From IMG/VR virus record IMGVR_UViG_3300028025_004744, positions 1-52,466 of that record: a stretch of 52,466 bases of DNA; one strand, written 5' to 3'. The position numbers were made by a program, and so were the translations under genes. Below, in pieces: positions 1 through 52,466 of the stretch; the stretch's first letter is position 1; every line of letters begins with the position of its first letter. The stretch comes from a virus. The notes under the pieces were generated by a model, which saw nothing but the letters and a program-made list of their open reading frames with translations, was not told where the DNA came from and searched no databases.

Positions 1-77
1 GATTCGTCTATACTTTGTACTGCTTTTTTTAAAAGATCAAAATTATTAACAACTGGGATGAAAATAAACTTTTTCAT
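1..77 (-). CDS. Glycosyltransferase family 2-like, N-terminus only (partial)
   Basis: The reverse strand starts with ATG at 77 and stays open to the window edge, giving a 25-residue fragment that begins MKKFIFIPVVNNFDLLKKAV. A short beta strand, then P-V-x-N and a helix with K-x-A-V-x-S-I, is the usual start of a GT-A (GT2) sugar transferase. It lies 6 nt beyond the stop of the large fibre gene in the same direction, so it is probably the next gene of the late operon. Only the N-terminus is visible, so the family call is tentative. Confidence 0.5.
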   Translation of the reverse strand, partial: MKKFIFIPVVNNFDLLKKAVQSIDE

Positions 78-83
78 TTTATT

Positions 84-3000
84 TTATGACAAGTTATTAT
101 TATTTTTTAAATCTTGAATTTCTTTAGACAAATCTTGAATCGCTTTAACAAGAATTGGAACTAGTTTTGCTGGGGCAACCTCATACCTGTCTTCGTTGTC
201 TCTTAAGCTTAGTCCTAACCATTCGTGACCATCTATAGAATCTTCTGATTCCATTACTTCTTGTGCAATAAATCCAAAGTCTTCTATTCCAACCTTGGCT
301 TCATCTCTCATATTCCATTCAAATTTAACTGGTCTCAAAGATTTTACAAAATCAATTCCAATAGGTAGATCTTCTATATTTGTTTTATCTCTTTCATCTG
401 AAAGACCTGAAATTGATGTAACCTGACAACGTAAAGAAGTAATTGATGAATTTCCTAGAGTAATTTGATTTGACACTGATGTTGTAGATGGCATAGCAGA
501 TTTTCCAATAATGATATTATTAGAGCCAGATTTCAATCCCGCTACAGGTGCATATTCATCATTAGTAAAACCAGCCTCAAAACCAATAAGAGTATTATTG
601 GACCCACTTGTAATGCTAGCTCCTGCTTTATGCCCTACCCCTACGTTCTGTACACCAGTATGTGTTCCATTATAAACAAATAGCTGTGAAGATAGTGCAC
701 CATATCCAAGTGCAGTATTATAATAACCATCATTGTTATAGCCAGCGTAAGTTCCAAGATATGTTCCATCTTGTGAATTTGGGCCTGAATATGCACCAGC
801 GCTGGTGCCAACTGCAGTATTATACTGTCCACCAGTTGAGTTTGCCATTGCTTCATATCCTATAGCTATATTATGGGAACTAGATGTGTTGTTGAAGCCA
901 GCCTGGAACCCAATAGAAACAGCGCCAGTGTTTGTTGAACTTTTACCAGCTTGGTACCCAATAGATACATCTCCATACTTAGAGGCCCTTGCTTCGTGAC
1001 CAATTGCAACACTACCATTATTTGCACCAGTGGCGGTGTTATATCCCAAAGTTGTATTGCTATTTGCAGTTGATAATGTAAGTCCATATACCGTGCCTAA
1101 AGATGTTGCTGTTGCAGCAGATCCACCACTTGCTGGTGTAGCCCACTGAACTCCAGTGCCTGTTGATTGAAGAACTTGACCGTTTGTTCCTACTGCTGAT
1201 CCTGCTGTAAGTGTTCCAGTTAGTGTAAGTCCAGAGATTGTTGGAGATGTTCCAAATACTAATGCTCCAGATCCTGTTTCGCCTGTTACTGCTGAAGCAA
1301 GGTTTGCAGAAGATGGTGTAGCAAGGAATGTAGCAACACCTGAACCTAGACCAGAGACACCAGTTGAGATTGGTAGACCTGTAGCATTAGTAAGAGTTCC
1401 AGATGCTGGAGTTCCTAATGCTGGAGTAGTTAGAGTTGGACTTGTTAGAGTTAGTCCAGCAATTGTTGTTACCGTCGCACCAGAGGCTATTGATGTTGAT
1501 CCAAGTGTTGGTGCTGAGTATCCTGAAACGGTTCCCCAAGAAAGTGTTCCTGCTCCATCATTTGTAAGATACTTTCCTGAGTTAGAAGTTTGTGATGGAA
1601 GAAGTGCTGTTGCTGCAGTCATTGCTGTAGTTGCACCTGTACCACCGTTACCAATTGGAAGAGTTCCAGTTACACCTGTTGACAGTGGAAGCCCCGTAAC
1701 ATTTGTCATCGTTCCCGATGCTGGTGTTCCTAGTGCTGGAGTAGTTAAAGTTGGGCTAGTAAGAGTTTTGTTAGTTAATGTTTCTGTAGCATCTTTTAGT
1801 AATGTACCGTTTAGATAAAGTGCTTTACCAGAAGCAAGATTAATATGTTCTGATGAAGTCCAAGCATCTGTAGCATCTACCCAGTTAAATGTCTTATCTG
1901 TTGTGCCCTTTAATGTAATACCGCCACCATCTGCAGTTGTATCTGTAGGTGTTGCTGCATCTCCAAGAACAATGTTCTTGTCTTCTACTACAAGGCTTGT
2001 TGAGTTAATATTTGTTGTTGTTCCGTTTACAGTTAAGTTACCTGAAAGAGTTAAGTCTGTTCCTGATACCGCTCCAGTGAAGGTTGCTCCAGATAGTGCT
2101 GCCACGTTTGCTACTAATGCAACTGTTCCTGTATCATCTGGAAGAGTAATTGTTCTATCAGCGGTTGGCTCACCAGCAGTCAAAGTTGTTTCAAAATCGT
2201 TTGCTGTTGTGCCTTCAAAAATAATTGTATGTGGTGCTGGTAGATATATACCGTGGATTGTTGGTGTCTGTCCAGTGTCGGTAATAGTTGGTCCATTAAT
2301 TGTTGGAGTAGTTAAAGTTTTATTTGTTAAAGTTTCAGTCTTAGATGCAGTTGACTTATCATCTAGTTGAGTCTGAATTGCAGAAGTAACACCATTTAGG
2401 TATCCGATTTCTGTATCTGAAACATCAGTCACTCTAAGTTGAACTGTGCCTGTTTCATCTGGAAAAGTTATTGTGCGGTCTGCTGTTGGATTTGTAACTG
2501 TTAAAGTAGTTTCATGAGCATCTGCAGATGAACCTTCAATTACGATTCCTGAATCTGAAAGCGTAAGTCCTGAAACTACTGGACTTGTAAGTGTTTTATT
2601 TGTAAGAGTTTGTGTACCAGTTTCAGTTACTGTTCCTGCTGCAATATCGGTTGTAAGGGCTACAGTACCACTTGCATCTGGAAATGTTATTGTACGATCA
2701 GCAGTTGGGTCTGTAAAACTTAAAGTAGTTTCAAAAGCATTTTCTGTTGAACCTTCAACAATAATTGATCCGTCTGAAAGTGTAAGACCTGAAACTGTTG
2801 GGCTAGTCAGTGTCTTATTTGTTAAAGTTTCTGTTCCTGCAAGTGATGCTACATCTGCATCTGTAACTGCAGTATTTAGTTGGGCAAGAGTTGAAGTAAC
2901 TGTATTTGAACCAAGTGAAATTGACTTATTTGTAAGAGTGTCTGTTGAGTCTCTTAAAACAACTGTTCCTGTTGCATCTTGAAATGTTATAGTTCTGTCT

Positions 3001-3479
3001 GCTGTGGGATCTGTTACTGTTAAAGTTGTTTCAAAATCGTTTGTTGTTGCACCTTCAAAAACAATTCCTGTTGTAGCATTAATTGTTGTGCTATTAATAG
3101 TAGTAGTTGTACCAGTTACTGTTAAGTCTCCTGAAACTGTAACATTTCCACTACCGTCGGACAAAACAACTGTTCCAGTTGCATCAGGAAAGGTAATTGT
3201 TCTGTCAGCAGTAGGATCTGTAACTGATAGGGTTGTCTCAAAGTTATTTGCCGTGGCACCTTCAAATGTAATACTTGAACCAAAAGCAGGATTAACTGTA
3301 GAGTTAATGTCAGCAAAATAGTCTAGATTTGACCAGTTGTTTACTCCATCACCAATCTTAAATCTATTGGTGTCTGACTCCCAGCCAATTTCTCCAGCAT
3401 TGAGTACTGGCCCTGCTCCACCGTTAGTAGATGTCCACTGTGCTGCAGTACCTCTGCGCTGTTGCATTCTTGTTGCCAT
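84..3479 (-). CDS. Long tail fibre with S74 intramolecular chaperone
   Basis: This 1131-aa protein is a receptor-binding tail fibre or spike. The N-terminus ([12 protein letters not shown], then [17 protein letters not shown]) matches the virion-attachment domain of phage fibres. A shaft follows with about six copies of a unit ending [16 protein letters not shown] and several [11 protein letters not shown] units. Residues about 795-1010 are YadA-head-like ([16 protein letters not shown]). The last 105 residues are a peptidase S74 chaperone starting at S1027 in SDERDK, the motif at which this family trims itself after trimer folding. ATG 3479 is preceded by AAAGGAG. The shaft repeats are shared with the 708-aa fibre upstream. 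Confidence 0.93.
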
Positions 3480-3503
3480 TTATGTTACTCCTTTAGTAGT
3501 TAT

Positions 3504-3509
3504 ATTATA
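3504..3509 (-). promoter_or_regulatory. -10 box upstream of the long fibre
   Basis: TATAAT on the minus strand lies 24 nt before the fibre ATG and upstream of its AAAGGAG ribosome site. No good -35 is visible, so it may be only a weak internal promoter of the late operon. Confidence 0.35.
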
Positions 3510-3517
3510 ACAGATAA

Positions 3518-3979
3518 TTAATTAAAATTATCTATTGCAATTCCGCCATTCCATTCCATGGCCCATTCATTTAGGTCATAATATCCAGCATCTTGAGATG
3601 AAGAAAATATTGCATCATAATATCCAGCATCTTGATAGATACTTGCAATAAGGCCAGTTCCACCAATTGAAGTATCGTGGATGTGCTCTCTTAGGTTTGC
3701 GGTATCTTCAAAAGTAGCAATCATTACCCACTCTTCAAAATCTTCTGAATATATAGATAAATGCTTTGTATTTGTATCAAACCACAACTGACCATCTACT
3801 GGAGTTGTTGGCTCTGTTGATTGTGTAGGAACAAAAACTGGCTTTGAATCTACATAAAGTTTTGTTGCTGCGTGTGTATTTTCAGTTGGGGTGCCAACTA
3901 CGACTGCTTGACCAAAAGTACCGCCTTCGGCTACATTAAGCCCATGCTTTACTTTAAAGTCTTTATTTACTGTTGCCAT
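3518..3979 (-). CDS. Small tail-fibre-associated structural protein
   Basis: This 153-aa protein begins MATVNKDFKVKHGL, almost the same as the start of the neighbouring 708-aa fibre (MATVTKDFRVKAGL), so the two share an attachment peptide. It contains NTHAATKLYVDSK, a motif common in phage fibre proteins, followed by a PTTPVDGQLWFDTNTKHLSIY hairpin of the kind that displays a beta domain. The C-terminus repeats QDAGYYD twice. A GGGAG ribosome site precedes ATG. Likely an adaptor or short fibre; the exact role is unknown. Confidence 0.8.
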   Translation of the reverse strand: MATVNKDFKVKHGLNVAEGGTFGQAVVVGTPTENTHAATKLYVDSKPVFVPTQSTEPTTPVDGQLWFDTNTKHLSIYSEDFEEWVMIATFEDTANLREHIHDTSIGGTGLIASIYQDAGYYDAIFSSSQDAGYYDLNEWAMEWNGGIAIDNFN

Positions 3980-3999
3980 AGTTGACTCCCGTCCCTAAA

Positions 4000-6126
4000 T
4001 TATGCTTCGATGTAGATCTTGTGTACTTTAACAGATGTATCTGCTGATGCTCCAGTTACCTGCAGAAGAACGTTTCCTGAAGAATAAACTGCATTTGTTG
4101 TTCCAAGTTCAGCGTTGCTAATTACATCAGCATACTCTGTTACGTAAACATCGTTAGTTCCGTTAACTGCAACAAGCATTTCAATTACTTCAATGTCATT
4201 GCCCTTTTTCATTTGAACAATATACTTAGCAGCAGAATATGTTGATGCTGACCATGTATCAATTGTAGTTGCTGAAGTTCCAGCAGTTGCTAGAGCAGAA
4301 CCAACAAGAGCATCTGCAAAAGCAATGCTTGTCGCTGCTGCTGCACCAAGAGTTGGTGTAACAAAAGTTGGGCTATTAGTAAATGCTACTGTTCCAGACC
4401 CTGCTTCATCAGTTAATGCTGCTGCAAGGTTTGAAGAAGATGGTGTGGCAAGGAATGTTGCTACGCCAGTTCCAAGACCTGAGATACCAGTTGCTACTGG
4501 AAGACCAGTTGCATTTGTAAGTGTTGCTGCTGATGGAGTTCCAAGATCAGGAGTTGTTAGTGTTGGTGATGTCAGAGTCTTGTTTGTAAGAGTCTGAGTT
4601 CCAGTTAATGTTACTACTGTTGAATCAATATCAAGAGTGTTTCCAGTCTTGTCTAATCCTGTACCAGCAACAATTTGTCCAAGACCAGTAAACTGTGTGA
4701 AGACAAGTGCTGTACTACCAATTGTAACTGTACCGTTATTTGTTAGTGTAAATCCTGAGTCAGCGTTTACTGTTCCTTGCTCTACGAATACCGCAAAGTT
4801 TGCAGTTACTTCTGCACCCTCATCTGCATCTGTAGAACGATCTGGAGCACCAGATGCCTTAACTACATAGATACCATTTTGTGAACCAGTTGACTGATCC
4901 TTAACAAGAACACGATCTCCAGTAGCAAGAGTTACACCGTCAAGTGTGTCTCCATTTTCAAGATCAGATGCTAGTGTTAGGTTTGCAGTTGTGGCTGCCT
5001 TTACAGACGCTTTCCAGTCAATTCCTTGAACTGTTGTGTCTACATAAGATTTTGTTGCTGCATCTGTTCCATCAGTTGGTGTTCCAAGACCTGTAATTTT
5101 GTTTGTGCCCATTGCAATCGCACCAGTCATTGTTCCACCAGCAAGTGCTAACTTATTTCCAAGATCTGTTGTAAGTCCTGAAATCTTAGATTGATCAATC
5201 GCTGCTGATGCATTAATGTCGCCATTAACAATTGTTCCATCTAGAATCTTTGCTGAAGTTACTGCTCCGTCTGCAATTTTTGCTTCTGTTACTGCGCCGT
5301 TTACAATCTTTGCTGTTTCTACAGAATCTGAAGCAAGTTTAGCAGCAGTTACGTTAGCATCTTTAATCTTTAATGTTTCAACTGCATCTGTACTAAGTTT
5401 TGCTGCTGTAACTGCACTGTCTGCAATTTCGGCTGTATTTACTGCTGAATCTGCAATCTTAGCATTTGTAACTGAGTTTGCAGCAAGTTTTGCATCTGTT
5501 ACGTTAGCATCAAGAATCTTTGCTGTTGTAACTGCATCTGAAGCCAACTTTGCTGCTGTAACATTTGAATCAAGAATCTTTGCAGTTGTTACTGCATCTG
5601 CAGCAAGTTTATCAGCAGTTACATTTGCATCTGTAATTTTTGCTGTAGTTACTGCACCTGCAGCAAGTTTTCCTGTAGTTACGTTTAAATCTGTAATTTT
5701 TACGGTAGTTACTGAATCTGAAGCAAGCATTGTTGCTGTAACTGTACCAGTATCACCAGTTGTAACTACTGTACCTGTTACGTTTGGAAGTGTAATTGTG
5801 TTATCTTGAGTTGGGTCTACTACTGCAAGTGTAGTCTCATAATCATTTGCTGTAGCACCTTCAAAAACAATGCTTGATTCAAATGAACCAACTGCTTGTG
5901 GGGCTGCCCACTTAACACCTGTTGCTTCGTTTGAGTCTGCTGTTAAAATATAATTATTGCTACCAACGCCAAGGCGTGATATTGCATTATCTGCAGTACC
6001 AACTAGTAAATCACCTTTTGCATCTGCAATTTTCTTTGTAAGAATATCGTGGCCTTCAACGGTTGCGGTTGCTCCCTCAACTACTAATCCAGCCTTTACT
6101 CTAAAATCTTTTGTTACTGTTGCCAT
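4000..6126 (-). CDS. Repeat-rich tail fibre
   Basis: This 708-aa structural fibre has four visible parts. Residues 1-130 are an attachment region with an FEGATANDYETTL unit also found in the 1131-aa fibre. Residues about 135-310 hold roughly eleven short repeats of the type AKITDANVTADKLA (about 15 aa), a rod-like shaft. A middle part has ATKSYVDTTVQGIDWK and GDRVLVKDQ, typical of phage tail fibres. The C-terminal beta domain resembles the whole of the 146-aa neighbour. Ribosome site AAGGAG. The segment around [13 protein letters not shown] to [11 protein letters not shown] closely matches the long fibre, suggesting module exchange. Confidence 0.9.
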   Translation of the reverse strand: MATVTKDFRVKAGLVVEGATATVEGHDILTKKIADAKGDLLVGTADNAISRLGVGSNNYILTADSNEATGVKWAAPQAVGSFESSIVFEGATANDYETTLAVVDPTQDNTITLPNVTGTVVTTGDTGTVTATMLASDSVTTVKITDLNVTTGKLAAGAVTTAKITDANVTADKLAADAVTTAKILDSNVTAAKLASDAVTTAKILDANVTDAKLAANSVTNAKIADSAVNTAEIADSAVTAAKLSTDAVETLKIKDANVTAAKLASDSVETAKIVNGAVTEAKIADGAVTSAKILDGTIVNGDINASAAIDQSKISGLTTDLGNKLALAGGTMTGAIAMGTNKITGLGTPTDGTDAATKSYVDTTVQGIDWKASVKAATTANLTLASDLENGDTLDGVTLATGDRVLVKDQSTGSQNGIYVVKASGAPDRSTDADEGAEVTANFAVFVEQGTVNADSGFTLTNNGTVTIGSTALVFTQFTGLGQIVAGTGLDKTGNTLDIDSTVVTLTGTQTLTNKTLTSPTLTTPDLGTPSAATLTNATGLPVATGISGLGTGVATFLATPSSSNLAAALTDEAGSGTVAFTNSPTFVTPTLGAAAATSIAFADALVGSALATAGTSATTIDTWSASTYSAAKYIVQMKKGNDIEVIEMLVAVNGTNDVYVTEYADVISNAELGTTNAVYSSGNVLLQVTGASADTSVKVHKIYIEA

Positions 6127-6141
6127 TTATTATCTCCTTGG

Positions 6142-6582
6142 TTAAGCCTTCAAACCAGTACGCATGTAGCGCAAGGTAATCGGGGTCTGACCCACCACGG
6201 GAACTACAGTTAGGTTAACTGTGCCTCCTGCCCTAGAGACGTTAATGGTGCCAATATTCCCATCATTGTCTACTGTTCCATATTCACTGACGTTATCATT
6301 TGTAGCATCAGGTACTATGGTTAACTCTGTTGTGAAGAACTTGTCTCCAGTGCTCTTCTTTAATGTGACCACGTATTTAACGGATCTCCATTCTGAGGCT
6401 GTAAAATTATCAAAGATTGTACTGTTCTCAATACCAGTGATTGTTACTTCATTGTTACCAGCAGTACCAAGATCTGTTGCTTGTGCTGCAGAGGTATCAA
6501 TTAAGTCCTCATAGTTTGCTTGAGTTGGTCTATCGCCTGTCTGAAACAGGGCCTTTACGCTTGAAATTGATATTTTAGCCAT
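6142..6582 (-). CDS. Beta-rich tail appendage protein
   Basis: This 146-aa protein has no clear family match by eye. Its C-terminal two thirds align with the C-terminus of the 708-aa fibre: both have W-x-S-x-x-Y/VKYxV-x-x-K, then E-x-x-x-V, ND, a Y before a short turn, and alternating hydrophobic strands. It is therefore probably a small baseplate or fibre-tip protein, or a truncated duplicate of the fibre tip. The ATG lies 6 nt after a TATAAT, so its message may be leaderless even though it sits inside the late gene block. Confidence 0.72.
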   Translation of the reverse strand: MAKISISSVKALFQTGDRPTQANYEDLIDTSAAQATDLGTAGNNEVTITGIENSTIFDNFTASEWRSVKYVVTLKKSTGDKFFTTELTIVPDATNDNVSEYGTVDNDGNIGTINVSRAGGTVNLTVVPVVGQTPITLRYMRTGLKA

Positions 6583-6588
6583 GCTTGA

Positions 6589-6594
6589 ATTATA
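6589..6594 (-). promoter_or_regulatory. -10 box placing a leaderless start
   Basis: TATAAT on the minus strand is followed by 6 nt and then the ATG of the beta-rich appendage gene, with no room for a ribosome site. There is no clear -35. Confidence 0.45.
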
Positions 6595-6603
6595 TCATAT
6601 ATT

Positions 6604-6825
6604 TTAAAGTATATAGTTAGAGAAACCAATAACCTGTAGCGGAATGGCTGGTACGTTTCCAATACTGTTGGGTATTTGTATTGCCGTAAATCTTATTCTA
6701 AATGGCAATACTGAGTTTATGCTTACCCCACGTTTTGTATCAACAATTTCTACATTTGGAAAAGAAACGGCTTCAATAACTCTTGTAAAAACAGGAGTGT
6801 TTTCTTTTATTGTAACACTTGCCAT
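6604..6825 (-). CDS. Small structural protein, unknown
   Basis: A 73-aa protein with alternating polar and hydrophobic residues that suggest all-beta structure. No family recognised. It is translationally coupled to the upstream gene by a TAATG overlap and sits between fibre and baseplate-like genes, so a minor virion role is likely. Confidence 0.65.
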   Translation of the reverse strand: MASVTIKENTPVFTRVIEAVSFPNVEIVDTKRGVSINSVLPFRIRFTAIQIPNSIGNVPAIPLQVIGFSNYIL

Positions 6826-7238
6826 TAATTTGTAACATCTTCAAGAAGAGTTATCTTGCCTTGGGCAACCGTCCACACAAGGGTGTTTTGTGGAAGACGT
6901 AATTCAATATCAAAAATATCATCTGTTCTTAACTGTGCAGTTTGTGCTGCAGTTAGATTAACCTTAAACTCTCCGTCTTCATCATCTTGATCTTGTGCTG
7001 GATTAATTGTAAAAATTAGTGTTGCAGTGTCCGTAATTATTTGAGGATCAACTATTGTGGTTGGTCTCTTAAACTCTGCCTCTATTGTCCAATCAGAAAT
7101 AGTTAAAGGCTGCTTTGTATCATCTGTTAGGTAGATCTTAAATGATGCTGTATCGCCTTTTACAATAGTCCAGTTAACAAATGGTGGCTTTTCACCAATG
7201 TCATATGTAGATGCGCCTTGACCTCTTAAAGTTGCCAT
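6825..7238 (-). CDS. BppU/LtfC-like beta-sandwich baseplate protein (copy 1)
   Basis: A 137-aa protein starting MATLRGQGAS; this ATG overlaps the upstream stop as TAATG, which favours it over an in-frame ATG 30 nt earlier. It carries NWTIVKGDTASFKIYLTDD followed by alternating strands, the pattern of N-terminal beta-sandwich domains in baseplate or tail-fibre connectors (BppU/LtfC type). Two related proteins in this window share the W/Y-x-x-x-(K/R)GD motif: 15085-15441 and 16290-16706. The family name is an inference from pattern; the paralogy is visible directly. Confidence 0.7.
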   Translation of the reverse strand: MATLRGQGASTYDIGEKPPFVNWTIVKGDTASFKIYLTDDTKQPLTISDWTIEAEFKRPTTIVDPQIITDTATLIFTINPAQDQDDEDGEFKVNLTAAQTAQLRTDDIFDIELRLPQNTLVWTVAQGKITLLEDVTN

Positions 7239-7765
7239 TATGCCAAACCTGCTTTCATTGATCCCCATGTTCCATTGCCTTTTGGTTGTCCAACTATAAG
7301 TACTCCAGTTGATGCATTTGACTTAGCAACAACTGCTACAGCCCCTGATCCACCTGTTGGAATGGTATCTGTAAGTCCTCCACCATTTGCAACATATAGA
7401 ATTTCTCCAGCGGTATATGAAGAAGTATTAATATTTTCAAATACACCAGAGACAACTATTACTCCATCTGAACCATTAGTAATTGCTGACTGTGTTATTC
7501 CTATTACTGGAAAGGTTGTTAAGTCATCTGAATCAGATTTTGCAATTGTTGGTTTTGTTGAGTACCCTGAAATATATACTGGGGTTCCTTTAGCAATTGA
7601 TGCACCTGAGTTATTTCTTACTTCTAAAGAAATAAACGGAAGTCCAATATTTAAAATAACACTTTCTATACGCTCAGCAAGTGATTGAATGTCTCCGTGG
7701 ACATTTACAGGGTCACTTAAAACGGGATAGGGAAGATCGTAAGTAGTAGTTGCACCAGTAGCCAT
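7238..7765 (-). CDS. Tail or head fibre protein
   Basis: This 175-aa protein begins MATGATTTYDLPYPVLSDPV, then has SLEVRNNSGASIAKGTPVYI and a run of strands ending VFENINTSSYTAGEILYVAN. This strand-turn pattern is widespread in small phage capsid or tail decoration and fibre proteins. A minus-strand TGG-TATAAT lies 10 nt before the ATG and there is no ribosome site, so transcription and translation probably start almost together. It is the first gene of the minus block and is divergent from the lysozyme-like gene. Confidence 0.75.
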   Translation of the reverse strand: MATGATTTYDLPYPVLSDPVNVHGDIQSLAERIESVILNIGLPFISLEVRNNSGASIAKGTPVYISGYSTKPTIAKSDSDDLTTFPVIGITQSAITNGSDGVIVVSGVFENINTSSYTAGEILYVANGGGLTDTIPTGGSGAVAVVAKSNASTGVLIVGQPKGNGTWGSMKAGLA

Positions 7766-7830
7766 AATACTTATTATTATACCACTTTCCGCACAAAAAA
7801 TTAAAAAGTTATAAAAATGTTATCTAAAGT

Positions 7831-7860
7831 TTGACTTTGGTGGCAAATTCATGTTATAAT
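7831..7860 (+). promoter_or_regulatory. Strong promoter of the lysozyme-like gene
   Basis: TTGACT, an 18-nt spacer and extended -10 TGT-TATAAT, followed by a TAGGAGG ribosome site and ATG 7912. This is a host-sigma-type promoter, separate from the surrounding minus-strand late genes. Confidence 0.8.
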
Positions 7861-7911
7861 TAATACATGCTACTAACAAGTAGCATTTTTAGTCTCTAGG
7901 AGGTTTTTATT

Positions 7912-8457
7912 ATGAGAAGAGATAAAAAGGCTTGGATTGGAATCCTAGCATTGGTTGGGGTTGTAGCACCATTTAGCAACTTTGCCAATGCATCAACTAC
8001 GGAAAACAACTTACTAATTAAACAGGCTGAAAACCCTGCTGCCACCCACAAGGTGGCTTTTGTTGTTTCTAAAGCAAAAATGTTAGAAAGTTATGAAAAC
8101 AAGACACATCTTACAGATGTTGAATTAAAGAAGTTGCTTTCTTTGGTTGGGTTTGAAGGCAATGATTTAGTAGTGGCTTGGGCTATTGCCAAGAAAGAAT
8201 CTAATGGTCGTCCTTTAGCATTTAACGGAAACCATAAGACAGGGGACTCGTCCTATGGGATGTTTCAGATTAATATGATTGACAACTTGGGTCCAGATAG
8301 ACGAGATAAGTTTGATCTTGACTCTAACGCTGAATTATTCAATCCCGTAAAAAATGCTGAGATTGCATACTACATGTCTAGGGGTGGAGAAGATTGGTCT
8401 TCTTGGAAGGGCATAACACCTAAAACTAGAATGTGGATGAATAAATTTCCTAAATAG
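7912..8457 (+). CDS. Secreted lysozyme-like (SLT-type) cell-wall hydrolase
   Basis: This 181-aa protein has a charged start (MRRDKK), a hydrophobic segment (IGILALVGVVAP) and a likely signal cleavage near ANAS. A lysozyme-like transglycosylase domain follows: the ES pair in AIAKKESNGRP gives a candidate catalytic Glu96, SSYGMFQINM is the usual G-x-x-Q motif, and NAEIAYYMSRGGEDWSSW is the C-terminal repeat of the fold. It would cut peptidoglycan glycan strands outside the membrane, either during lysis or cell entry. Strong ribosome site TAGGAGG; its own promoter and terminator. The signal peptide suggests holin-independent export. Confidence 0.88.
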   Translation: MRRDKKAWIGILALVGVVAPFSNFANASTTENNLLIKQAENPAATHKVAFVVSKAKMLESYENKTHLTDVELKKLLSLVGFEGNDLVVAWAIAKKESNGRPLAFNGNHKTGDSSYGMFQINMIDNLGPDRRDKFDLDSNAELFNPVKNAEIAYYMSRGGEDWSSWKGITPKTRMWMNKFPK

Positions 8458-8468
8458 TTTATATAAAT

Positions 8469-8510
8469 AAAATACCCTCTTGGAGAAATCCTTGGGGGTA
8501 TTTTTATTTT
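8469..8510 (+). terminator. Rho-independent terminator after the lysozyme-like gene
   Basis: AAAATACCC pairs with GGGTATTTT across an 18-nt loop and runs into a T-rich tail. It lies 12 nt after the stop codon. Confidence 0.8.
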
Positions 8511-8518
8511 ATTACCTG

Positions 8519-8524
8519 TATAAT
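8519..8524 (+). promoter_or_regulatory. -10 box for a leaderless glycosyltransferase message
   Basis: TATAAT (preceded by TG) ends 6 nt before ATG 8531, directly after the terminator. There is no ribosome site. Confidence 0.6.
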
Positions 8525-8530
8525 CTTATT

Positions 8531-9493
8531 ATGAAGATAGCCATAACTGCCTATGTTGACAATAAAGACAAGTTTGTAGATGAGTGCAACCTAATGACCT
8601 ATAGTGGTCGTGGGCTTGATTCTAGATTTACCTTTGTTCTATATGCCCATCCAGATATTATTGATAAGTTGGATCGTCATATGAATGTAGAGATTATTCC
8701 TTATACCGTTCCAGATAGGCAGTTTTATAAAGACTATGGCTTTGCAAAATCTATGGTTTTTCCATATGACTTGCCTGGCCCACTAGAAGAGTATGACTAT
8801 ATTTGTAAGACAGACACGGATGTATTTTTAACTCCTATGATGAACCACTTTCCATTTTCTACTAACAAGATATATGTTGGAAGAGGATACTACAGTGCTA
8901 CTCCAGGATCTGTGGAGTCACTAAAAACTGCTGCAGTTCAATTTGGATATCCAGAATATAAAAGAATTGAAGATATGCACTCTACAATTATTGGACCCAC
9001 ACAAGACATAATTAATATCATGAAACTTTCTGATGAATTAGAAGAGAAGATGTACTATGGTTTAGAGTCTGACGGTGAATGGGGTGGAGATTCTTTATTT
9101 AGAGGCAATATTGGAAATACCTCTGGAGTTTGTTCTATGTATGCTATGGAGATAGTTCTTTCTTCTTTATACCCCGAAGTTGTGGTAACAAATAAGATAG
9201 ACTCTGGATCTGATTGGGAAACTCCTTGGACGGATGTATATCATATGCACCAATATCATCATGACAATATATATTCAAAATTTCAAGCAAAGTGGGGGGC
9301 ATACTTAAAATTAGAACATAGAGGCGGTATGAGTTCTGCAGACTATGCACTAAATACTTATATATCTAAACTAAGTTATATAAACAACAAGTCTGAATTT
9401 TTTAATAACCACGATATATACTCTGAGCCAATACCTCCAAACCCTTATTGGGGAGAAGGACTTTTAGTTAAATATAGTTTTAATAAAGAGTAG
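8531..9493 (+). CDS. GT-A-like glycosyltransferase
   Basis: A 320-aa protein starting MKIAITAYVDNKDKF; an in-frame upstream ATG at 8480 lies inside the terminator stem, so 8531 is preferred. It has a Rossmann-like first strand and DYICKTDTDVFL with a DxD motif (D95, D97) as used for metal and nucleotide-sugar binding. Later HSTIIGP and DGEWGGDSLFRG resemble acceptor loops. Predicted cytosolic sugar transfer; substrate unknown. It is convergent with the minus-strand epimerase with 1 nt between stops. The start appears leaderless. Confidence 0.7.
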   Translation: MKIAITAYVDNKDKFVDECNLMTYSGRGLDSRFTFVLYAHPDIIDKLDRHMNVEIIPYTVPDRQFYKDYGFAKSMVFPYDLPGPLEEYDYICKTDTDVFLTPMMNHFPFSTNKIYVGRGYYSATPGSVESLKTAAVQFGYPEYKRIEDMHSTIIGPTQDIINIMKLSDELEEKMYYGLESDGEWGGDSLFRGNIGNTSGVCSMYAMEIVLSSLYPEVVVTNKIDSGSDWETPWTDVYHMHQYHHDNIYSKFQAKWGAYLKLEHRGGMSSADYALNTYISKLSYINNKSEFFNNHDIYSEPIPPNPYWGEGLLVKYSFNKE

Positions 9494-9494
9494 A

Positions 9495-10307
9495 CTATTG
9501 ATTTTCTATTTCAGACTTTACTGACTCTGCAAAACTAATGCTTGGGCTCCACTGAATACTGCTTCTATTATCTATGCTTGGAAGAACCGTTGCATCTGGC
9601 AAAGTTAATATATTATAAGAAATACTAGACCCATTCTTTTTATATTCTTCTACAATATCAAGCATTGTCTTTTGTTCTCCAGTAAATATATCTGTAATTA
9701 AAAAATTACTATTTTGTATATATTCCATGGCTAAAAGATTTGCTTTTGCTATATCTGAAATATGAACATAGTCTCTTTTTGAGTCTGGATTATTTATCTT
9801 TATATTAGGGTTATTGCTAATTATTGAAAATATATTAGTACCGTTTTCATCACGAACAGTTTTAGTTTTTCCAACAAGATTAAAGTATCTTAAAATTGCT
9901 AATCTTTTGCATAAAAACTTTAACACCTTTTCTTCAATTAGTTTAGATTTAGCATAAGGGTTTGTTCTATTATAAACTGCTGCTGAAGAGGCAAACACAA
10001 CTGGAATATTTAAAACCCTTGAAACAATACCTACAAAAAAACTTGACAATAAGTTATTTAAATAATAAGACATAGGATTTTTTATAGATTCAGGAATAGA
10101 CTTTTTAGCAGATAAATGAATAATTGCTTTTGGTTTTTTTAAAGATACATAAAATAATTTAAAAATGTTTCTTACATCATCACCATTTTTTTTATCAAAC
10201 TCTATAACAGTATATCCATGTTTTATTAAAAGTTCTTTTGTTGCTGTACCAACATAACCCAAAGATCCAGTCAAAATAACATTAGCAGTTGTCAAGAACT
10301 TCTCCAT
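9495..10307 (-). CDS. NAD-dependent sugar epimerase/dehydratase (extended SDR)
   Basis: A 270-aa protein with GSLGYVG (residues 14-20), the NAD-binding glycine loop, a strand with IIHLSAKKS, FASSAAVY, and Y118-x-x-x-K122 (YAKSK), the SDR catalytic pair. DYVHISDIAKAN is typical of UDP-glucose 4-epimerase relatives. It is shorter than most (about 310-340 aa) because the substrate lobe is compact. It overlaps the upstream glycosyltransferase stop by 26 nt, so it belongs to the radical-SAM/GT operon and probably supplies an activated sugar to that transferase. Confidence 0.85.
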   Translation of the reverse strand: MEKFLTTANVILTGSLGYVGTATKELLIKHGYTVIEFDKKNGDDVRNIFKLFYVSLKKPKAIIHLSAKKSIPESIKNPMSYYLNNLLSSFFVGIVSRVLNIPVVFASSAAVYNRTNPYAKSKLIEEKVLKFLCKRLAILRYFNLVGKTKTVRDENGTNIFSIISNNPNIKINNPDSKRDYVHISDIAKANLLAMEYIQNSNFLITDIFTGEQKTMLDIVEEYKKNGSSISYNILTLPDATVLPSIDNRSSIQWSPSISFAESVKSEIENQ

Positions 10308-11199
10308 TTACAAAATCAAGACCTGCGAATGTTCCATATTCTGCTAAAGTTCTTTTTGTTCCAAGTAGATATTCTCCTACTGTACCTTCTGTTAATGTTT
10401 TGTAAATTAGCGCTCTAGAAACTTTATCTAACTTATCAAACTCATCAGGAAAGTCTTGCCAAAGTAGTTTTCTTTTATTTATTTCTACATTAGTATTATG
10501 ATTGTAGTATAGGTGATACATGTATTGTTGATCTGGAACAACTAGATCATAGCCATGAGTATAGGCTCTTGCTGCCAACCAAATCTCTTCTCCATAAAAT
10601 GCTATGTCTGTATTAAATGGTAAAAAACCTTTTACTGTAAATATAGATCCTCCAGAAACAGACTTTACAAACTGATTATTATCTTGAACTGGGGTTGATG
10701 TCTGTGATGGAATTCTTATTACCTTAAACTGTTCTGGTTTTTCATTAAACTGTATATTGCTAACACTATGTGAAGAAATTAAATCCTTTTCTACAAACTT
10801 TGAATTTATTGATGGATACCAATAATTTGCTGGATACATGGTTAGCAATGGCTTTTCAATTCCTTGAATCTGGTAGTTTAATACCGAATTTATTGCAACC
10901 TCATCCCAGTTTTTAATAAACCTTGAATGAGAATCACATTGTAAGTAATAATCTTCTCCATCATAAAATTGATGAGCAAGGGCTCTACCCATTCCAAGTC
11001 CAATATTATCTGGCGCTTTGCTTTCTGCATGTTTTACATTAGGCAAATCTGGAACATTAATCTCTGACTCATCAACATAAACTGTATGAACACCAAAGTT
11101 AATTGTGTGGTTTCCAGAAGACTGCTTGATTGCATCTAGAATTGTAGGGCTTACTTCCAAGTCTCTATATGCTGCTATCTGTATAAATATACTAGCCAT
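10282..11199 (-). CDS. GlcNAc-type (PF11397-like) glycosyltransferase, copy 1
   Basis: A 305-aa protein. The start MASIFIQIAAYRDLE is set by a TAATG overlap with the radical-SAM stop. IFIQIAAYRD, INFGVH, GLGMGRALA and CDSHSRF (D89, H91) match the family of UDP-GlcNAc:protein hydroxyproline/Thr N-acetylglucosaminyltransferases (PF11397). FYGEEIWLAARAYTHGYD and a YHLYY motif follow. A paralogue lies at 41778-42692. Its neighbours (epimerase, radical SAM and a Thr-rich structural protein about 1.7 kb upstream) suggest it modifies virion protein; that is inference. Confidence 0.82.
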   Translation of the reverse strand: MASIFIQIAAYRDLEVSPTILDAIKQSSGNHTINFGVHTVYVDESEINVPDLPNVKHAESKAPDNIGLGMGRALAHQFYDGEDYYLQCDSHSRFIKNWDEVAINSVLNYQIQGIEKPLLTMYPANYWYPSINSKFVEKDLISSHSVSNIQFNEKPEQFKVIRIPSQTSTPVQDNNQFVKSVSGGSIFTVKGFLPFNTDIAFYGEEIWLAARAYTHGYDLVVPDQQYMYHLYYNHNTNVEINKRKLLWQDFPDEFDKLDKVSRALIYKTLTEGTVGEYLLGTKRTLAEYGTFAGLDFVNGEVLDNC

Positions 11200-12203
11200 T
11201 AGTCTCCCCAAATTGCATGTACGCATGTTCTGCAAAAACTTTCAAAGGATTTAACAGTCATGCTCTTGTGCTCAATACTCATCCAGATATCGCTAATTGG
11301 TTTTTCATTAATATTACCAAATACCGTTTCAAAATCGTAATCATTGCAACAGATAAACGTATCTCCATTTGCGGCAACATGAAGCCAGCCATTTGGCCTT
11401 CCACCAACTTCTATTCCATTACCGCAGCCAATTACTCTTTCCTTGCCTCTTTTTTCTTTACTCTCAATAGCACTTTTATTTGTAATAATTTGATGAGTAT
11501 CTAAGTGACCATTTCTATCAACAAGGTACGGCATTTCATAAACTTGAAGTCCTGGGAATTTATCAACCCAGCCATTCTTCATTCTTGCAAGGGTACCAGT
11601 ATTAGGGTCCATATCCATCTCTGGAGCATCTTTAAGTGTTTGAATCCATCCACCATACTCAACAAGAGAATTTTTATTAATACCGTTTACCTGAATTGAC
11701 ATAGCCTTGCTTGCTACCATATCTGGTAATTGCTCTACTGCATATGTTACTTGTTCCATTAACTTGTCAAACATCTTTACAGGCTTACCAGTTGCTTTTG
11801 CCCATTCTTCTGGTTCTGATGCTGGTATATTAAAACAAATTCCATGAACAACATCTTGATATTCTCTAATAAGGTCAGTTCTTGCTTTTGTCAGAGGTGT
11901 TCCATTAGTCAATACAATGGTTCTTATTTTGTTCTTTCTTAGAACTTCTAGCATCTCTGGAAAGTGTTTATATAGTAACACTTCGTTATAGTGTGCGGTA
12001 TAAATAAAATCAAAGTTGTCAGCAACAAATGTTCCCTTGCCTGCCATTAATTGATCAATAATGTTTTCAAATACATCTATTGGCATGTTTGTTCTTTGGG
12101 CTAAAGGATTCTCGGCATACCTAACTGGACAAAACCAGCAACCTACATTGCAAAGACCGTTTGGATCTATTTGTGCCATAGATATCTTATACTGGTACTT
12201 CAT
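11199..12203 (-). CDS. Radical SAM protein with SPASM-like C-terminus
   Basis: A 334-aa protein. LCNVGCWFC provides the CxxxCxxC triad (C18, C22, C25) that holds the radical-SAM 4Fe-4S cluster. A TIM-barrel pattern follows (TIVLTNGT, GICFNIPAS). The C-terminus has more cysteines (IGCGNG, FICCNDYD, FCRTCVHA) with GNINEKPISDIW, as in SPASM-type auxiliary-cluster domains that act on peptides or sugars. It is the second gene of a four-gene operon, between a zinc ribbon and a GlcNAc-type transferase. Possible roles are peptide modification or sugar synthesis; the sequence does not decide. Confidence 0.88.
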   Translation of the reverse strand: MKYQYKISMAQIDPNGLCNVGCWFCPVRYAENPLAQRTNMPIDVFENIIDQLMAGKGTFVADNFDFIYTAHYNEVLLYKHFPEMLEVLRKNKIRTIVLTNGTPLTKARTDLIREYQDVVHGICFNIPASEPEEWAKATGKPVKMFDKLMEQVTYAVEQLPDMVASKAMSIQVNGINKNSLVEYGGWIQTLKDAPEMDMDPNTGTLARMKNGWVDKFPGLQVYEMPYLVDRNGHLDTHQIITNKSAIESKEKRGKERVIGCGNGIEVGGRPNGWLHVAANGDTFICCNDYDFETVFGNINEKPISDIWMSIEHKSMTVKSFESFCRTCVHAIWGD

Positions 12204-12204
12204 A

Positions 12205-12432
12205 CTACCACTTACCTATTGGACACTTTGCTGCTTCTAGTTTTGTTTTTATACTCATAATGCATCCACACTTTTTGCACTGTGTTGTAAGTTTAATTAA
12301 TTCTGGACAACCTTTACATATTGCTAGTCTTTCTTTTCCTAAGTTTTCATCTTGTGCATAATTGTTTGAATCAAGAACATGCCAAGGTCTTGTTTCTCCC
12401 TGAGCCTTTTTCCATTCTTCCCACTTTGACAT
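12205..12432 (-). CDS. DUF6171-type zinc-ribbon protein (copy 1)
   Basis: A 75-aa protein. The C-terminal half has ICKGCPELIKLTTQCKKCGC and ends AAKCPIGKW: paired cysteines that should bind metal. The N-terminus contains RPW. A close paralogue is at 17648-17857, sharing RPW, ICKGC, QTCKKCGC and KCP-GKW. It opens the operon with the radical SAM gene (1-nt spacing) and has ribosome site AAGGGG. Function unknown; it could be a small metal-binding or regulatory partner. Confidence 0.75.
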   Translation of the reverse strand: MSKWEEWKKAQGETRPWHVLDSNNYAQDENLGKERLAICKGCPELIKLTTQCKKCGCIMSIKTKLEAAKCPIGKW

Positions 12433-12451
12433 ATTTTTCCCCTTCTAACTT

Positions 12452-12865
12452 TTATATATTAATTATGTTTGTGCCATCCCAGATATCACCAACATTGGCT
12501 ACTTGTCCTTCTGGAACTTTAATTAAAGTTGTTTCACTTTCAAATATTGCTTCCATCTGACTATTTATTTCAGTGTTGAGTTGAGCAATTAATGTAAGAA
12601 TAATCATGTCATTACATAGGTAAGAGTATTGTCCTCTTGATGAACCTTCTATTAATGATGTAGGATCTCCCCCGTTAAACTGTATTCCATCCCAAATAGC
12701 ACCACTTTTAACTGATGTTCCAAATTCCGTTAAATTTCTAGAAACAATTGGACTACCACTTAATAAGGCGGCATCAATTCTTTCTTTTTTTTCATCTGGA
12801 ATGTATGTAAATATATTAAATATGTCCCATGTGTTTTGACTATTTTTTACTATACAAGCATACAT
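12452..12865 (-). CDS. Putative virion protein, unknown
   Basis: A 137-aa protein beginning MYACIVKNSQNTWDIFNIF. No family recognised. The C-terminal VPEGQVANVGDIWDGTNIIN is a short beta element like those in small phage tail proteins, and a related GAIWDGIQFNGGDP occurs earlier, suggesting two WDG turns. Ribosome site AAGGAG, preceded by a TATAAT-like box. It lies between the Thr-rich protein and the modification operon. Confidence 0.65.
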   Translation of the reverse strand: MYACIVKNSQNTWDIFNIFTYIPDEKKERIDAALLSGSPIVSRNLTEFGTSVKSGAIWDGIQFNGGDPTSLIEGSSRGQYSYLCNDMIILTLIAQLNTEINSQMEAIFESETTLIKVPEGQVANVGDIWDGTNIINI

Positions 12866-12893
12866 TTTTTCTCCTTATTATATAAGTATAACA

Positions 12894-13910
12894 TTACTCT
12901 CCACAGATTCCTGTTGCACAGTTACCAAATGCTCCACCACAAACTGGACCACCGTCACCGCAGAATCCTGATGGTGGATTTGTTGTAGTAGTTGCTGCTG
13001 CAGTTGTAGTAGTTGCTGCTCCAGTTGTAGTAGTTGCTGCAGCGGCGGTTGTGGTAGTTGCTGCAGCGGCGGTTGTGGTAGTTGCTGCAGCGGCGGTTGT
13101 GGTAGTTGCTGCAGCGGCGGTTGTGGTAGTTGCTGCAGTAGTAGTTGCTGGGGCACAGGCTGCTGGAATTCCAAGAAGTGAAACTATTTGCCCTGATGAT
13201 AATCCTGCTGTTTGGGTTGTTCCAGTTATATTAGTAATTCCAGATCCTGTAGGTGGTGATCCGTATCCACCAGAATAGTTGCCATTAAATCCGTTACATG
13301 TTACATAAATATTATATGTAGGTGCAGCAGTTGTTGTAGTTGCAGCAGTTGTTGTAGTTGCAGCAGTTGTTGTAGTTGCAGCAGTTGTTGTAGTTGCAGC
13401 AGTTGTTGTAGTTGCTACGGTTGTAGTGGTACAGTTAACTGCTGGATAAGATGTTCCAAATTGAACAGATCTTTGAGTTGGAGAATTTACGCATTGAGCA
13501 TCTAGATTATCTAAAGCCTGTGCAGATGAAGAAACGCTGCTTCCAAAGATTGCCGTTCCACCACAACATCCTGAAGCATACCAAGCCTCAAGAGGTGCTG
13601 CTGTAGTAGTGGTTGGTGCTGCTGTAGTAGTAGTTGCAGCAGTTGTAGTTGTAGGTGCTACTGTGGTTGTTGTTGCTGCTGTAGTAGTAGTAGGCGCTGA
13701 AGTTGTAGTTGTTTCTGGAGCAGAAGTAGTTGTTGTTCCTGGCGCAGATGTAGTAGTAGTTGGGGCAGCGGTTGTAGTAGTTGGGGCAGCCGTAGTTGTT
13801 GTAGGTGCAGCGGTTGTAGTAGTAGGTGCTGCTGTAGTAGTAGTTGGAGCAGGTGTTGTTAATAAATTTAAAAATATACCAATTGCGCTGGGATTACGAA
13901 ATAGTGGCAC
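12894..13910 (-). CDS. Thr/Ala-repeat (mucin-like) surface protein
   Basis: A 338-aa protein built from low-complexity (APTTTTA)n and (TTTTAA)n blocks that alternate with three short Cys-bearing modules: WYASGCCGGTAIFG to PAVNC (about residues 107-167), YVTCNGFNGNYSGGYG to AACAP, and a terminal GFCGDGGPVCGG. Such Thr-rich linkers are typical O-glycosylation substrates. The DNA carries perfect 24-bp and 18-bp tandem repeats, both multiples of 3, so copy changes would alter length without frameshift. It lies among fibre genes; a displayed, glycosylated adhesin is a plausible role but unproven. Confidence 0.78.
   Translation of the reverse strand: MPLFRNPSAIGIFLNLLTTPAPTTTTAAPTTTTAAPTTTTAAPTTTTAAPTTTTSAPGTTTTSAPETTTTSAPTTTTAATTTTVAPTTTTAATTTTAAPTTTTAAPLEAWYASGCCGGTAIFGSSVSSSAQALDNLDAQCVNSPTQRSVQFGTSYPAVNCTTTTVATTTTAATTTTAATTTTAATTTTAATTTTAAPTYNIYVTCNGFNGNYSGGYGSPPTGSGITNITGTTQTAGLSSGQIVSLLGIPAACAPATTTAATTTTAAAATTTTAAAATTTTAAAATTTTAAAATTTTGAATTTTAAATTTTNPPSGFCGDGGPVCGGAFGNCATGICGE
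13033..13128. repeat. Four perfect 24-bp tandem repeats
   Basis: The 24-bp unit (GTTGCTGCAGCGG, then CGGTTGTGGTA) occurs four times head to tail inside the Thr/Ala-repeat gene. Each unit adds eight residues. Confidence 0.95.
13324..13413. repeat. Five perfect 18-bp tandem repeats
   Basis: GCAGCAGTTGTTGTAGTT occurs five times without change, encoding (TTTTAA)n on the minus strand. A second in-frame minisatellite in the same gene. Confidence 0.95.
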
Positions 13911-13918
13911 GATAACCC

Positions 13919-14503
13919 CTAAGCAAACTTAGATTGAGATGCCAGACATGTAAAGGTAGCAGAAGCAGTTTTTCTAATCTGGATCATATACACATCTGTT
14001 GAGTTAGTATTTCCACCTGTAGGGGCTGTTCCACCCAGCCATTTTGGAGTAACGGCATTGCCATCAATTGTATATGAACTAGGATAGTATGCTGTTCCAC
14101 CATTTGGGTGCTCAAAAGTTACTGTAATAGATTCTCCAACTGCCATTAATGAGTTTAAAGTAGTTGATGCATTTCCACGAATATTTAATACGTAGTTTGC
14201 TGTTGAGTTGACTGTATAAATATGAACAGAGGATGTAACAACATTAAGGTGTACGGTTCCAGTAGCAGCCGTTGCTGATATTGCTGCTTTTTCTCTTGGA
14301 GATACTAGAGTTGTTATTTGTGTTTGTAAATTATTTAGTGTGTAAGCAATTGATGGATTTACAAGTTCTGCGGTATTTGAATTTGCAGTGTTATATGCTG
14401 TAGACCCATAGTGGTATAGTCTAAATGCTGCTTGAATGTCAGCATTGTCTGCATAACCAGGGATCTCCGTGGGATAAATTGCGCCGATTGATTCAGATGC
14501 CAT
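13919..14503 (-). CDS. Phage tail/fibre structural protein
   Basis: A 194-aa protein. The N-terminus MASESIGAIYPTEIPGYAD and AAFRLYHYGS is a pattern seen in phage tail appendage proteins. A helical part (LNNLQTQITTL) is followed by a beta C-terminus ending VYMIQIRKTASATFTCLASQ, which occurs as a cap on many marine and freshwater phage fibres. Ribosome site GAGGTG. No enzymatic motif. Probably a virion protein next to the Thr-rich protein. Confidence 0.78.
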   Translation of the reverse strand: MASESIGAIYPTEIPGYADNADIQAAFRLYHYGSTAYNTANSNTAELVNPSIAYTLNNLQTQITTLVSPREKAAISATAATGTVHLNVVTSSVHIYTVNSTANYVLNIRGNASTTLNSLMAVGESITVTFEHPNGGTAYYPSSYTIDGNAVTPKWLGGTAPTGGNTNSTDVYMIQIRKTASATFTCLASQSKFA

Positions 14504-14521
14504 GTCATTTCACCTCATTCA

Positions 14522-15085
14522 TTATATCACAACCGAAACAAATAGATGAACGGATGTTTCTGCATCAAGTGGACCCCAAGATCCATCGTATTCTGATGCC
14601 TCAAGATTTATTACTAAGTCAGTTCCAGATACTAATACGGAAGATAAAGATGATGCCAATGGGTTTGAATTTACAATTGAATGCTGGATACTAAAATTAT
14701 CTGCTGCTAGTCCAGTTACCGATGTTATGTCTGTTATTGGAATAACTATAGATCCACTACCAGCAATTGCACTTGTTCCTGAAACAAAAGTAACTGTGTG
14801 TATTTTTGAATATATTGCTGGATTGATATTTAAAACCTCTATCCAGGTATCTCCACCAGGCTCTGAAACATATTGATATAAATATCCATAGTCTGCTCCA
14901 GGAGATGAGTTAACATATATATCATTTAATATTGGGTCTAAGTTTTCATCTAGGTTTGGATTTCCTAGTCCAACAAAAAATTTACTGCCACGAGTTCCTG
15001 TTGGTCCGATATCAACTAAAAGTTCAATTGTTTCTGGTCCAGATAGAACAGTTAAGTCATCTGTAGATAACACTACGTTTGTCAT
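14522..15085 (-). CDS. Fibre-like structural protein
   Basis: A 187-aa protein. GPTGTRGSKFFVGLGNPN is a single collagen-like turn leading into DIYVNSSPGADYGYLYQYV, a pattern common in phage fibres. The rest alternates Ser/Thr/Val strands. Coupled to the upstream beta-sandwich gene by a TAATG overlap. It probably extends or caps that baseplate protein. Confidence 0.72.
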   Translation of the reverse strand: MTNVVLSTDDLTVLSGPETIELLVDIGPTGTRGSKFFVGLGNPNLDENLDPILNDIYVNSSPGADYGYLYQYVSEPGGDTWIEVLNINPAIYSKIHTVTFVSGTSAIAGSGSIVIPITDITSVTGLAADNFSIQHSIVNSNPLASSLSSVLVSGTDLVINLEASEYDGSWGPLDAETSVHLFVSVVI

Positions 15086-15441
15086 TAAACGGCACCAGTA
15101 ATATCATCTGTTACGGTAATTGATCCAGTAAGTAATGTAAAAATAACATCTGGGTTTGGCGCTACATCTGTAATTTGAACGTCATAGACATATGATGTTC
15201 CAGCAACTAGTTGTCTTCCTTGAGTAGGAGTAATTGTGCAGGTAACAATGTCGTTTGCTGTATCTACTGTTGCTGTTGCTACAATTTGTGTTCCAGTACT
15301 ACCACGTCTGTTTGCTATTGTAAATACTGCGGTATAAGCATCTAGTGCAAAGGTTGTACCATTTGCATTTTTTGGACGGATGATAAATTGATACGTGTCA
15401 CCACGATAGTAACTAAAATTATATGTGCCTGGAAATGCCAT
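15085..15441 (-). CDS. BppU/LtfC-like beta-sandwich protein (copy 2)
   Basis: A 118-aa protein with YNFSYYRGDTYQFIIRPKN, then AVFTIANRRG, TCTITPTQ and VYDVQITD: an immunoglobulin-like strand order. It shares the aromatic-x-x-x-RGD-x-x-x-F layout with 6825-7238 and 16290-16706. Ribosome site AGGAGG and an upstream TGG-TATAAT. Likely an adaptor joining a fibre to the baseplate. Confidence 0.7.
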   Translation of the reverse strand: MAFPGTYNFSYYRGDTYQFIIRPKNANGTTFALDAYTAVFTIANRRGSTGTQIVATATVDTANDIVTCTITPTQGRQLVAGTSYVYDVQITDVAPNPDVIFTLLTGSITVTDDITGAV

Positions 15442-15465
15442 TATTCCTCCTACTTTATTATACCA

Positions 15466-16203
15466 TTAACAGACTGATATATAGATACCATTTAATAATA
15501 TTGTGCTTTCTGAGTCTGTTCTTGCTTCTGGTCTTGCCCCGTAAGTCCTGATCTTTTGATCATCAATATAAACAGTTTGAGGAAATGACATATCATAAGA
15601 ATATTGATATTTAAGGTTTGCTACATAACAGGTTGGTGTTTTTTCATACTTTTCGTTAAATAGCCTAAACCACAACTCTGTATAGTTTGATTCTGTAGTT
15701 ATTGTAAAGTCATACCTAATATCAACTTTAGCCCCAAGCTTTAATCCTTTAAAATTAAACATATTGGTGTCTGATAACCAAAGTTGATTGCTGTTTTTCA
15801 TAATATAATTTTCATTAGATAACTCAAGGTTTGCATAAAAATTAATAGAAACCCAACCGTCATCTCCTCTTTGTGGCCCTAGCATAGTTGGCTTACTTAA
15901 TTTATTTTTATAATATACCCAACCTGGATACTGTCCTGAAGGAGAATCATACCCTTCTCCTCCTTTACCAGGCTCTCCACGCTCTCCTTGTGGTCCAGGC
16001 TTACCCTGATCACCCTTTGGGCCTTGAGGTCCTATATCGCCCTTATCACCTTTATCTCCTTTAGGTCCTTTTTCTCCAGGTTGCCCTTGAATTCCAGGTA
16101 CGGCAATATATTGTTTATCTAGTTCTTGAGGTGTTGAAGACTTTACAGCGTCTAAATAATTTTTTTTCTTTAAAGGTTGAGGTGGTTCCATGCTAGTTGC
16201 CAT
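15466..16203 (-). CDS. Collagen-like fibre protein
   Basis: A 245-aa protein. Residues about 40-85 are an uninterrupted G-x-y tract (GIQGQPGEKGPKG and onward, about 15 triplets), predicted to form a trimeric collagen helix. Residues about 90-245 form a beta domain with FNFKGLKLGAKVDIRYDF and LWFRLFN, perhaps a lectin-like head. Collagen stalks in phage normally link fibre parts. No strong ribosome site is visible. Confidence 0.85.
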   Translation of the reverse strand: MATSMEPPQPLKKKNYLDAVKSSTPQELDKQYIAVPGIQGQPGEKGPKGDKGDKGDIGPQGPKGDQGKPGPQGERGEPGKGGEGYDSPSGQYPGWVYYKNKLSKPTMLGPQRGDDGWVSINFYANLELSNENYIMKNSNQLWLSDTNMFNFKGLKLGAKVDIRYDFTITTESNYTELWFRLFNEKYEKTPTCYVANLKYQYSYDMSFPQTVYIDDQKIRTYGARPEARTDSESTILLNGIYISVC

Positions 16204-16212
16204 GGATCTATT

Positions 16213-16293
16213 TTACTTTACTTTATAAATCTTTGTTCCAACTTTAATTGCAGGTGGAAGGTTTACTTTATTTGAAGTTACTTTAACAATCAT
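16213..16293 (-). CDS. 26-residue coupled peptide
   Basis: ATG overlaps the upstream stop as ATGA. The product is basic (MIVKVTSNKVNLPP, then VGTKIYKVK). Its position between two structural genes and the coupling support translation. No function recognised. Confidence 0.5.
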   Translation of the reverse strand: MIVKVTSNKVNLPPAIKVGTKIYKVK

Positions 16294-16706
16294 AGTGTGC
16301 CACTTACATCTCCAAGAACACATATTGTTCCAACTACTGGAGTCCAAACAGTTTCAGCGTCCCCGCCTCCGCCAGATACTCCATCTCCAGGAATTGTAGC
16401 GGTAATGTCAAATCTTAATTCTGCAACAACAGGCTTGTATTTTGTACCACCCCAGTTTTGAGTAATATTTTTATCTGCAAGGATATACACAACGCCATCC
16501 TCGTATGTCTCAACTACTAATTCGTCCAATACATCTGATGATGGATCATACGCTGTTGCTGAAAAAACCCAAGCACCTGTGTCATATGGGGTAACTTCGT
16601 CATCTTCAAAAAATTCTACTTTAAGGTTTGCGTTATCTCCACGGACTACTGTCCATTGGATATTGGCTGGTGAAGCACCGAGTTTTTCAATTAAAGGAGA
16701 GCACAT
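16290..16706 (-). CDS. BppU/LtfC-like beta-sandwich protein (copy 3)
   Basis: A 138-aa protein with NIQWTVVRGDNANLKVEFFEDD, then strands WVFSATAYD and VVAELRFDI, ending VWTPVVGTICVLGDVSG. It is the third member of the local family; the ending is also similar to LVWTVAQGKITLLEDV in copy 1. An SGGGGD loop near residue 115 is an oddity. The ATG lies 8 nt after a TGG-TATAAT with no ribosome site. Confidence 0.72.
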   Translation of the reverse strand: MCSPLIEKLGASPANIQWTVVRGDNANLKVEFFEDDEVTPYDTGAWVFSATAYDPSSDVLDELVVETYEDGVVYILADKNITQNWGGTKYKPVVAELRFDITATIPGDGVSGGGGDAETVWTPVVGTICVLGDVSGTL

Positions 16707-16738
16707 AATATTAGATTATACCATAATTCATAACTGGA

Positions 16739-16777
16739 CACCCTAAGCGCAGTGGGGTGGGGGTAGAACTTAGGGTG
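16739..16777. terminator. Strong hairpin in the intergenic region
   Basis: CACCCTAAG pairs with CTTAGGGTG (9 bp) around a 21-nt G-rich loop on the plus strand. It lies between the minus-strand copy-3 gene and the membrane-protein gene, so it probably ends the message of the latter. No T-run is visible. Confidence 0.55.
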
Positions 16778-16823
16778 CCAGCCTTCACATTATAACATTA
16801 ATTTATACCAGTATACATAAAAG

Positions 16824-16860
16824 TATAACAAAAAGTTATATATATGGTAACAAAAAGTTA
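16824..16860. repeat. Two copies of a TAACAAAAAGTTA palindrome
   Basis: TATAACAAAAAGTTATA at 16824-16840 and TAACAAAAAGTTA at 16848-16860; a degenerate ATCAAAGAGTTATA follows at about 16875. A further perfect 17-bp copy lies at 17885-17901. The rest of the 16778-16999 gap is AT-rich with no gene I can support. Confidence 0.7.
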
Positions 16861-16999
16861 TATTCCAAATTGTTATCAAAGAGTTATAATCAGCCAGGGT
16901 ATTAAAGTTGAAAACAAAGAACTTTTGGTGTATACTTAAATATATATAAGAAAGAATATACTATAGTTAAGTTTTTTAAAGATAGTTTATATATAGTAG

Positions 17000-17287
17000 T
17001 TATTTAGAATTTTTAGAAATATAGTTAATCAATATATCATACATATGATCTAGTTTATCATTGTACGCTGCTCTAGTTTTAGCAGATCTTTCTTGTTCAA
17101 GTTTAATGAACTTAATCTCATCACGCATGGAGGTTCCGCCGTTGGTTTTAGTTTCGGCACGGATATCTTCTATTGCTTCGGCAATAGGACGAATCTGAAC
17201 CTTTATATACCAGCGAATTGAACTAACTATAATCGCTCCAATTGAAAGCAATGCAAGAATAAATTGAGCCCAATCGGTGGTTGTCAT
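17000..17287 (-). CDS. DUF2746-like single-helix membrane protein
   Basis: A 95-aa protein starting MTTTDWAQFILALLSIGAII; this start, not a longer one at 17410, puts the membrane helix at the N-terminus and lies 9 nt after TATAAT. Then come a short linker, a helix with ETKTNGGTSMRDEI and a coiled-coil tail. The TNGG-S-x-RD motif after one helix is typical of actinophage DUF2746 proteins found near lysis or tail genes. It may be a holin-like or tape-associated protein; role not established. Confidence 0.7.
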   Translation of the reverse strand: MTTTDWAQFILALLSIGAIIVSSIRWYIKVQIRPIAEAIEDIRAETKTNGGTSMRDEIKFIKLEQERSAKTRAAYNDKLDHMYDILINYISKNSK

Positions 17288-17320
17288 GATAAACCTATTA
17301 TACATTATTTTTATTTTAAA

Positions 17321-17348
17321 TTTCGGCGGGATACGAGTTAAGCCGAAA
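17321..17348. other. Inverted repeat in the divergent region
   Basis: TTTCGGC and GCCGAAA pair across 14 nt. On the minus strand this precedes an AT-rich stretch and the membrane-protein start, so it could act as an attenuator. A minus-strand TTGTCA-N12-TATACT lies just upstream (17353-17376). Confidence 0.4.
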
Positions 17349-17410
17349 ATAGAGTATACAAACCTCCCCCTGACAACATATGGCATATAATGCCTAACAA
17401 TGTCAAACAC

Positions 17411-17439
17411 TGGACATATGCTCTCATATCTGCTATAAT
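17411..17439 (+). promoter_or_regulatory. Promoter of the first early-type gene (leaderless)
   Basis: TGGACA, 17 nt, extended -10 TGC-TATAAT, then 6 nt to ATG 17446. Confidence 0.7.
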
Positions 17440-17445
17440 TGTATT

Positions 17446-17643
17446 ATGGAAATTACAACAACACACGAATTGCTTCTAGAGAAGCTAATAAATCAAGTTA
17501 CAGATAATGTGCTTGCCAGCATATCACAAAATGATTTAAACCAGGAAGAGATTGAGGCTTCTATGGTTTTAAATAAGAGAAATATTGAGCGAGATGCAAA
17601 GGCAATTGCAGATTTAGTATTTAGTTCTTTTTCAGTAGAGTAA
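17446..17643 (+). CDS. Small helical protein, unknown
   Basis: A 65-aa protein, predicted all-helical and acidic, with heptad-like spacing (LLLEKLINQVTDNVLASI). No family recognised. Its leaderless start from a good extended -10 promoter marks the switch to plus-strand genes. It is followed after 4 nt by the second DUF6171-type gene. Confidence 0.65.
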   Translation: MEITTTHELLLEKLINQVTDNVLASISQNDLNQEEIEASMVLNKRNIERDAKAIADLVFSSFSVE

Positions 17644-17647
17644 TACC

Positions 17648-17857
17648 TTGTCTGACCAGAATGATCGTGAGGTTAGACCTTGGGATTTATTTAATGGTTC
17701 CCCCAGGTCGCCAGAAGAAGTTGCAGCACATAGATTAGAAATTTGTAAGGGTTGTGATTTCTTTAGACCTTTGACCCAAACATGCAAGAAGTGTGGTTGC
17801 TTTATGGCTGCTAAGTCTATGTTAGCAAATGCTAAATGCCCAGTGGGAAAGTGGTAA
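17648..17857 (+). CDS. DUF6171-type zinc-ribbon protein (copy 2)
   Basis: A 69-aa protein, probably started at TTG because no ATG precedes the conserved part. It shares RPW, EICKGCDFF, QTCKKCGCF and AKCPVGKW with the protein at 12205-12432. Four paired cysteines predict a metal site. Copy 1 is linked to a radical SAM gene while this copy follows a small helical protein, so the two may act in different settings. Function unknown. Confidence 0.72.
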   Translation: MSDQNDREVRPWDLFNGSPRSPEEVAAHRLEICKGCDFFRPLTQTCKKCGCFMAAKSMLANAKCPVGKW

Positions 17858-17913
17858 GGTTTTATATACCGTTGAAATTTTATATATAACAAAAAGTTAT
17901 AGTATAAAACCTT
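17856..17913. terminator. Two-way terminator between convergent genes
   Basis: An 11-bp inverted repeat (AAGGTTTTATA / TATAAAACCTT) starts at the stop codon of the zinc-ribbon gene and ends next to the stop of the minus-strand gene. It encloses a copy of TATAACAAAAAGTTATA (17885-17901). Confidence 0.55.
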
Positions 17914-18051
17914 CTATTCTGGTTTGTGATCTGATTCAGATTGACAAGAACATCCATTGCAACAGGTTTCTGAAAAAACCTTTATAGCCAGAGAAGATGA
18001 TTCTGTCTCAAATAGTGGTTGTTCGTTATGTAGGTTTTTTAATATAGCCAT
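17914..18051 (-). CDS. 45-aa Cys-cluster peptide
   Basis: The product starts MAILKNLHNEQPLF and ends with TCCNGCSCQSE, four cysteines in seven residues, suited to metal or cluster binding. The ATG lies 6 nt after a minus-strand TATAAT, so it is leaderless. No family recognised. Confidence 0.6.
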   Translation of the reverse strand: MAILKNLHNEQPLFETESSSLAIKVFSETCCNGCSCQSESDHKPE

Positions 18052-18057
18052 AGATCT

Positions 18058-18063
18058 ATTATA
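18058..18063 (-). promoter_or_regulatory. -10 box for the Cys-cluster peptide
   Basis: TATAAT with a 6-nt gap to the ATG. The 18064-18255 stretch beyond it has no supported gene. It contains a perfect CACACTAGTGTG palindrome (18180-18191) and GTATG/CATAC arms near 18134-18146. Confidence 0.5.
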
Positions 18064-18255
18064 TCCTATTCCGTGCAAAATCTGAAAAATTATAAAAATG
18101 GGGTTTGGCCAAAATCTGAATATTTTCTATAAGTGTATGATACATACTTTTGTGTAGAATAAATAATTTAATTAGTGAGCACACTAGTGTGGTGGTTGCA
18201 AAGATCTTAGCAATAGTGCCGTCAATAATTCTAACACTAGTGCCACCGATTTATT

Positions 18256-18354
18256 CTAACATTTGCAAGGGTCTATGCGGGTTTCATTCTTATCAAAAAT
18301 AATGATACCTGTGTCACCACAGTACTCGCATGTGTGTGCGTACATAGCACTCAT
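18256..18354 (-). CDS. 32-aa zinc-ribbon peptide
   Basis: HTCEYCGDTGIIIF and a terminal DPCKC give two Cys pairs, a minimal zinc ribbon. The ATG overlaps the upstream stop as ATGA. Last gene of a three-gene minus-strand operon. Confidence 0.6.
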   Translation of the reverse strand: MSAMYAHTCEYCGDTGIIIFDKNETRIDPCKC

Positions 18355-18515
18355 TGACTAGCCTCTTTCTCTAGTAGCATGTTTAGAATTAACTCTAACT
18401 GTTGTGCGGTGAGTAGTGCTTGTGCACAACCCCAAACCCATGACAGTGATACATCACCATAGTGCTTAGTAGCAAGAGTGTTAATCTCTTGTGCAATCTC
18501 AAAATTGGTTTTCAT
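18351..18515 (-). CDS. 54-aa helical protein, unknown
   Basis: The ribosome site GGAAAGGAGG is strong and the ATG overlaps the upstream stop (TAATG). The product is helical with an amphipathic end (ALLTAQQLELILNMLLEKE). No family recognised; it sits mid-operon between a basic helical peptide and a zinc ribbon. Confidence 0.65.
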   Translation of the reverse strand: MKTNFEIAQEINTLATKHYGDVSLSWVWGCAQALLTAQQLELILNMLLEKEASQ

Positions 18516-18661
18516 TAGTTTTCCTCCTTTCCTAATAGGTGGGCATTGTTTAGTGGGCGAGAAGTATTGGCAAACATAGCCTCAATCTTAGCCTTGTTAG
18601 CCTCACGCTCTTTAGCGTAGCGAGCCTGTTGCTCTGCTCTTAGTCTTTCTAGTGTATTCAT
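18515..18661 (-). CDS. 48-aa charged coiled-coil peptide
   Basis: The product is a single charged helix (LERLRAEQQARYAKEREANK). It is the first gene of the minus-strand operon driven by the TTGTCA-N11-TAGAAT promoter, with AAAGAAAGG ahead of ATG. Possibly a small nucleic-acid or protein binder; not recognised. Confidence 0.65.
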   Translation of the reverse strand: MNTLERLRAEQQARYAKEREANKAKIEAMFANTSRPLNNAHLLGKEEN

Positions 18662-18694
18662 TGGGAACACCTTTCTTTAGTTTCTATACATAGT

Positions 18695-18717
18695 ATTCTA
18701 GCACCTACCACTGACAA
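18695..18717 (-). promoter_or_regulatory. TTGTCA-N11-TAGAAT promoter (minus)
   Basis: Minus-strand TTGTCAG, then 11 nt ending TGC, then TAGAAT. It drives the three-gene minus operon and is divergent from the first early plus operon. Confidence 0.65.
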
Positions 18718-18731
18718 ATTAGCCTGTTTTT

Positions 18732-18868
18732 CGGGCGTGTCGGTAAAGTATTTTTGTGATGTCCGTCACAGGGGATGTCGAAAAAAGTTATCCACAGGTC
18801 TGACCATTCATGTGTGGATAACCTATGTGACATGAAACACATGTGACTAATCTCACAATGTCCGTTTT
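18732..18868 (+). promoter_or_regulatory. Regulatory cassette 1: Crp-like palindromes and DnaA boxes
   Basis: CGGGCGTGTC (18734-18743), TGTGATGTCCGTCACA (18755-18770), TTATCCACA (18788-18796), TGTGGATAA (18813-18821), TGTGACATGAAACACA with one mismatch (18826-18841) and TGTGACTAATCTCACA (18842-18857). The 307-nt gap between divergent operons holds no gene. Confidence 0.75.
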
Positions 18869-18883
18869 GATACCATTTTGGAG

Positions 18884-18913
18884 TTGCGATTTGTCAGACC
18901 CCCATGCTACAAT
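18884..18913 (+). promoter_or_regulatory. TTGTCA-N11-TACAAT promoter
   Basis: TTGTCAGACC at 18891 with extended -10 TGC-TACAAT (18908-18913); a TTGCGA 18 nt from the -10 could serve as the ordinary -35. The leader contains an AAGGG/CCCTT hairpin and AAAGAAAGGTAGG before ATG 18969. Confidence 0.65.
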
Positions 18914-18968
18914 TACAGTATAAAGAAAAACAAGGGTAAAGAAATCCCTTAAAGAAAGGTAGGTCAAA

Positions 18969-19145
18969 ATGACTACACTAAACACACTATGCAAGTGGCA
19001 CGAGCCTCTTGTTTCTGCTATCTCAGAAATTGGAGATGAGCAATTTACACTATGCATGATTTGCGATAGCAACATTGAGCGTTACTACTATGATAGTGAC
19101 CCAGAACAATTCCCTGCTTGGACAGAGTGGAAGGTATCTAAATGA
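18969..19145 (+). CDS. 58-aa zinc-ribbon protein
   Basis: LCKWHEPL and LCMICDSNIE give Cys/His and Cys-Cys pairs for a metal site, followed by an acidic tail (YYYDSDPEQFPAW). First gene of a six-gene coupled operon; it ends in ATGA with the next start. The leader and start (AAAGAAAGGTAGGTCAAA then ATGAC) nearly match those of gene 20066. Function unknown. Confidence 0.65.
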   Translation: MTTLNTLCKWHEPLVSAISEIGDEQFTLCMICDSNIERYYYDSDPEQFPAWTEWKVSK

Positions 19146-19324
19146 ACGACACTATGCAATTTATAGATGAGCAAGGCTTATGCGCTATGGATAACATCTG
19201 CGCTTTCTGCATAACACTATTTGACGGGTGGAATAGATTTTGCCCTAGATGTAAAGACTACAAGGGCGTTATGGCTCTCCCTGATTTTATTAACACTTAT
19301 GGAAAGGAAGGACTTACAAGATGA
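19142..19324 (+). CDS. 60-aa zinc-ribbon protein
   Basis: ICAFCITLFDGWNRFCPRCKD is a clear CxxC...CxxC ribbon of about 20 residues. Coupled by ATGA overlaps on both sides. No specific family recognised. Confidence 0.7.
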   Translation: MNDTMQFIDEQGLCAMDNICAFCITLFDGWNRFCPRCKDYKGVMALPDFINTYGKEGLTR

Positions 19325-19485
19325 GTACCTTTGTTAATCTCCCCTCAGTATGTGGGGCGACATCTGCCAGCGTAGATGTCTATGACCTAGACCTTAACCC
19401 TCATGGGGTTATCTGTTGCGATAACTGCGAAAGCATTTTGTTATGCCGTAAGGCTTGGGATTTTCTATACAAGGAGGTTAAATAA
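19321..19485 (+). CDS. 54-aa Cys-rich protein
   Basis: The product has VICCDNCESILLCRKAW, four cysteines in a ribbon-like cluster, after an N-terminal strand region. It overlaps both neighbours (ATGA and TAATG), and an AAGGAGG near its end serves the next gene. Function unknown. Confidence 0.62.
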   Translation: MSTFVNLPSVCGATSASVDVYDLDLNPHGVICCDNCESILLCRKAWDFLYKEVK

Positions 19486-19625
19486 TGCCAGTATTTAATT
19501 TTGAGTTGTTCGTTGATGTAGAAGCAGATGACTTTGAGTCTGCCTATTCATGGCTAAAGGCTATGCCACTTGAGAGACAATTAGACTTTCATGTTATTGA
19601 CTATAGAGAAGTTGAGGTTGAGTAA
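19485..19625 (+). CDS. 46-aa acidic protein
   Basis: The start is set by TAATG and an excellent AAGGAGG. The product (MPVFNFELFVDVEADDFESA) looks like a small beta-alpha fold: two strands around an amphipathic helix. Unknown. Confidence 0.62.
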   Translation: MPVFNFELFVDVEADDFESAYSWLKAMPLERQLDFHVIDYREVEVE

Positions 19626-19714
19626 TGAAAACACTTCAAGAAAAACTTGATGCAGTTGCGTTAGAGTTAGAACCAATACTTTGGGATTTACTAAATGAAA
19701 TTGAGGAAAACTAA
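19625..19714 (+). CDS. 29-aa acidic helical peptide
   Basis: Coupled by TAATG overlaps at both ends. The product is one amphipathic acidic helix (LQEKLDAVALELEPILWDLL). Too short for a family call. Confidence 0.5.
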   Translation: MKTLQEKLDAVALELEPILWDLLNEIEEN

Positions 19715-19773
19715 TGTTAGTTATTCTAATCGCAATTACTTGTTTTGCTTTTGTTATTGCAATTCATAGTTAA
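19714..19773 (+). CDS. 19-aa single-helix membrane peptide
   Basis: Almost entirely hydrophobic (MLVILIAITCFAFVIAIHS). Last gene of the coupled operon, followed by a terminator. Other 21-39 aa membrane peptides occur in the early region. Confidence 0.5.
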   Translation: MLVILIAITCFAFVIAIHS

Positions 19774-19782
19774 TAAAAAAAG

Positions 19783-19812
19783 TTTTTCAGGATTGATCCC
19801 CTGAAAAATTTT
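19783..19812 (+). terminator. Terminator of the first early operon
   Basis: TTTTTCAGG pairs with CCTGAAAAA (9 bp) around an 8-nt loop, then TTTTC. Confidence 0.8.
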
Positions 19813-19865
19813 CGACAAAAGTTATCCACAGGCTTATCCACAGGGTAAATGTGGTGTATCTCACA
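19809..19865 (+). promoter_or_regulatory. Regulatory cassette 2: two DnaA boxes and a Crp-like site
   Basis: TTATCCACA at 19822-19830 and 19834-19842, then TGTGGTGTATCTCACA (19850-19865), one mismatch from TGTGA-N6-TCACA, and the palindromic GACACGCCGTGTC just after. Confidence 0.65.
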
Positions 19866-19886
19866 CACGACACGCCGTGTCAGGAC

Positions 19887-19915
19887 TTGACTTTTTGACA
19901 TTTCCTTGCTATACT
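19887..19915 (+). promoter_or_regulatory. TTGACT-N17-TGC-TATACT promoter
   Basis: Consensus-like -35 and extended -10. The transcript would begin just upstream of a 16-codon reading frame. Confidence 0.7.
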
Positions 19916-19950
19916 TCTAGTATAACAATTAAATAAGGACAGATAAGGCA

Positions 19951-20001
19951 ATGAGCCTAGCAAATAAATGTGACGAGTATCACAGTGAGCCTAGCGAATA
20001 A
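19951..20001 (+). CDS. 16-aa possible leader peptide
   Basis: ATG with an upstream AAGG encodes MSLANKCDEYHSEPSE between two promoters. It may be a leader peptide or a chance frame. Confidence 0.25.
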   Translation: MSLANKCDEYHSEPSE

Positions 20002-20011
20002 GTGCCCCAAT

Positions 20012-20034
20012 TTGTCAGACCCCCATGATAGGAT
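20012..20034 (+). promoter_or_regulatory. TTGTCA-N11-TAGGAT promoter
   Basis: TTGTCAGACCCCCATGATAG: the same first 15 bases as the promoter at 18891, extended -10 TGA-TAGGAT. It drives gene 20066. Confidence 0.6.
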
Positions 20035-20065
20035 AGTCTTATCAACTTAAAGAAAGGTAGTCAAA

Positions 20066-20263
20066 ATGACTTACACTGTTACACTAGAAACCTTTTCAGG
20101 TTCTACCAAAAAAATCAACTTCTCATCACGAGGTCAGGTTGCTCAATTCGTATCACAATACCCAACACAATTACCTGTTGGCGTATCTGTCAAAATCGCT
20201 TGCGACTCTCTTGGAATTAGTGGCACAATTCGTGGCACTCGTACACTTACTAACTCAAACTAA
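20066..20263 (+). CDS. 65-aa beta-rich protein, unknown
   Basis: The product starts MTYTVTLETFSGSTKKINF and looks like a small beta barrel with an RGQVAQFVSQYP helix. Ribosome site AAAGAAAGG. Leader sequence duplicated from the first operon. No family recognised. Confidence 0.65.
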   Translation: MTYTVTLETFSGSTKKINFSSRGQVAQFVSQYPTQLPVGVSVKIACDSLGISGTIRGTRTLTNSN

Positions 20264-20281
20264 AGAATAGGAAAACTAAAC

Positions 20282-20488
20282 ATGGTAAAAGTTCCTCACT
20301 CACTACACTTCGTGACAGAAGTAGACGAAACTCATCCAATCGGTGCACAACTGTTAGCACTAGAGGAGTCAATGCGTGTAATCATGCTTGAGTCAATGCT
20401 CAAGGATTTACTTGCACCACGCATTCAGTCAGCACTAGATGAAATTAACGCAGGCGGGTCCTATGCAATTCTAAAGGTGGCAGACTAA
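20282..20488 (+). CDS. 68-aa helical protein, unknown
   Basis: An amphipathic helical protein (ALEESMRVIMLESMLKDLLAP). TAATG overlap with the next gene. No recognisable domain. Confidence 0.65.
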   Translation: MVKVPHSLHFVTEVDETHPIGAQLLALEESMRVIMLESMLKDLLAPRIQSALDEINAGGSYAILKVAD

Positions 20489-20640
20489 TGAACGGTGTAA
20501 AACTTTCAGTGCGTAATGTAAATGGTGAGGTCTCATACCCTGCGTATGAGGCTCACTCATTTGAAAAAGTTATTGAAATTGTAAACAACACATGGCGTTT
20601 AGATAATGTCGCAGATGTAGAAAAAGTGGAGACTTACTAA
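20488..20640 (+). CDS. 50-aa protein, unknown
   Basis: Coupled by TAATG to the upstream gene and directly abutting the next ATG. The product begins MNGVKLSVRNVNGEVSYPAY and looks like two strands, then a helix. Unknown. Confidence 0.6.
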   Translation: MNGVKLSVRNVNGEVSYPAYEAHSFEKVIEIVNNTWRLDNVADVEKVETY

Positions 20641-20826
20641 ATGATGACACGTAAAGACTATGTAGAAACTGCAAAAATTCTAAATAAATTTGTTGATGAC
20701 ATTGACTCAAATGATTTTGACCAATTAGTTTTTGAATTTAGCGAATGGTTTGCTTCTGACAATCCTAGATTTGATGAAAATAAATTCTATGATGCTTGCG
20801 TTGATGGAATTTTAACAAAGTCTTAG
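20641..20826 (+). CDS. 61-aa acidic helical protein
   Basis: The product starts MMTRKDYVETAKILNKFVDD and carries an acidic helix with FSEWFASDNPRFDENKFYDAC. This layout is common in small phage early proteins of unknown role. Last gene before a conserved hairpin and regulatory cassette 3. Confidence 0.65.
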   Translation: MMTRKDYVETAKILNKFVDDIDSNDFDQLVFEFSEWFASDNPRFDENKFYDACVDGILTKS

Positions 20827-20848
20827 CACTGCAGAGGCTAAGCAAAAT

Positions 20849-20873
20849 CCTAAGCATGATCTAAAACTGCTTA
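20849..20873 (+). ncRNA. Conserved 3' hairpin, copy 1
   Basis: CC then TAAGCA...TGCTTA (6-bp stem) around loop TGATCTAAAAC, followed by a T-run and TTCGACC. One of five related operon-end elements. Confidence 0.55.
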
Positions 20874-20890
20874 AATTTTTTCGACCCGTT

Positions 20891-20944
20891 CGGGCGTGTC
20901 CTCCACAGGTTTATCCACAGGCTAGATTTGTGAGGTTTATCACA
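20891..20944 (+). promoter_or_regulatory. Regulatory cassette 3: DnaA box and Crp-like site
   Basis: CGGGCGTGTC (20891-20900), TTATCCACA (20911-20919) and the perfect palindrome TGTGAGGTTTATCACA (20929-20944). The GCGTCTCA word at about 20953 recurs in cassette 5. Confidence 0.7.
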
Positions 20945-20992
20945 TGGCTTGAGCGTCTCAGTATTTAAGATTACTCGGTAGTAATTAGATTT

Positions 20993-21015
20993 TTGTCAGT
21001 CTGCCATGATAGGAT
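20993..21015 (+). promoter_or_regulatory. TTGTCA-N11-TAGGAT promoter
   Basis: TTGTCA, 11 nt ending TGA, TAGGAT. It drives gene 21062 through an AAAGAAAGAAGG leader. Confidence 0.6.
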
Positions 21016-21061
21016 TACAGAGTAATAAGGTAATTAAACAGAAAAGAAAGAAGGTTGCCCA

Positions 21062-21271
21062 ATGGCTACTAAACTATACACAATAGAAAACCTACTTGTA
21101 GGAAAAACTTATCGCTCTCGTAATCGTCATTTTGAGGGAGAAATTGTATCTGCCTCTCCACGCCCAGCGATTTGGTATGGAGATAATACAGAAGCGTATG
21201 TCATACAGGTTAGAACACCTGCGTATTTGTCAGACCGCTATGCTACGATAGCAGTAAAGGTAGGAGAATAA
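21062..21271 (+). CDS. 69-aa beta-rich protein, unknown
   Basis: The product (MATKLYTIENLLVGKTYRSR) resembles a small SH3-like barrel by strand pattern. Its last codons double as a TTGTCA-N11-TACGAT promoter for the following gene. No family recognised. Confidence 0.65.
   Translation: MATKLYTIENLLVGKTYRSRNRHFEGEIVSASPRPAIWYGDNTEAYVIQVRTPAYLSDRYATIAVKVGE
21227..21249 (+). promoter_or_regulatory. Intragenic TTGTCA-N11-TACGAT promoter
   Basis: TTGTCAGACC, then TATGC, then TACGAT, embedded in the 3' end of the upstream gene. Extended -10 (TGC). It would start a transcript just before ATG 21274. Confidence 0.5.
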
Positions 21272-21273
21272 TA

Positions 21274-21450
21274 ATGAACGCATGGGATTGCATGGATTGC
21301 TATGATGAGGGTGTCCTATTTTGGGGCAATAATCATGGTGAATACGATACAGATTTTTGTGAGTGTAACAAGGGTGTTACGCTTTACAACGAATACACCG
21401 CATGGTACGCTAGTAATGAAATGAACGAATACACATTGGAGAACGCATAA
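21274..21450 (+). CDS. 58-aa zinc-ribbon protein
   Basis: WDCMDCYDEG and DFCECNKG form two Cys pairs, a compact metal-binding ribbon with an acidic aromatic tail. TAATG overlap with the next gene. Unknown role. Confidence 0.65.
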   Translation: MNAWDCMDCYDEGVLFWGNNHGEYDTDFCECNKGVTLYNEYTAWYASNEMNEYTLENA

Positions 21451-21668
21451 TGAACGAATACCTATACTCAGTAACAGTTACCTATGACTCAGCCCCTACG
21501 CCTAAATGGGTTGGTCGCTACTCAGATGCTTTATCTGCCGTGGAAGTTTATCAAAAGTTTATTGACCACGGATTTGCTAACGAATACGCAACAGTTAATC
21601 TTTCTGAACCTTCAGGCAAGATGCACACAAAAACTTTTTACAAAACAGGAATGGTGGTAACACGATAA
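21450..21668 (+). CDS. 72-aa alpha/beta protein, unknown
   Basis: A 72-aa product starting MNEYLYSVTVTYDSAP with a beta-helix-beta pattern (SDALSAVEVYQKFIDHG is the helix). Coupled to both neighbours by TAATG overlaps. No family recognised. Confidence 0.65.
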   Translation: MNEYLYSVTVTYDSAPTPKWVGRYSDALSAVEVYQKFIDHGFANEYATVNLSEPSGKMHTKTFYKTGMVVTR

Positions 21669-21988
21669 TGGGATACAACACAGCGATGGATCTAGCAGAA
21701 AACATTGACATAAGCCTTGAACAGGCTATTGGCTATCACTTGCAAGGTAATCACTATCCACCAGTACCACTAAGCATGGTGCCAGTATGCATTGCTGCAA
21801 TTGATTTTGCACACCAGGATTTGTGGGATGAAACTATTGAGATGCCAGACGGTATTTACTACAAGAATGAAACATGCGCCCCAGTTTGGGCTATCATTGA
21901 GCAACACCACTTGCATCCATGGTTGCCTGAAAACATTGAAGACTATAACGAGGACCTAGGATTTGAATTAGGATTGGGGCTTGAATAA
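21668..21988 (+). CDS. 106-aa acidic protein, unknown
   Basis: A 106-aa protein rich in His, Trp and acidic residues (EQHHLHPWLPENIEDYNED) with a helical first half. No metal ribbon or enzyme motif stands out. Coupled in the same operon by TAATG overlaps. Confidence 0.65.
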   Translation: MGYNTAMDLAENIDISLEQAIGYHLQGNHYPPVPLSMVPVCIAAIDFAHQDLWDETIEMPDGIYYKNETCAPVWAIIEQHHLHPWLPENIEDYNEDLGFELGLGLE

Positions 21989-22053
21989 TGGTGGAATTCT
22001 TTATCGTTGCAGGTTTTCTTTTGTTTTTTATAGCGCTTGCGGGGACCCGTTAA
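21988..22053 (+). CDS. 21-aa single-helix membrane peptide
   Basis: Encodes MVEFFIVAGFLLFFIALAG and two further residues, one membrane helix. TAATG overlap with the upstream gene supports translation. Confidence 0.5.
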   Translation: MVEFFIVAGFLLFFIALAGTR

Positions 22054-22054
22054 A

Positions 22055-22297
22055 ATGACTGTTACAATGAATTCTATGGAATTATTACACGCTGATAACT
22101 TAACACCAGACCAGGTTATGCTTGGTGATTTAATCAAGATCGGTGAAGACATTGTTGAAGTTATTTTTATTGAAAGTGATTCAACAGGAGATAACTATGA
22201 CATCCAAACCGAAAACGAATTTGGTGAAAAGGAAGTTACTCAGTATTCTTACACTGATTTAATTCCGTTGTATGTTTTTACTGAGGATGCTGATTAA
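22055..22297 (+). CDS. 80-aa acidic beta protein, unknown
   Basis: ATG 22055 (MTVTMNSMELLHADNLTPDQ) is preferred over an in-frame TTG at 22037 because it directly follows the upstream stop and has GCGGGGA ahead of it. Strands such as LIKIGEDIVEVIFIE suggest a small barrel. Last gene before a terminator. Confidence 0.62.
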   Translation: MTVTMNSMELLHADNLTPDQVMLGDLIKIGEDIVEVIFIESDSTGDNYDIQTENEFGEKEVTQYSYTDLIPLYVFTEDAD

Positions 22298-22308
22298 CTA
22301 AAAAAGAT

Positions 22309-22338
22309 TTTGTGTGCTTCCCCGCACAAAATTTTCGA
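22309..22338 (+). terminator. Terminator
   Basis: ATTTTGTG and CACAAAAT pair around a 10-nt loop, then TTTTC. A CGGGCGTGTC word follows at about 22346. Confidence 0.7.
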
Positions 22339-22370
22339 ACGCAGTCGGGCGTGTCGTGTTTACGTAAGAT

Positions 22371-22399
22371 TTGACATTTTCCCAGGATTCTGCTAAGAT
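22371..22399 (+). promoter_or_regulatory. TTGACA-N17-TGC-TAAGAT promoter, leaderless
   Basis: Perfect -35 and extended -10, 5 nt before ATG 22405. Its spacer TTTTCCCAGGATTCTG is echoed three times in the repeat tract near 30.1-30.5 kb, and TTTACGTAAG upstream of it resembles the promoter at 26188. Confidence 0.75.
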
Positions 22400-22404
22400 T
22401 AAGT

Positions 22405-22545
22405 ATGAAAAAAACCAAAGAGGAATTACGTAGGCTTATGGAATTACGTAGGTCTAACGCTGCCTCTGCCGTACCCAATAAGAAAAAATACGATAGAAAG
22501 AAATGTCAGTCCCTTATGTTAGAATTAAAGAAAGAAAGAGAGTAG
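22405..22545 (+). CDS. 46-aa basic peptide
   Basis: A Lys/Arg-rich helical peptide (MKKTKEELRRLMELRRSNAA). Leaderless start; ends 5 nt before the Gp88-like gene, for which it may act as a coupled leader. A nucleic-acid-binding role is possible but unproven. Confidence 0.55.
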   Translation: MKKTKEELRRLMELRRSNAASAVPNKKKYDRKKCQSLMLELKKERE

Positions 22546-22550
22546 CCACC

Positions 22551-23273
22551 ATGACTAAACTACTACGAAGCAAAGATAGGAAAGTAGCAAATGCAGTTAC
22601 ACCAAATGGAAAACAAGCAAGTATCGCTAACACTTTCGGATTACCCGCAGGAAAGGCTTATTCATGTCCTGGCGCAACGTCTGTCTGTGAGAGTGTTTGC
22701 TATGCAGGCAAATTGGAAAAGGTATTCCCAACAGTAAAGAAAAACCTATTGCACAATTGGGAATTAGTTAAAGACGCTGATCACGATACCATTGAAGCAT
22801 TGCTTGAAGATATGATAAAAGATTTCAAGGCTGATTGTGTAAAGCGTGAAGCCCCTATGCTATTCCGTATTCATTGGGACGGCGATTTCTTTAACGATAC
22901 TTATACATTCGCATGGAAGCATGTCATCCTTAATAATCCTGATATTCAATTCTGGGTATACACTAGAGTTAAGAGTGCCGCCCTAATGTTGAAGGGTATT
23001 GAGAATCTCTCACTATACTATTCCACAGATAGCGAGAATAAAGATACAGGTGTGGAATTAAAAACAGATCATGGAATTAAATTAGCATACCTTGCTAAAA
23101 ACTTTCTAATAGGACAAGCAGACCTAAAGGCATTGACCAATAGACCTGGGGCAAAGTGTCCTGAGAATAATAAGCAGATACCACTCATAAGCACAAAGGG
23201 CTCGGCTTGCGTTTCTTGCTCATTGTGTGTATACTCTAAGAGTGACATAATTTTTTCTGCAACTAAGAAATGA
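22551..23273 (+). CDS. Phage Gp88-family protein
   Basis: A 240-aa protein starting MTKLLRSKDRKVANAVTPNG. It has the family hallmark GKAYSCPGATSVCESVCYAG near residue 40 and MLFRIHWDGDFFN, with a C-terminal Cys cluster CVSCSLCVYS. These are features of the GP88 family widespread in actinophages, whose biochemical role is not established; the Cys groups suggest an Fe-S or zinc site. ATG 22551 is chosen over an upstream ATG at 22503 that overlaps the basic peptide. Confidence 0.82.
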   Translation: MTKLLRSKDRKVANAVTPNGKQASIANTFGLPAGKAYSCPGATSVCESVCYAGKLEKVFPTVKKNLLHNWELVKDADHDTIEALLEDMIKDFKADCVKREAPMLFRIHWDGDFFNDTYTFAWKHVILNNPDIQFWVYTRVKSAALMLKGIENLSLYYSTDSENKDTGVELKTDHGIKLAYLAKNFLIGQADLKALTNRPGAKCPENNKQIPLISTKGSACVSCSLCVYSKSDIIFSATKK

Positions 23274-23279
23274 GGAAAA

Positions 23280-23345
23280 ATGGAAATGGTAATAGCAACA
23301 GTAATAGGGTTACTAATCATGCTAATCGTAGCAGGTGGACAATAA
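23280..23345 (+). CDS. 21-aa single-helix membrane peptide
   Basis: Encodes MEMVIATVIGLLIMLIVAGG plus one residue. A GAGGA ribosome site precedes ATG, and the frame ends the Gp88 operon. Confidence 0.5.
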   Translation: MEMVIATVIGLLIMLIVAGGQ

Positions 23346-23361
23346 CCCTCAATCTGTCCAA

Positions 23362-23377
23362 TGTGACATAAATCACA
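23362..23377 (+). promoter_or_regulatory. Crp/GlxR-like palindrome (cassette 4)
   Basis: TGTGACATAAATCACA fits TGTGA-N6-TCACA and also the GlxR form with a central TA. It lies 57 nt upstream of a -35. Confidence 0.65.
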
Positions 23378-23418
23378 TACCCTAAGCGTCTCAAATAGTG
23401 AGAAATCTAGGAAAAATG

Positions 23419-23447
23419 TTGATAATGTCAGTAGGAAATGTTACACT
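23419..23447 (+). promoter_or_regulatory. TTGATA-N17-TGT-TACACT promoter
   Basis: -35 TTGATA, 17 nt, extended -10 TGT-TACACT. It drives gene 23489, which has an AAAAGGAGA ribosome site. Confidence 0.65.
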
Positions 23448-23488
23448 TAATACATAAGCAAAACACACTAAACAAAAGGAGAAACACA

Positions 23489-23653
23489 ATGTCAGTAGCA
23501 ACAGCAACCTACAAGGTAGGCGACACATACACAACACAGAAGTCAAAGGTAACAGGAACAATCGTAGAGATTAACCCACAACCAAATGGTAATGTTCGTG
23601 TAAAGTTAGATGTCAATGGCTCACACCGATACACAACTTGGACGGCTAAGTAA
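23489..23653 (+). CDS. 54-aa SH3-like beta protein
   Basis: ATG 23489 follows AAAAGGAGAAA; an upstream ATG at 23438 overlaps the -10. The product (MSVATATYKVGDTYTTQKSK) has GDTYTTQKSKVTGTIVEI and NVRVKLDV, resembling a small KOW/SH3-type barrel. Unknown partner. Confidence 0.65.
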   Translation: MSVATATYKVGDTYTTQKSKVTGTIVEINPQPNGNVRVKLDVNGSHRYTTWTAK

Positions 23654-23683
23654 TCTAACAAGCCAGTTAGACAGTAACTTAGT

Positions 23684-23710
23684 CCTGAGCATGACTACTA
23701 AAACTGCTCA
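23684..23710 (+). ncRNA. Conserved 3' hairpin, copy 2
   Basis: CC then TGAGCA...TGCTCA (6-bp stem), loop TGACTACTAAAAC. It lies 31 nt after the stop of gene 23489. Confidence 0.55.
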
Positions 23711-23758
23711 ACCAAACCCCCTAACAATTAAACCACCAAAGAAAAGAGAAAATAAAAG

Positions 23759-24181
23759 ATGGCAAGACAAAAAGCAATTTCAGTAAAGATACCTACTCAA
23801 CGAGTAATTGAGGCACTACAAAAGTCGCTAGATAAACTAGAACTTGACTACACATCACAAGAAGCCAACGAAGCAAAATACGAATTGCTACGCAAGGCAT
23901 GGCAAAAGGAAGTGCAGGACTATGCTCTTGCTAACATCAGTAAGGCAGAAAACTTCCGCACTAACTATCGCTCATGGAACAATAGTCTTAACATTGACTT
24001 TGACCTAACAGTTTCAGACAAGGACTTGCCTAAAGAGCCTGAGAAGGACTTTGAGACATTTTCTGTCTATAACTATCGTGAGCAGAAAGAGGAAATCTCT
24101 AACGCTATTCGTATTCTAAAGATGACAGATGAGGAAGTAGTTTCCACATCAACTTATCAAGCGGTATCTCGTTATCTCTAA
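23759..24181 (+). CDS. 140-aa helical protein, unknown
   Basis: A 140-aa protein starting MARQKAISVKIPTQRVIEAL, mostly helical with a long charged helix (ANEAKYELLRKAWQKEVQDY). No family recognised. Its message ends with hairpin copy 3 and a folded tract. Confidence 0.7.
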   Translation: MARQKAISVKIPTQRVIEALQKSLDKLELDYTSQEANEAKYELLRKAWQKEVQDYALANISKAENFRTNYRSWNNSLNIDFDLTVSDKDLPKEPEKDFETFSVYNYREQKEEISNAIRILKMTDEEVVSTSTYQAVSRYL

Positions 24182-24196
24182 TTAGATAATAAACGA

Positions 24197-24221
24197 CCTG
24201 AGTATGTCGCTAAACTGCTCA
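24197..24221 (+). ncRNA. Conserved 3' hairpin, copy 3
   Basis: CC then TGAGTA...TGCTCA with loop TGTCGCTAAAC. Relative to copies 2 and 4, the C-to-T change keeps pairing as U-G, which supports an RNA-level role. Confidence 0.55.
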
Positions 24222-24226
24222 CGCTT

Positions 24227-24292
24227 CTCCCCCTGGTTCAATCCAAAAACTTGGATCTAATCCAAAATCTTGGCTAAAGTCCCCTGGGGGAG
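24227..24292 (+). ncRNA. Candidate branched RNA structure
   Basis: CTCCCCC (24227) pairs with GGGGGAG (24286) and encloses two perfect small hairpins, ATCCAA-AAAC-TTGGAT and CCAA-AATC-TTGG. No reading frame is needed to explain it. It could be a terminator or a structured RNA. Confidence 0.45.
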
Positions 24293-24305
24293 TGGCACCC
24301 TAAAT

Positions 24306-24328
24306 TTGTCAGTGCACTACAGTACAAT
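24306..24328 (+). promoter_or_regulatory. TTGTCA-N11-TACAAT promoter
   Basis: TTGTCA, 11 nt, TACAAT, upstream of gene 24362 (ribosome site AAAGAGGG). Confidence 0.55.
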
Positions 24329-24361
24329 TGAATTAAACCAACAAACAGAAAGAGGGCCCCC

Positions 24362-24784
24362 ATGGACCAGGTAACAACAGAAACCGCAAAGCACTACATG
24401 ACAAGAGAATTCCTTGAGTCACAATTAGTACAAAACAAAACACGTATTGAGCAATTAGAAAAGCACATTCAAGAAGTAACGCAACGTTCATACGGCGAGG
24501 CTGCAGAGCGTAACCGTATGCGTAATGAAATGCAAGAGTGGACCTTGGAAGCGCTAGAGAATGGCACTTTTGATGAAGGTGTTGCAGAAGAGATTGCAAA
24601 CATTTGCGGTTTTGAATTAACAAAAGAATTTGAATTGGAAGTTTCAGTTCAGTATTCAGTTACAGTTAATGCACGTAATGAAGAAGAAGCAATTAATGCA
24701 ATTCATGAAATTGATTTTGATTCAGTTTCATATGGTGAAGAAATTGCATACCTGTCATCCAGTGTTGACAGAGTAGATATTTAG
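24362..24784 (+). CDS. 140-aa coiled-coil protein, unknown
   Basis: A 140-aa protein. Residues about 15-65 form a charged coiled coil (SQLVQNKTRIEQLEKHIQEV); the C-terminal half has strands with FELEVSVQYSVTVNARNEEE and a repeated 'NAIHEIDFDSVS' pattern typical of a small alpha/beta domain. Strong GGGCCCCC-flanked leader with AGAGGG. Followed by hairpin copy 4. Confidence 0.7.
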   Translation: MDQVTTETAKHYMTREFLESQLVQNKTRIEQLEKHIQEVTQRSYGEAAERNRMRNEMQEWTLEALENGTFDEGVAEEIANICGFELTKEFELEVSVQYSVTVNARNEEEAINAIHEIDFDSVSYGEEIAYLSSSVDRVDI

Positions 24785-24803
24785 TAGGGGGCTACTAATA
24801 AAA

Positions 24804-24827
24804 CCTGAGCATGTTTAAAAACTGCTC
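24804..24827 (+). ncRNA. Conserved 3' hairpin, copy 4
   Basis: CCT then GAGCA...TGCTC, loop TGTTTAAAAAC, then CTTGAAATTTTTTCGAC downstream. Confidence 0.55.
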
Positions 24828-24886
24828 CGCTCAATCCCTTGAAATTTTTTCGACACGGCTGACCAGTCAATGTCAAGTTACGAGCA

Positions 24887-24902
24887 TGTGTTTAAGATCA
24901 CA
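24887..24902 (+). promoter_or_regulatory. Crp-like half-degenerate palindrome
   Basis: TGTGTTTAAGATCACA differs from TGTGA-N6-TCACA at one base. It lies about 40 nt before the -35 region of gene 25003. Confidence 0.45.
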
Positions 24903-24942
24903 AGAAAAATGTCCGAATTGCCCTATGTCTAACTATACCGAT

Positions 24943-24971
24943 TTGCATTTGTCAGCCCATTCGTGTATGAT
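24943..24971 (+). promoter_or_regulatory. TTGTCA-N11-TATGAT promoter (also TTGCAT-N17)
   Basis: TTGTCA (24949) lies 11 nt from TATGAT (24966), and TTGCAT (24943) lies 17 nt from it. Both geometries are present. Confidence 0.65.
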
Positions 24972-25002
24972 TGTATTAACAACAACAAAAAGGAGAAAAC
25001 TC

Positions 25003-26019
25003 ATGGCACATGAACTAGAATCACAAAATGGTAAGGCTTCATTCGCATCATTTCGTGAACCTGCTTGGCATGGATTGGGTACCGTATTTACAGAAGAAAA
25101 AACAACATCAGAAATGTTAGAGGCTGCAAGCCTTAACGGTTGGAATGTTCGTCTGGAAGATTTGGAAACCCCATCACACTTAACAAGCGACAAGGCATAC
25201 CAGTATGTTTTGCGTACTAACCCTACTGATAACTCTCAGACCGACATTCTTGGTGTCGTTGGTGAGCGTTACCATGTAATGCAGAATGAAGATTTATTTT
25301 CATTCGGTGATAACATTCTTGATGGTGGTGGTCGTTGGGAGACGGCTGGCTCAATCAAGGGTGGTCGTGTCGTATTCGGTGCATTAGCACTAGAGCGTGA
25401 AACTGTCCTAGACCCTAACGGTGTTGCAGATAAGGTAAAAACTTATTTACTTATCAACACATCACATGACGGTTCAATCGCTATTCAAGCAAGCATCACA
25501 CCTGTTCGTGTTGTGTGCGCTAACACTCTTAACCTTGCACTAAACACAACTAAGAAAAAGAATGGTGTCAAGCAATCTTTCAAGATTCGCCACACTCAGA
25601 CCGCTTCTGGTAAGGTTGCCGTTGCTCGTGAGACTCTTGGTCTTGCTCATAAGTACATGGATTCTTTTGACCTCATGGCTAAGGCTATGATTGAAACAGA
25701 AATCAACGCTAAACAATTCAATGACATCATTCTTGCTGCATACCCTAAGCCAGAAAAAGATTCTAAGGGTGCTTTCAAGAAATGGGAAAACAAGGTAGAT
25801 GTTATCAACGACATCTATACAGGCGAGTTTAATGGTATGATTGCTGGTAATGCGTGGGGTGCTTTCAATGCACTAACTGAGCGCCTTGATTGGTACCGTT
25901 CTGCTCGTGGTGGTTCTAACGAATCTATCCTAGCATCTGCAAGTGGTTTTGACCCTGCTATCAACGCAGAAAAAAATCGTTTGCTAAAAGTTGTGCAAAA
26001 TGTTTTGCAGATTGCATAA
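25003..26019 (+). CDS. DUF932 / phage-plasmid-like protein
   Basis: A 338-aa protein starting MAHELESQNGKASFASFREP after AAAAGGAGA; longer in-frame starts would cross the promoter. AWHGLGT, DILGVVGERYHVMQNEDLF, GGRVVFGALALE, YLLINTSHDGS and TPVRVVCANTLNLAL are the conserved blocks of DUF932 (phage/plasmid-like, TIGR03299 type). Family function is unsettled; it is often found in plasmids and phages near replication genes. Full length for the family. Its message carries hairpin copy 5 and then tRNA-Asp. Confidence 0.88.
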   Translation: MAHELESQNGKASFASFREPAWHGLGTVFTEEKTTSEMLEAASLNGWNVRLEDLETPSHLTSDKAYQYVLRTNPTDNSQTDILGVVGERYHVMQNEDLFSFGDNILDGGGRWETAGSIKGGRVVFGALALERETVLDPNGVADKVKTYLLINTSHDGSIAIQASITPVRVVCANTLNLALNTTKKKNGVKQSFKIRHTQTASGKVAVARETLGLAHKYMDSFDLMAKAMIETEINAKQFNDIILAAYPKPEKDSKGAFKKWENKVDVINDIYTGEFNGMIAGNAWGAFNALTERLDWYRSARGGSNESILASASGFDPAINAEKNRLLKVVQNVLQIA

Positions 26020-26030
26020 ATAAAAAAATT

Positions 26031-26054
26031 CCTGAGCAAGAATTAAAACTGCTC
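26031..26054 (+). ncRNA. Conserved 3' hairpin, copy 5
   Basis: CCT then GAGCA...TGCTC, loop AGAATTAAAAC, 11 nt after the DUF932 stop and 4 nt before tRNA-Asp. Confidence 0.55.
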
Positions 26055-26058
26055 GCAT

Positions 26059-26132
26059 GGTTCCATAGATCAATTGGTTAGATCGCCACCCTGTCACGGT
26101 GGAGGCTACGGGTTCAAGTCCCGTTGGAATCG
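26059..26132 (+). tRNA. tRNA-Asp (GTC)
   Basis: A full cloverleaf: 7-bp acceptor (GGTTCCA/TGGAATC with one G-T), anticodon loop CTGTCAC, canonical T-loop TTCAAGT, G discriminator. CCA is not encoded. Confidence 0.92.
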
Positions 26133-26187
26133 CAAGAAAATTTTTCGACAATGTGATATTAAACACACTTTACGATTACGTAAGGAT

Positions 26188-26216
26188 TTGCATTTTCCCA
26201 CGATTTCGGCTATAAT
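26188..26216 (+). promoter_or_regulatory. TTGCAT-N17-TATAAT promoter
   Basis: Preceded by TACGATTACGTAAGGAT and with spacer TTTCCCACGATT, both close to the promoter at 22371. It drives gene 26245. Confidence 0.7.
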
Positions 26217-26244
26217 TAATATATACCTACCACGGGAGAAAACA

Positions 26245-26457
26245 ATGGAACAATTTATAGACACACTAGCAGAACACATCACAGGAGCAATTCAACAGGA
26301 GATTGCAGAACATCTCTTTGACCAATGGTCTTATAACAATTTAGAGTCAGGTCAAGACTATGCAGAAAACCAATTCATGTCATTTGCCTCAGATGAATTA
26401 AAGCAACAGTATAACGAATACTATGGATATATAGAGGGAGATGAGTTTCTACTATGA
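26245..26457 (+). CDS. 70-aa acidic helical protein, unknown
   Basis: ATG 26245 follows CGGGAGAAAA; longer frames run into tRNA-Asp. The product (MEQFIDTLAEHITGAIQQEI) is helical and acidic. First gene of a long coupled operon. No family recognised. Confidence 0.65.
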   Translation: MEQFIDTLAEHITGAIQQEIAEHLFDQWSYNNLESGQDYAENQFMSFASDELKQQYNEYYGYIEGDEFLL

Positions 26458-26600
26458 TTACCACCCAGGAACTAATTGATTATATATATGATGATAACTT
26501 AATTCATTTTGACGACAGAGACACATCAGATGATTGTGATTGCTATATTCACATAACACTTAATACTATGATTAAATATATGGAAGCAATTGAATGTTAG
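26454..26600 (+). CDS. 48-aa acidic protein, unknown
   Basis: ATGA overlap with the previous gene. The product carries DDCDCYIHIT, a possible metal-binding Cys/His group, and is very acidic. Unknown. Confidence 0.58.
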   Translation: MITTQELIDYIYDDNLIHFDDRDTSDDCDCYIHITLNTMIKYMEAIEC

Positions 26601-26752
26601 GTTATATTAAAGAAGATTTAGACGATATGATTAATGCACTTGATTCCGTCCTTACAACAATTAACTCAGATGATGATCCATGGCTATATAACAATACAGA
26701 AAGAGCAAAAGAATTGTTAGAAGGTCTATGGGCAGAAGGGTACTTTGACTAA
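26594..26752 (+). CDS. 52-aa acidic helical protein
   Basis: Overlaps its neighbour by 7 nt and the next by TAATG. The product (MLGYIKEDLDDMINALDSVL) is an acidic helix pair. No family recognised. Confidence 0.58.
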   Translation: MLGYIKEDLDDMINALDSVLTTINSDDDPWLYNNTERAKELLEGLWAEGYFD

Positions 26753-26850
26753 TGAGTGTATGTTGTAATGTATATGTGACTTTCTTTGAGTCTACCCTGG
26801 TTTGTAAAAAATGTTATAAGGAACAACCACTAGAAACTTTGGGGGACTAA
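26752..26850 (+). CDS. 32-aa Cys-rich peptide
   Basis: SVCCNVYV and LVCKKCYKEQ provide two Cys pairs. TAATG overlaps at both ends support it as a real minimal zinc ribbon. Confidence 0.52.
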   Translation: MSVCCNVYVTFFESTLVCKKCYKEQPLETLGD

Positions 26851-26918
26851 TGAAATCTCATCCATTTTGTAGAATCCCTATTCAAGACCCTAATTATAGA
26901 TGCGAGTGTGGTAAATAA
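26850..26918 (+). CDS. 22-aa Cys-containing peptide
   Basis: The product starts MKSHPFCRIPI and ends YRCECGK. Overlapped by TAATG on both sides. Too short for a family call. Confidence 0.42.
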   Translation: MKSHPFCRIPIQDPNYRCECGK

Positions 26919-27133
26919 TGTGGACTAAGTATGATTATCTATGTACTGATTGTGATGCTCTTATTGAGATTACTGCTTGTGCAGATAAGGTTCTTGATCC
27001 CGCCTGTATTTGCGGGGGTATAGGAATAGTTATCCTATTATCACAAGGAGATGGAACAGGACCTCTCCTGGAACCTGTGACTAAGATCACACCACGAGAA
27101 GTTGTAAAAATCAACACCAACCCGTATAATTAA
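26918..27133 (+). CDS. 71-aa zinc-ribbon protein (FmdB-like)
   Basis: YDYLCTDCDALIEI, then DPACICGGIG: two Cys pairs spaced as in FmdB-type regulatory ribbons, with a hydrophobic strand and a basic-acidic tail. Its last codons contain a TATAAT that starts the next gene. Confidence 0.65.
   Translation: MWTKYDYLCTDCDALIEITACADKVLDPACICGGIGIVILLSQGDGTGPLLEPVTKITPREVVKINTNPYN
27102..27130 (+). promoter_or_regulatory. Intragenic promoter, leaderless
   Basis: TTGTAA, 17 nt, TATAAT, then 7 nt to ATG 27138, within the end of the zinc-ribbon gene. Confidence 0.55.
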
Positions 27134-27137
27134 TATT

Positions 27138-27302
27138 ATGACCAATGTAATTTATACCCGATTTGCCACCTTCACTGAGTACGATTGTACTATTTGCAAG
27201 AATAAACTTAATGTTGATGAAGCAGATAAGTTTATGCTATGCCATGTTTGCTATTGTGAAATCTTTGACCCTGCTCTTAGAGAGTCATCACAATGGACCT
27301 AA
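27138..27302 (+). CDS. 54-aa zinc-ribbon protein
   Basis: YDCTICKNKLNVDEADKFML then CHVCYCEIFD: a CxxC...CxxC ribbon. Leaderless start. Overlaps the next gene by 10 nt. Confidence 0.65.
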   Translation: MTNVIYTRFATFTEYDCTICKNKLNVDEADKFMLCHVCYCEIFDPALRESSQWT

Positions 27303-27472
27303 ACACTTTACGAGAGTATATTAAGATACATAAACTTTCATTGGAGCAAGATATTGAGGACGCTAACAATGATATTCCTACTAGTGATGATGAGTACTAT
27401 GAGTCAGACACATATTATGAGGGAGCAATTGATACCTGCCAACACCTATTGGAGTATATAGATGAGCGCTGA
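27293..27472 (+). CDS. 59-aa acidic helical protein
   Basis: The product (MDLNTLREYIKIHKLSLEQD) is acidic and helical with DDEYYESDTYYEGAIDTCQH. It overlaps both neighbours by about 10 nt. Unknown. Confidence 0.6.
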   Translation: MDLNTLREYIKIHKLSLEQDIEDANNDIPTSDDEYYESDTYYEGAIDTCQHLLEYIDER

Positions 27473-27737
27473 GTATCCTTTTATACCGCCGCACCTAGAG
27501 AAGGGTTTAGAGGATATCTCTATTCCTCTTATTGATCTTATGCATGGGCACCTAAAGGTAGAAATGCTAGACTGTGAAGAAGAAATAAATAATTTATCAG
27601 AGTTACAAGACGGACCTAGATATCAATATGTACAGGGATACCTAGAGGCCTTGACAAACCTATACTGCTTGACCTATAATTTAAGTATAGACCGCCAACA
27701 AATAGAAAGAGACCACCATGCCAAACTGGGTATTTAA
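27462..27737 (+). CDS. 91-aa helical protein, unknown
   Basis: A 91-aa helical protein (YPFIPPHLEKGLEDISIPLI) with an acidic centre. It overlaps the Api92-like gene start by 20 nt. No family recognised. Confidence 0.65.
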   Translation: MSAEYPFIPPHLEKGLEDISIPLIDLMHGHLKVEMLDCEEEINNLSELQDGPRYQYVQGYLEALTNLYCLTYNLSIDRQQIERDHHAKLGI

Positions 27738-28410
27738 CGGATTAACTGTAGAAGGCTCACCTGATTCTGTCAAAAAGATGATGGACCAACTCAATACACC
27801 CTTCGTCCGTGTCCATGACCAATGGAATGTAAAGACACAACAAATGGAAAAGCAACAGGTAACATATCCAAACCCTGTCTTTGCATTCTGGAATATAATT
27901 AAACCAACTGACATGGAAGCATACGACGGCCCTCAGCCTAAGAATGACAACTTTGAAGAGGCCATGAAGTTTAAGTCAGACCATTGGTACGATTGGAATG
28001 TTCGCAACTGGGGAACCAAGTGGGATGTAGCCGTATCATCTACTGAGACTAATCCTGATACATACATGGAAGATACAGTCAATGGTGAGAATCATGTTGT
28101 CTACTATAACTTTGAGACTGCTTGGTCTCGCCCTATGGGTGCTTTGACTAAGTTATCTGAACAGTACCCTGATTTATTATTTACTTTGTCATATGAGGAA
28201 GAGACTGGCTGGGGTGGCGAATGTGAACTACTTCGTGGTAAAGTTATCTCAGAGTCAGAGTATGACAACATGTGCCGTAACTGCGACGGTACTTATCTAG
28301 ATGAAGATATTGTTACCTGTGATGATTGTTCAGACTGGCCGTGCCCTAAGTGTGGCTGGAGTAATGATATGTGTGAGACCCACCAAAAGGAATACGAGGA
28401 GAAGAAATGA
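27718..28410 (+). CDS. Api92-like/DUF1281-type ferredoxin-fold protein with zinc ribbons
   Basis: A 230-aa protein. The opening MPNWVFNGLTVEGSPDSVKK is typical of the Api92/YubB family, with AFWNIIKP, YDWNVRNWGTKWDVAV and FETAWSRPMGALTKLSEQYP following in the expected order. The C-terminal about 50 residues hold CRNCDG, CDDCSDWPCPKC and a late MCETH: two zinc ribbons. The family is common on plasmids and phages and its role is unknown. Coupled by ATGA to the next gene. Confidence 0.82.
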   Translation: MPNWVFNGLTVEGSPDSVKKMMDQLNTPFVRVHDQWNVKTQQMEKQQVTYPNPVFAFWNIIKPTDMEAYDGPQPKNDNFEEAMKFKSDHWYDWNVRNWGTKWDVAVSSTETNPDTYMEDTVNGENHVVYYNFETAWSRPMGALTKLSEQYPDLLFTLSYEEETGWGGECELLRGKVISESEYDNMCRNCDGTYLDEDIVTCDDCSDWPCPKCGWSNDMCETHQKEYEEKK

Positions 28411-28646
28411 AGACTACTTATCTAATTGAACTGGCTGTTGATGAAAAATGGTTTAATGCTATTAGCGAGTTTACTGCAGATGTATACGAAGGTGAACTAT
28501 GCGAATGGATCAGGGTACAGCCAGAGACTGAACTAGACGGCACTGAGTGTGAGAACTGTGAAGAGAACCCTAAAGAGCACCCTGAAGGCAAGTGGTGCAC
28601 CTCCTGCAGGGACGACTTTAAGGAGTCTGAGGAGGACGACGAATGA
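28407..28646 (+). CDS. 79-aa acidic zinc-ribbon protein
   Basis: Starts with two strands and a helix (MKTTYLIELAVDEKWF), then ECENCEENPKEHPEGKWC-x-x-C gives a ribbon, and the tail is very acidic (ESEEDDE). ATGA overlaps on both sides. Function unknown. Confidence 0.65.
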   Translation: MKTTYLIELAVDEKWFNAISEFTADVYEGELCEWIRVQPETELDGTECENCEENPKEHPEGKWCTSCRDDFKESEEDDE

Positions 28647-28684
28647 ACTGGACACATTTACCGTTATTTGATACAATTGAATAA
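28643..28684 (+). CDS. 13-aa coupled peptide
   Basis: ATGA-coupled frame encoding MNWTHLPLFDTIE. It may be a translation-coupling leftover rather than a functional peptide. Confidence 0.25.
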   Translation: MNWTHLPLFDTIE

Positions 28685-28708
28685 AACCTACAAACATAAG
28701 GAGACCCA

Positions 28709-28855
28709 ATGAATGAATATAGAGTAGATGTAATCTTTGAACCCACTGGAGATTACATGCATTTTAAATATGAGGCTGAGTCAGATAATGAAACAGACCT
28801 TGTTAATGAAATATTAAGCCAACTATCAATTGTATCTTGGAAGGAAGAAGAATAA
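28709..28855 (+). CDS. 48-aa acidic protein, unknown
   Basis: AAGGAGA precedes ATG. The product (MNEYRVDVIFEPTGDYMHFK) is a beta-beta-alpha pattern. TAATG overlap with the next gene. Confidence 0.6.
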   Translation: MNEYRVDVIFEPTGDYMHFKYEAESDNETDLVNEILSQLSIVSWKEEE

Positions 28856-29223
28856 TGGGAGCCCGTATTAATTTTGTTTTTAAAGACGTTGAGGATGAAG
28901 CACACGTAGTACTCTATAGCCACTGGGGTGAGACAGAATGGCAGCGGGACCTAGCAATGGCCCTGGACCATGCAAAACCTAGGTGGTCAGACTATGCCTA
29001 CTGTACACGTATGGTGATTAGTTATCTTATGCAAGATTCAATCCTAGAGGAAACAGGGTTTGGTATCTATGCTATTACTGGTACCAACTTTGATTTAGGT
29101 GAGACTACCGTCGTTATTGATATTGCTAAAGAAACTATTCATCAGGTAGGCTCAGATACTAAAGTAAACTGGGACTCATTTGTACAGGCGTATTTGCCTG
29201 TGGCTGCGACGGTGGGGGAGTAG
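28855..29223 (+). CDS. 122-aa phage protein, unknown
   Basis: ATG 28855 (MGARINFVFKDVEDEAHVVL) overlaps the upstream stop as TAATG and is preferred to an earlier in-frame ATG. HWGETEWQRDLAMALDHA, then RWSDYAYCTRMVISYLM, is a pattern I associate with small conserved actinophage proteins, but no function is known. Last gene before a terminator. Confidence 0.68.
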   Translation: MGARINFVFKDVEDEAHVVLYSHWGETEWQRDLAMALDHAKPRWSDYAYCTRMVISYLMQDSILEETGFGIYAITGTNFDLGETTVVIDIAKETIHQVGSDTKVNWDSFVQAYLPVAATVGE

Positions 29224-29257
29224 GGTCACTCTCGCACTTACGGTGGGGGGCAGACTG

Positions 29258-29285
29258 TGGTGGGTTGCCCTCCACCTTTCTTTTT
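29258..29285 (+). terminator. Terminator of the 26.2-29.2 kb operon
   Basis: GGTGG pairs with CCACC around an 8-nt loop, then TTTCTTTTT. Confidence 0.55.
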
Positions 29286-29293
29286 GGTATAAT
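29285..29293 (+). promoter_or_regulatory. Extended -10 promoter (TGG-TATAAT)
   Basis: The -10 overlaps the tail of the preceding terminator. An AGGGGG ribosome site leads to a TTG start at 29312. No clear -35. Confidence 0.55.
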
Positions 29294-29311
29294 GGATAGA
29301 AGGGGGACGCT

Positions 29312-29539
29312 TTGAGAATTAGTAGAGGCATAACGCCAGAAGAGCGTGTGGCTATGAGAATTAAACCTATTATTGAGGACTTAAACCTAGACCTTGAACA
29401 AACAGGCATAATGCTTGCTAGGGTATTACCACACTTGACATACACTCGTTTGATTGCTATAATTGAAAGTGCAGAGTATGAAAAAGAAGGTATTCTAGAC
29501 CCTAAACTACAAATGGAACGGTGGAGACATGGACTATAA
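29312..29539 (+). CDS. 75-aa helical protein (TTG start)
   Basis: TTG 29312 lies 5 nt after AGGGGG; the first ATG (29354) lacks a ribosome site. The product (MRISRGITPEERVAMRIKPI) is basic then helical, with ARVLPHLTYTRLIAIIES. Unknown. It overlaps the next gene by 11 nt. Confidence 0.62.
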   Translation: MRISRGITPEERVAMRIKPIIEDLNLDLEQTGIMLARVLPHLTYTRLIAIIESAEYEKEGILDPKLQMERWRHGL

Positions 29540-29801
29540 CAAGATAGCAAGCATTCTAGCGCAGATTAACTTAGATGCTTTAGACCTAGAGGAAGTTGAG
29601 TATCTGCCCTCAGAGTTTTGGACAGAACTTGAAGATGGTTTGACATTTGCTGTTTTTGTTAATGGTGGTTGGGCAGAGCCTACAGAAATGGGTAAGTCAC
29701 AACTAGAGTTTGCATGGCGTACACTATGCGACATGCGTGACCTTGACCCAGAAGTTATGTATGACACGCCTCTAGATTTTTTCAAGGCACAGCAAGTATG
29801 A
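29529..29801 (+). CDS. 90-aa acidic protein, unknown
   Basis: A 90-aa protein starting MDYNKIASILAQINLDALDL; a helix followed by FAVFVNGGWAEPTE strands. ATGA overlap downstream. No family recognised. Confidence 0.65.
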   Translation: MDYNKIASILAQINLDALDLEEVEYLPSEFWTELEDGLTFAVFVNGGWAEPTEMGKSQLEFAWRTLCDMRDLDPEVMYDTPLDFFKAQQV

Positions 29802-30076
29802 CAGATTTTGTAACCCAGTGTGTAATCCTGGGGCAGTTGTATGAAGGCTACAAAGAAGAGAAAGACTTCAGAGCCTTTATAGAATACAACGATCTTGGAT
29901 TACCATTGGCATATCTAACATCACAGGGATTAGTTGTTGAGGTTTCAGATGATGGTCGCAGATACATTGCTGACACATTTGAAATGTTTCTTGAGTCTAT
30001 TAAACTTACTGAAGACGACATCATTGAGGGCATGACCCTGGATGAGGTTTTGGAAATGGCTGCTGCCGAAGACTGA
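29798..30076 (+). CDS. 92-aa acidic protein, unknown
   Basis: A 92-aa protein with GLPLAYLTSQGLVVEVSDDG, resembling a small winged or barrel-like domain, then an acidic helix (TEDDIIEGMTLDEVLEM). Last gene before the non-coding repeat tract. Confidence 0.65.
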   Translation: MTDFVTQCVILGQLYEGYKEEKDFRAFIEYNDLGLPLAYLTSQGLVVEVSDDGRRYIADTFEMFLESIKLTEDDIIEGMTLDEVLEMAAAED

Positions 30077-30577
30077 GATTTTCGAAAAACCTTTCAAACC
30101 TCTATAACTTATTACGAACTCGAAAACTTTTTCCCAGGATTCTAGACATTACGAACCCTCTAAAAAAATTCGCAGGGTTTTCGATCAAACCTTATATCCC
30201 AATAAAAAAGATTACGAACGACCTATAAATTTCCCAGGATTCTAGCATATCAAACCTTGCTTGTCAAACCCTTATATCATATAAACTCATATCTGTCAAA
30301 CCTCTATATCCAAAAACCAGAATGTATGGTTTGTTATTCCTATAGGGGTATTACGAACTCTCTTTATTTATCCCCCGCCCTGCAATGAAACCCAGGACTA
30401 TCAGACATTCTGCAGCGGGGGATCAAAAGATACACCAAACCCCATAGTATAAAAGACATTACGAAGGACATATATTTTTCCCTGGATTTTAGAATATTTA
30501 TCAAACCTTTATATATTTTTATGGAGGTTTTTCTACATTTTTCTCACATTTTGAGAGGTTTTTTATAGCAAATATAC

Positions 30578-30606
30578 TTGACAATATAGAGGTTTGGGAG
30601 TATAAT
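30578..30606 (+). promoter_or_regulatory. Perfect TTGACA-N17-TATAAT promoter in the repeat tract
   Basis: Both hexamers match the consensus exactly with ideal spacing, yet no gene of useful length follows; TTGACAATAT recurs at 30627. The transcript could be a regulatory or primer RNA. Confidence 0.7.
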
Positions 30607-30837
30607 CCATGCAAAGGTTTGAAGGTTTGACAATATGAAGGTTTTATGGTAGGAGGTTTGGGGCCCCCAAGACATTACGAGCCCCCTCTTATAAATGCTC
30701 CATAAACCACTATCCTCCACTTTCCTCCACTTTGGGATAAATCTAAAAAATATCAGTAACATTTAATTGTGGATAACCTGTGGATAACTATGACATTTTA
30801 AGCATAAAACCTGTGTATAACTTTGTTAACCTTCATG

Positions 30838-30846
30838 TGGTACTAT
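30838..30846 (+). promoter_or_regulatory. Extended -10 (TGG-TACTAT), leaderless
   Basis: The -10 ends 6 nt before ATG 30853. Confidence 0.55.
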
Positions 30847-30852
30847 AGAGTT

Positions 30853-30984
30853 ATGGAATGTAAACACTACTATGAAATTGACTTAGATGGCAAGGTAACT
30901 TGCTCTAATTGTCATGCTGTAGTAGATGAAATTGAAACATACGATAACGACTTTTGGTCATCACAAATGAGTTTTGAGGAATAA
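30853..30984 (+). CDS. 43-aa zinc-ribbon peptide
   Basis: ECKHYYEIDLDGKVTCSNCH: C/H and CxxC pairs with a GKVTCSNCHAVV knuckle similar to transcription-factor-type ribbons. Leaderless. Confidence 0.62.
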   Translation: MECKHYYEIDLDGKVTCSNCHAVVDEIETYDNDFWSSQMSFEE

Positions 30985-30985
30985 T

Positions 30986-31177
30986 ATGCTAACACTAACC
31001 CTAATTCTAATCACATGGTATGTCACAAAGGTGTACTATACAAGAACCTTAACTATCCAAACACCAGTCAAAGAAGAAGGTCCTATGGTACATGCTACAT
31101 GTGCTAAGTGTTCTCAAACCATCTATACCCATAGAGACAACCTTCGTGCTCCATACTACTGTCTAGCCTGTAAGTAG
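30986..31177 (+). CDS. 63-aa membrane-anchored zinc ribbon
   Basis: ATG 30986 begins right after the previous stop. An N-terminal membrane helix (MLTLTLILITWYVTKVYY) is followed by HATCAKCSQTIYTHRDNL then YYCLACK, a CxxC...CxxC ribbon placed in the cytosol or periplasm depending on orientation. Unknown role. Confidence 0.65.
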   Translation: MLTLTLILITWYVTKVYYTRTLTIQTPVKEEGPMVHATCAKCSQTIYTHRDNLRAPYYCLACK

Positions 31178-31193
31178 CCAGGGTATATAAGTA

Positions 31194-31514
31194 TTACGAA
31201 CACTCCTTTATAGCCTTATTGACCATACGGATCAATATCCTCCTGGTTACTTTATTTGCATCAAATGTCTCCGTATATCCCCCATGAGGCATTTGTTCTT
31301 TAGTTAGATAGTATCCGTATCTATCCCTTAGTGTTTTTAGTACTATAGTTTCTACTTCTTTTGCCTTATACCGTTCAAAAAAATGCCAATACTTAATTAA
31401 GATCCAACCCTTGGTCCTGTGGCTTGCAAACCTTTTACCTGAGATATCTGATATGCCTATCTTAATAGCCTTATGCTCTGGGCTGTATAGTAGGTATAGT
31501 ATTGCTTGCTCCAT
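31194..31514 (-). CDS. GIY-YIG (T5orf172-like) nuclease
   Basis: A 106-aa protein. LYLLYSPEHKAIKIGIS is the GIY-YIG core (here YLLY...KIG), followed by R at KRFASHR and W in GWILIKYW, and E in EVETIVLK as the metal-binding glutamate. The length fits a single GIY-YIG domain. Leaderless start from a TATAAT 6 nt upstream, on the opposite strand to its neighbours, which suggests an inserted homing-type gene. Confidence 0.75.
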   Translation of the reverse strand: MEQAILYLLYSPEHKAIKIGISDISGKRFASHRTKGWILIKYWHFFERYKAKEVETIVLKTLRDRYGYYLTKEQMPHGGYTETFDANKVTRRILIRMVNKAIKECS

Positions 31515-31535
31515 GCCCTTATTATAGGCTATACT
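31506..31535 (+). promoter_or_regulatory. Divergent leaderless promoter, plus side
   Basis: TTGCTC, 18 nt, TATACT (31530-31535), then 6 nt to ATG 31542. The minus-strand -10 TATAAT (31521-31526) lies 3 nt away. Confidence 0.55.
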
Positions 31536-31541
31536 AAGGCT

Positions 31542-31706
31542 ATGCTATCCAAAAAGGAAAAACAGGATTTGCAACAAAAATATTTTAATAAAGTAAGATT
31601 AAATAATAAAGAACTCTGGAGCCTATGCTATATATGCTCTAAACCTAGATATTCCTTTAGCCCTGTAGAGAATATACCTATGCCTGTGTGTAAGGAGCAT
31701 TCTTGA
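31542..31706 (+). CDS. 54-aa Cys-containing protein
   Basis: MLSKKEKQDLQQKYFNKVRL then LCYICSKPRYSF and MPVCKEH: a basic helix and a CxxC...CxxH ribbon. The 31542 ATG fits a leaderless start; an earlier in-frame ATG at 31506 lies inside the GIY-YIG gene. Confidence 0.58.
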   Translation: MLSKKEKQDLQQKYFNKVRLNNKELWSLCYICSKPRYSFSPVENIPMPVCKEHS

Positions 31707-31731
31707 CATACCCTGGCAAAATTGGTAAAAT
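31703..31731 (+). promoter_or_regulatory. TTGACA-N17-TAAAAT promoter, leaderless
   Basis: Perfect -35, 17-nt spacer, -10 TAAAAT, then 6 nt to ATG 31738. Confidence 0.7.
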
Positions 31732-31737
31732 TGGTAT

Positions 31738-32310
31738 ATGGAAACTAAGGTTTGCAAAAAATGTCAAAAGACCTGCCTTGTCATAGATTTTTATAAAGGT
31801 CAGTCACAATGTAAGCCCTGTGCTAAAGAGTATGCTAGGGCTTGGGCAAAGGCTAATCCAGAAAAATATAAAAAGCAATGGCAAAAACAAAACAAAAAGC
31901 GTTGGGTGCAACAAAAGCAAGACCAAGCCTATATGACTAAGAAGGCCATTTATCGTCAAGAAAATAGCGAGAAGCGTGTAGCAACTGCTAAGGCTTGGAA
32001 TCAAGCAAACCGTGAAAGGTTTACCCTTCATGTAGCAAACGCTCATATCAAACGTAAGATAGCCAAAGAAGCCAAGGCATATAAGATACTAGATAAAGAG
32101 TATAAGAGGCTCTATAACTCTCCCTGTGCCTTTTGCGGGGCTAGGGAAAAGATTACGATGGATCACATTATTCCCATATCTAGGTCAGGAAACCACTCAA
32201 TTGGAAATCTTCAACCTTTGTGTAGGTCTTGTAACTCCAGTAAAAAATCTAGGTTAGTCTCAGAGTATAAATACTATTTGAGCAAGTTGAAGGCTGTTAA
32301 CCAAGGGTGA
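31738..32310 (+). CDS. HNH endonuclease with N-terminal zinc ribbon
   Basis: A 190-aa protein. KVCKKCQKTCLVIDFYKGQS-x-CKPC forms an N-terminal ribbon, a long basic helix rich in Trp, Lys and Gln follows (YKKQWQKQNKKRW), and the HNH core is CAFCGAREKITMDHIIPISR, then NLQPLCRSCNSSK. The DH, the N and the CxxC pairs are intact. Probably a free-standing homing endonuclease. Leaderless start with a near-consensus promoter. Confidence 0.87.
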   Translation: METKVCKKCQKTCLVIDFYKGQSQCKPCAKEYARAWAKANPEKYKKQWQKQNKKRWVQQKQDQAYMTKKAIYRQENSEKRVATAKAWNQANRERFTLHVANAHIKRKIAKEAKAYKILDKEYKRLYNSPCAFCGAREKITMDHIIPISRSGNHSIGNLQPLCRSCNSSKKSRLVSEYKYYLSKLKAVNQG

Positions 32311-32358
32311 GTCGTTAGACTCAGGGGAAGGTTTATTAACTCCTATTTTGCGCCGAAC

Positions 32359-32387
32359 TTGACATACTTATCGCCGAACTGTATACT
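32359..32387 (+). promoter_or_regulatory. TTGACA-N17-TATACT promoter, leaderless
   Basis: Ideal hexamers and spacing; 6 nt from the -10 to ATG 32394. Confidence 0.75.
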
Positions 32388-32393
32388 TGATAT

Positions 32394-32840
32394 ATGAAAC
32401 CAACAGCCCACATATATGACGTAGATGGCACTCTTGCCAATGTTGATCCTTATTTACACCTTATTCGTGGCTCTGATAGGGATTACGATGCCTTTCATTC
32501 TGCCTCTATTGATGCCCTGCCAAATATTGAGGTAATAGAGATGCTTAATAATTCTGTTAGCGATGGACACTCTATTCTAATTGTTACATCACGAAAAGAA
32601 AAGTACCGTGGTCTTACATCAATGTGGCTTGCAAAGAATAACATCAGATCACATGGTCTTTTTATGAGAGCAGATGATGATAGACGACCAGACTATGAAG
32701 CAAAGAAAGATATGCTTGATAAGATTACTCAACTATGGGATGTCACACACGCAGTAGATGATAACCCAAATGTGATAAGATTGTGGGAAGACAATAAGAT
32801 TCCTACAACAAAGATAGGAAGTTGGGACGGTGTAAAATGA
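32394..32840 (+). CDS. HAD phosphatase (Pnkp 3'-phosphatase-like)
   Basis: A 148-aa protein. YDVDGTLAN supplies HAD motif I (D9 nucleophile, D11), ILIVTSRKEKYRG motif II, and VDDNPNVIRLW motif IV. LFMRADDDRRPDYEAKKDML closely follows the 3'-phosphatase domain of T4 polynucleotide kinase. No P-loop kinase domain is fused, so it would only clean 3'-phosphate ends of DNA or RNA. Leaderless; ATGA-coupled to the next gene. Confidence 0.85.
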   Translation: MKPTAHIYDVDGTLANVDPYLHLIRGSDRDYDAFHSASIDALPNIEVIEMLNNSVSDGHSILIVTSRKEKYRGLTSMWLAKNNIRSHGLFMRADDDRRPDYEAKKDMLDKITQLWDVTHAVDDNPNVIRLWEDNKIPTTKIGSWDGVK

Positions 32841-33004
32841 GTTTAGATGATATGTTATTACGAGAAGAAATTGCTAGGGCTATTGAAGCCATACCGCTTG
32901 GTGAAGACAATGCCCAGTTAAATGGATTGGGAATGCGTATGCTTGCTGCAAAGGTTGCAAGAGGAGACAAAAGTATGTTTGAAAGCCAGGTTGACTTTGA
33001 ATAA
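32837..33004 (+). CDS. 55-aa helical protein, unknown
   Basis: ATGA overlap with the phosphatase gene fixes the start (MSLDDMLLREEIARAIEAIP). A predicted helical bundle. No family recognised. Confidence 0.62.
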   Translation: MSLDDMLLREEIARAIEAIPLGEDNAQLNGLGMRMLAAKVARGDKSMFESQVDFE

Positions 33005-33113
33005 AAACGAATGTGCAAAGTGTGAAATGTCATACAAAGATCCTTTATTTTGGGAACTACACCAAACTATGACAGATAACAGAATTTGGTGTGCATATGC
33101 CAAAAGAACCTAA
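32997..33113 (+). CDS. 38-aa Cys-containing peptide (TTG start)
   Basis: TTG 32997, after an AGG, fits best; NECAKCEMSYKDPLF and RIWCAYAK give three cysteines and a possible His ligand. It overlaps the previous gene by 8 nt and the next by 17 nt. Confidence 0.45.
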   Translation: MNKNECAKCEMSYKDPLFWELHQTMTDNRIWCAYAKRT

Positions 33114-33210
33114 GATTACTAAGATGGATTGGCGCAGTCTTGGATATTGGCCAGTATACAAAGATGGAAAAAAGGTTTGGGAAAAAGATGATAAAGCATC
33201 AAAAGACTAA
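33097..33210 (+). CDS. 37-aa basic peptide
   Basis: The frame MPKEPKITKMDWRSLGYWPV ends KKVWEKDDKASKD. It overlaps neighbours on both sides, which is typical of this operon. Unknown. Confidence 0.42.
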   Translation: MPKEPKITKMDWRSLGYWPVYKDGKKVWEKDDKASKD

Positions 33211-33505
33211 TATACTTCCATTACGATGGATAGGAAATTTTTGTGGGGAATATGCTGGTAATCACCTTGTTAAGGCTATTGACTTAGATGAGGAATTAGA
33301 TAGTAACTTAGGGTTTCGTTATAAATACCACGCAAAAATGTGGGTACTGCTTAACAAACCTTACGAATGGTGGGGCACATATTACCAAGTAGATACTAAT
33401 AAATGGAAGAACGAGATAGATCAGATGAGAATTGATATGGCAGATGAAGGCTGGGATGATTACGATGCCTTTGGTAAAGCCTACTGGGATAAGGAAGAAG
33501 AATGA
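33188..33505 (+). CDS. 105-aa acidic protein, unknown
   Basis: ATG 33188 (MIKHQKTNILPLRWIGNFCG) is preferred, since the longer frame from 33086 would cover two other genes. AIDLDEELDSNLGFRYKYHA, then KPYEWWGTYYQV, and an acidic tail. No family recognised. ATGA overlap downstream. Confidence 0.58.
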   Translation: MIKHQKTNILPLRWIGNFCGEYAGNHLVKAIDLDEELDSNLGFRYKYHAKMWVLLNKPYEWWGTYYQVDTNKWKNEIDQMRIDMADEGWDDYDAFGKAYWDKEEE

Positions 33506-33669
33506 GAGAAATAAAAACATTTGAAGAACTAAAAAAACCAATCAACCTTACAGTTAAAACAAAATGTCCAGAAAAATGGATGCTTGTAGACAGAGAAACT
33601 GGACAGTTATATGTTGGTAATCAAATGGGAGTTTGGGATAGACTTGATCCAGTCATTAGAAATTCCTGA
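33502..33669 (+). CDS. 55-aa protein, unknown
   Basis: ATGA-coupled start (MREIKTFEELKKPINLTVKT) with a KCPEKWMLVDRETGQLYVGN hairpin as in small phage proteins. Overlaps the next frame. Confidence 0.58.
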   Translation: MREIKTFEELKKPINLTVKTKCPEKWMLVDRETGQLYVGNQMGVWDRLDPVIRNS

Positions 33670-33853
33670 TCCATTTCAAACCTTTGTAGCCAGAAAATAT
33701 GCTAACGCAAAAGGTTATGTTTATGACTTCTTTACTGGGGAATGGTCATACAAGTGTTTAACTTGTAAGAATGATATGTCTGCTCCATCCCGCAAAATTA
33801 TGACAAAGATTCGTTTATACCATACAAGAAATGAGTGCACAGGTGGATATTAA
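33611..33853 (+). CDS. 80-aa zinc-binding protein, start uncertain
   Basis: The conserved-looking part is YVYDFFTGEWSYKCLTCKND, then a basic helix with YHTRNEC: a CxxC...H...C ribbon. The longest frame begins ATG 33611, deep in the upstream gene; TTG 33644 is an alternative start. Unknown role. Confidence 0.5.
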   Translation: MLVIKWEFGIDLIQSLEIPDPFQTFVARKYANAKGYVYDFFTGEWSYKCLTCKNDMSAPSRKIMTKIRLYHTRNECTGGY

Positions 33854-33854
33854 T

Positions 33855-33974
33855 ATGTTATTAAATATACTTTGGGGTATGTTTTTTGGATACATAATTG
33901 CTACATTTCAGATAGCAAAACTGCTGGTTAAAAAGGGGTATCGTAGGTTTGATGAAATACCAGATAAAGATTAG
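33855..33974 (+). CDS. 39-aa single-helix membrane peptide
   Basis: An N-terminal membrane helix (MLLNILWGMFFGYIIATFQI), then a basic tail (KKGYRRFDE). It follows the previous stop by 1 nt. Confidence 0.5.
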   Translation: MLLNILWGMFFGYIIATFQIAKLLVKKGYRRFDEIPDKD

Positions 33975-34177
33975 TCTAAGACTAATGCATTGTCAAGCGG
34001 GACTTCAATAGTACTTGGCTCTTGACATCTTCTACAGTATGATCTAGGGTGGTCTGCGTATCTTTCTGCTGGTCCCGACAAAATTATCTGACCAGTTTTA
34101 TGCATACCAAGCAGTACATCATCTACTACTCTAGAATATACGATAGGGGTTAGAGTTCCCCTGCAAAATGCACACAT
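33971..34177 (-). CDS. 68-aa zinc-ribbon protein
   Basis: MCAFCRGTLTPIVY then SYCRRCQEPSTIEV: CxxC...CxxC. It lies on the minus strand, convergent by a 4-nt overlap with the membrane peptide, and starts leaderless 6 nt after TAGAAT. Confidence 0.65.
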   Translation of the reverse strand: MCAFCRGTLTPIVYSRVVDDVLLGMHKTGQIILSGPAERYADHPRSYCRRCQEPSTIEVPLDNALVLD

Positions 34178-34183
34178 CTTATA

Positions 34184-34189
34184 ATTCTA
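34184..34189 (-). promoter_or_regulatory. -10 TAGAAT (TGG-extended), leaderless
   Basis: 6 nt to the minus-strand ATG at 34177. Confidence 0.5.
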
Positions 34190-34242
34190 CCATACTTGCA
34201 ATACCGTCTTAAACCTGATAGAATAGGTATATAAGGAGAACG

Positions 34243-34344
34243 ATGTTTTGTAATTATTGTGGTAATAAGTTAGAGTACGGTGATTGTAATTATTGTAATG
34301 ATAATAACAATGCCCTTAGAGAATTTGAGGAAGAAGATGATTAA
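34243..34344 (+). CDS. 33-aa zinc-ribbon peptide
   Basis: MFCNYCGNKLEYGDCNYCND has the compact CxxC...CxxC form, then an acidic tail. AAGGAGAACG ribosome site. Confidence 0.6.
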   Translation: MFCNYCGNKLEYGDCNYCNDNNNALREFEEEDD

Positions 34345-34420
34345 TATTTTATTTTTGATCCCTGCATTTATTGCTGGGTATGTAGCATGTTATTTTGTTA
34401 TGACCTACAAGGTCAAGTAA
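34337..34420 (+). CDS. 27-aa single-helix membrane peptide
   Basis: MINILFLIPAFIAGYVACYF, then MTYKVK: one membrane helix with a basic end. Overlaps the upstream frame by 8 nt. Confidence 0.5.
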   Translation: MINILFLIPAFIAGYVACYFVMTYKVK

Positions 34421-34792
34421 ATTAAGGTTTGTAGCAAATGTGGGCTTAACTTAGATAAGTCCCAGTTTTCTCCATCTTCTGGTGGAAAATATTTAAGGCC
34501 AGAGTGTAGGTCTTGTGCTTCCAAATTGGCAAAGCAAAGGCTAGAACTAAGAAAAGTCTGGGGCTATCCAGAAGAAGATCACATCTGCCCTATCTGTTTA
34601 AAGAATGAAGAAGAACTTAAGGGTACTGGAGGAAATGCCAGTATCTGGGTAGTAGATCATGACCATATCACTAATAGTTTTAGAGGTCATATCTGCCATA
34701 ACTGTAACCGTGGTCTTGGTGTATTCCAAGATAATGTTGATAGATTAGAAAGAGCAATTAACTACTTAAGCACCAGTAGCCAAGTTGGTTAA
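34421..34792 (+). CDS. Endonuclease VII-like nuclease, likely AUU start
   Basis: The classical core is HICPICLKNEEEL, VVDHDHITNSFRGHICHNCN and LGVFQDNVDRLERAINYL, matching the recombination endonuclease VII family (Holliday-junction resolvase type). A TTG at 34526 would start inside the protein; upstream in the same frame lies VCSKCGLNLDKSQFS...CRSCASK, the N-terminal ribbon expected of the family, reachable only from an ATT directly after the previous stop (AAGG 9 nt upstream). The 3' end overlaps tRNA-Met. The total would be 123 aa, short but complete-looking. Confidence 0.78.
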   Translation: MKVCSKCGLNLDKSQFSPSSGGKYLRPECRSCASKLAKQRLELRKVWGYPEEDHICPICLKNEEELKGTGGNASIWVVDHDHITNSFRGHICHNCNRGLGVFQDNVDRLERAINYLSTSSQVG

Positions 34793-34843
34793 GGCACCGA
34801 ACTCATAATTCGGCTATCGTAGGTTCAAGTCCTACCTGGTGTA
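34770..34843 (+). tRNA. tRNA-Met (CAT)
   Basis: Acceptor GCACCAG/CTGGTGT, anticodon loop CTCATAA, canonical T-loop TTCAAGT. The first 23 nt overlap the endonuclease VII-like gene. CAT could also be an Ile tRNA if modified to lysidine; the sequence alone does not decide. Confidence 0.85.
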
Positions 34844-34847
34844 CTAA

Positions 34848-34921
34848 ACATCTGTAACTCAGTTGGTTAGAGTACCTGCCTTATATGCAGAGAGCCGAAG
34901 GTTCAAGTCCTTCCAGATGTA
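34848..34921 (+). tRNA. tRNA-Ile (TAT)
   Basis: Acceptor ACATCTG/CAGATGT, anticodon loop CTTATAT (TAT reads AUA), T-loop TTCAAGT. The top anticodon-stem pair is a C-A mismatch. UAU anticodons are rare in bacteria, so the tRNA may serve AUA-rich phage genes. Confidence 0.85.
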
Positions 34922-34925
34922 CTAC

Positions 34926-34996
34926 GGACCTAAAGCATTAAAGTGATGCTCAGGACTTTTAATCCTGAGAAGAAGGAGCATTACCTTCTAGGTCTA
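34926..34996 (+). tRNA. tRNA-Lys (TTT)-like with non-canonical elbow
   Basis: All four stems pair: GGACCTA/TAGGTCT, GCAT/ATGC, CAGGA/TCCTG and GAAGG/CCTTC, with anticodon loop CTTTTAA. But the D-loop is TAAAGTG (no GG), the T-loop is AGCATTA (no TTC) and position 8 is A. The residues that normally form the tRNA elbow are therefore missing, although the cloverleaf is intact. Confidence 0.68.
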
Positions 34997-35000
34997 CTAA

Positions 35001-35072
35001 ATCTCTGTAACTCAGCGGAAGAGTGACACCCTTCTAAGGTGTAGGTCGTAGGTTCAAATCCTACCAGAGATG
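35001..35072 (+). tRNA. tRNA-Arg (TCT)
   Basis: Acceptor ATCTCTG/CAGAGAT, anticodon loop CTTCTAA, T-loop TTCAAAT, G discriminator. Reads AGA. Confidence 0.9.
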
Positions 35073-35079
35073 CTATAAT
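35071..35079 (+). promoter_or_regulatory. Extended -10 (TGC-TATAAT) overlapping a tRNA 3' end
   Basis: The last 2 nt of tRNA-Arg form the TG of the extended -10. It would start the sugar cluster, whose first gene has AAAGGGG and a TTG start. Confidence 0.55.
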
Positions 35080-35101
35080 AGATTAAAACAAAGGGGTAAT
35101 C

Positions 35102-36058
35102 TTGGCTAATATAGTTTTTCTTGGTAATTTTGAAGTATCTTATAGTAGTGAGAATCATCATGCTAGTAGTCTAGAGTCTTTAGGCCATACCGTGACAAAA
35201 TTGCAGGAGCGTAAGGCTAAGACACAAACCATCCTAGAAAAAGCATTAGAGTCTGATCTGTTTATTTGGGTACATACACATGGCTGGGAAACCGTTGGGA
35301 ACATTACAATGGATGATGTTCTCAAACAACTAAACGCATCTGGTATTCCTACAATGACATACCACTTAGATCTATGGTTTGGATTAGATCGTCAGAAAGA
35401 CCTAAAGCATGATAGTTTCTATAGAACTATTGGTCACTTCTTTACTGTAGATAAACTTATGGCTGATTGGTTTGATCATAATACCGCCGTTAAAGGCCAC
35501 TTCATGCCTGCAGGAGTGTATGATAAAGAATGTTACATCCACCCAGACTATGACACACAAAACTTTGAGTACGATGTTATTTTTGTTGGCAGTAAAAGAT
35601 ATCATCATGAACATAAGTATCGTCCAGAACTAATTGACTTTTTAAGAAAGACATACGGCAAACGATTCCTACATGTTGGTGGAGATGGAGATACTGGAAC
35701 CATTCGTGGTGATGCGTTAAACCGTATCTATGCCAAGAGCAAGATTGCAGTAGGAGATAGCCTTAATATAGGTTTTGAGTATCCTTATTACACTAGTGAT
35801 AGATTGTTTGAGTCTACTGGTCGTGGTGGATTTACTATTTACCCAGAAATTAAGGGCTTAGATGAATATTTTATGCCTGATGAAGTTGTATTCTACAAGC
35901 ATGGAGACTTTAATAACTTAAAAGATAAGATAGATCAGTATATTGAAAACTCTTTGGTACGAGAAAGAATCAGAGTAAATGGACATAACCGTACAAAGAA
36001 AGAACATACATATGTTCATAGGTGGACTGCAATATTAAAAGAGTTGGGCATTAAATGA
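35102..36058 (+). CDS. Glycosyltransferase (GT-B, CgeB-like)
   Basis: A 318-aa protein starting at TTG after AAAGGGG. IVFLGNFEVSYSSENHHASS is the N-terminal Rossmann strand, VIFVGSKRYHHEHKYRP opens the second Rossmann lobe, and YTSDRLFESTGRGGFTIYPE is the C-terminal donor site seen in CgeB/Glyco_trans_1_2-type enzymes. The predicted sugar is unknown. ATGA overlap with the epimerase starts a seven-gene operon. Confidence 0.82.
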   Translation: MANIVFLGNFEVSYSSENHHASSLESLGHTVTKLQERKAKTQTILEKALESDLFIWVHTHGWETVGNITMDDVLKQLNASGIPTMTYHLDLWFGLDRQKDLKHDSFYRTIGHFFTVDKLMADWFDHNTAVKGHFMPAGVYDKECYIHPDYDTQNFEYDVIFVGSKRYHHEHKYRPELIDFLRKTYGKRFLHVGGDGDTGTIRGDALNRIYAKSKIAVGDSLNIGFEYPYYTSDRLFESTGRGGFTIYPEIKGLDEYFMPDEVVFYKHGDFNNLKDKIDQYIENSLVRERIRVNGHNRTKKEHTYVHRWTAILKELGIK

Positions 36059-36939
36059 ATTGCTTAGTAACTGGAGGAGCAGGCTTCATTGGATCTAATC
36101 TTGTTGATAAACTTATAGAACTTGGACATAGTGTTATCTGTATAGATAATGAGTCAGCAGAGTGTCATGAGCAATTTTACTGGAACCCAAAAGCAAATAA
36201 CTATAAATATGATATATGTGACTATAAGAAGATAGAGCATTTATTTAATGGAATTGACTATGTATTTCATATTGCATCTGATGCAAGAATTCAACCAGCA
36301 ATATTAAACCCTAGAAAATCTATTGAATCTAATGCAGTTGGAACTGCTAATGTATTAGAACTATCTCGCTTGGCAAAAGTAAAGAAGTTTGTTTATTCTA
36401 GTACATCGTCTGCATATGGCAAGAAAGCGATTCTTCCAAACATAGAAACACAAGCATCTGATCCACTAACTCCATACTCTACTGCAAAAGTTTTTGGTGA
36501 AAACCTTGCAAGAGTTTACTATAATCTTTATGGTCTTGAGACTATATCACTTAGATACTTTAATGTTTATGGAGATAGACAACCACTAAAAGGTCAGTAT
36601 GCACCAGTAATAGGGCTGTTCTTAAAACAATATCATGAAGGAAAACCTTTAACAGTTGTTGGAGATGGATCTCAACGAAGAGACTTTACACATATCTCTG
36701 ATGTAGTAGAAGCAAACATCTTTGCATCTGAAGTAAGTCATGGCTTTGGTGAGGTATATAACATTGGGTATGGAAGCAACTATTCTATAATTGATATTGC
36801 TAATATGATTTCAAATGATGTTAAGTTTATCCCGTCAAGAATTGGTGAGGTGCAAGAAACTCTTGCGTCTAATGAAAAGTTTAAAGGTTTAACTGGATGG
36901 ACACCAAAAGTATCATTAATAGACTGGTTGCAGAAATGA
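36055..36939 (+). CDS. UDP-sugar 4-epimerase-like enzyme (extended SDR)
   Basis: A 294-aa protein. GGAGFIGS (residues 7-14) binds NAD; FVYSSTSSAYG and PYSTAKVFGE give the catalytic Ser and Y-x-x-x-K; LRYFNVYGDRQ and RDFTHISDVVEA are standard. It would interconvert nucleotide sugars for the adjacent transferases. Better preserved than the epimerase at 9495-10307 and only distantly similar to it. ATGA overlaps at both ends. Confidence 0.9.
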   Translation: MNCLVTGGAGFIGSNLVDKLIELGHSVICIDNESAECHEQFYWNPKANNYKYDICDYKKIEHLFNGIDYVFHIASDARIQPAILNPRKSIESNAVGTANVLELSRLAKVKKFVYSSTSSAYGKKAILPNIETQASDPLTPYSTAKVFGENLARVYYNLYGLETISLRYFNVYGDRQPLKGQYAPVIGLFLKQYHEGKPLTVVGDGSQRRDFTHISDVVEANIFASEVSHGFGEVYNIGYGSNYSIIDIANMISNDVKFIPSRIGEVQETLASNEKFKGLTGWTPKVSLIDWLQK

Positions 36940-37649
36940 CAGAGATGAAAAAAGTAATAGTTAATGGTGAGTTTGAGATTACTTTGCCAGATCATCGTGC
37001 TGCTCGCCCTGAATGGTACGAACCTAAAGGTTGGGAAAAACCAAGACTAAGACACATGTCTGAAAATATTTCTTCTGGAGATGTTATGTACTATGTTGGT
37101 GCAGAAGAAGGCGAGTTTGCTGCACTATGTCAAATGTGGGGTGCGGAAGTAGTTGTATTTGAACCAAACCCTAAAGTCTGGTCACACTTTCCATTGCTTT
37201 GGAGTGCAAACAATTTAGATCTTCCAATGGTTTGTATTCCTGGATTTGCATCTGATAAGATAAATAATCTTTCAAGAATATATTATAATGAATGGCCACC
37301 AGAAGTTAACAACGTAATTGAAGCAGCCCACGGATTCAAAGAACTATACCTTGAAGGAGAATCCTATGGTCAGATTACTATAGATTCTTGTGTATATGAT
37401 CACGGGATTAAGCCACCTACCGCCATTTCATTGGACGTAGAGGGCAGTGAGTGGAGGGTCCTAGGAGGGGCTGAGAAGGTCCTTAGAGAGCACAAACCAA
37501 AGATTTGGCTATCTGGACACCCTGAGTTTATGTTACAGCAATGGAATGAATCTTTATATAATCTTAGACAATGGATTAAGGGATTAGGTTATACTGAAAT
37601 AATTTTAGACTATCAGCATGAGGTTCACTTATACTATGAATCAATCTAA
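36936..37649 (+). CDS. FkbM-type methyltransferase
   Basis: A 237-aa protein; the ATGA overlap fixes the start MTEMKKVIVNGEFE. GDVMYYVGAEEGEFAALCQM is a variant of the SAM-binding GxxxG site, VVVFEPNPKVW binds the ribose, and AISLDVEGSEWRVLGGAEKV is the FkbM hallmark. Family members O-methylate sugars or amides. In this cluster it probably methylates a glycan. Confidence 0.86.
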   Translation: MTEMKKVIVNGEFEITLPDHRAARPEWYEPKGWEKPRLRHMSENISSGDVMYYVGAEEGEFAALCQMWGAEVVVFEPNPKVWSHFPLLWSANNLDLPMVCIPGFASDKINNLSRIYYNEWPPEVNNVIEAAHGFKELYLEGESYGQITIDSCVYDHGIKPPTAISLDVEGSEWRVLGGAEKVLREHKPKIWLSGHPEFMLQQWNESLYNLRQWIKGLGYTEIILDYQHEVHLYYESI

Positions 37650-38184
37650 AATTTTTTGGGATAACGCTGCTAAAGATCCAGATGTAAGGTATAAATATAT
37701 TGCAGATGAGTGGGCATCTACTGAAACATTTTTAAATCTTATAGAAAATAATAATGATAATTGGAATAATGTTTTAGAAATTGGATGTGGGATAGGGAGA
37801 CTGTTAGTTCCTTTAGCAGACAAGTATGATGAATGTAATTTTTACGGATTAGATATCTCTGATGAAATGATAAACCTTGCACCTAAGAGAGATAATATAA
37901 AGTATCAAGAAGTTGGAAACAATCTTGATTTAGTATACTCAATGTTGGTCTTTCAACATATTGAGCACCAAGAAAAGATTAACTACATAAAACTTGCATA
38001 TGATAATTTAAAAGATGGTGGTAATTTATTCTTTCAGTTTGTTATTGGAGAGGAAAACTCTCCATACTCTTATCAAACATCAATGCTTGAAATTGAAAAC
38101 ATATTAAAAGATACTGGGTTTAAGAACCTAATTTTTACAGATCACATGCACCCTCAATGGATGTTTGTTCGGGGTACTAAATGA
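37636..38184 (+). CDS. Class I SAM-dependent methyltransferase
   Basis: A 182-aa protein starting MNQSKIFWDNAAKDPDVRYK. NVLEIGCGIGRLLVPLA is motif I, FYGLDISDEMI motif II, and LVYSMLVFQHIEH motif IV. A small sugar-type methyltransferase. It overlaps the FkbM gene by 14 nt, so the two are probably made together. Confidence 0.86.
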   Translation: MNQSKIFWDNAAKDPDVRYKYIADEWASTETFLNLIENNNDNWNNVLEIGCGIGRLLVPLADKYDECNFYGLDISDEMINLAPKRDNIKYQEVGNNLDLVYSMLVFQHIEHQEKINYIKLAYDNLKDGGNLFFQFVIGEENSPYSYQTSMLEIENILKDTGFKNLIFTDHMHPQWMFVRGTK

Positions 38185-39029
38185 TTAAGGCATACCTTTA
38201 TTCTCATGATGGAAAAGATTATGCAAGCGACAAGTGGGACTATGGATTAATAAAAGAAATATTTGATAAGTACGAAATCAATCAAATAAAAGTTACAAAG
38301 ATTCCAGAAAGTGATAGGGCCTTTGTTGTAATCCCTGGACCTCAAACTGCTGGCAATGAAAATAGATTATCTAGGGAGTTAAGTAAAATCTCTAGAGTTG
38401 TTTTGTTTATTAATGGAGATGAGAATGCTAGGTTTGATGTAGATAAAATTAGTCATCCAAATATTGAGATATGGATTCAATACCCTCATAAAAAACATGC
38501 AGCATATAATAAAATGCCAATTGGTGTTCCACAGCACTTAAATGATAATGCTCCAGAATACAAAGAAAAAGAATACGATGTTTATTTTGGTGGACAGATT
38601 ACTCACCAAAGAAGGGTAGAGTTATCTCATGTTATGCCAACCCTAAAGAATTCTTTATATGGTCCAACAGCAGGCTTTTCACAAGGAGATAAACCAAAAG
38701 ACTACTATGCCAAACTTGCAAGTGCAAAGATTGCACCATGTCCATCTGGTGCAGCAGTAATAGATACATTTAGATTTTTTGAGTCAATAGAGTTATTAAC
38801 GTTACCTGTAGCAGATACACTAGATCCAAAAGGAATACAAACAGATTTTTATAAAAACATGTTTGGAGTTAATGTTCCATTTAACTATGTGTCAAATTGG
38901 AATGAACTTAATAGATTAGTTCCAAAACTATTAGATCAGTATCCAAACAATATGCACCAAGTAGTATGTTGGTGGATCAAACAAAAGAGAGATCTAGGAA
39001 TTAATATTATGAGGCAGATAAATGCATAA
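38181..39029 (+). CDS. Exostosin-like (GT47-type) glycosyltransferase
   Basis: A 282-aa protein. VVLFINGDENARF is a nucleotide-fold strand; DVYFGGQITHQRRVELSHVM, then KIAPCPSGAAVIDTFRFFES, resembles the donor-binding half of exostosin/GT47 enzymes (P-x-G-x-D-x-x-R-x-x-E pattern). Predicted to add a sugar; substrate unknown. ATGA at its start, 8-nt overlap downstream. Confidence 0.72.
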   Translation: MIKAYLYSHDGKDYASDKWDYGLIKEIFDKYEINQIKVTKIPESDRAFVVIPGPQTAGNENRLSRELSKISRVVLFINGDENARFDVDKISHPNIEIWIQYPHKKHAAYNKMPIGVPQHLNDNAPEYKEKEYDVYFGGQITHQRRVELSHVMPTLKNSLYGPTAGFSQGDKPKDYYAKLASAKIAPCPSGAAVIDTFRFFESIELLTLPVADTLDPKGIQTDFYKNMFGVNVPFNYVSNWNELNRLVPKLLDQYPNNMHQVVCWWIKQKRDLGINIMRQINA

Positions 39030-39783
39030 GAGAGATGTAACTATTATTCTTGCAACATCAATAATTCCAGTGCACCCAAGTACAGATATGATAGATGAAA
39101 CTATTAAATCTATTAGGCATCATTTTCCTAATAATGAAATTATAATGCAGATTGATGGATTAAGATCAGAGCAGTTACATCGCAAACAGGATTACGATGA
39201 ATACAAAAACAGAATTTTATGGAAATGTCTTCACGAATATAAAAATGTTTTGCCAATTATATTTAATAAGCATAGCCATCAAAGCACAATGCTAAAACAG
39301 ACTATCAATCTTATAAATACACCTTGCCTTCTTTATGTTGAGGGAGATGCTCCATTAACTCCTGATGTTGAGATTGATTGGGACAAGTGTTTAGACATGA
39401 TTGAGTATGGCAAAGCAAATACAATAAGATTTCATTTTGAATCATCAATACCTGAGCCACATAATCACTTGATGTTTGGATTAGAAGATGGTTTTATGAA
39501 AACATCTCAATGGAGTCAAAGGCCACACTTATCTACTGTTGAATACTATAGAAAGGTTATTCTTCCAGAAGTAGAAGATTTTGCTTTTATTGAAGATACA
39601 ACGCATGGAAGAATTCAAGATGATATTTCTCCATATGGTATATTTTCTGAAGATGGATGGAATAAACATAAGTTGTGGATTTATCATCCTGAAGGAAATA
39701 TAAAAAGATCCTATCATTTAGATGGTCGTCAAGGCACAAGAAAGTATACTAGCGATGATCTTATTTGGGGGTATTCTGAATGA
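39022..39783 (+). CDS. Glycosyltransferase-like protein (GT-A)
   Basis: A 253-aa protein. VTIILATSIIPVHPSTDMID opens the fold, EIIMQIDGLR and CLLYVEGDAPLTPDVEIDWD provide acidic residues in place of DxD (EGDAPL). IQDDISPYGIFSEDGWNKHK may be the acceptor side. Distant from standard GT2 enzymes. ATGA overlap with the next gene. Confidence 0.68.
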   Translation: MHKRDVTIILATSIIPVHPSTDMIDETIKSIRHHFPNNEIIMQIDGLRSEQLHRKQDYDEYKNRILWKCLHEYKNVLPIIFNKHSHQSTMLKQTINLINTPCLLYVEGDAPLTPDVEIDWDKCLDMIEYGKANTIRFHFESSIPEPHNHLMFGLEDGFMKTSQWSQRPHLSTVEYYRKVILPEVEDFAFIEDTTHGRIQDDISPYGIFSEDGWNKHKLWIYHPEGNIKRSYHLDGRQGTRKYTSDDLIWGYSE

Positions 39784-40814
39784 GAATTGGAATAATTGCA
39801 AGATGTGATGATACTGGTCTTGGTAATCAAACCAGGGAATTAGTAAATATGCTAAACCCTGATAAAATTATGCTTATTAATTCAAGGTTCTTTAATCAAA
39901 ATAAACAACATTTTGACTGGTATGATGGATATAACTATACTGCTACACTAAAAGGTTTTCCAACAACTGCTGAGATAGCAAATTTTATTACAGATGTTGA
40001 CGTAGTTATTAGTTGTGAGACATTTTATAGTCCAAGATTTATTGATATAGCAAGATCTCGTGGAGTTAAGACAATACTTCAATATAACTATGAGTTCTTT
40101 GGAAACCTTGTGCATACAGAGTGGTCACTTCCAGACGTTCTTGTTGCCCCAAGCCTATGGAATATGGATAAGATAGTTGAACGTTTTGGTGATAAATGTA
40201 AGGTTGTTTATCTACCCCCACCAACAAACCATAAAAACTTTAAGAATGCAAAAGAAAACAATATGTCAAAGAGTCATAATCGTATACTACATATTGGTGG
40301 TAAGGCTGCAGTTAAAGATAGAAATGGCACTAACTCTGTCATAGAGATGCTTAAGTATTCTGAGGGAGATTACGAAGTTGTAATTAAAACTCAAACTGAC
40401 TTAGGTATTAGAAATACTAATGAAAGACTAACCATTCAAACCAATACAACAATGGAGCCAGAAGATCTATACTCTGGCTATGATGCAATGGTTTTACCTA
40501 GAAGGTATGCTGGATTATGTTTACCTATGAATGAGGCTCTTCTTAGTGGGCTACCTGTTTTTATGCCCCGCATTTCTCCAAACAATGCTATCCTTCCTGA
40601 TAAGTGGACGGTAGAGGCAAATAAGATTGATGAGTTTAAGGCTAAGGCTGTTATTGATGTATATAATATTGATGCAAAAACCCTTGCAAAGACACTTGAT
40701 GAATACATGGAAAAGAAAGATAATTTAATTAAACAAGAGGCATTTGATCTTGGGTTTCTTAATTTTTCAACAGAGTCATTAAAAGATAAATACATAAACT
40801 TAATTAACTCATAA
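39780..40814 (+). CDS. GT4-type (GT-B) glycosyltransferase
   Basis: A 344-aa protein. RIGIIARCDDTGLGNQTREL is the N-terminal glycine loop, ILHIGGKAAVKDRNGTNSVI the interdomain strand, and DAMVLPRRYAGLCLPMNEAL-x-SGLPV the donor site (E-x7-E-like). Last gene of the cluster, followed by a terminator that also serves the opposite strand. Confidence 0.82.
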   Translation: MRIGIIARCDDTGLGNQTRELVNMLNPDKIMLINSRFFNQNKQHFDWYDGYNYTATLKGFPTTAEIANFITDVDVVISCETFYSPRFIDIARSRGVKTILQYNYEFFGNLVHTEWSLPDVLVAPSLWNMDKIVERFGDKCKVVYLPPPTNHKNFKNAKENNMSKSHNRILHIGGKAAVKDRNGTNSVIEMLKYSEGDYEVVIKTQTDLGIRNTNERLTIQTNTTMEPEDLYSGYDAMVLPRRYAGLCLPMNEALLSGLPVFMPRISPNNAILPDKWTVEANKIDEFKAKAVIDVYNIDAKTLAKTLDEYMEKKDNLIKQEAFDLGFLNFSTESLKDKYINLINS

Positions 40815-40823
40815 AACAAAAAA

Positions 40824-40845
40824 GCCAGCCTATCTCTAGACTGGC
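40824..40845. terminator. Two-way terminator between sugar cluster and minus block
   Basis: GCCAG/CTGGC with a 12-nt loop; T-runs flank it, best on the minus strand. Confidence 0.6.
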
Positions 40846-40862
40846 AATTCTGTAAGTAAATA

Positions 40863-41147
40863 TTACTTCTTTGGCGCTGCTTTCTTAGCAACAGCCTTCT
40901 TAGCAGCCTTCTTTACAGGTGCCTTAGCAGCCTTCAGAGCCATCTCTACAGCCTTAGCATCTGGCAAGATACCAAAAGCCTTGTCGTTAGGATTGATTGC
41001 TCTAATTGCAACTGGTGCAAGTGCTGCTACAAGTGCAGTCCATAGATCCTTTGGATCTGTTACGCCTGCCATGTATAGTGCAAGGCCTGATGCAAGGACT
41101 GAACGTCCGTATGATGCAAGTAGTGCCTTTAGTTGTTCTGTGTTCAT
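40863..41147 (-). CDS. Putative holin-like membrane protein with Lys/Ala tail
   Basis: A 94-aa protein starting MNTEQLKALLASYGRSVLAS after AGGAGGAAAA. Two hydrophobic stretches (ASGLALYMAGV and WTALVAALAPVAIRAI) are followed by a strongly basic tail of KKAAKKAV repeats. That layout fits a class II holin or a membrane-tethered DNA binder. A second candidate is at 50263-50547. Confidence 0.6.
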   Translation of the reverse strand: MNTEQLKALLASYGRSVLASGLALYMAGVTDPKDLWTALVAALAPVAIRAINPNDKAFGILPDAKAVEMALKAAKAPVKKAAKKAVAKKAAPKK

Positions 41148-41155
41148 TTTTCCTC

Positions 41156-41314
41156 CTAGGATAGAACTTTTATTAGTATAGCATATCCAGCCCATAGCCC
41201 TACAATTCCTGCGACTCCCGCAAAAACTGGTGGTGCTGGGACTGGCAATTTGAATGCAGCAAATACTACGCCACATCCAAAACCTGTTAGTGTTGACAAC
41301 AATATATCTTTCAT
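41156..41314 (-). CDS. XapX-domain small membrane protein
   Basis: A 52-aa protein: MKDILLSTLTGFGCGVVFAA, then KLPVPAPPVFAGVAGIVGLW, the XapX (DUF1427) signature with two membrane helices around a PVPAPP turn. ATGA overlap with the upstream gene. Function of XapX proteins is unknown; phage carriage is unusual. Confidence 0.75.
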   Translation of the reverse strand: MKDILLSTLTGFGCGVVFAAFKLPVPAPPVFAGVAGIVGLWAGYAILIKVLS

Positions 41315-41742
41315 TGTTTTATTTCATCTTCTGGCAATAGTGTTTTTAATTCTTTGTATGCTGTTGAAATATTCTTCATAAATGGATAGTCTGGTCTTGA
41401 CATAGACAGGGCTTCTCCATATTCATCAAAGTATGATATGTCTGCATCAACATCATTAACAAACTTAGTTAAACCTTTTTGAACATTCTCAATATATTCA
41501 AATGCCCATAATCTAGAATCAGAGAGAAACTTAATAAAGTTTTCCTTGTGTATTGAATCATCTGAATCTTCTTTTATTTTTGTAGACTTTGTTATATCAA
41601 CATACTCTTGAAGCAAAGTCTTTTCAATAAAAAGTTTTGAAACATCTCTTTTAAGTTTAATGGACTGTCTTAAAACTAATAGGTATGATGCTGCAAAACA
41701 AACAGACAATGTTGCAAAAACAACTATAAAAATATCTTTCAT
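41311..41742 (-). CDS. Membrane protein with cytosolic helical domain
   Basis: A 143-aa protein with N-terminal helix IFIVVFATLSVCFAASYLLVL, a basic stretch, then an acidic helical domain (LWAFEYIENVQKGLTKFVND). Start choice: an ATG at 41757 lies 6 nt after TATAAT (leaderless), while 41742 has GGAG 7 nt upstream; either could be used. Unknown role. Confidence 0.6.
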   Translation of the reverse strand: MKDIFIVVFATLSVCFAASYLLVLRQSIKLKRDVSKLFIEKTLLQEYVDITKSTKIKEDSDDSIHKENFIKFLSDSRLWAFEYIENVQKGLTKFVNDVDADISYFDEYGEALSMSRPDYPFMKNISTAYKELKTLLPEDEIKQ

Positions 41743-41763
41743 ATCACCACTCCACATGTCTTA

Positions 41764-41769
41764 ATTATA
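41764..41769 (-). promoter_or_regulatory. -10 TATAAT for a leaderless start
   Basis: 6 nt to ATG 41757 on the minus strand. No clear -35. Confidence 0.5.
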
Positions 41770-41777
41770 TCCTAACA

Positions 41778-42692
41778 CTAAGGCTTTGTCAAACTATAAA
41801 AATCTTTAAAGTTAGTATTAGTAAAGATCTCATACTCGGCAAGGGTTCTAATGTTTCCAGCACCAAAAACTCCTTCTTCTTCTCCACAGAGAACTCTTTT
41901 TTGTTTACTATACGAGATCTCTTCTATTTCTTTCCAAGAAATGCCACGTAGATTTCTATCTTTCCATATCTTACTATATCCTCCACGAGAATAAAAGTGG
42001 TATACAATATTTTTTGAAGGAGAGTATATGTCCCATCCTCTTGTCCATGATCTCATAGCAAAACAAACCTCTTCACCAAAGAAACTAATCTCTGGATCAT
42101 AAGGTACTTCGTTAACTATTGAACCATCTGAAAACATAAAGCCACCAAGGACTGTCTCAGAAAGTTCTGGATTTTCTTTTAGTTTGCTTTCAAACTCAAA
42201 TCTTTCTGCTGTCCACTGTTTTCTTTTATTTAATAATATCTTTTGTCTAGTTGGATATGACTTTATTTTTGGATTATTTTTAATTAAAAACATACCGCCA
42301 TTTCTTTCTGGCTCATATGGGGCTGGGAAGTATGATAATAATACACGACTATTACCAGATATATTTTTAGCCCTATTTAACTGATCAATACATATTAAGT
42401 CCCATCCAGGAGCAAACCTTGTATGTGAATCAATTTGAAGAAAATACTCTTGCCCAGAGTATAGTTCCATTGCTTTTGCTCTTGCAAATCCTGCACCTTT
42501 TGCCTCTTTTGGATGCATTTTAATTAAAGACATGTTTTTAACTGAGTCAATGTCAAATAATTCTGAGTCAACCCCTTGATGAACAACCCCAAAGTATAGA
42601 TTGTCTGGATTGTTAGCATTTTCAATAGCACTTTTAATAGTCCACTGAAGTTCTGGATCACGATAAGAAGCAATAGATATAAATATTCTCAC
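41778..42692 (-). CDS. GlcNAc-type (PF11397-like) glycosyltransferase, copy 2
   Basis: A 304-aa protein. RIFISIASYRDPELQWTIKS, YFGVVHQG, GAGFARAKAM, QIDSHTRFAPGWD (D88, H90) and FGEEVCFAMRSWTRGWD follow the family order more cleanly than copy 1. It would transfer GlcNAc or a similar sugar to a hydroxyl of a polypeptide. ATGA overlap with a small protein gene. Confidence 0.85.
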   Translation of the reverse strand: MRIFISIASYRDPELQWTIKSAIENANNPDNLYFGVVHQGVDSELFDIDSVKNMSLIKMHPKEAKGAGFARAKAMELYSGQEYFLQIDSHTRFAPGWDLICIDQLNRAKNISGNSRVLLSYFPAPYEPERNGGMFLIKNNPKIKSYPTRQKILLNKRKQWTAERFEFESKLKENPELSETVLGGFMFSDGSIVNEVPYDPEISFFGEEVCFAMRSWTRGWDIYSPSKNIVYHFYSRGGYSKIWKDRNLRGISWKEIEEISYSKQKRVLCGEEEGVFGAGNIRTLAEYEIFTNTNFKDFYSLTKP

Positions 42693-42937
42693 TTTATTGC
42701 CTCTCTTGTTACCAAAACTATTGCGCCTTCCATCTCTAATGCCTTTTTTAAGTTTAACACATACTGAAGAGCCTGTATTTTATCGTCATGAACCATTTTT
42801 GCAAATTTATATTCATTTAACTTAATAGTTAAAAAATATTCATTGTCAATTAACTCTATATTAAACCCTTTTGGAGGCACTACGGAGTGAAAGGCTCTAC
42901 GCATTTGATCTGTATACACTACTATTCTCGTTTCCAA
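42689..42937 (-). CDS. 82-aa protein, unknown
   Basis: An alpha/beta pattern (IVVYTDQMRRAFHSVVPPKG, YFLTIKLNEYKFAKMV). ATGA overlap downstream and a 16-nt overlap with the membrane-protein gene upstream. No family recognised. Confidence 0.62.
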   Translation of the reverse strand: METRIVVYTDQMRRAFHSVVPPKGFNIELIDNEYFLTIKLNEYKFAKMVHDDKIQALQYVLNLKKALEMEGAIVLVTREAIK

Positions 42938-43134
42938 TGAAGATAAGATTTAATATAAACAGCAGCATAAGCCAAGGCACTAAATATAAAACCATACTGG
43001 TCTGTGATTAAAGCATAAGCAATCCAAAGACACTCATTAAATAATAAAACAAACCATCCCCATATGGTCTTGCGACCAACAAAAAAGATTCCTGTTACTC
43101 CTATGACAGCAAGAAGCCATGACCAATATTGCAT
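42922..43134 (-). CDS. Three-helix membrane protein
   Basis: A 70-aa protein with WLLAVIGVTGIFFVG, VLLFNECLWIAYAL and FIFSALAYAAVYIKSY as three helices. The arrangement recalls half of a PnuC-type transporter, but it is too short for transport alone. Starts next to the WhiB stop. Confidence 0.65.
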   Translation of the reverse strand: MQYWSWLLAVIGVTGIFFVGRKTIWGWFVLLFNECLWIAYALITDQYGFIFSALAYAAVYIKSYLHWKRE

Positions 43135-43418
43135 TATTTCTCCATCGTCAATGCCTGCCAGGTATTAGCCCAGTCTTGTTTAGTTTTATGCTTATTAAAC
43201 TCTCTAGATATATTACCTAGTTCAAGGAACACTCCACCCCAAACACCATACTCTTTACCAGAAACACCGTTAGCAAAGCAAACCTTTGATACTGGACATC
43301 TTTGGCACATTGAATCTACAATTGGGCGTACATCTATATTGTCTTCATACTTATCAAAAAAGATATTAGTATCAAGACCAAGACACGCTGCTTGATCTTT
43401 CCATAAATGTTGTTTCAT
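43134..43418 (-). CDS. WhiB-family Fe-S transcription factor
   Basis: A 94-aa protein. Cysteines C12, C38, C41 and C47 (AACLG, MCQRCPVSKVC) are the four cluster ligands, and YGVWGGVF is the WhiB turn before the basic end. The family is limited to Actinobacteria and their phages and acts through sigma factor region 4. This is the best single marker for the host phylum. It may redirect host transcription. Confidence 0.92.
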   Translation of the reverse strand: MKQHLWKDQAACLGLDTNIFFDKYEDNIDVRPIVDSMCQRCPVSKVCFANGVSGKEYGVWGGVFLELGNISREFNKHKTKQDWANTWQALTMEK

Positions 43419-43628
43419 TTACTGACCGTATTTGTTTGGAATGTCCCAACCATTACGATCAAGGTTAAAGGTTTTTTGTATGTACCATGCATTTTTTACA
43501 CGTACTCCGCTTGGAGATGTTCTTGCAAGGTCTGATCTCTTACGCTCTACAACGTCCCAACCAACCCAATCAAGTTCTTTATTCTTTGAAACAATCTTTT
43601 CCATGTGTGCTAACGAATTAATTATCAT
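43419..43628 (-). CDS. 69-aa protein, unknown
   Basis: The core MEKIVSKNKELDWVGWDVVE has a conserved look, ending GVRVKNAWYIQKTFNLDRNG. Start 43628 or an internal ATG at 43604 are both possible. Sits directly before WhiB. Unknown role. Confidence 0.62.
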   Translation of the reverse strand: MIINSLAHMEKIVSKNKELDWVGWDVVERKRSDLARTSPSGVRVKNAWYIQKTFNLDRNGWDIPNKYGQ

Positions 43629-43641
43629 TGTATTCTTTCTT

Positions 43642-43992
43642 TTAGTAACGGAAGATTCCTACTTCTACATTTTTTGATTCTGCAAAAGTAGTTAGTTTGG
43701 ATACTGGCTCTTTTGGTTTACTAAGAAATGCAAAATAGTTTACTTGATCCATGTTGTCATGTACCCAACTTTCTGGAACTTTGTAAAACTTTATCTTACG
43801 ACCCCTTGCTTTCATTCCTCTTTCTGAAAGGTTTGAAAACTCTGAAACAAAAGAATTGACCCTTGTTGGACCAACAGAATAAATTATAAAATCTTTTTCT
43901 TCTTCTTTCATTCCAGACAAAGCAACACTTATAGCACGAAGGAATAGGTTATAGTCATCAAACTCATTAGTTCCCTGCACTGCCACTATCAT
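43642..43992 (-). CDS. SLOG/DUF2493-like nucleotide-binding protein
   Basis: A 116-aa protein starting MIVAVQGTNEFDDYNLFLRA; VAVxGTxxFDDY and the following IIYSVGPTRV with a later VPESW are reminiscent of DUF2493/SLOG domains that bind nucleotide ligands. The middle glycine motif is degenerate, so the call is tentative. A 26-nt overlap with the upstream gene. Confidence 0.5.
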   Translation of the reverse strand: MIVAVQGTNEFDDYNLFLRAISVALSGMKEEEKDFIIYSVGPTRVNSFVSEFSNLSERGMKARGRKIKFYKVPESWVHDNMDQVNYFAFLSKPKEPVSKLTTFAESKNVEVGIFRY

Positions 43993-44323
43993 TTAGTTTC
44001 CCATTCGTTAAGTTATCCAGGATGAATAACATCTTATCTATTTCTTTTTTTGACATCTTGGTTGTATCTAAAGGTCTACCAGTTTCTGGCCTGACCTTTC
44101 CATCTACTGTATCTCCAACATAGAACATGTTATTTGATACCCAATATGCTTTTTGATCTATTATGACTACCTTAGTTGTTTGTTTTTCTTTCCAAATTTT
44201 AGATTGAGAAGTAACAACTTTATCATCAAAAATGTCCTTAAAGAAAAAATCTTTTAGTATATTGTGCATATCGCTTTGGCGATATAGTATTTTATTAAAA
44301 GACTTTTTTCTTTTTTTGTTCAT
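43967..44323 (-). CDS. 118-aa basic protein, unknown
   Basis: ATG 44323 (MNKKRKKSFNKILYRQSDMH) is chosen because a TTGACA-N17-TATAAT promoter ends 7 nt before it. A TTG at 44383 would add a hydrophobic stretch and lies upstream of the -35, so it could not be made from this promoter. VVIIDQKAYWVSNNMFYVGD is a beta hairpin. Unknown role. Confidence 0.62.
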   Translation of the reverse strand: MNKKRKKSFNKILYRQSDMHNILKDFFFKDIFDDKVVTSQSKIWKEKQTTKVVIIDQKAYWVSNNMFYVGDTVDGKVRPETGRPLDTTKMSKKEIDKMLFILDNLTNGKLNDSGSAGN

Positions 44324-44330
44324 TACTATA

Positions 44331-44359
44331 ATTATAGAGGAAAAGGCTATCAATGTCAA
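44331..44359 (-). promoter_or_regulatory. TTGACA-N17-TATAAT promoter, leaderless
   Basis: Consensus hexamers with ideal spacing on the minus strand, 7 nt before ATG 44323. Confidence 0.75.
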
Positions 44360-44385
44360 GCCCACAATAAGGATATAATTCAACT

Positions 44386-44754
44386 TTACTCCTTTAAACT
44401 AAATGGACTTCCTTGCCAAACCTTTTCTGCTTTGTTTTTTTCACGCTCAACAATGCTGCGACTCCACGCAAATCCTGCATCTCCACCCCATGCGTCCCAC
44501 ATTATTCTTCCATTAGATGGAAATTCTGGACCATCAAAGAACCCTTTACCTTTTTTATCTACTTCATGACGAGAAAAAAATGAGTACATTCTCTTAACAG
44601 TATCAAGAGACATTGATGCACCATTAACAATATCTGTTGCTCTACCCCAGCCTACTGGGGTTCCTGCACCAGTTGCTTTTCCATCTTCTTTCCACTTCAG
44701 GGCACGTCTTGCTGCAGCCTTCATGCCTGCATTAGGTGAGTATGTATCTGCCAT
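44386..44754 (-). CDS. Conserved phage domain protein (head-gene associated type)
   Basis: A 122-aa protein. MADTYSPNAGMKAAARRALK, DIVNGASMSLDTVKRMYSFF, RHEVDKKGKGF and IMWDAWGGDAGFAWSR form a domain I recognise from phage genomes, often near or fused to head-morphogenesis proteins. Biochemical role unknown. TAATG overlap with the upstream 44-aa gene. Confidence 0.72.
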   Translation of the reverse strand: MADTYSPNAGMKAAARRALKWKEDGKATGAGTPVGWGRATDIVNGASMSLDTVKRMYSFFSRHEVDKKGKGFFDGPEFPSNGRIMWDAWGGDAGFAWSRSIVEREKNKAEKVWQGSPFSLKE

Positions 44755-44888
44755 TACTTATCCTTCTTTAGATGCTTCACTTCGTATGGACCAATAATAG
44801 ATTTAACTGTACCGTTTTTGTTCATGCGTACAATCTTTCCATCTTTGATTTGTGTTGCATTAAATGATTGTGTTTTTTTCTTTGGCAT
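44754..44888 (-). CDS. 44-aa basic peptide
   Basis: MPKKKTQSFNATQIKDGKIV, then GTVKSIIGPYEVKHLKK: a basic beta peptide. TAATG overlaps on both sides support translation. Confidence 0.6.
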   Translation of the reverse strand: MPKKKTQSFNATQIKDGKIVRMNKNGTVKSIIGPYEVKHLKKDK

Positions 44889-45472
44889 TATTTTAAAAAT
44901 CCATTCCAAAAATTATCTGATCCCAATTCTTTTTCAGACTTATATGTTCCACCACGGCGCTTGTATTCTTGAACAACCCAAGAGTTTGCAACTGCAGATG
45001 GATAAACGTCAAACTTATCTTTTGCTGCTTGCACAACTCTTGCATAAAGTCTTGGGTTAGAAGGTGTTGAGCCACCACGACGTGGTTGAATCATTTCACC
45101 ATAGTTAGGCTTTTTTGCTTTTTCCATTTCGTCTTCCATTTCTTGTGATTTTCCAATTGATGAATCATACATTGCCATTGCAACTTCTGAATCCATCTCT
45201 TCGCTATCCTCTTCCATGTTGTGATTATTTATGTCTGCAATTTTTGCATCCTTATACATCATTCCAATACTATAGGCTGTTGGTTCCCACTTGCCGTCTT
45301 CTTCTTCATAAATTCTTACAGACATTGCTGGATTCTCTGGTGGCATAGACTCAAGAGCATACTCTGACCCAGGCGTACCCAATGTCCCACCTTCAACCAT
45401 AATATGCTCTACAACGCCATGCATAACACCCTCAGATGTCATGCCCATAACAAAGTCGCCTTCTTTTATCAT
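44888..45472 (-). CDS. Phage protein with XkdF-like N-term and DUF5872-like C-term
   Basis: A 194-aa protein. The first part (KEGDFVMGMTSEGVMHGVVE, GSEYALESM, AMSVRIYEEEDGKWEPTAYS) is a small beta barrel seen in phage proteins next to head proteases. An acidic linker (EEDSEEMDSEVAMAMY) follows. The C-terminus (NPRLYARVVQAAKDKFDVYP, NSWVVQEYKRRGG) matches a DUF5872-like domain. Family names are from memory and tentative. No catalytic site visible. Confidence 0.68.
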   Translation of the reverse strand: MIKEGDFVMGMTSEGVMHGVVEHIMVEGGTLGTPGSEYALESMPPENPAMSVRIYEEEDGKWEPTAYSIGMMYKDAKIADINNHNMEEDSEEMDSEVAMAMYDSSIGKSQEMEDEMEKAKKPNYGEMIQPRRGGSTPSNPRLYARVVQAAKDKFDVYPSAVANSWVVQEYKRRGGTYKSEKELGSDNFWNGFLK

Positions 45473-45491
45473 ATACCGATTATATCAGACT

Positions 45492-45821
45492 TTACCTTTG
45501 CAGGAGTCTTTTGACTTCTTCTAGTGCCCAGATTTCTGGCTTAGTAAGTTTGGAGATCTCAGCCTTGTCAATACCCTTTTCAGATATAGTAACTACTGGA
45601 TCTGGCAAGAAAAAATCAATATTTACATAGCCCTTTTCCCATAGGTTTAATAGGTCTCTATTTACTGTCTTAAGATGATCCTCATACATATCTGGCATAA
45701 TCTCTTTCATCTTAGATGTTATTGCATATAGAAACTCTCCAGTTTCAGAGTCAACTCCAGCAACCTCTAAGGCACCCTCAAGTATAAGATTTTTTATTAG
45801 TTCATCTTCATTGTTGTTCAT
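45492..45821 (-). CDS. Winged-helix-like small protein (paralogue A)
   Basis: A 109-aa protein with ILEGALEVAGVDSETGEFLY, then ITSKMKEIMPDMYEDHLK and a C-terminal VVTISEKGIDK hairpin typical of winged helix domains. It shares I/L-x-x-GA-x-E-x-x-G-x-D-x-x-GE with 46072-46296, so the two are duplicates flanking thioredoxin. Confidence 0.62.
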   Translation of the reverse strand: MNNNEDELIKNLILEGALEVAGVDSETGEFLYAITSKMKEIMPDMYEDHLKTVNRDLLNLWEKGYVNIDFFLPDPVVTISEKGIDKAEISKLTKPEIWALEEVKRLLQR

Positions 45822-46071
45822 ATCTAATTAACTCCTCTAACTGTTGCCTTGTTTGTGCGCCAGTTACACGATGAATTTCAGTGTTATCTTTCATTACTAC
45901 AAATGTAGGAACAGATTTAATCTCAAAATCTTTAGTCATTTCAATCTCTGAATCAACATCAACTATAAAAAATTTAGCCATGATTTGTTCACGGTTTAAT
46001 TCTTCAACAATTGGTTTTGTTTTTTTACAAGGGTTACACCAATCAGCAGTAAAATAAAGAATCATTTTCAT
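45808..46071 (-). CDS. Thioredoxin-like protein
   Basis: An 87-aa protein. WCNPC (C12, C15) is the redox active site, SVPTF gives the cis-proline (P55) and VTGAQTRQQLEELI the last helix. It is shorter than host thioredoxins (about 105 aa) because the first strand is missing. It could reduce a phage ribonucleotide reductase or act in oxidative defence; no partner is in the window. Confidence 0.9.
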   Translation of the reverse strand: MKMILYFTADWCNPCKKTKPIVEELNREQIMAKFFIVDVDSEIEMTKDFEIKSVPTFVVMKDNTEIHRVTGAQTRQQLEELIRYEQQ

Positions 46072-46296
46072 TTATCTTGTTTTAATTTTCCAGGTCATAA
46101 CCTTTGGACCTTGATCTATCATCTCAAACATGTTATGTTCAAACTCATCTCTAAGTTGCATGTATAGTTCTGGATGAACCTCTTGTAACTTATCAGTAAT
46201 TGAGTATGTCATCTCGCCAGATTGATCAATACCAGATATCTCAATTGCACCTTGAATAATTAAATGCTCTAACAAGGCTTGACTTTTTATATCCAT
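46072..46296 (-). CDS. Winged-helix-like small protein (paralogue B)
   Basis: A 74-aa protein with LEHLIIQGAIEISGIDQSGE, then YSITDKLQEVHPELYMQLRD, similar to 45492-45821 but without the C-terminal hairpin. Abuts the thioredoxin start. Confidence 0.62.
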   Translation of the reverse strand: MDIKSQALLEHLIIQGAIEISGIDQSGEMTYSITDKLQEVHPELYMQLRDEFEHNMFEMIDQGPKVMTWKIKTR

Positions 46297-46703
46297 TACT
46301 TACCTGATTTTAGTCTAGCCTTTTTAAGTGCCTCAAAGTCTTTAACCTTTGTATCACCTAGATAGCCCCATGCGTAACCATCATTGATCATCATGTCATT
46401 TAGAGATACTGTGTTGCCATCTACGTATACCCAGCCCAAAATGCGACCATACTTTTCAGATGAGTCCATCTTTTCAGTCTTAATAACAACAGACTTGGCA
46501 TCCTTTAAAGACTTCTTTAGATACTCCTTGGCTTCTAGACCAAGAGCCTTTTCAGCAAGATCTTTTGTGCGAGACTCAGGGGTATCAATACCAGCCAATC
46601 TTACACGGGATGCAAATAGAATATCAAAACCTAAATCAATAAGAACATCGATGGTATCTCCATCTACTACGTTCTCTACTTTTCTTACATAATATTCATA
46701 CAT
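46296..46703 (-). CDS. Staphylococcal-nuclease-like (SNase) nuclease
   Basis: A 135-aa protein. VVDGDTIDVLIDLGF, RVRLAGIDTPESR (R35, D40, E43) and KYGRILGWVYVDG (R87) give all catalytic residues at the same numbers as the classic enzyme, and NDMMINDGYAW is the fold's last helix. No signal peptide, so it acts inside the cell: host DNA or RNA degradation and salvage are likely. TAATG overlaps. Confidence 0.92.
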   Translation of the reverse strand: MYEYYVRKVENVVDGDTIDVLIDLGFDILFASRVRLAGIDTPESRTKDLAEKALGLEAKEYLKKSLKDAKSVVIKTEKMDSSEKYGRILGWVYVDGNTVSLNDMMINDGYAWGYLGDTKVKDFEALKKARLKSGK

Positions 46704-46945
46704 TAGTAGTCTTCCCCTTTTGACTTGTTCTCAATAAGTTTATGTCTTTCATCAAGGACGGTTATTGCAAAAGAAATCATTTTCTTATATCCTTCAGGAT
46801 TATCCATAACCTTGTTATAGTGATGACCGCAAAATAATAACTCTCCGCTTAATCCAGTAACTTTTACAAGCGCTTCTGCACTGCATCTGTCACAACGATC
46901 ATGAGGTGATAGTTGCCATTCTTGCTTTACTTCATCTTTAATCAT
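46703..46945 (-). CDS. DUF7455-type zinc-binding protein
   Basis: An 80-aa protein starting MIKDEVKQEWQLSPHDRCDR. LSPHDRCDRC-x-AEALVKVTGLSGELLFCGHHYN is the actinobacterial DUF7455 layout (CxxC...CxHH). The start at 46945 lies 7 nt after TATAAT; a longer ORF would begin inside the promoter. Another host-phylum marker. Confidence 0.82.
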   Translation of the reverse strand: MIKDEVKQEWQLSPHDRCDRCSAEALVKVTGLSGELLFCGHHYNKVMDNPEGYKKMISFAITVLDERHKLIENKSKGEDY

Positions 46946-46952
46946 TGTAAAC

Positions 46953-46958
46953 ATTATA
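46953..46958 (-). promoter_or_regulatory. -10 TATAAT for a leaderless start
   Basis: 7 nt to ATG 46945. The ATG overlapping the -10 itself cannot be used. Confidence 0.55.
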
Positions 46959-46961
46959 CTA

Positions 46962-47147
46962 CTACTTTCTGTTATCAGTGGAATAAAATCCACTACCGTT
47001 GAATACTGCTGTTACATTAGAGTATACACGTTCCAGTGGTAGAGTGCAAGTTTCACACTCATACCCTGGATCGGTATCTTTAATAGATCTTTGCTTGATT
47101 ACAATTTCAGGACATTTCCCTGTACATTTGTATTCATAAACTGGCAA
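46962..47147 (-). CDS. FmdB-family zinc ribbon
   Basis: A 61-aa protein: MPVYEYKCTGKCPEIVIKQR, then YECETCTLPLERVYSNVTAV and NGSGFYSTD. The two Cys pairs and the GSGFYSTD ending are typical of FmdB-type regulatory proteins. Cytosolic, putative nucleic-acid binding. The gene abuts the endolysin stop. Confidence 0.85.
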   Translation of the reverse strand: MPVYEYKCTGKCPEIVIKQRSIKDTDPGYECETCTLPLERVYSNVTAVFNGSGFYSTDNRK

Positions 47148-47789
47148 TTACTTAACCTGATTTCCTTTGGTACCAGAAGACTTCTTAATGTTTTGAGTTG
47201 CTGAAGTCTTCTTAGCAGCATCTGCTGATGTTGCCTTAACTGGAGTTGCTGCTAGTTTATTTAATAGTGGTGCATTTTCTTCACCAGAATAAACTGGGCG
47301 ACCCCAACCAACTACAGCATTAACTAACTTCTTCTTGTTATTCTTAACATAACCACGAGTTTTCTCAACGCACATTCCACCATTGCGCTGATCTCCCTTT
47401 GCAGTTCCTGATGTGTTTCCTTCAATAACTTGAATTGTTCCATCACCATTGTTCTTAATGCAAAGACCAACATGTGAAATACGATTTACGCCATCTTCTG
47501 GGAAATCAAAATAAATCCAGTCTCCTGGCATTGGATCATCATTGCGAGCATCTGACCAACGTCCTTCTTTTTTAAACTGATCTGATGCTGCTACTGTTGA
47601 TGCAGACTTTGGAAACTTTGCTACCCCCGCAGTAAATGCACACCAAGAAACGAATGACTGGCACCATGGTTGGAAGTTAACCTTCATCCATGCACCATAC
47701 TTTGTTTCGTTATCTTTAGGACCTTCAATGGTTCCTAACTCTTTTTTTGCAACCTCAATGATTGCTTCTAGACTACCCTTTGCTGCCAT
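47148..47789 (-). CDS. CHAP-domain endolysin
   Basis: A 213-aa protein. WCQSFVSWCAF holds the nucleophile C43, PGDWIYFDFP and RISHVGLCI give the second half with H106, and E in VIEGNTSG completes the site. It would cut a peptidoglycan peptide or amide bond. A basic low-complexity tail (KTSATQNIKKSSGTKG) may bind the wall. No signal peptide, so it needs a holin. Ribosome site AGGAG; promoter TTGCTA-N17-TATAAT upstream. Confidence 0.9.
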   Translation of the reverse strand: MAAKGSLEAIIEVAKKELGTIEGPKDNETKYGAWMKVNFQPWCQSFVSWCAFTAGVAKFPKSASTVAASDQFKKEGRWSDARNDDPMPGDWIYFDFPEDGVNRISHVGLCIKNNGDGTIQVIEGNTSGTAKGDQRNGGMCVEKTRGYVKNNKKKLVNAVVGWGRPVYSGEENAPLLNKLAATPVKATSADAAKKTSATQNIKKSSGTKGNQVK

Positions 47790-47847
47790 TTTTTATCTCC
47801 TAATATTAAGGGGCAGTTTATAAAGACATACCCAGGTCTCTTATACA

Positions 47848-47876
47848 ATTATAGCCTATATACTACTTTTTAGCAA
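47848..47876 (-). promoter_or_regulatory. Endolysin promoter
   Basis: TTGCTA, 17 nt, TATAAT on the minus strand in the gap after Hsp20; AGGAG precedes ATG 47789. Confidence 0.55.
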
Positions 47877-48291
47877 CTTTGATTTCAATAGTCTTTGGCT
47901 TTTTATCTTCAGGAATAATACGATCTACATTAATATGTAGCATACCATCCTTCATTTCTGCACCAGTTACTTCCATATATTCTCCAAGAGCAAATGATCG
48001 TACAAATTTACGACCAGCAATACCCTTGTGAACAACTTCTGCATCTGTTACTTCCACAATTTCACCCTTGATAATCAATGTTCCATTATCTACTGATACA
48101 TTAATATTTTCCTTAGAAAATCCAGCAACTGCTATAGATAGTCTATATGTATCTTCATCTAGTTTAAGAAGATCATATGGAGGATATGATTGTGAATTTG
48201 TTTTATGTGCTGTGTTCAAACGGCTTAACTCTCTGTTAAAGCCAATAAAAAAAGGATCATTAAATAGATCCATTGCATGTGTTACTACCAT
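47863..48291 (-). CDS. Small heat-shock protein (Hsp20)
   Basis: A 142-aa protein. MDLFNDPFFIGFNRELSRLN, YPPYDLLKLDEDTYRLSIAV, AGFSKENINVSVDNGTLIIK and the closing ML-IN-D-x-IPE pattern are the alpha-crystallin domain (ibpA-like). A holdase chaperone for host or virion proteins; common in cyanophages and some actinophages. An AGGTC/GACCT inverted repeat and AAAGGGG precede ATG. Confidence 0.92.
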   Translation of the reverse strand: MVVTHAMDLFNDPFFIGFNRELSRLNTAHKTNSQSYPPYDLLKLDEDTYRLSIAVAGFSKENINVSVDNGTLIIKGEIVEVTDAEVVHKGIAGRKFVRSFALGEYMEVTGAEMKDGMLHINVDRIIPEDKKPKTIEIKVAKK

Positions 48292-48361
48292 TTTATTCCC
48301 CTTTCAAGCGAATAAGTTAATAGGTCCCATAAGGCGACCTAATACTATTATATCAAATATT

Positions 48362-48437
48362 TGGAGCGAAAGACGAGACTTGAACTCGCAACATTCTGCT
48401 TGGAAGGCAGAAACTCTACCAATTGAGTTACTTTCGC
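48362..48437 (-). tRNA. tRNA-Gly (TCC)
   Basis: Acceptor GCGAAAG/CTTTCGC, anticodon loop CTTCCAA, T-loop TTCAAGT, and CCA encoded after the discriminator, unlike tRNA-Asp. Confidence 0.92.
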
Positions 48438-48441
48438 TTTG

Positions 48442-48514
48442 CTGGTCTGGCAGGTCACGATCCTGCGACTTCCGAATTAACAGTTCGGCACTCTACCAAC
48501 TGAGTTACAGACCA
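48442..48514 (-). tRNA. tRNA-Asn (GTT)
   Basis: Acceptor TGGTCTG/CAGACCA, anticodon loop CTGTTAA, T-stem GCAGG/CCTGC. The T-loop is ATCGTGA, with A54 and T58 reversed from the usual T54-A58. Only 4 nt from tRNA-Gly. Confidence 0.88.
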
Positions 48515-48521
48515 AAACCTA

Positions 48522-49409
48522 TTAATTTAAAAGAGAAGCATATTTCCCTATTTTTGGTAATGAACCTACAAATACATCCCAAGATTCATCTTTAATTTTG
48601 TTGACTGCTAAAGATGCTGCTATTACTGTTGCAACTGAAGTTCCATCAATTGCAGTCATTTTGCCACGATAATCAGGAATCTTTAAACATGACTTTTTAA
48701 TAAAATTAACACAATTTCTTGATATAATCTTTGTAGTTTTATTAATATTACTAAATGAAACCACTTTTCCGTTAGCATCTGCACCAGCAACAGAATATAC
48801 TCCAGTTACACAAGCAGGAAACCCGATATGATTTTTCTTTGAATCGTTACCAGTTGCTACAAAGGTTGCAACATTATTTGACTTTAAAGTAGCAACGGAA
48901 GACTCAACTAAAATATCTTTTGGACAGGTTCCTGCTGGAAAGTTACTTCTAGACTGACTAATAGATACTGCCTTAATATTAAATTTAGATGAGTTAATTG
49001 AAATCCATTCAAGAGCACGAGCCATTGATACTCCATGTTGCGTAATCATTGAAAATGTGTCATAAACTTCTTCATCCGAAATGCGAATAAATACAATTTT
49101 AATATTTGGATTAATTACTGTTGCAATTTTTGCCATGTTGTAACCATGATCAACATCTTCAATGTTAAAATTATTTACTGATGCAGTTCCTTTTCCCTCA
49201 GAAAAAGAATAAGAGCCTATTGAATCTGTTAATGTTTTACCATTAGGACAAGTGTTTAAAGTAAAACAAACTTCATAAACGACATTTGTAAACTTTGATG
49301 AGTCAATTGCTGTATCAATAATTGCAATTGTTTGATTTTCTGCTGCTTGAACTGGTTGAACTAATACAAGTCCAAACACTAATGCTAACAAACCCACTAC
49401 TTTTTTCAT
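48522..49409 (-). CDS. Secreted subtilisin-like serine protease (S8)
   Basis: A 295-aa protein. A signal peptide is visible (MKKVVGLLALVFGLVLVQPV then QAAE). The catalytic triad is present: D32 in IAIIDTAID, H88 in EDVDHGYNM and S258 in AIDGTSVAT; N188 in ATGNDS is the oxyanion residue. No propeptide-like I9 domain is evident. It would act outside the membrane on wall or surface proteins, perhaps at lysis or to remove competing receptors. A phage-encoded secreted subtilase is unusual. AGAAAA precedes ATG. Confidence 0.88.
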   Translation of the reverse strand: MKKVVGLLALVFGLVLVQPVQAAENQTIAIIDTAIDSSKFTNVVYEVCFTLNTCPNGKTLTDSIGSYSFSEGKGTASVNNFNIEDVDHGYNMAKIATVINPNIKIVFIRISDEEVYDTFSMITQHGVSMARALEWISINSSKFNIKAVSISQSRSNFPAGTCPKDILVESSVATLKSNNVATFVATGNDSKKNHIGFPACVTGVYSVAGADANGKVVSFSNINKTTKIISRNCVNFIKKSCLKIPDYRGKMTAIDGTSVATVIAASLAVNKIKDESWDVFVGSLPKIGKYASLLN

Positions 49410-49421
49410 TTTTTCTCCATG

Positions 49422-49643
49422 TTAATTTTCTTTGATTTTAATTACTACTTGGCAAGGGTCTCCGCCCTCTTCCCATTCTTTCTGTTCTTCTTCATTCATA
49501 TAGGGATCACCCTCATGAGTATTACAGAACGGTTCAGTTACCCATCCCCGTTCAATTCCGTTTTCAAGCCAAATCTTAAACTCTCTATAGTCGGAGTCTT
49601 TGTCTTGCATATTATTTAAAATTTCTTCCCACTCTTCTGACAT
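49422..49643 (-). CDS. 73-aa acidic protein, unknown
   Basis: A very acidic, Trp-rich protein (MSEEWEEILNNMQDKDSDYR). CNTHEGDPYMNEEE and DPCQVV could bind metal. Leaderless start. Unknown role. Confidence 0.6.
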   Translation of the reverse strand: MSEEWEEILNNMQDKDSDYREFKIWLENGIERGWVTEPFCNTHEGDPYMNEEEQKEWEEGGDPCQVVIKIKEN

Positions 49644-49649
49644 ATTATA

Positions 49650-49678
49650 AGTATACTCCTAAAGGCTTACTACGTCAA
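49650..49678 (-). promoter_or_regulatory. TTGACG-N17-TATACT promoter, leaderless
   Basis: 6 nt between the -10 and ATG 49643. The -35 is embedded in the end of the Ntn-hydrolase gene. Confidence 0.65.
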
Positions 49679-50183
49679 CTGGCCCCATGCATGATGGGTT
49701 AAATTTAATTGCAGCATTGACTGCTTGCATTACTCTATTCCTTGCATTTTTTTGTTTATCTGTTGCGTATAGAACTCCATATGCATACTCTGCTCCAGAA
49801 CCCATAGCCAAATATGGCAGGGTATATTTAGATAAAGACATATCTGCAGAACTATGTTCATAGATCTGTCCACGAACACAGATAATTAAACCAAGATCTC
49901 CATCTTTAGATGTGTCTACCCAAAACTCATTATAGAATTCACGAAGTTCTTTAACAAACCTTGTCTGCATAAACTTGTCTGTATCTTTAATATTTGGAGC
50001 AGTTGGCCTAAAGTTGTATCGGATTCTTTCTCCGTCCATTGCACCTGCATATCCAATAAGGTAAGGACCTATCTTCCAAACCTTTGGCGCTTCAAGTGCT
50101 AGAATGGTACCGTCATCTGATGCTCCACGATCTCCAGCCATGTAAACTTTATCTTCATGGCGCACAACAGCAATACAGGTCAT
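49659..50183 (-). CDS. Ntn hydrolase, HslV/proteasome beta-like
   Basis: A 174-aa protein starting MTCIAVVRHEDKVYMAGDRG. After Met removal the residues are T1, D17 (GDRG) and K33 (APKVWKIG), the HslV active-site set, and AMGSGAEYAYG supplies the G-S-G motif. The length equals HslV. It could be a self-assembling protease or a decoy of the host proteasome. The gene has a TTGACA-N18-TGG-TATACT promoter and GGGAGGGG before ATG. Confidence 0.85.
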   Translation of the reverse strand: MTCIAVVRHEDKVYMAGDRGASDDGTILALEAPKVWKIGPYLIGYAGAMDGERIRYNFRPTAPNIKDTDKFMQTRFVKELREFYNEFWVDTSKDGDLGLIICVRGQIYEHSSADMSLSKYTLPYLAMGSGAEYAYGVLYATDKQKNARNRVMQAVNAAIKFNPSCMGPVDVVSL

Positions 50184-50214
50184 GACAAAACCCCTCCCAG
50201 ATTAGGTATATTTA

Positions 50215-50244
50215 AGTATACCAGTTCCCCAGGAGGGGTGTCAA
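50215..50244 (-). promoter_or_regulatory. TTGACA-N18-TGG-TATACT promoter
   Basis: A consensus -35 and extended -10 for the Ntn hydrolase on the minus strand. A CCCCTCC/GGAGGGG inverted repeat spans the promoter and ribosome site. Confidence 0.7.
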
Positions 50245-50262
50245 GCAAGGTCTAAAATATGA

Positions 50263-50547
50263 CTAATTAGCCTTTTTGTCTACTGATTTAAACGCATCAT
50301 TGATTTCTGCCAATGATAGTTTTCCATCGTCCAAAAAAGCCCTAGCCAGCCTTTCAATAACTGTTGCTACTCCTAAGAGTCCTGCAAGCATAACTGCCTG
50401 AACAGTGTCAATTCCTACTACGGCTCCTGCTCCCAAGACTGATAGTCCTGATGCTGCGAATACCGCAAGAATTCTCATTAAGATATTTGTTATTGCTTTC
50501 TGTGGGTGCTCCTGCTTTGGGGGTTGTACTACTTTTTTAACTGCCAT
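50263..50547 (-). CDS. Holin-like membrane protein
   Basis: A 94-aa protein with a Pro/Lys-rich start, two hydrophobic helices (ILMRILAVFAASGLSVLGAG, VQAVMLAGLLGVATVIE) and a short acidic-basic C-terminus. It fits a class II holin. Part of a small-membrane-protein operon with TAATG overlaps. Confidence 0.62.
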   Translation of the reverse strand: MAVKKVVQPPKQEHPQKAITNILMRILAVFAASGLSVLGAGAVVGIDTVQAVMLAGLLGVATVIERLARAFLDDGKLSLAEINDAFKSVDKKAN

Positions 50548-50759
50548 TATTTATCTCCTTTTCCTGCAAAGTATCCACCAATAATTCCTATTAGTCCTAC
50601 TAATGCATTTTGTACTAATGCGATTGCATTTTCGTTTGTTCCATATTTTTCACCTGATGTTGATTGTTGGAGAAGCATTGAAGCATATTCTCCAATAACT
50701 ACAAGACCAATGAAACCTAATATACCTAGGGTAATTACCCACATTAATTTATCTTTCAT
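50547..50759 (-). CDS. Two-helix membrane protein
   Basis: A 70-aa protein with helices MWVITLGILGFIGLVVIGEY and ALVGLIGIIGGYFAGK, resembling small phage membrane proteins near holins. TAATG overlaps. Confidence 0.6.
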   Translation of the reverse strand: MKDKLMWVITLGILGFIGLVVIGEYASMLLQQSTSGEKYGTNENAIALVQNALVGLIGIIGGYFAGKGDK

Positions 50760-50989
50760 TATTTATCCTCTTTTCTTAGCGGGATTGTAACTAGCCAGAT
50801 TACTGTTGTTATTAATACTGCAATACCAACAATGTCTCTTGCTGATCCCGTCAAAGTTAGCCATGCGATAAAGAAGCCAAGGAGGGTGAATGCCTGTGCA
50901 ATTAATTCCATTCCTGCGTCTCTAAACCACTTAGTTAATCCTTTTAGCATTTTCCCTAACAGGTTTATGGCTTTATTGATTGTTTTCAT
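50759..50989 (-). CDS. Membrane protein with amphipathic N-terminus
   Basis: A 76-aa protein: a basic amphipathic helix (KAINLLGKMLKGLTKWFRDA) and two membrane helices (FTLLGFFIAWLTL, IVGIAVLITTVIWLV). Possibly a lysis or exclusion protein; not recognised. ATGA overlap with the coiled-coil gene. Confidence 0.58.
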   Translation of the reverse strand: MKTINKAINLLGKMLKGLTKWFRDAGMELIAQAFTLLGFFIAWLTLTGSARDIVGIAVLITTVIWLVTIPLRKEDK

Positions 50990-52466
50990 TTATTCCTCCT
51001 TATTACTGATGCCGCAATTTGTGATGCAATGACCACTGGGACAATTACTTCTTGCGCTTTCTCTCTCTGATCATCTGTCATATCCATACCCAACTCAGAA
51101 AAATTGGATAGGAGTTCTGTAACATCCACTTCAAATACTGCTCCAAGTGGGTCTTCAAGAAATGCTTCTGTTTGTACTTCTGTTGTTGCATCTGCTAATG
51201 TAAATGGCATTGGTGCATCTCCTGCATCCCCTGCTCTTTCTGCGAACTCAACAAATGCTGCTGCTACTGCAGGATCTGACTTCATTGCCTCTGCTACCTT
51301 TGCAACCTCTGCTGCAGAAATACCAAGGTCTTTTGCAACCTCTGATTTGGCTTCTTGTGTTAAAGACTTAAGTGTTTGACTTACTGCTGCTGTTTGCTCT
51401 ACAGAAAGTTTAACTAATTTATTATCCTTGCTTGTAAGGTTTGCAATAACACCAGATAAATCTTCTGCATTTCCTGTACCCTTTTGTGGGATCAATGCTG
51501 CTAACTCTGCATCCTTTATAACTGGATCAATATTTTCTGCTGGTTTAAAGTCTGGTCTTGGTAGTGGCTTTGGCTCTGGAGAAGGCTCAACAGGAGGCTC
51601 TGGAGTAGGCTCTGGCTTTGGTTCAGGGCTTGGGACAGGTGTAGGCTTAGGCTCTTCTGGCTTTGTTGGCTCAGGCTTAGGCTCCTCTTTTGGTGGCTCT
51701 GGCTTTGGTCCTGGCTGTGTAGGCTTTGGTCCTGGTTCTTCTGTAGCGGTATTGTTAGTTTGCTTTGGTTCTGGCTTATCTGTTGGTGGTGGGGAAGGCT
51801 TTGGCTTTTCTGGTTCAACAGTTGGCTTTGGAGAAGGTTCTGGTTTAGGCTGGTTTGCTGCAGAATTGGCTGCTGCTTGAGCAATTGCTCTTTGAATTTC
51901 TCTTTGTGATTGCTCATCATAGTAACGCCATGCGTCATCAATTGCACCATTTACATCATTGACTGCATTATTAAAATCATTTATGGTATTATTCTTTTCA
52001 GACAAAGCATCTGCTGTATCATTTACTGCGTTGTCATATTCAGATTCTTTATTAGTTAATGTTTGATTTAATGAATTTAGTGTTGCAGTCTCTTGGTTAT
52101 AAACATTTAATTTGTCATTATATTCTGATAAAGCATTGTTGTAGTCTTGCTGTGCTGCATTTCTTGTTGCAAGTGCTTCATTGTAAGCATCTGTTTGTGC
52201 TTGTGTTGGTCCAGATCCAGAAGAAAATGTACCAAGATTACAACTAAAGTTTTGTCCCCACACTCTTGGATTTCCAGCATAGTCGCAACCTGCACCAGTC
52301 CAACCTAAACTGCCAGATGAATTATATGGTATTCCCCATCCAAGATGATAGGAACCTGGCCCTCCACCGTTATACCACCAGATTTCTACATTAAAAGTCT
52401 TATCTGTTGTAACATCATAGGTTGGTGAATATGGGCTCCACTCTGTTCCCTGCTCTTGCCAATTAT
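50986..52466 (-). CDS. Coiled-coil/Pro-rich rod protein (5' end outside window)
   Basis: The frame stays open to the window edge (at least 493 aa); a GTG at 52263 is only internal. Visible order: a PA14/GLEYA-like beta part with NVEIWWYNGGGPGSYHLGWG; a coiled coil of about 110 aa rich in N, Q, Y and A; about 100 residues of P-x-P-K-P/E repeats; a helical domain with SAAEVAKVAEAMKSDPAVAA; and a hydrophobic end (IVPVVIASQIAASVI) then RRNK. The layout suits a membrane-anchored or wall-crossing fibre with a ligand-binding tip. The downstream holin-like genes share its message. Confidence 0.72.
   Translation of the reverse strand, partial: NWQEQGTEWSPYSPTYDVTTDKTFNVEIWWYNGGGPGSYHLGWGIPYNSSGSLGWTGAGCDYAGNPRVWGQNFSCNLGTFSSGSGPTQAQTDAYNEALATRNAAQQDYNNALSEYNDKLNVYNQETATLNSLNQTLTNKESEYDNAVNDTADALSEKNNTINDFNNAVNDVNGAIDDAWRYYDEQSQREIQRAIAQAAANSAANQPKPEPSPKPTVEPEKPKPSPPPTDKPEPKQTNNTATEEPGPKPTQPGPKPEPPKEEPKPEPTKPEEPKPTPVPSPEPKPEPTPEPPVEPSPEPKPLPRPDFKPAENIDPVIKDAELAALIPQKGTGNAEDLSGVIANLTSKDNKLVKLSVEQTAAVSQTLKSLTQEAKSEVAKDLGISAAEVAKVAEAMKSDPAVAAAFVEFAERAGDAGDAPMPFTLADATTEVQTEAFLEDPLGAVFEVDVTELLSNFSELGMDMTDDQREKAQEVIVPVVIASQIAASVIRRNK

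Follow-up and report, generated by a model that had tools for sequence, protein, structure and literature searches.

The window (the whole 52,466-base virus record analysed here, G000) contains a tRNA array at 34770-35072 that is flanked by genes for an endonuclease VII and a glycosyltransferase and has a lysine tRNA gene as its third tRNA. The array, the landmarks of this gene and an altered tRNA elsewhere in the window are as follows.

34770-34843, plus strand: tRNA-Met(CAU), ordinary elbow, same array as tRNA-Lys (ARAGORN/Rfam)
34848-34921, plus strand: tRNA-Ile(UAU), ordinary elbow, same array (ARAGORN/Rfam)
34926-34996, plus strand: 71-nt tRNA-Lys(UUU) gene, CCA not encoded, tertiary contacts apparently rewired
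34933-34934, plus strand: positions 8-9 (AA), A8 matched by U14 (34939) in place of U8-A14
34939-34945, plus strand: D-loop UAAAGUG, with U14 (34939), A18 (34942), G19 (34943) and G21 (34945)
34956-34962, plus strand: canonical anticodon loop CUUUUAA, anticodon UUU at 34958-34960
34977-34983, plus strand: T-loop AGCAUUA, with A54 (34977), G55 (34978), C56 (34979), A57 (34980) and U58 (34981)
34996, plus strand: discriminator A73, the lysine identity base (A73 in 22 of 23 lysine tRNAs of the G55 class described below)
35001-35072, plus strand: tRNA-Arg(UCU), ordinary elbow, same array (ARAGORN/Rfam)
48442-48514, minus strand: tRNA-Asn(GUU), partly rewired, T-loop AUCGUGA with the A54-U58 exchange, G18G19/U55C56 kept (Rfam)

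From 5' to 3', the lysine gene reads GGACCUA, AA, GCAU UAAAGUG AUGC, U and CAGGA CUUUUAA UCCUG in its first half, and AGAA, GAAGG AGCAUUA CCUUC, UAGGUCU and A in its second. All stems are paired (acceptor 7 bp, D 4 bp, anticodon 5 bp, T 5 bp), as an initial annotation of the sequence had stated for the four helices, and the strand folds into a cloverleaf at -24.2 kcal/mol (z -3.6). It scored 44.0 bits over the full Rfam tRNA model (RF00005, positions 1-71; E 3.6e-6), above the gathering threshold of 29; the other six tRNAs of the window scored 62.6-69.7 bits. ARAGORN, run on the window, did not report it. An intact anticodon loop with one of the two lysine anticodons (UUU or CUU) is combined with A73, the sequence features of tRNA-Lys.

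G18, G19, U54, U55, C56 and A58 are described as tRNA hallmarks in all domains (PMC7912444); the canonical elbow has residue 18 intercalated between 57 and 58 and in contact with 55, and a pair between 19 and 56 (PMC4810234). Instead of G18G19, U55C56 and U54-A58, the window tRNA-Lys has A18G19, G55C56 and A54-U58. The initial annotation had reported loops devoid of the usual elbow residues and an A replacing U8. The A8 is read directly in the gene, the D-loop does lack GG and the T-loop is AGCAUUA; the elbow is not absent, however, as G19 and C56 are kept and A8 is matched by U14, A18 by G55 and A54 by U58, hence apparent substitutes rather than losses. The gene fits the class defined here, in which A18 occurs together with G55 and G19-C56 is kept, and with it the window holds five ordinary, one partly rewired and one fully rewired tRNA. 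The annotation also drew attention to AGCATTA in both the D-arm and the T-loop; this repeat is real and yet coincidental, given that relatives have a GCTT/AAGC D stem while their T-loop stays AGCATTA. A kissing interaction between D-loop AGUG and T-loop CAUU, seen by eye, was rejected because the loops keep the classical 18-55 and 19-56 contacts across families.

The window phage is AT-rich, with AAA and AAG among its commonest codons (3.6% and 2.7% of codons, respectively, in 18 window ORFs), and would thus have a use for a lysine tRNA. A WhiB-family gene (PF02467; 43134-43418, minus strand) and a GP88-like gene suggest that the host may be an actinobacterium. In a megablast against cultured phages, the 10 kb surrounding the tRNA-Lys gene matched nothing. 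A PNKP-type HAD phosphatase is encoded 2 kb upstream of the array (PF25109; 32394-32840, plus strand). A link to tRNA repair was considered and dropped, as seven related records yielded no T4-type RNA ligase, although this search was weak because its PF09511 control matched nowhere.

Relatives of the lysine tRNA and covariation of the elbow

Relatives were collected by an exact T-arm scan and through homologues of the adjoining glycosyltransferase, which together gave hundreds of loci. By BLAST, the tRNA-Lys was identical in seven other viral loci, and many more carried linked changes. At the matching array position, three loci (L151, L152 and L195) have the identical gene and a fourth (L158) has the same loops with a compensatory change of A3-U70 to G3-C70. 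Other relatives mostly lack a lysine tRNA at this position, and the comparison with relatives that the annotation had proposed found none with ordinary loops at the same locus. Its further view, that the gene is not dead and its unusual loops are under selection, is borne out by the recurrence of these loops in the four loci and by the strict covariation described below; unconstrained loop and stem changes, as expected of a pseudogene, were not found among the relatives.

The window subfamily comprises 45 distinct sequences, with pairing at nearly every stem position and many double changes. Its T-loops are mostly AGCAUUA, AGCGUUA or GGCAGUA, on a D-loop whose constancy partly reflects selection by the search pattern (the T-loop was left free in the D-arm search). 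The CUUUUAA anticodon loop is kept in 38 of the 45, C55 or U55 stands beside A18 in six, and an acceptor-end wobble G1-U72, unusual for tRNA-Lys, occurs in 31. Three members have a shortened anticodon arm with elbow and acceptor intact (L049, 157-215; L077, 2570-2628, minus strand; L067, 7362-7424). Their arms read CAGACTAGTCTG or have a 6-nt loop, GTTTAA, so these are not normal decoding tRNAs and not every member of the subfamily can translate.

To follow the contacts beyond lysine, we used a cloverleaf finder, written for this analysis, that scores stems only and ignores loop sequence. It demands intact stems and misses the tRNAs whose variable arm is long (Leu, Ser, Tyr); at the threshold used, shuffled sequence gave 6 false positives per 1.5 Mb, compared with 404 real hits. 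The survey of 692 loci (6.1 Mb) yielded 1506 tRNAs, or 876 after clustering at 80%. For the unselected set, tRNAs matching any search pattern were removed, and only 7-nt D-loops, whose numbering is unambiguous, were used for positions 18 and 55.

Among the 233 unselected tRNAs with 7-nt D-loops, the combinations at 18 and 55 were G-U (177), A-G (44), G-C (8), C-U (2), U-U (1) and U-G (1), with neither A-U nor G-G observed. Among 8-nt D-loops, GG was accompanied by UC in 238 cases; without GG, the T-loop had GC in 41 and UC in none. The other contacts behaved likewise: 19 and 56 are G-C or, in its place, A-U across the 876 clustered viral-locus tRNAs, 54 and 58 are U-A (653), A-U (57) or G-G (22), and 8 and 14, in the unselected table, are U-A (669), A-U (32), U-U (18) or A-A (15), all frequencies being from a sample that favours loci retrieved through rewired tRNAs and not population estimates. 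Mutual information between 18 and 55 was 0.78-0.84 bits at three clustering levels, compared to at most 0.10 in shuffles (Fisher 1e-55), 0.91-0.94 for the known 15-48 pair and 0.04-0.20 for control pairs. Related tRNAs in these counts are not independent, though the many different combinations of exchanges speak for pairwise constraints that act separately.

In a prospective test, tRNAs were chosen by their D-arm alone. Among the matches listed, the A18 form TAGCTCAGNAGNAGAGC was accompanied by G55 in 81 of 83 and the A19 form TAGCTCAGNTGANAGAGC by U56 in 96 of 99. Each form has at least as many matches in viral contigs as were listed, so both are common there. The rules are not absolute: some tRNAs combine A18 with C55 or U55, and some have A-A or U-U at 8 and 14. 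The window tRNA fits every one of them (A8-U14, A18-G55, G19-C56, A54-U58). Judged from sequence, then, the elbow is not lost but rewired, with predicted matching substitutes taking the place of normally universal tertiary contacts.

Distribution in phages and bacteria

Rewiring is not confined to lysine and spans nearly all isotypes. Arrays consisting entirely of G55 tRNAs occur in three contigs (L415, L419 and L426) and in two viral records, the 131-kb G007 and the 275-kb G009; in a third record, the 83-kb G008, nearly all tRNAs have G55. In several large phages, every detected tRNA is of the A18-G55 type. The array L734 of G007 has G55 in 28 of 28 tRNAs and covers most class I isotypes; the array L739 of G009 has it in 24 of 24, a whole set here meaning every tRNA that the finder detected, with Leu, Ser and Tyr outside its reach. 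One tRNA of L419 combines U19 with A56 (D-loop AAATTATTA, T-loop TGAGAGT). In three fully rewired phages, 30 proteins encoded close to the arrays were compared with Pfam, which identified HNH, Radical SAM, TROVE/Ro60 and ordinary phage genes, and no tRNA nuclease. The TROVE/Ro60-like protein, of an RNA-binding ring family, adjoins the fully rewired array of the 275-kb record (L739, 17340-19016, minus strand).

A D-arm search of bacterial genomes found all-rewired arrays in three of 51 genome contigs, two from one Verrucomicrobiales MAG (L415 and L419; PLIU01000290.1 and PLIU01000120.1) and one from a Sphingobacteriales MAG (L426; JAGVEE010000325.1). Four other examined loci of the Verrucomicrobiales MAG carry ordinary tRNAs, so the all-rewired contigs are probably phage contigs binned with bacteria. 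In 249 Pseudomonadota genomes, a control that covers one phylum in depth and not bacteria at large, the A18 D-arm matched three times, and on inspection no tRNA followed any of the matches; the G18 form was present in 203 of the 249. All 40 scored tRNAs from bacterial loci fetched with the tRNA family were standard, and eight non-standard tRNAs belong to loci of the viral record G008.

Cultured phages carry such tRNAs too. A tRNA-His(GUG) with the loops AAAAGTA/GGCGGTA (A18-G55) lies at 5997-6067 of the loci L450 and L451 from Streptomyces phages Warpy and LilMartin, annotated in the former phage and unannotated in the latter. Erythrobacter phages XM05 and vB_EliS-L02 have a rewired tRNA-Val, located at 5650 and 5916 in L741 and at 4279 in L743. 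Elbow types differ between the tRNA-Lys(UUU) orthologues of two Erythrobacter phages, and Synechococcus phage BUCT-ZZ01 has a tRNA-Lys with A8-U14. These cultured examples make the idea testable at the bench.

Charging, elbow geometry and the cause of rewiring

Identity elements are kept in the G55 class. The G3-U70 pair of alanine is present in 8 of 8 (12 of 876 in other isotypes), and the expected discriminators are found for glycine (U73, 14 of 16), asparagine (G73, 9 of 9), aspartate (G73, 5 of 5), tryptophan (G73, 5 of 5) and lysine (A73, 22 of 23), as is C1-G72 for proline (12 of 13). This agreement with the anticodons argues strongly that G55-class tRNAs are charged by their cognate synthetases. 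We put at roughly 80% the probability that the gene at 34926-34996 encodes a working phage tRNA-Lys(UUU), a member of a phage class that is widespread and has had its tertiary contacts exchanged in matched sets. Host LysRS would most likely lysylate it, and it would then serve translation in an AT-rich phage rich in AAA and AAG.

The elbow itself would be built with A8-U14 for U8-A14, A18-G55 for G18-Psi55 and A54-U58 for U54-A58, with G19-C56 retained. In UGNRA loops, pairing of the loop G with an A from outside gives a composite GNRA-like fold (PMC2258182). The rewired T-loop may act like these loops of rRNA and riboswitches, with A18 as the inserted outside A; pairing of A18 and G55 as in a GNRA tetraloop would preserve the L-shape. 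The combination of A18 with U54-G55-C56-R57-A58 fits the UGNRA plan, and the window tRNA would follow the same plan with A54-U58. With neither U54 nor U55 in its sequence, a tRNA of the window type cannot receive T54 or Psi55 and should not be a normal substrate of TruB, for which GUUYRANYC is known (PMC7912444), or of TrmA. Rewired tRNAs may escape factors that read the canonical elbow.

Why phages rewire is a separate question. Neutral compensatory drift, in which weak constraint and tolerated one-step intermediates lead between elbow solutions of equal fitness and the rewired form brings no benefit of its own, has a real chance of being the cause, if somewhat less than an even one. Canonical, partly and fully rewired tRNAs are mixed within single phages, the window included, and the differing elbows of the Erythrobacter phage orthologues fit as well; these mixed sets lean towards drift or gene exchange. 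Drift must nevertheless account for the change of U55 beside C56 to G55 in every detected tRNA of L734 and L739, and such complete sets, hard to reach gene by gene, lean towards a lineage-wide cause or an ancient switch.

We entertain, tentatively, the alternative that these are translation tRNAs whose elbow was selected because some factor of host or phage origin (a nuclease, modifying enzyme or surveillance system) reads the GG/UUC elbow and spares the rewired one. The bases removed (U54, U55 and G18) are those read or modified at the elbow (PMC7912444), the change spans nearly all isotypes and occurs as complete sets, the rewired form was not found in the Pseudomonadota sample, and there are known cases of phage tRNAs acting against tRNA-cleaving defences (PMC10264068, PMC11555353). 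Against it, no such factor was found, including among the 30 array-near proteins. The resistance to one tRNA-cleaving defence that the initial annotation proposed is not supported, as nearly all isotypes are rewired and the anticodon loop is canonical; a lysine-specific nuclease was rejected because of the same spread over isotypes. It also seems unlikely, though conceivable, that some phages run an elbow-coded orthogonal tRNA pool, in which the whole set has A18-G55 for G18-Psi55 and translates, while a phage- or host-made factor destroys, modifies or withholds only canonical-elbow tRNAs.

The annotation's other suggestion was a decoy. A non-translational role of this kind, in which the tRNA outline would suffice to occupy LysRS, a modification enzyme or a nuclease as a decoy or sponge, is improbable. 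The three members without a normal anticodon arm, which keep elbow and acceptor, would suit it, but the conserved CUUUUAA loop, the agreement of identity elements with anticodons and the presence of rewired tRNAs in nearly all class I isotypes do not. A decaying pseudogene with loops mutated ahead of stems is very improbable, for despite the low Rfam score and the ARAGORN miss, relatives carry identical or compensatorily changed copies, and the lack of A18 with U55 or of G18 with G55 among unselected 7-nt-loop tRNAs already contradicts it.

A working tRNA with exchanged contacts, our preferred reading, would matter in several respects. Elbow contacts are regarded as fixed across life, and in some phages nearly every tRNA detected is rewired. 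Natural covariation at 18-55, 19-56, 54-58 and 8-14, nearly complete A18-G55 sets included, would show that the elbow can be rewired with charging identity kept. As tRNA finders and modification and processing enzymes assume canonical elbow bases, it would account for phage tRNAs missed by annotators and provide natural tests of what TruB/TrmA, RNase P, the CCA enzyme and the ribosome need of the elbow. It would also point to the tRNA elbow as a new front in the conflict between phage and host.

Comparison with known systems

With canonical bacterial tRNA-Lys(UUU) (RF00005), the window tRNA shares the cloverleaf, stem lengths, UUU in CUUUUAA, A73, G19-C56 and G53-C61; it differs in having A8-U14, A18-G55 and A54-U58 for U8-A14, G18-Psi55 and T54-A58, and has no U54 or U55 to modify. 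With the UGNRA T-loop (R1 lonepair triloop) of rRNA and the TPP riboswitch, it shares the position-2 G and an outside inserted A (PMC2258182), a likeness implied by the sequence pattern; in contrast, it lies in a tRNA elbow and is closed by A54-U58 instead of U-A. Work on phage tRNAs and defence concerns anticodon loops and tRNA supply (PMC10264068, PMC11555353). Like the anticodon-nuclease-evading phage tRNAs (PMC10264068), the window tRNA is encoded in a phage array with a possible defence context, but its anticodon loop is unaltered, and the changes of its class lie in the elbow and are not isotype-specific.

Searches of the open-access literature turned up no description of covarying elbows in phage tRNAs, A18-G55 and A19-U56 included. 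The Steinberg group is said to have selected D- and T-loop variants in vivo. Among natural tRNAs, tRNA-Pyl lacks the GG and TPsiC consensus and has a one-nt acceptor/D linker, a 6-bp anticodon stem, a 3-nt variable loop and CUA, whereas in the window tRNA the linker (8-9) is 2 nt, the anticodon stem 5 bp and the variable loop 4 nt, with UUU as the anticodon. The staphylococcal peptidoglycan tRNA-Gly and the Bacillus cereus tRNA-Other are non-translational and lack the canonical D- and T-loop bases (GG, TPsiC); in the phage class, by contrast, the missing bases are replaced by covarying ones, across nearly all isotypes.
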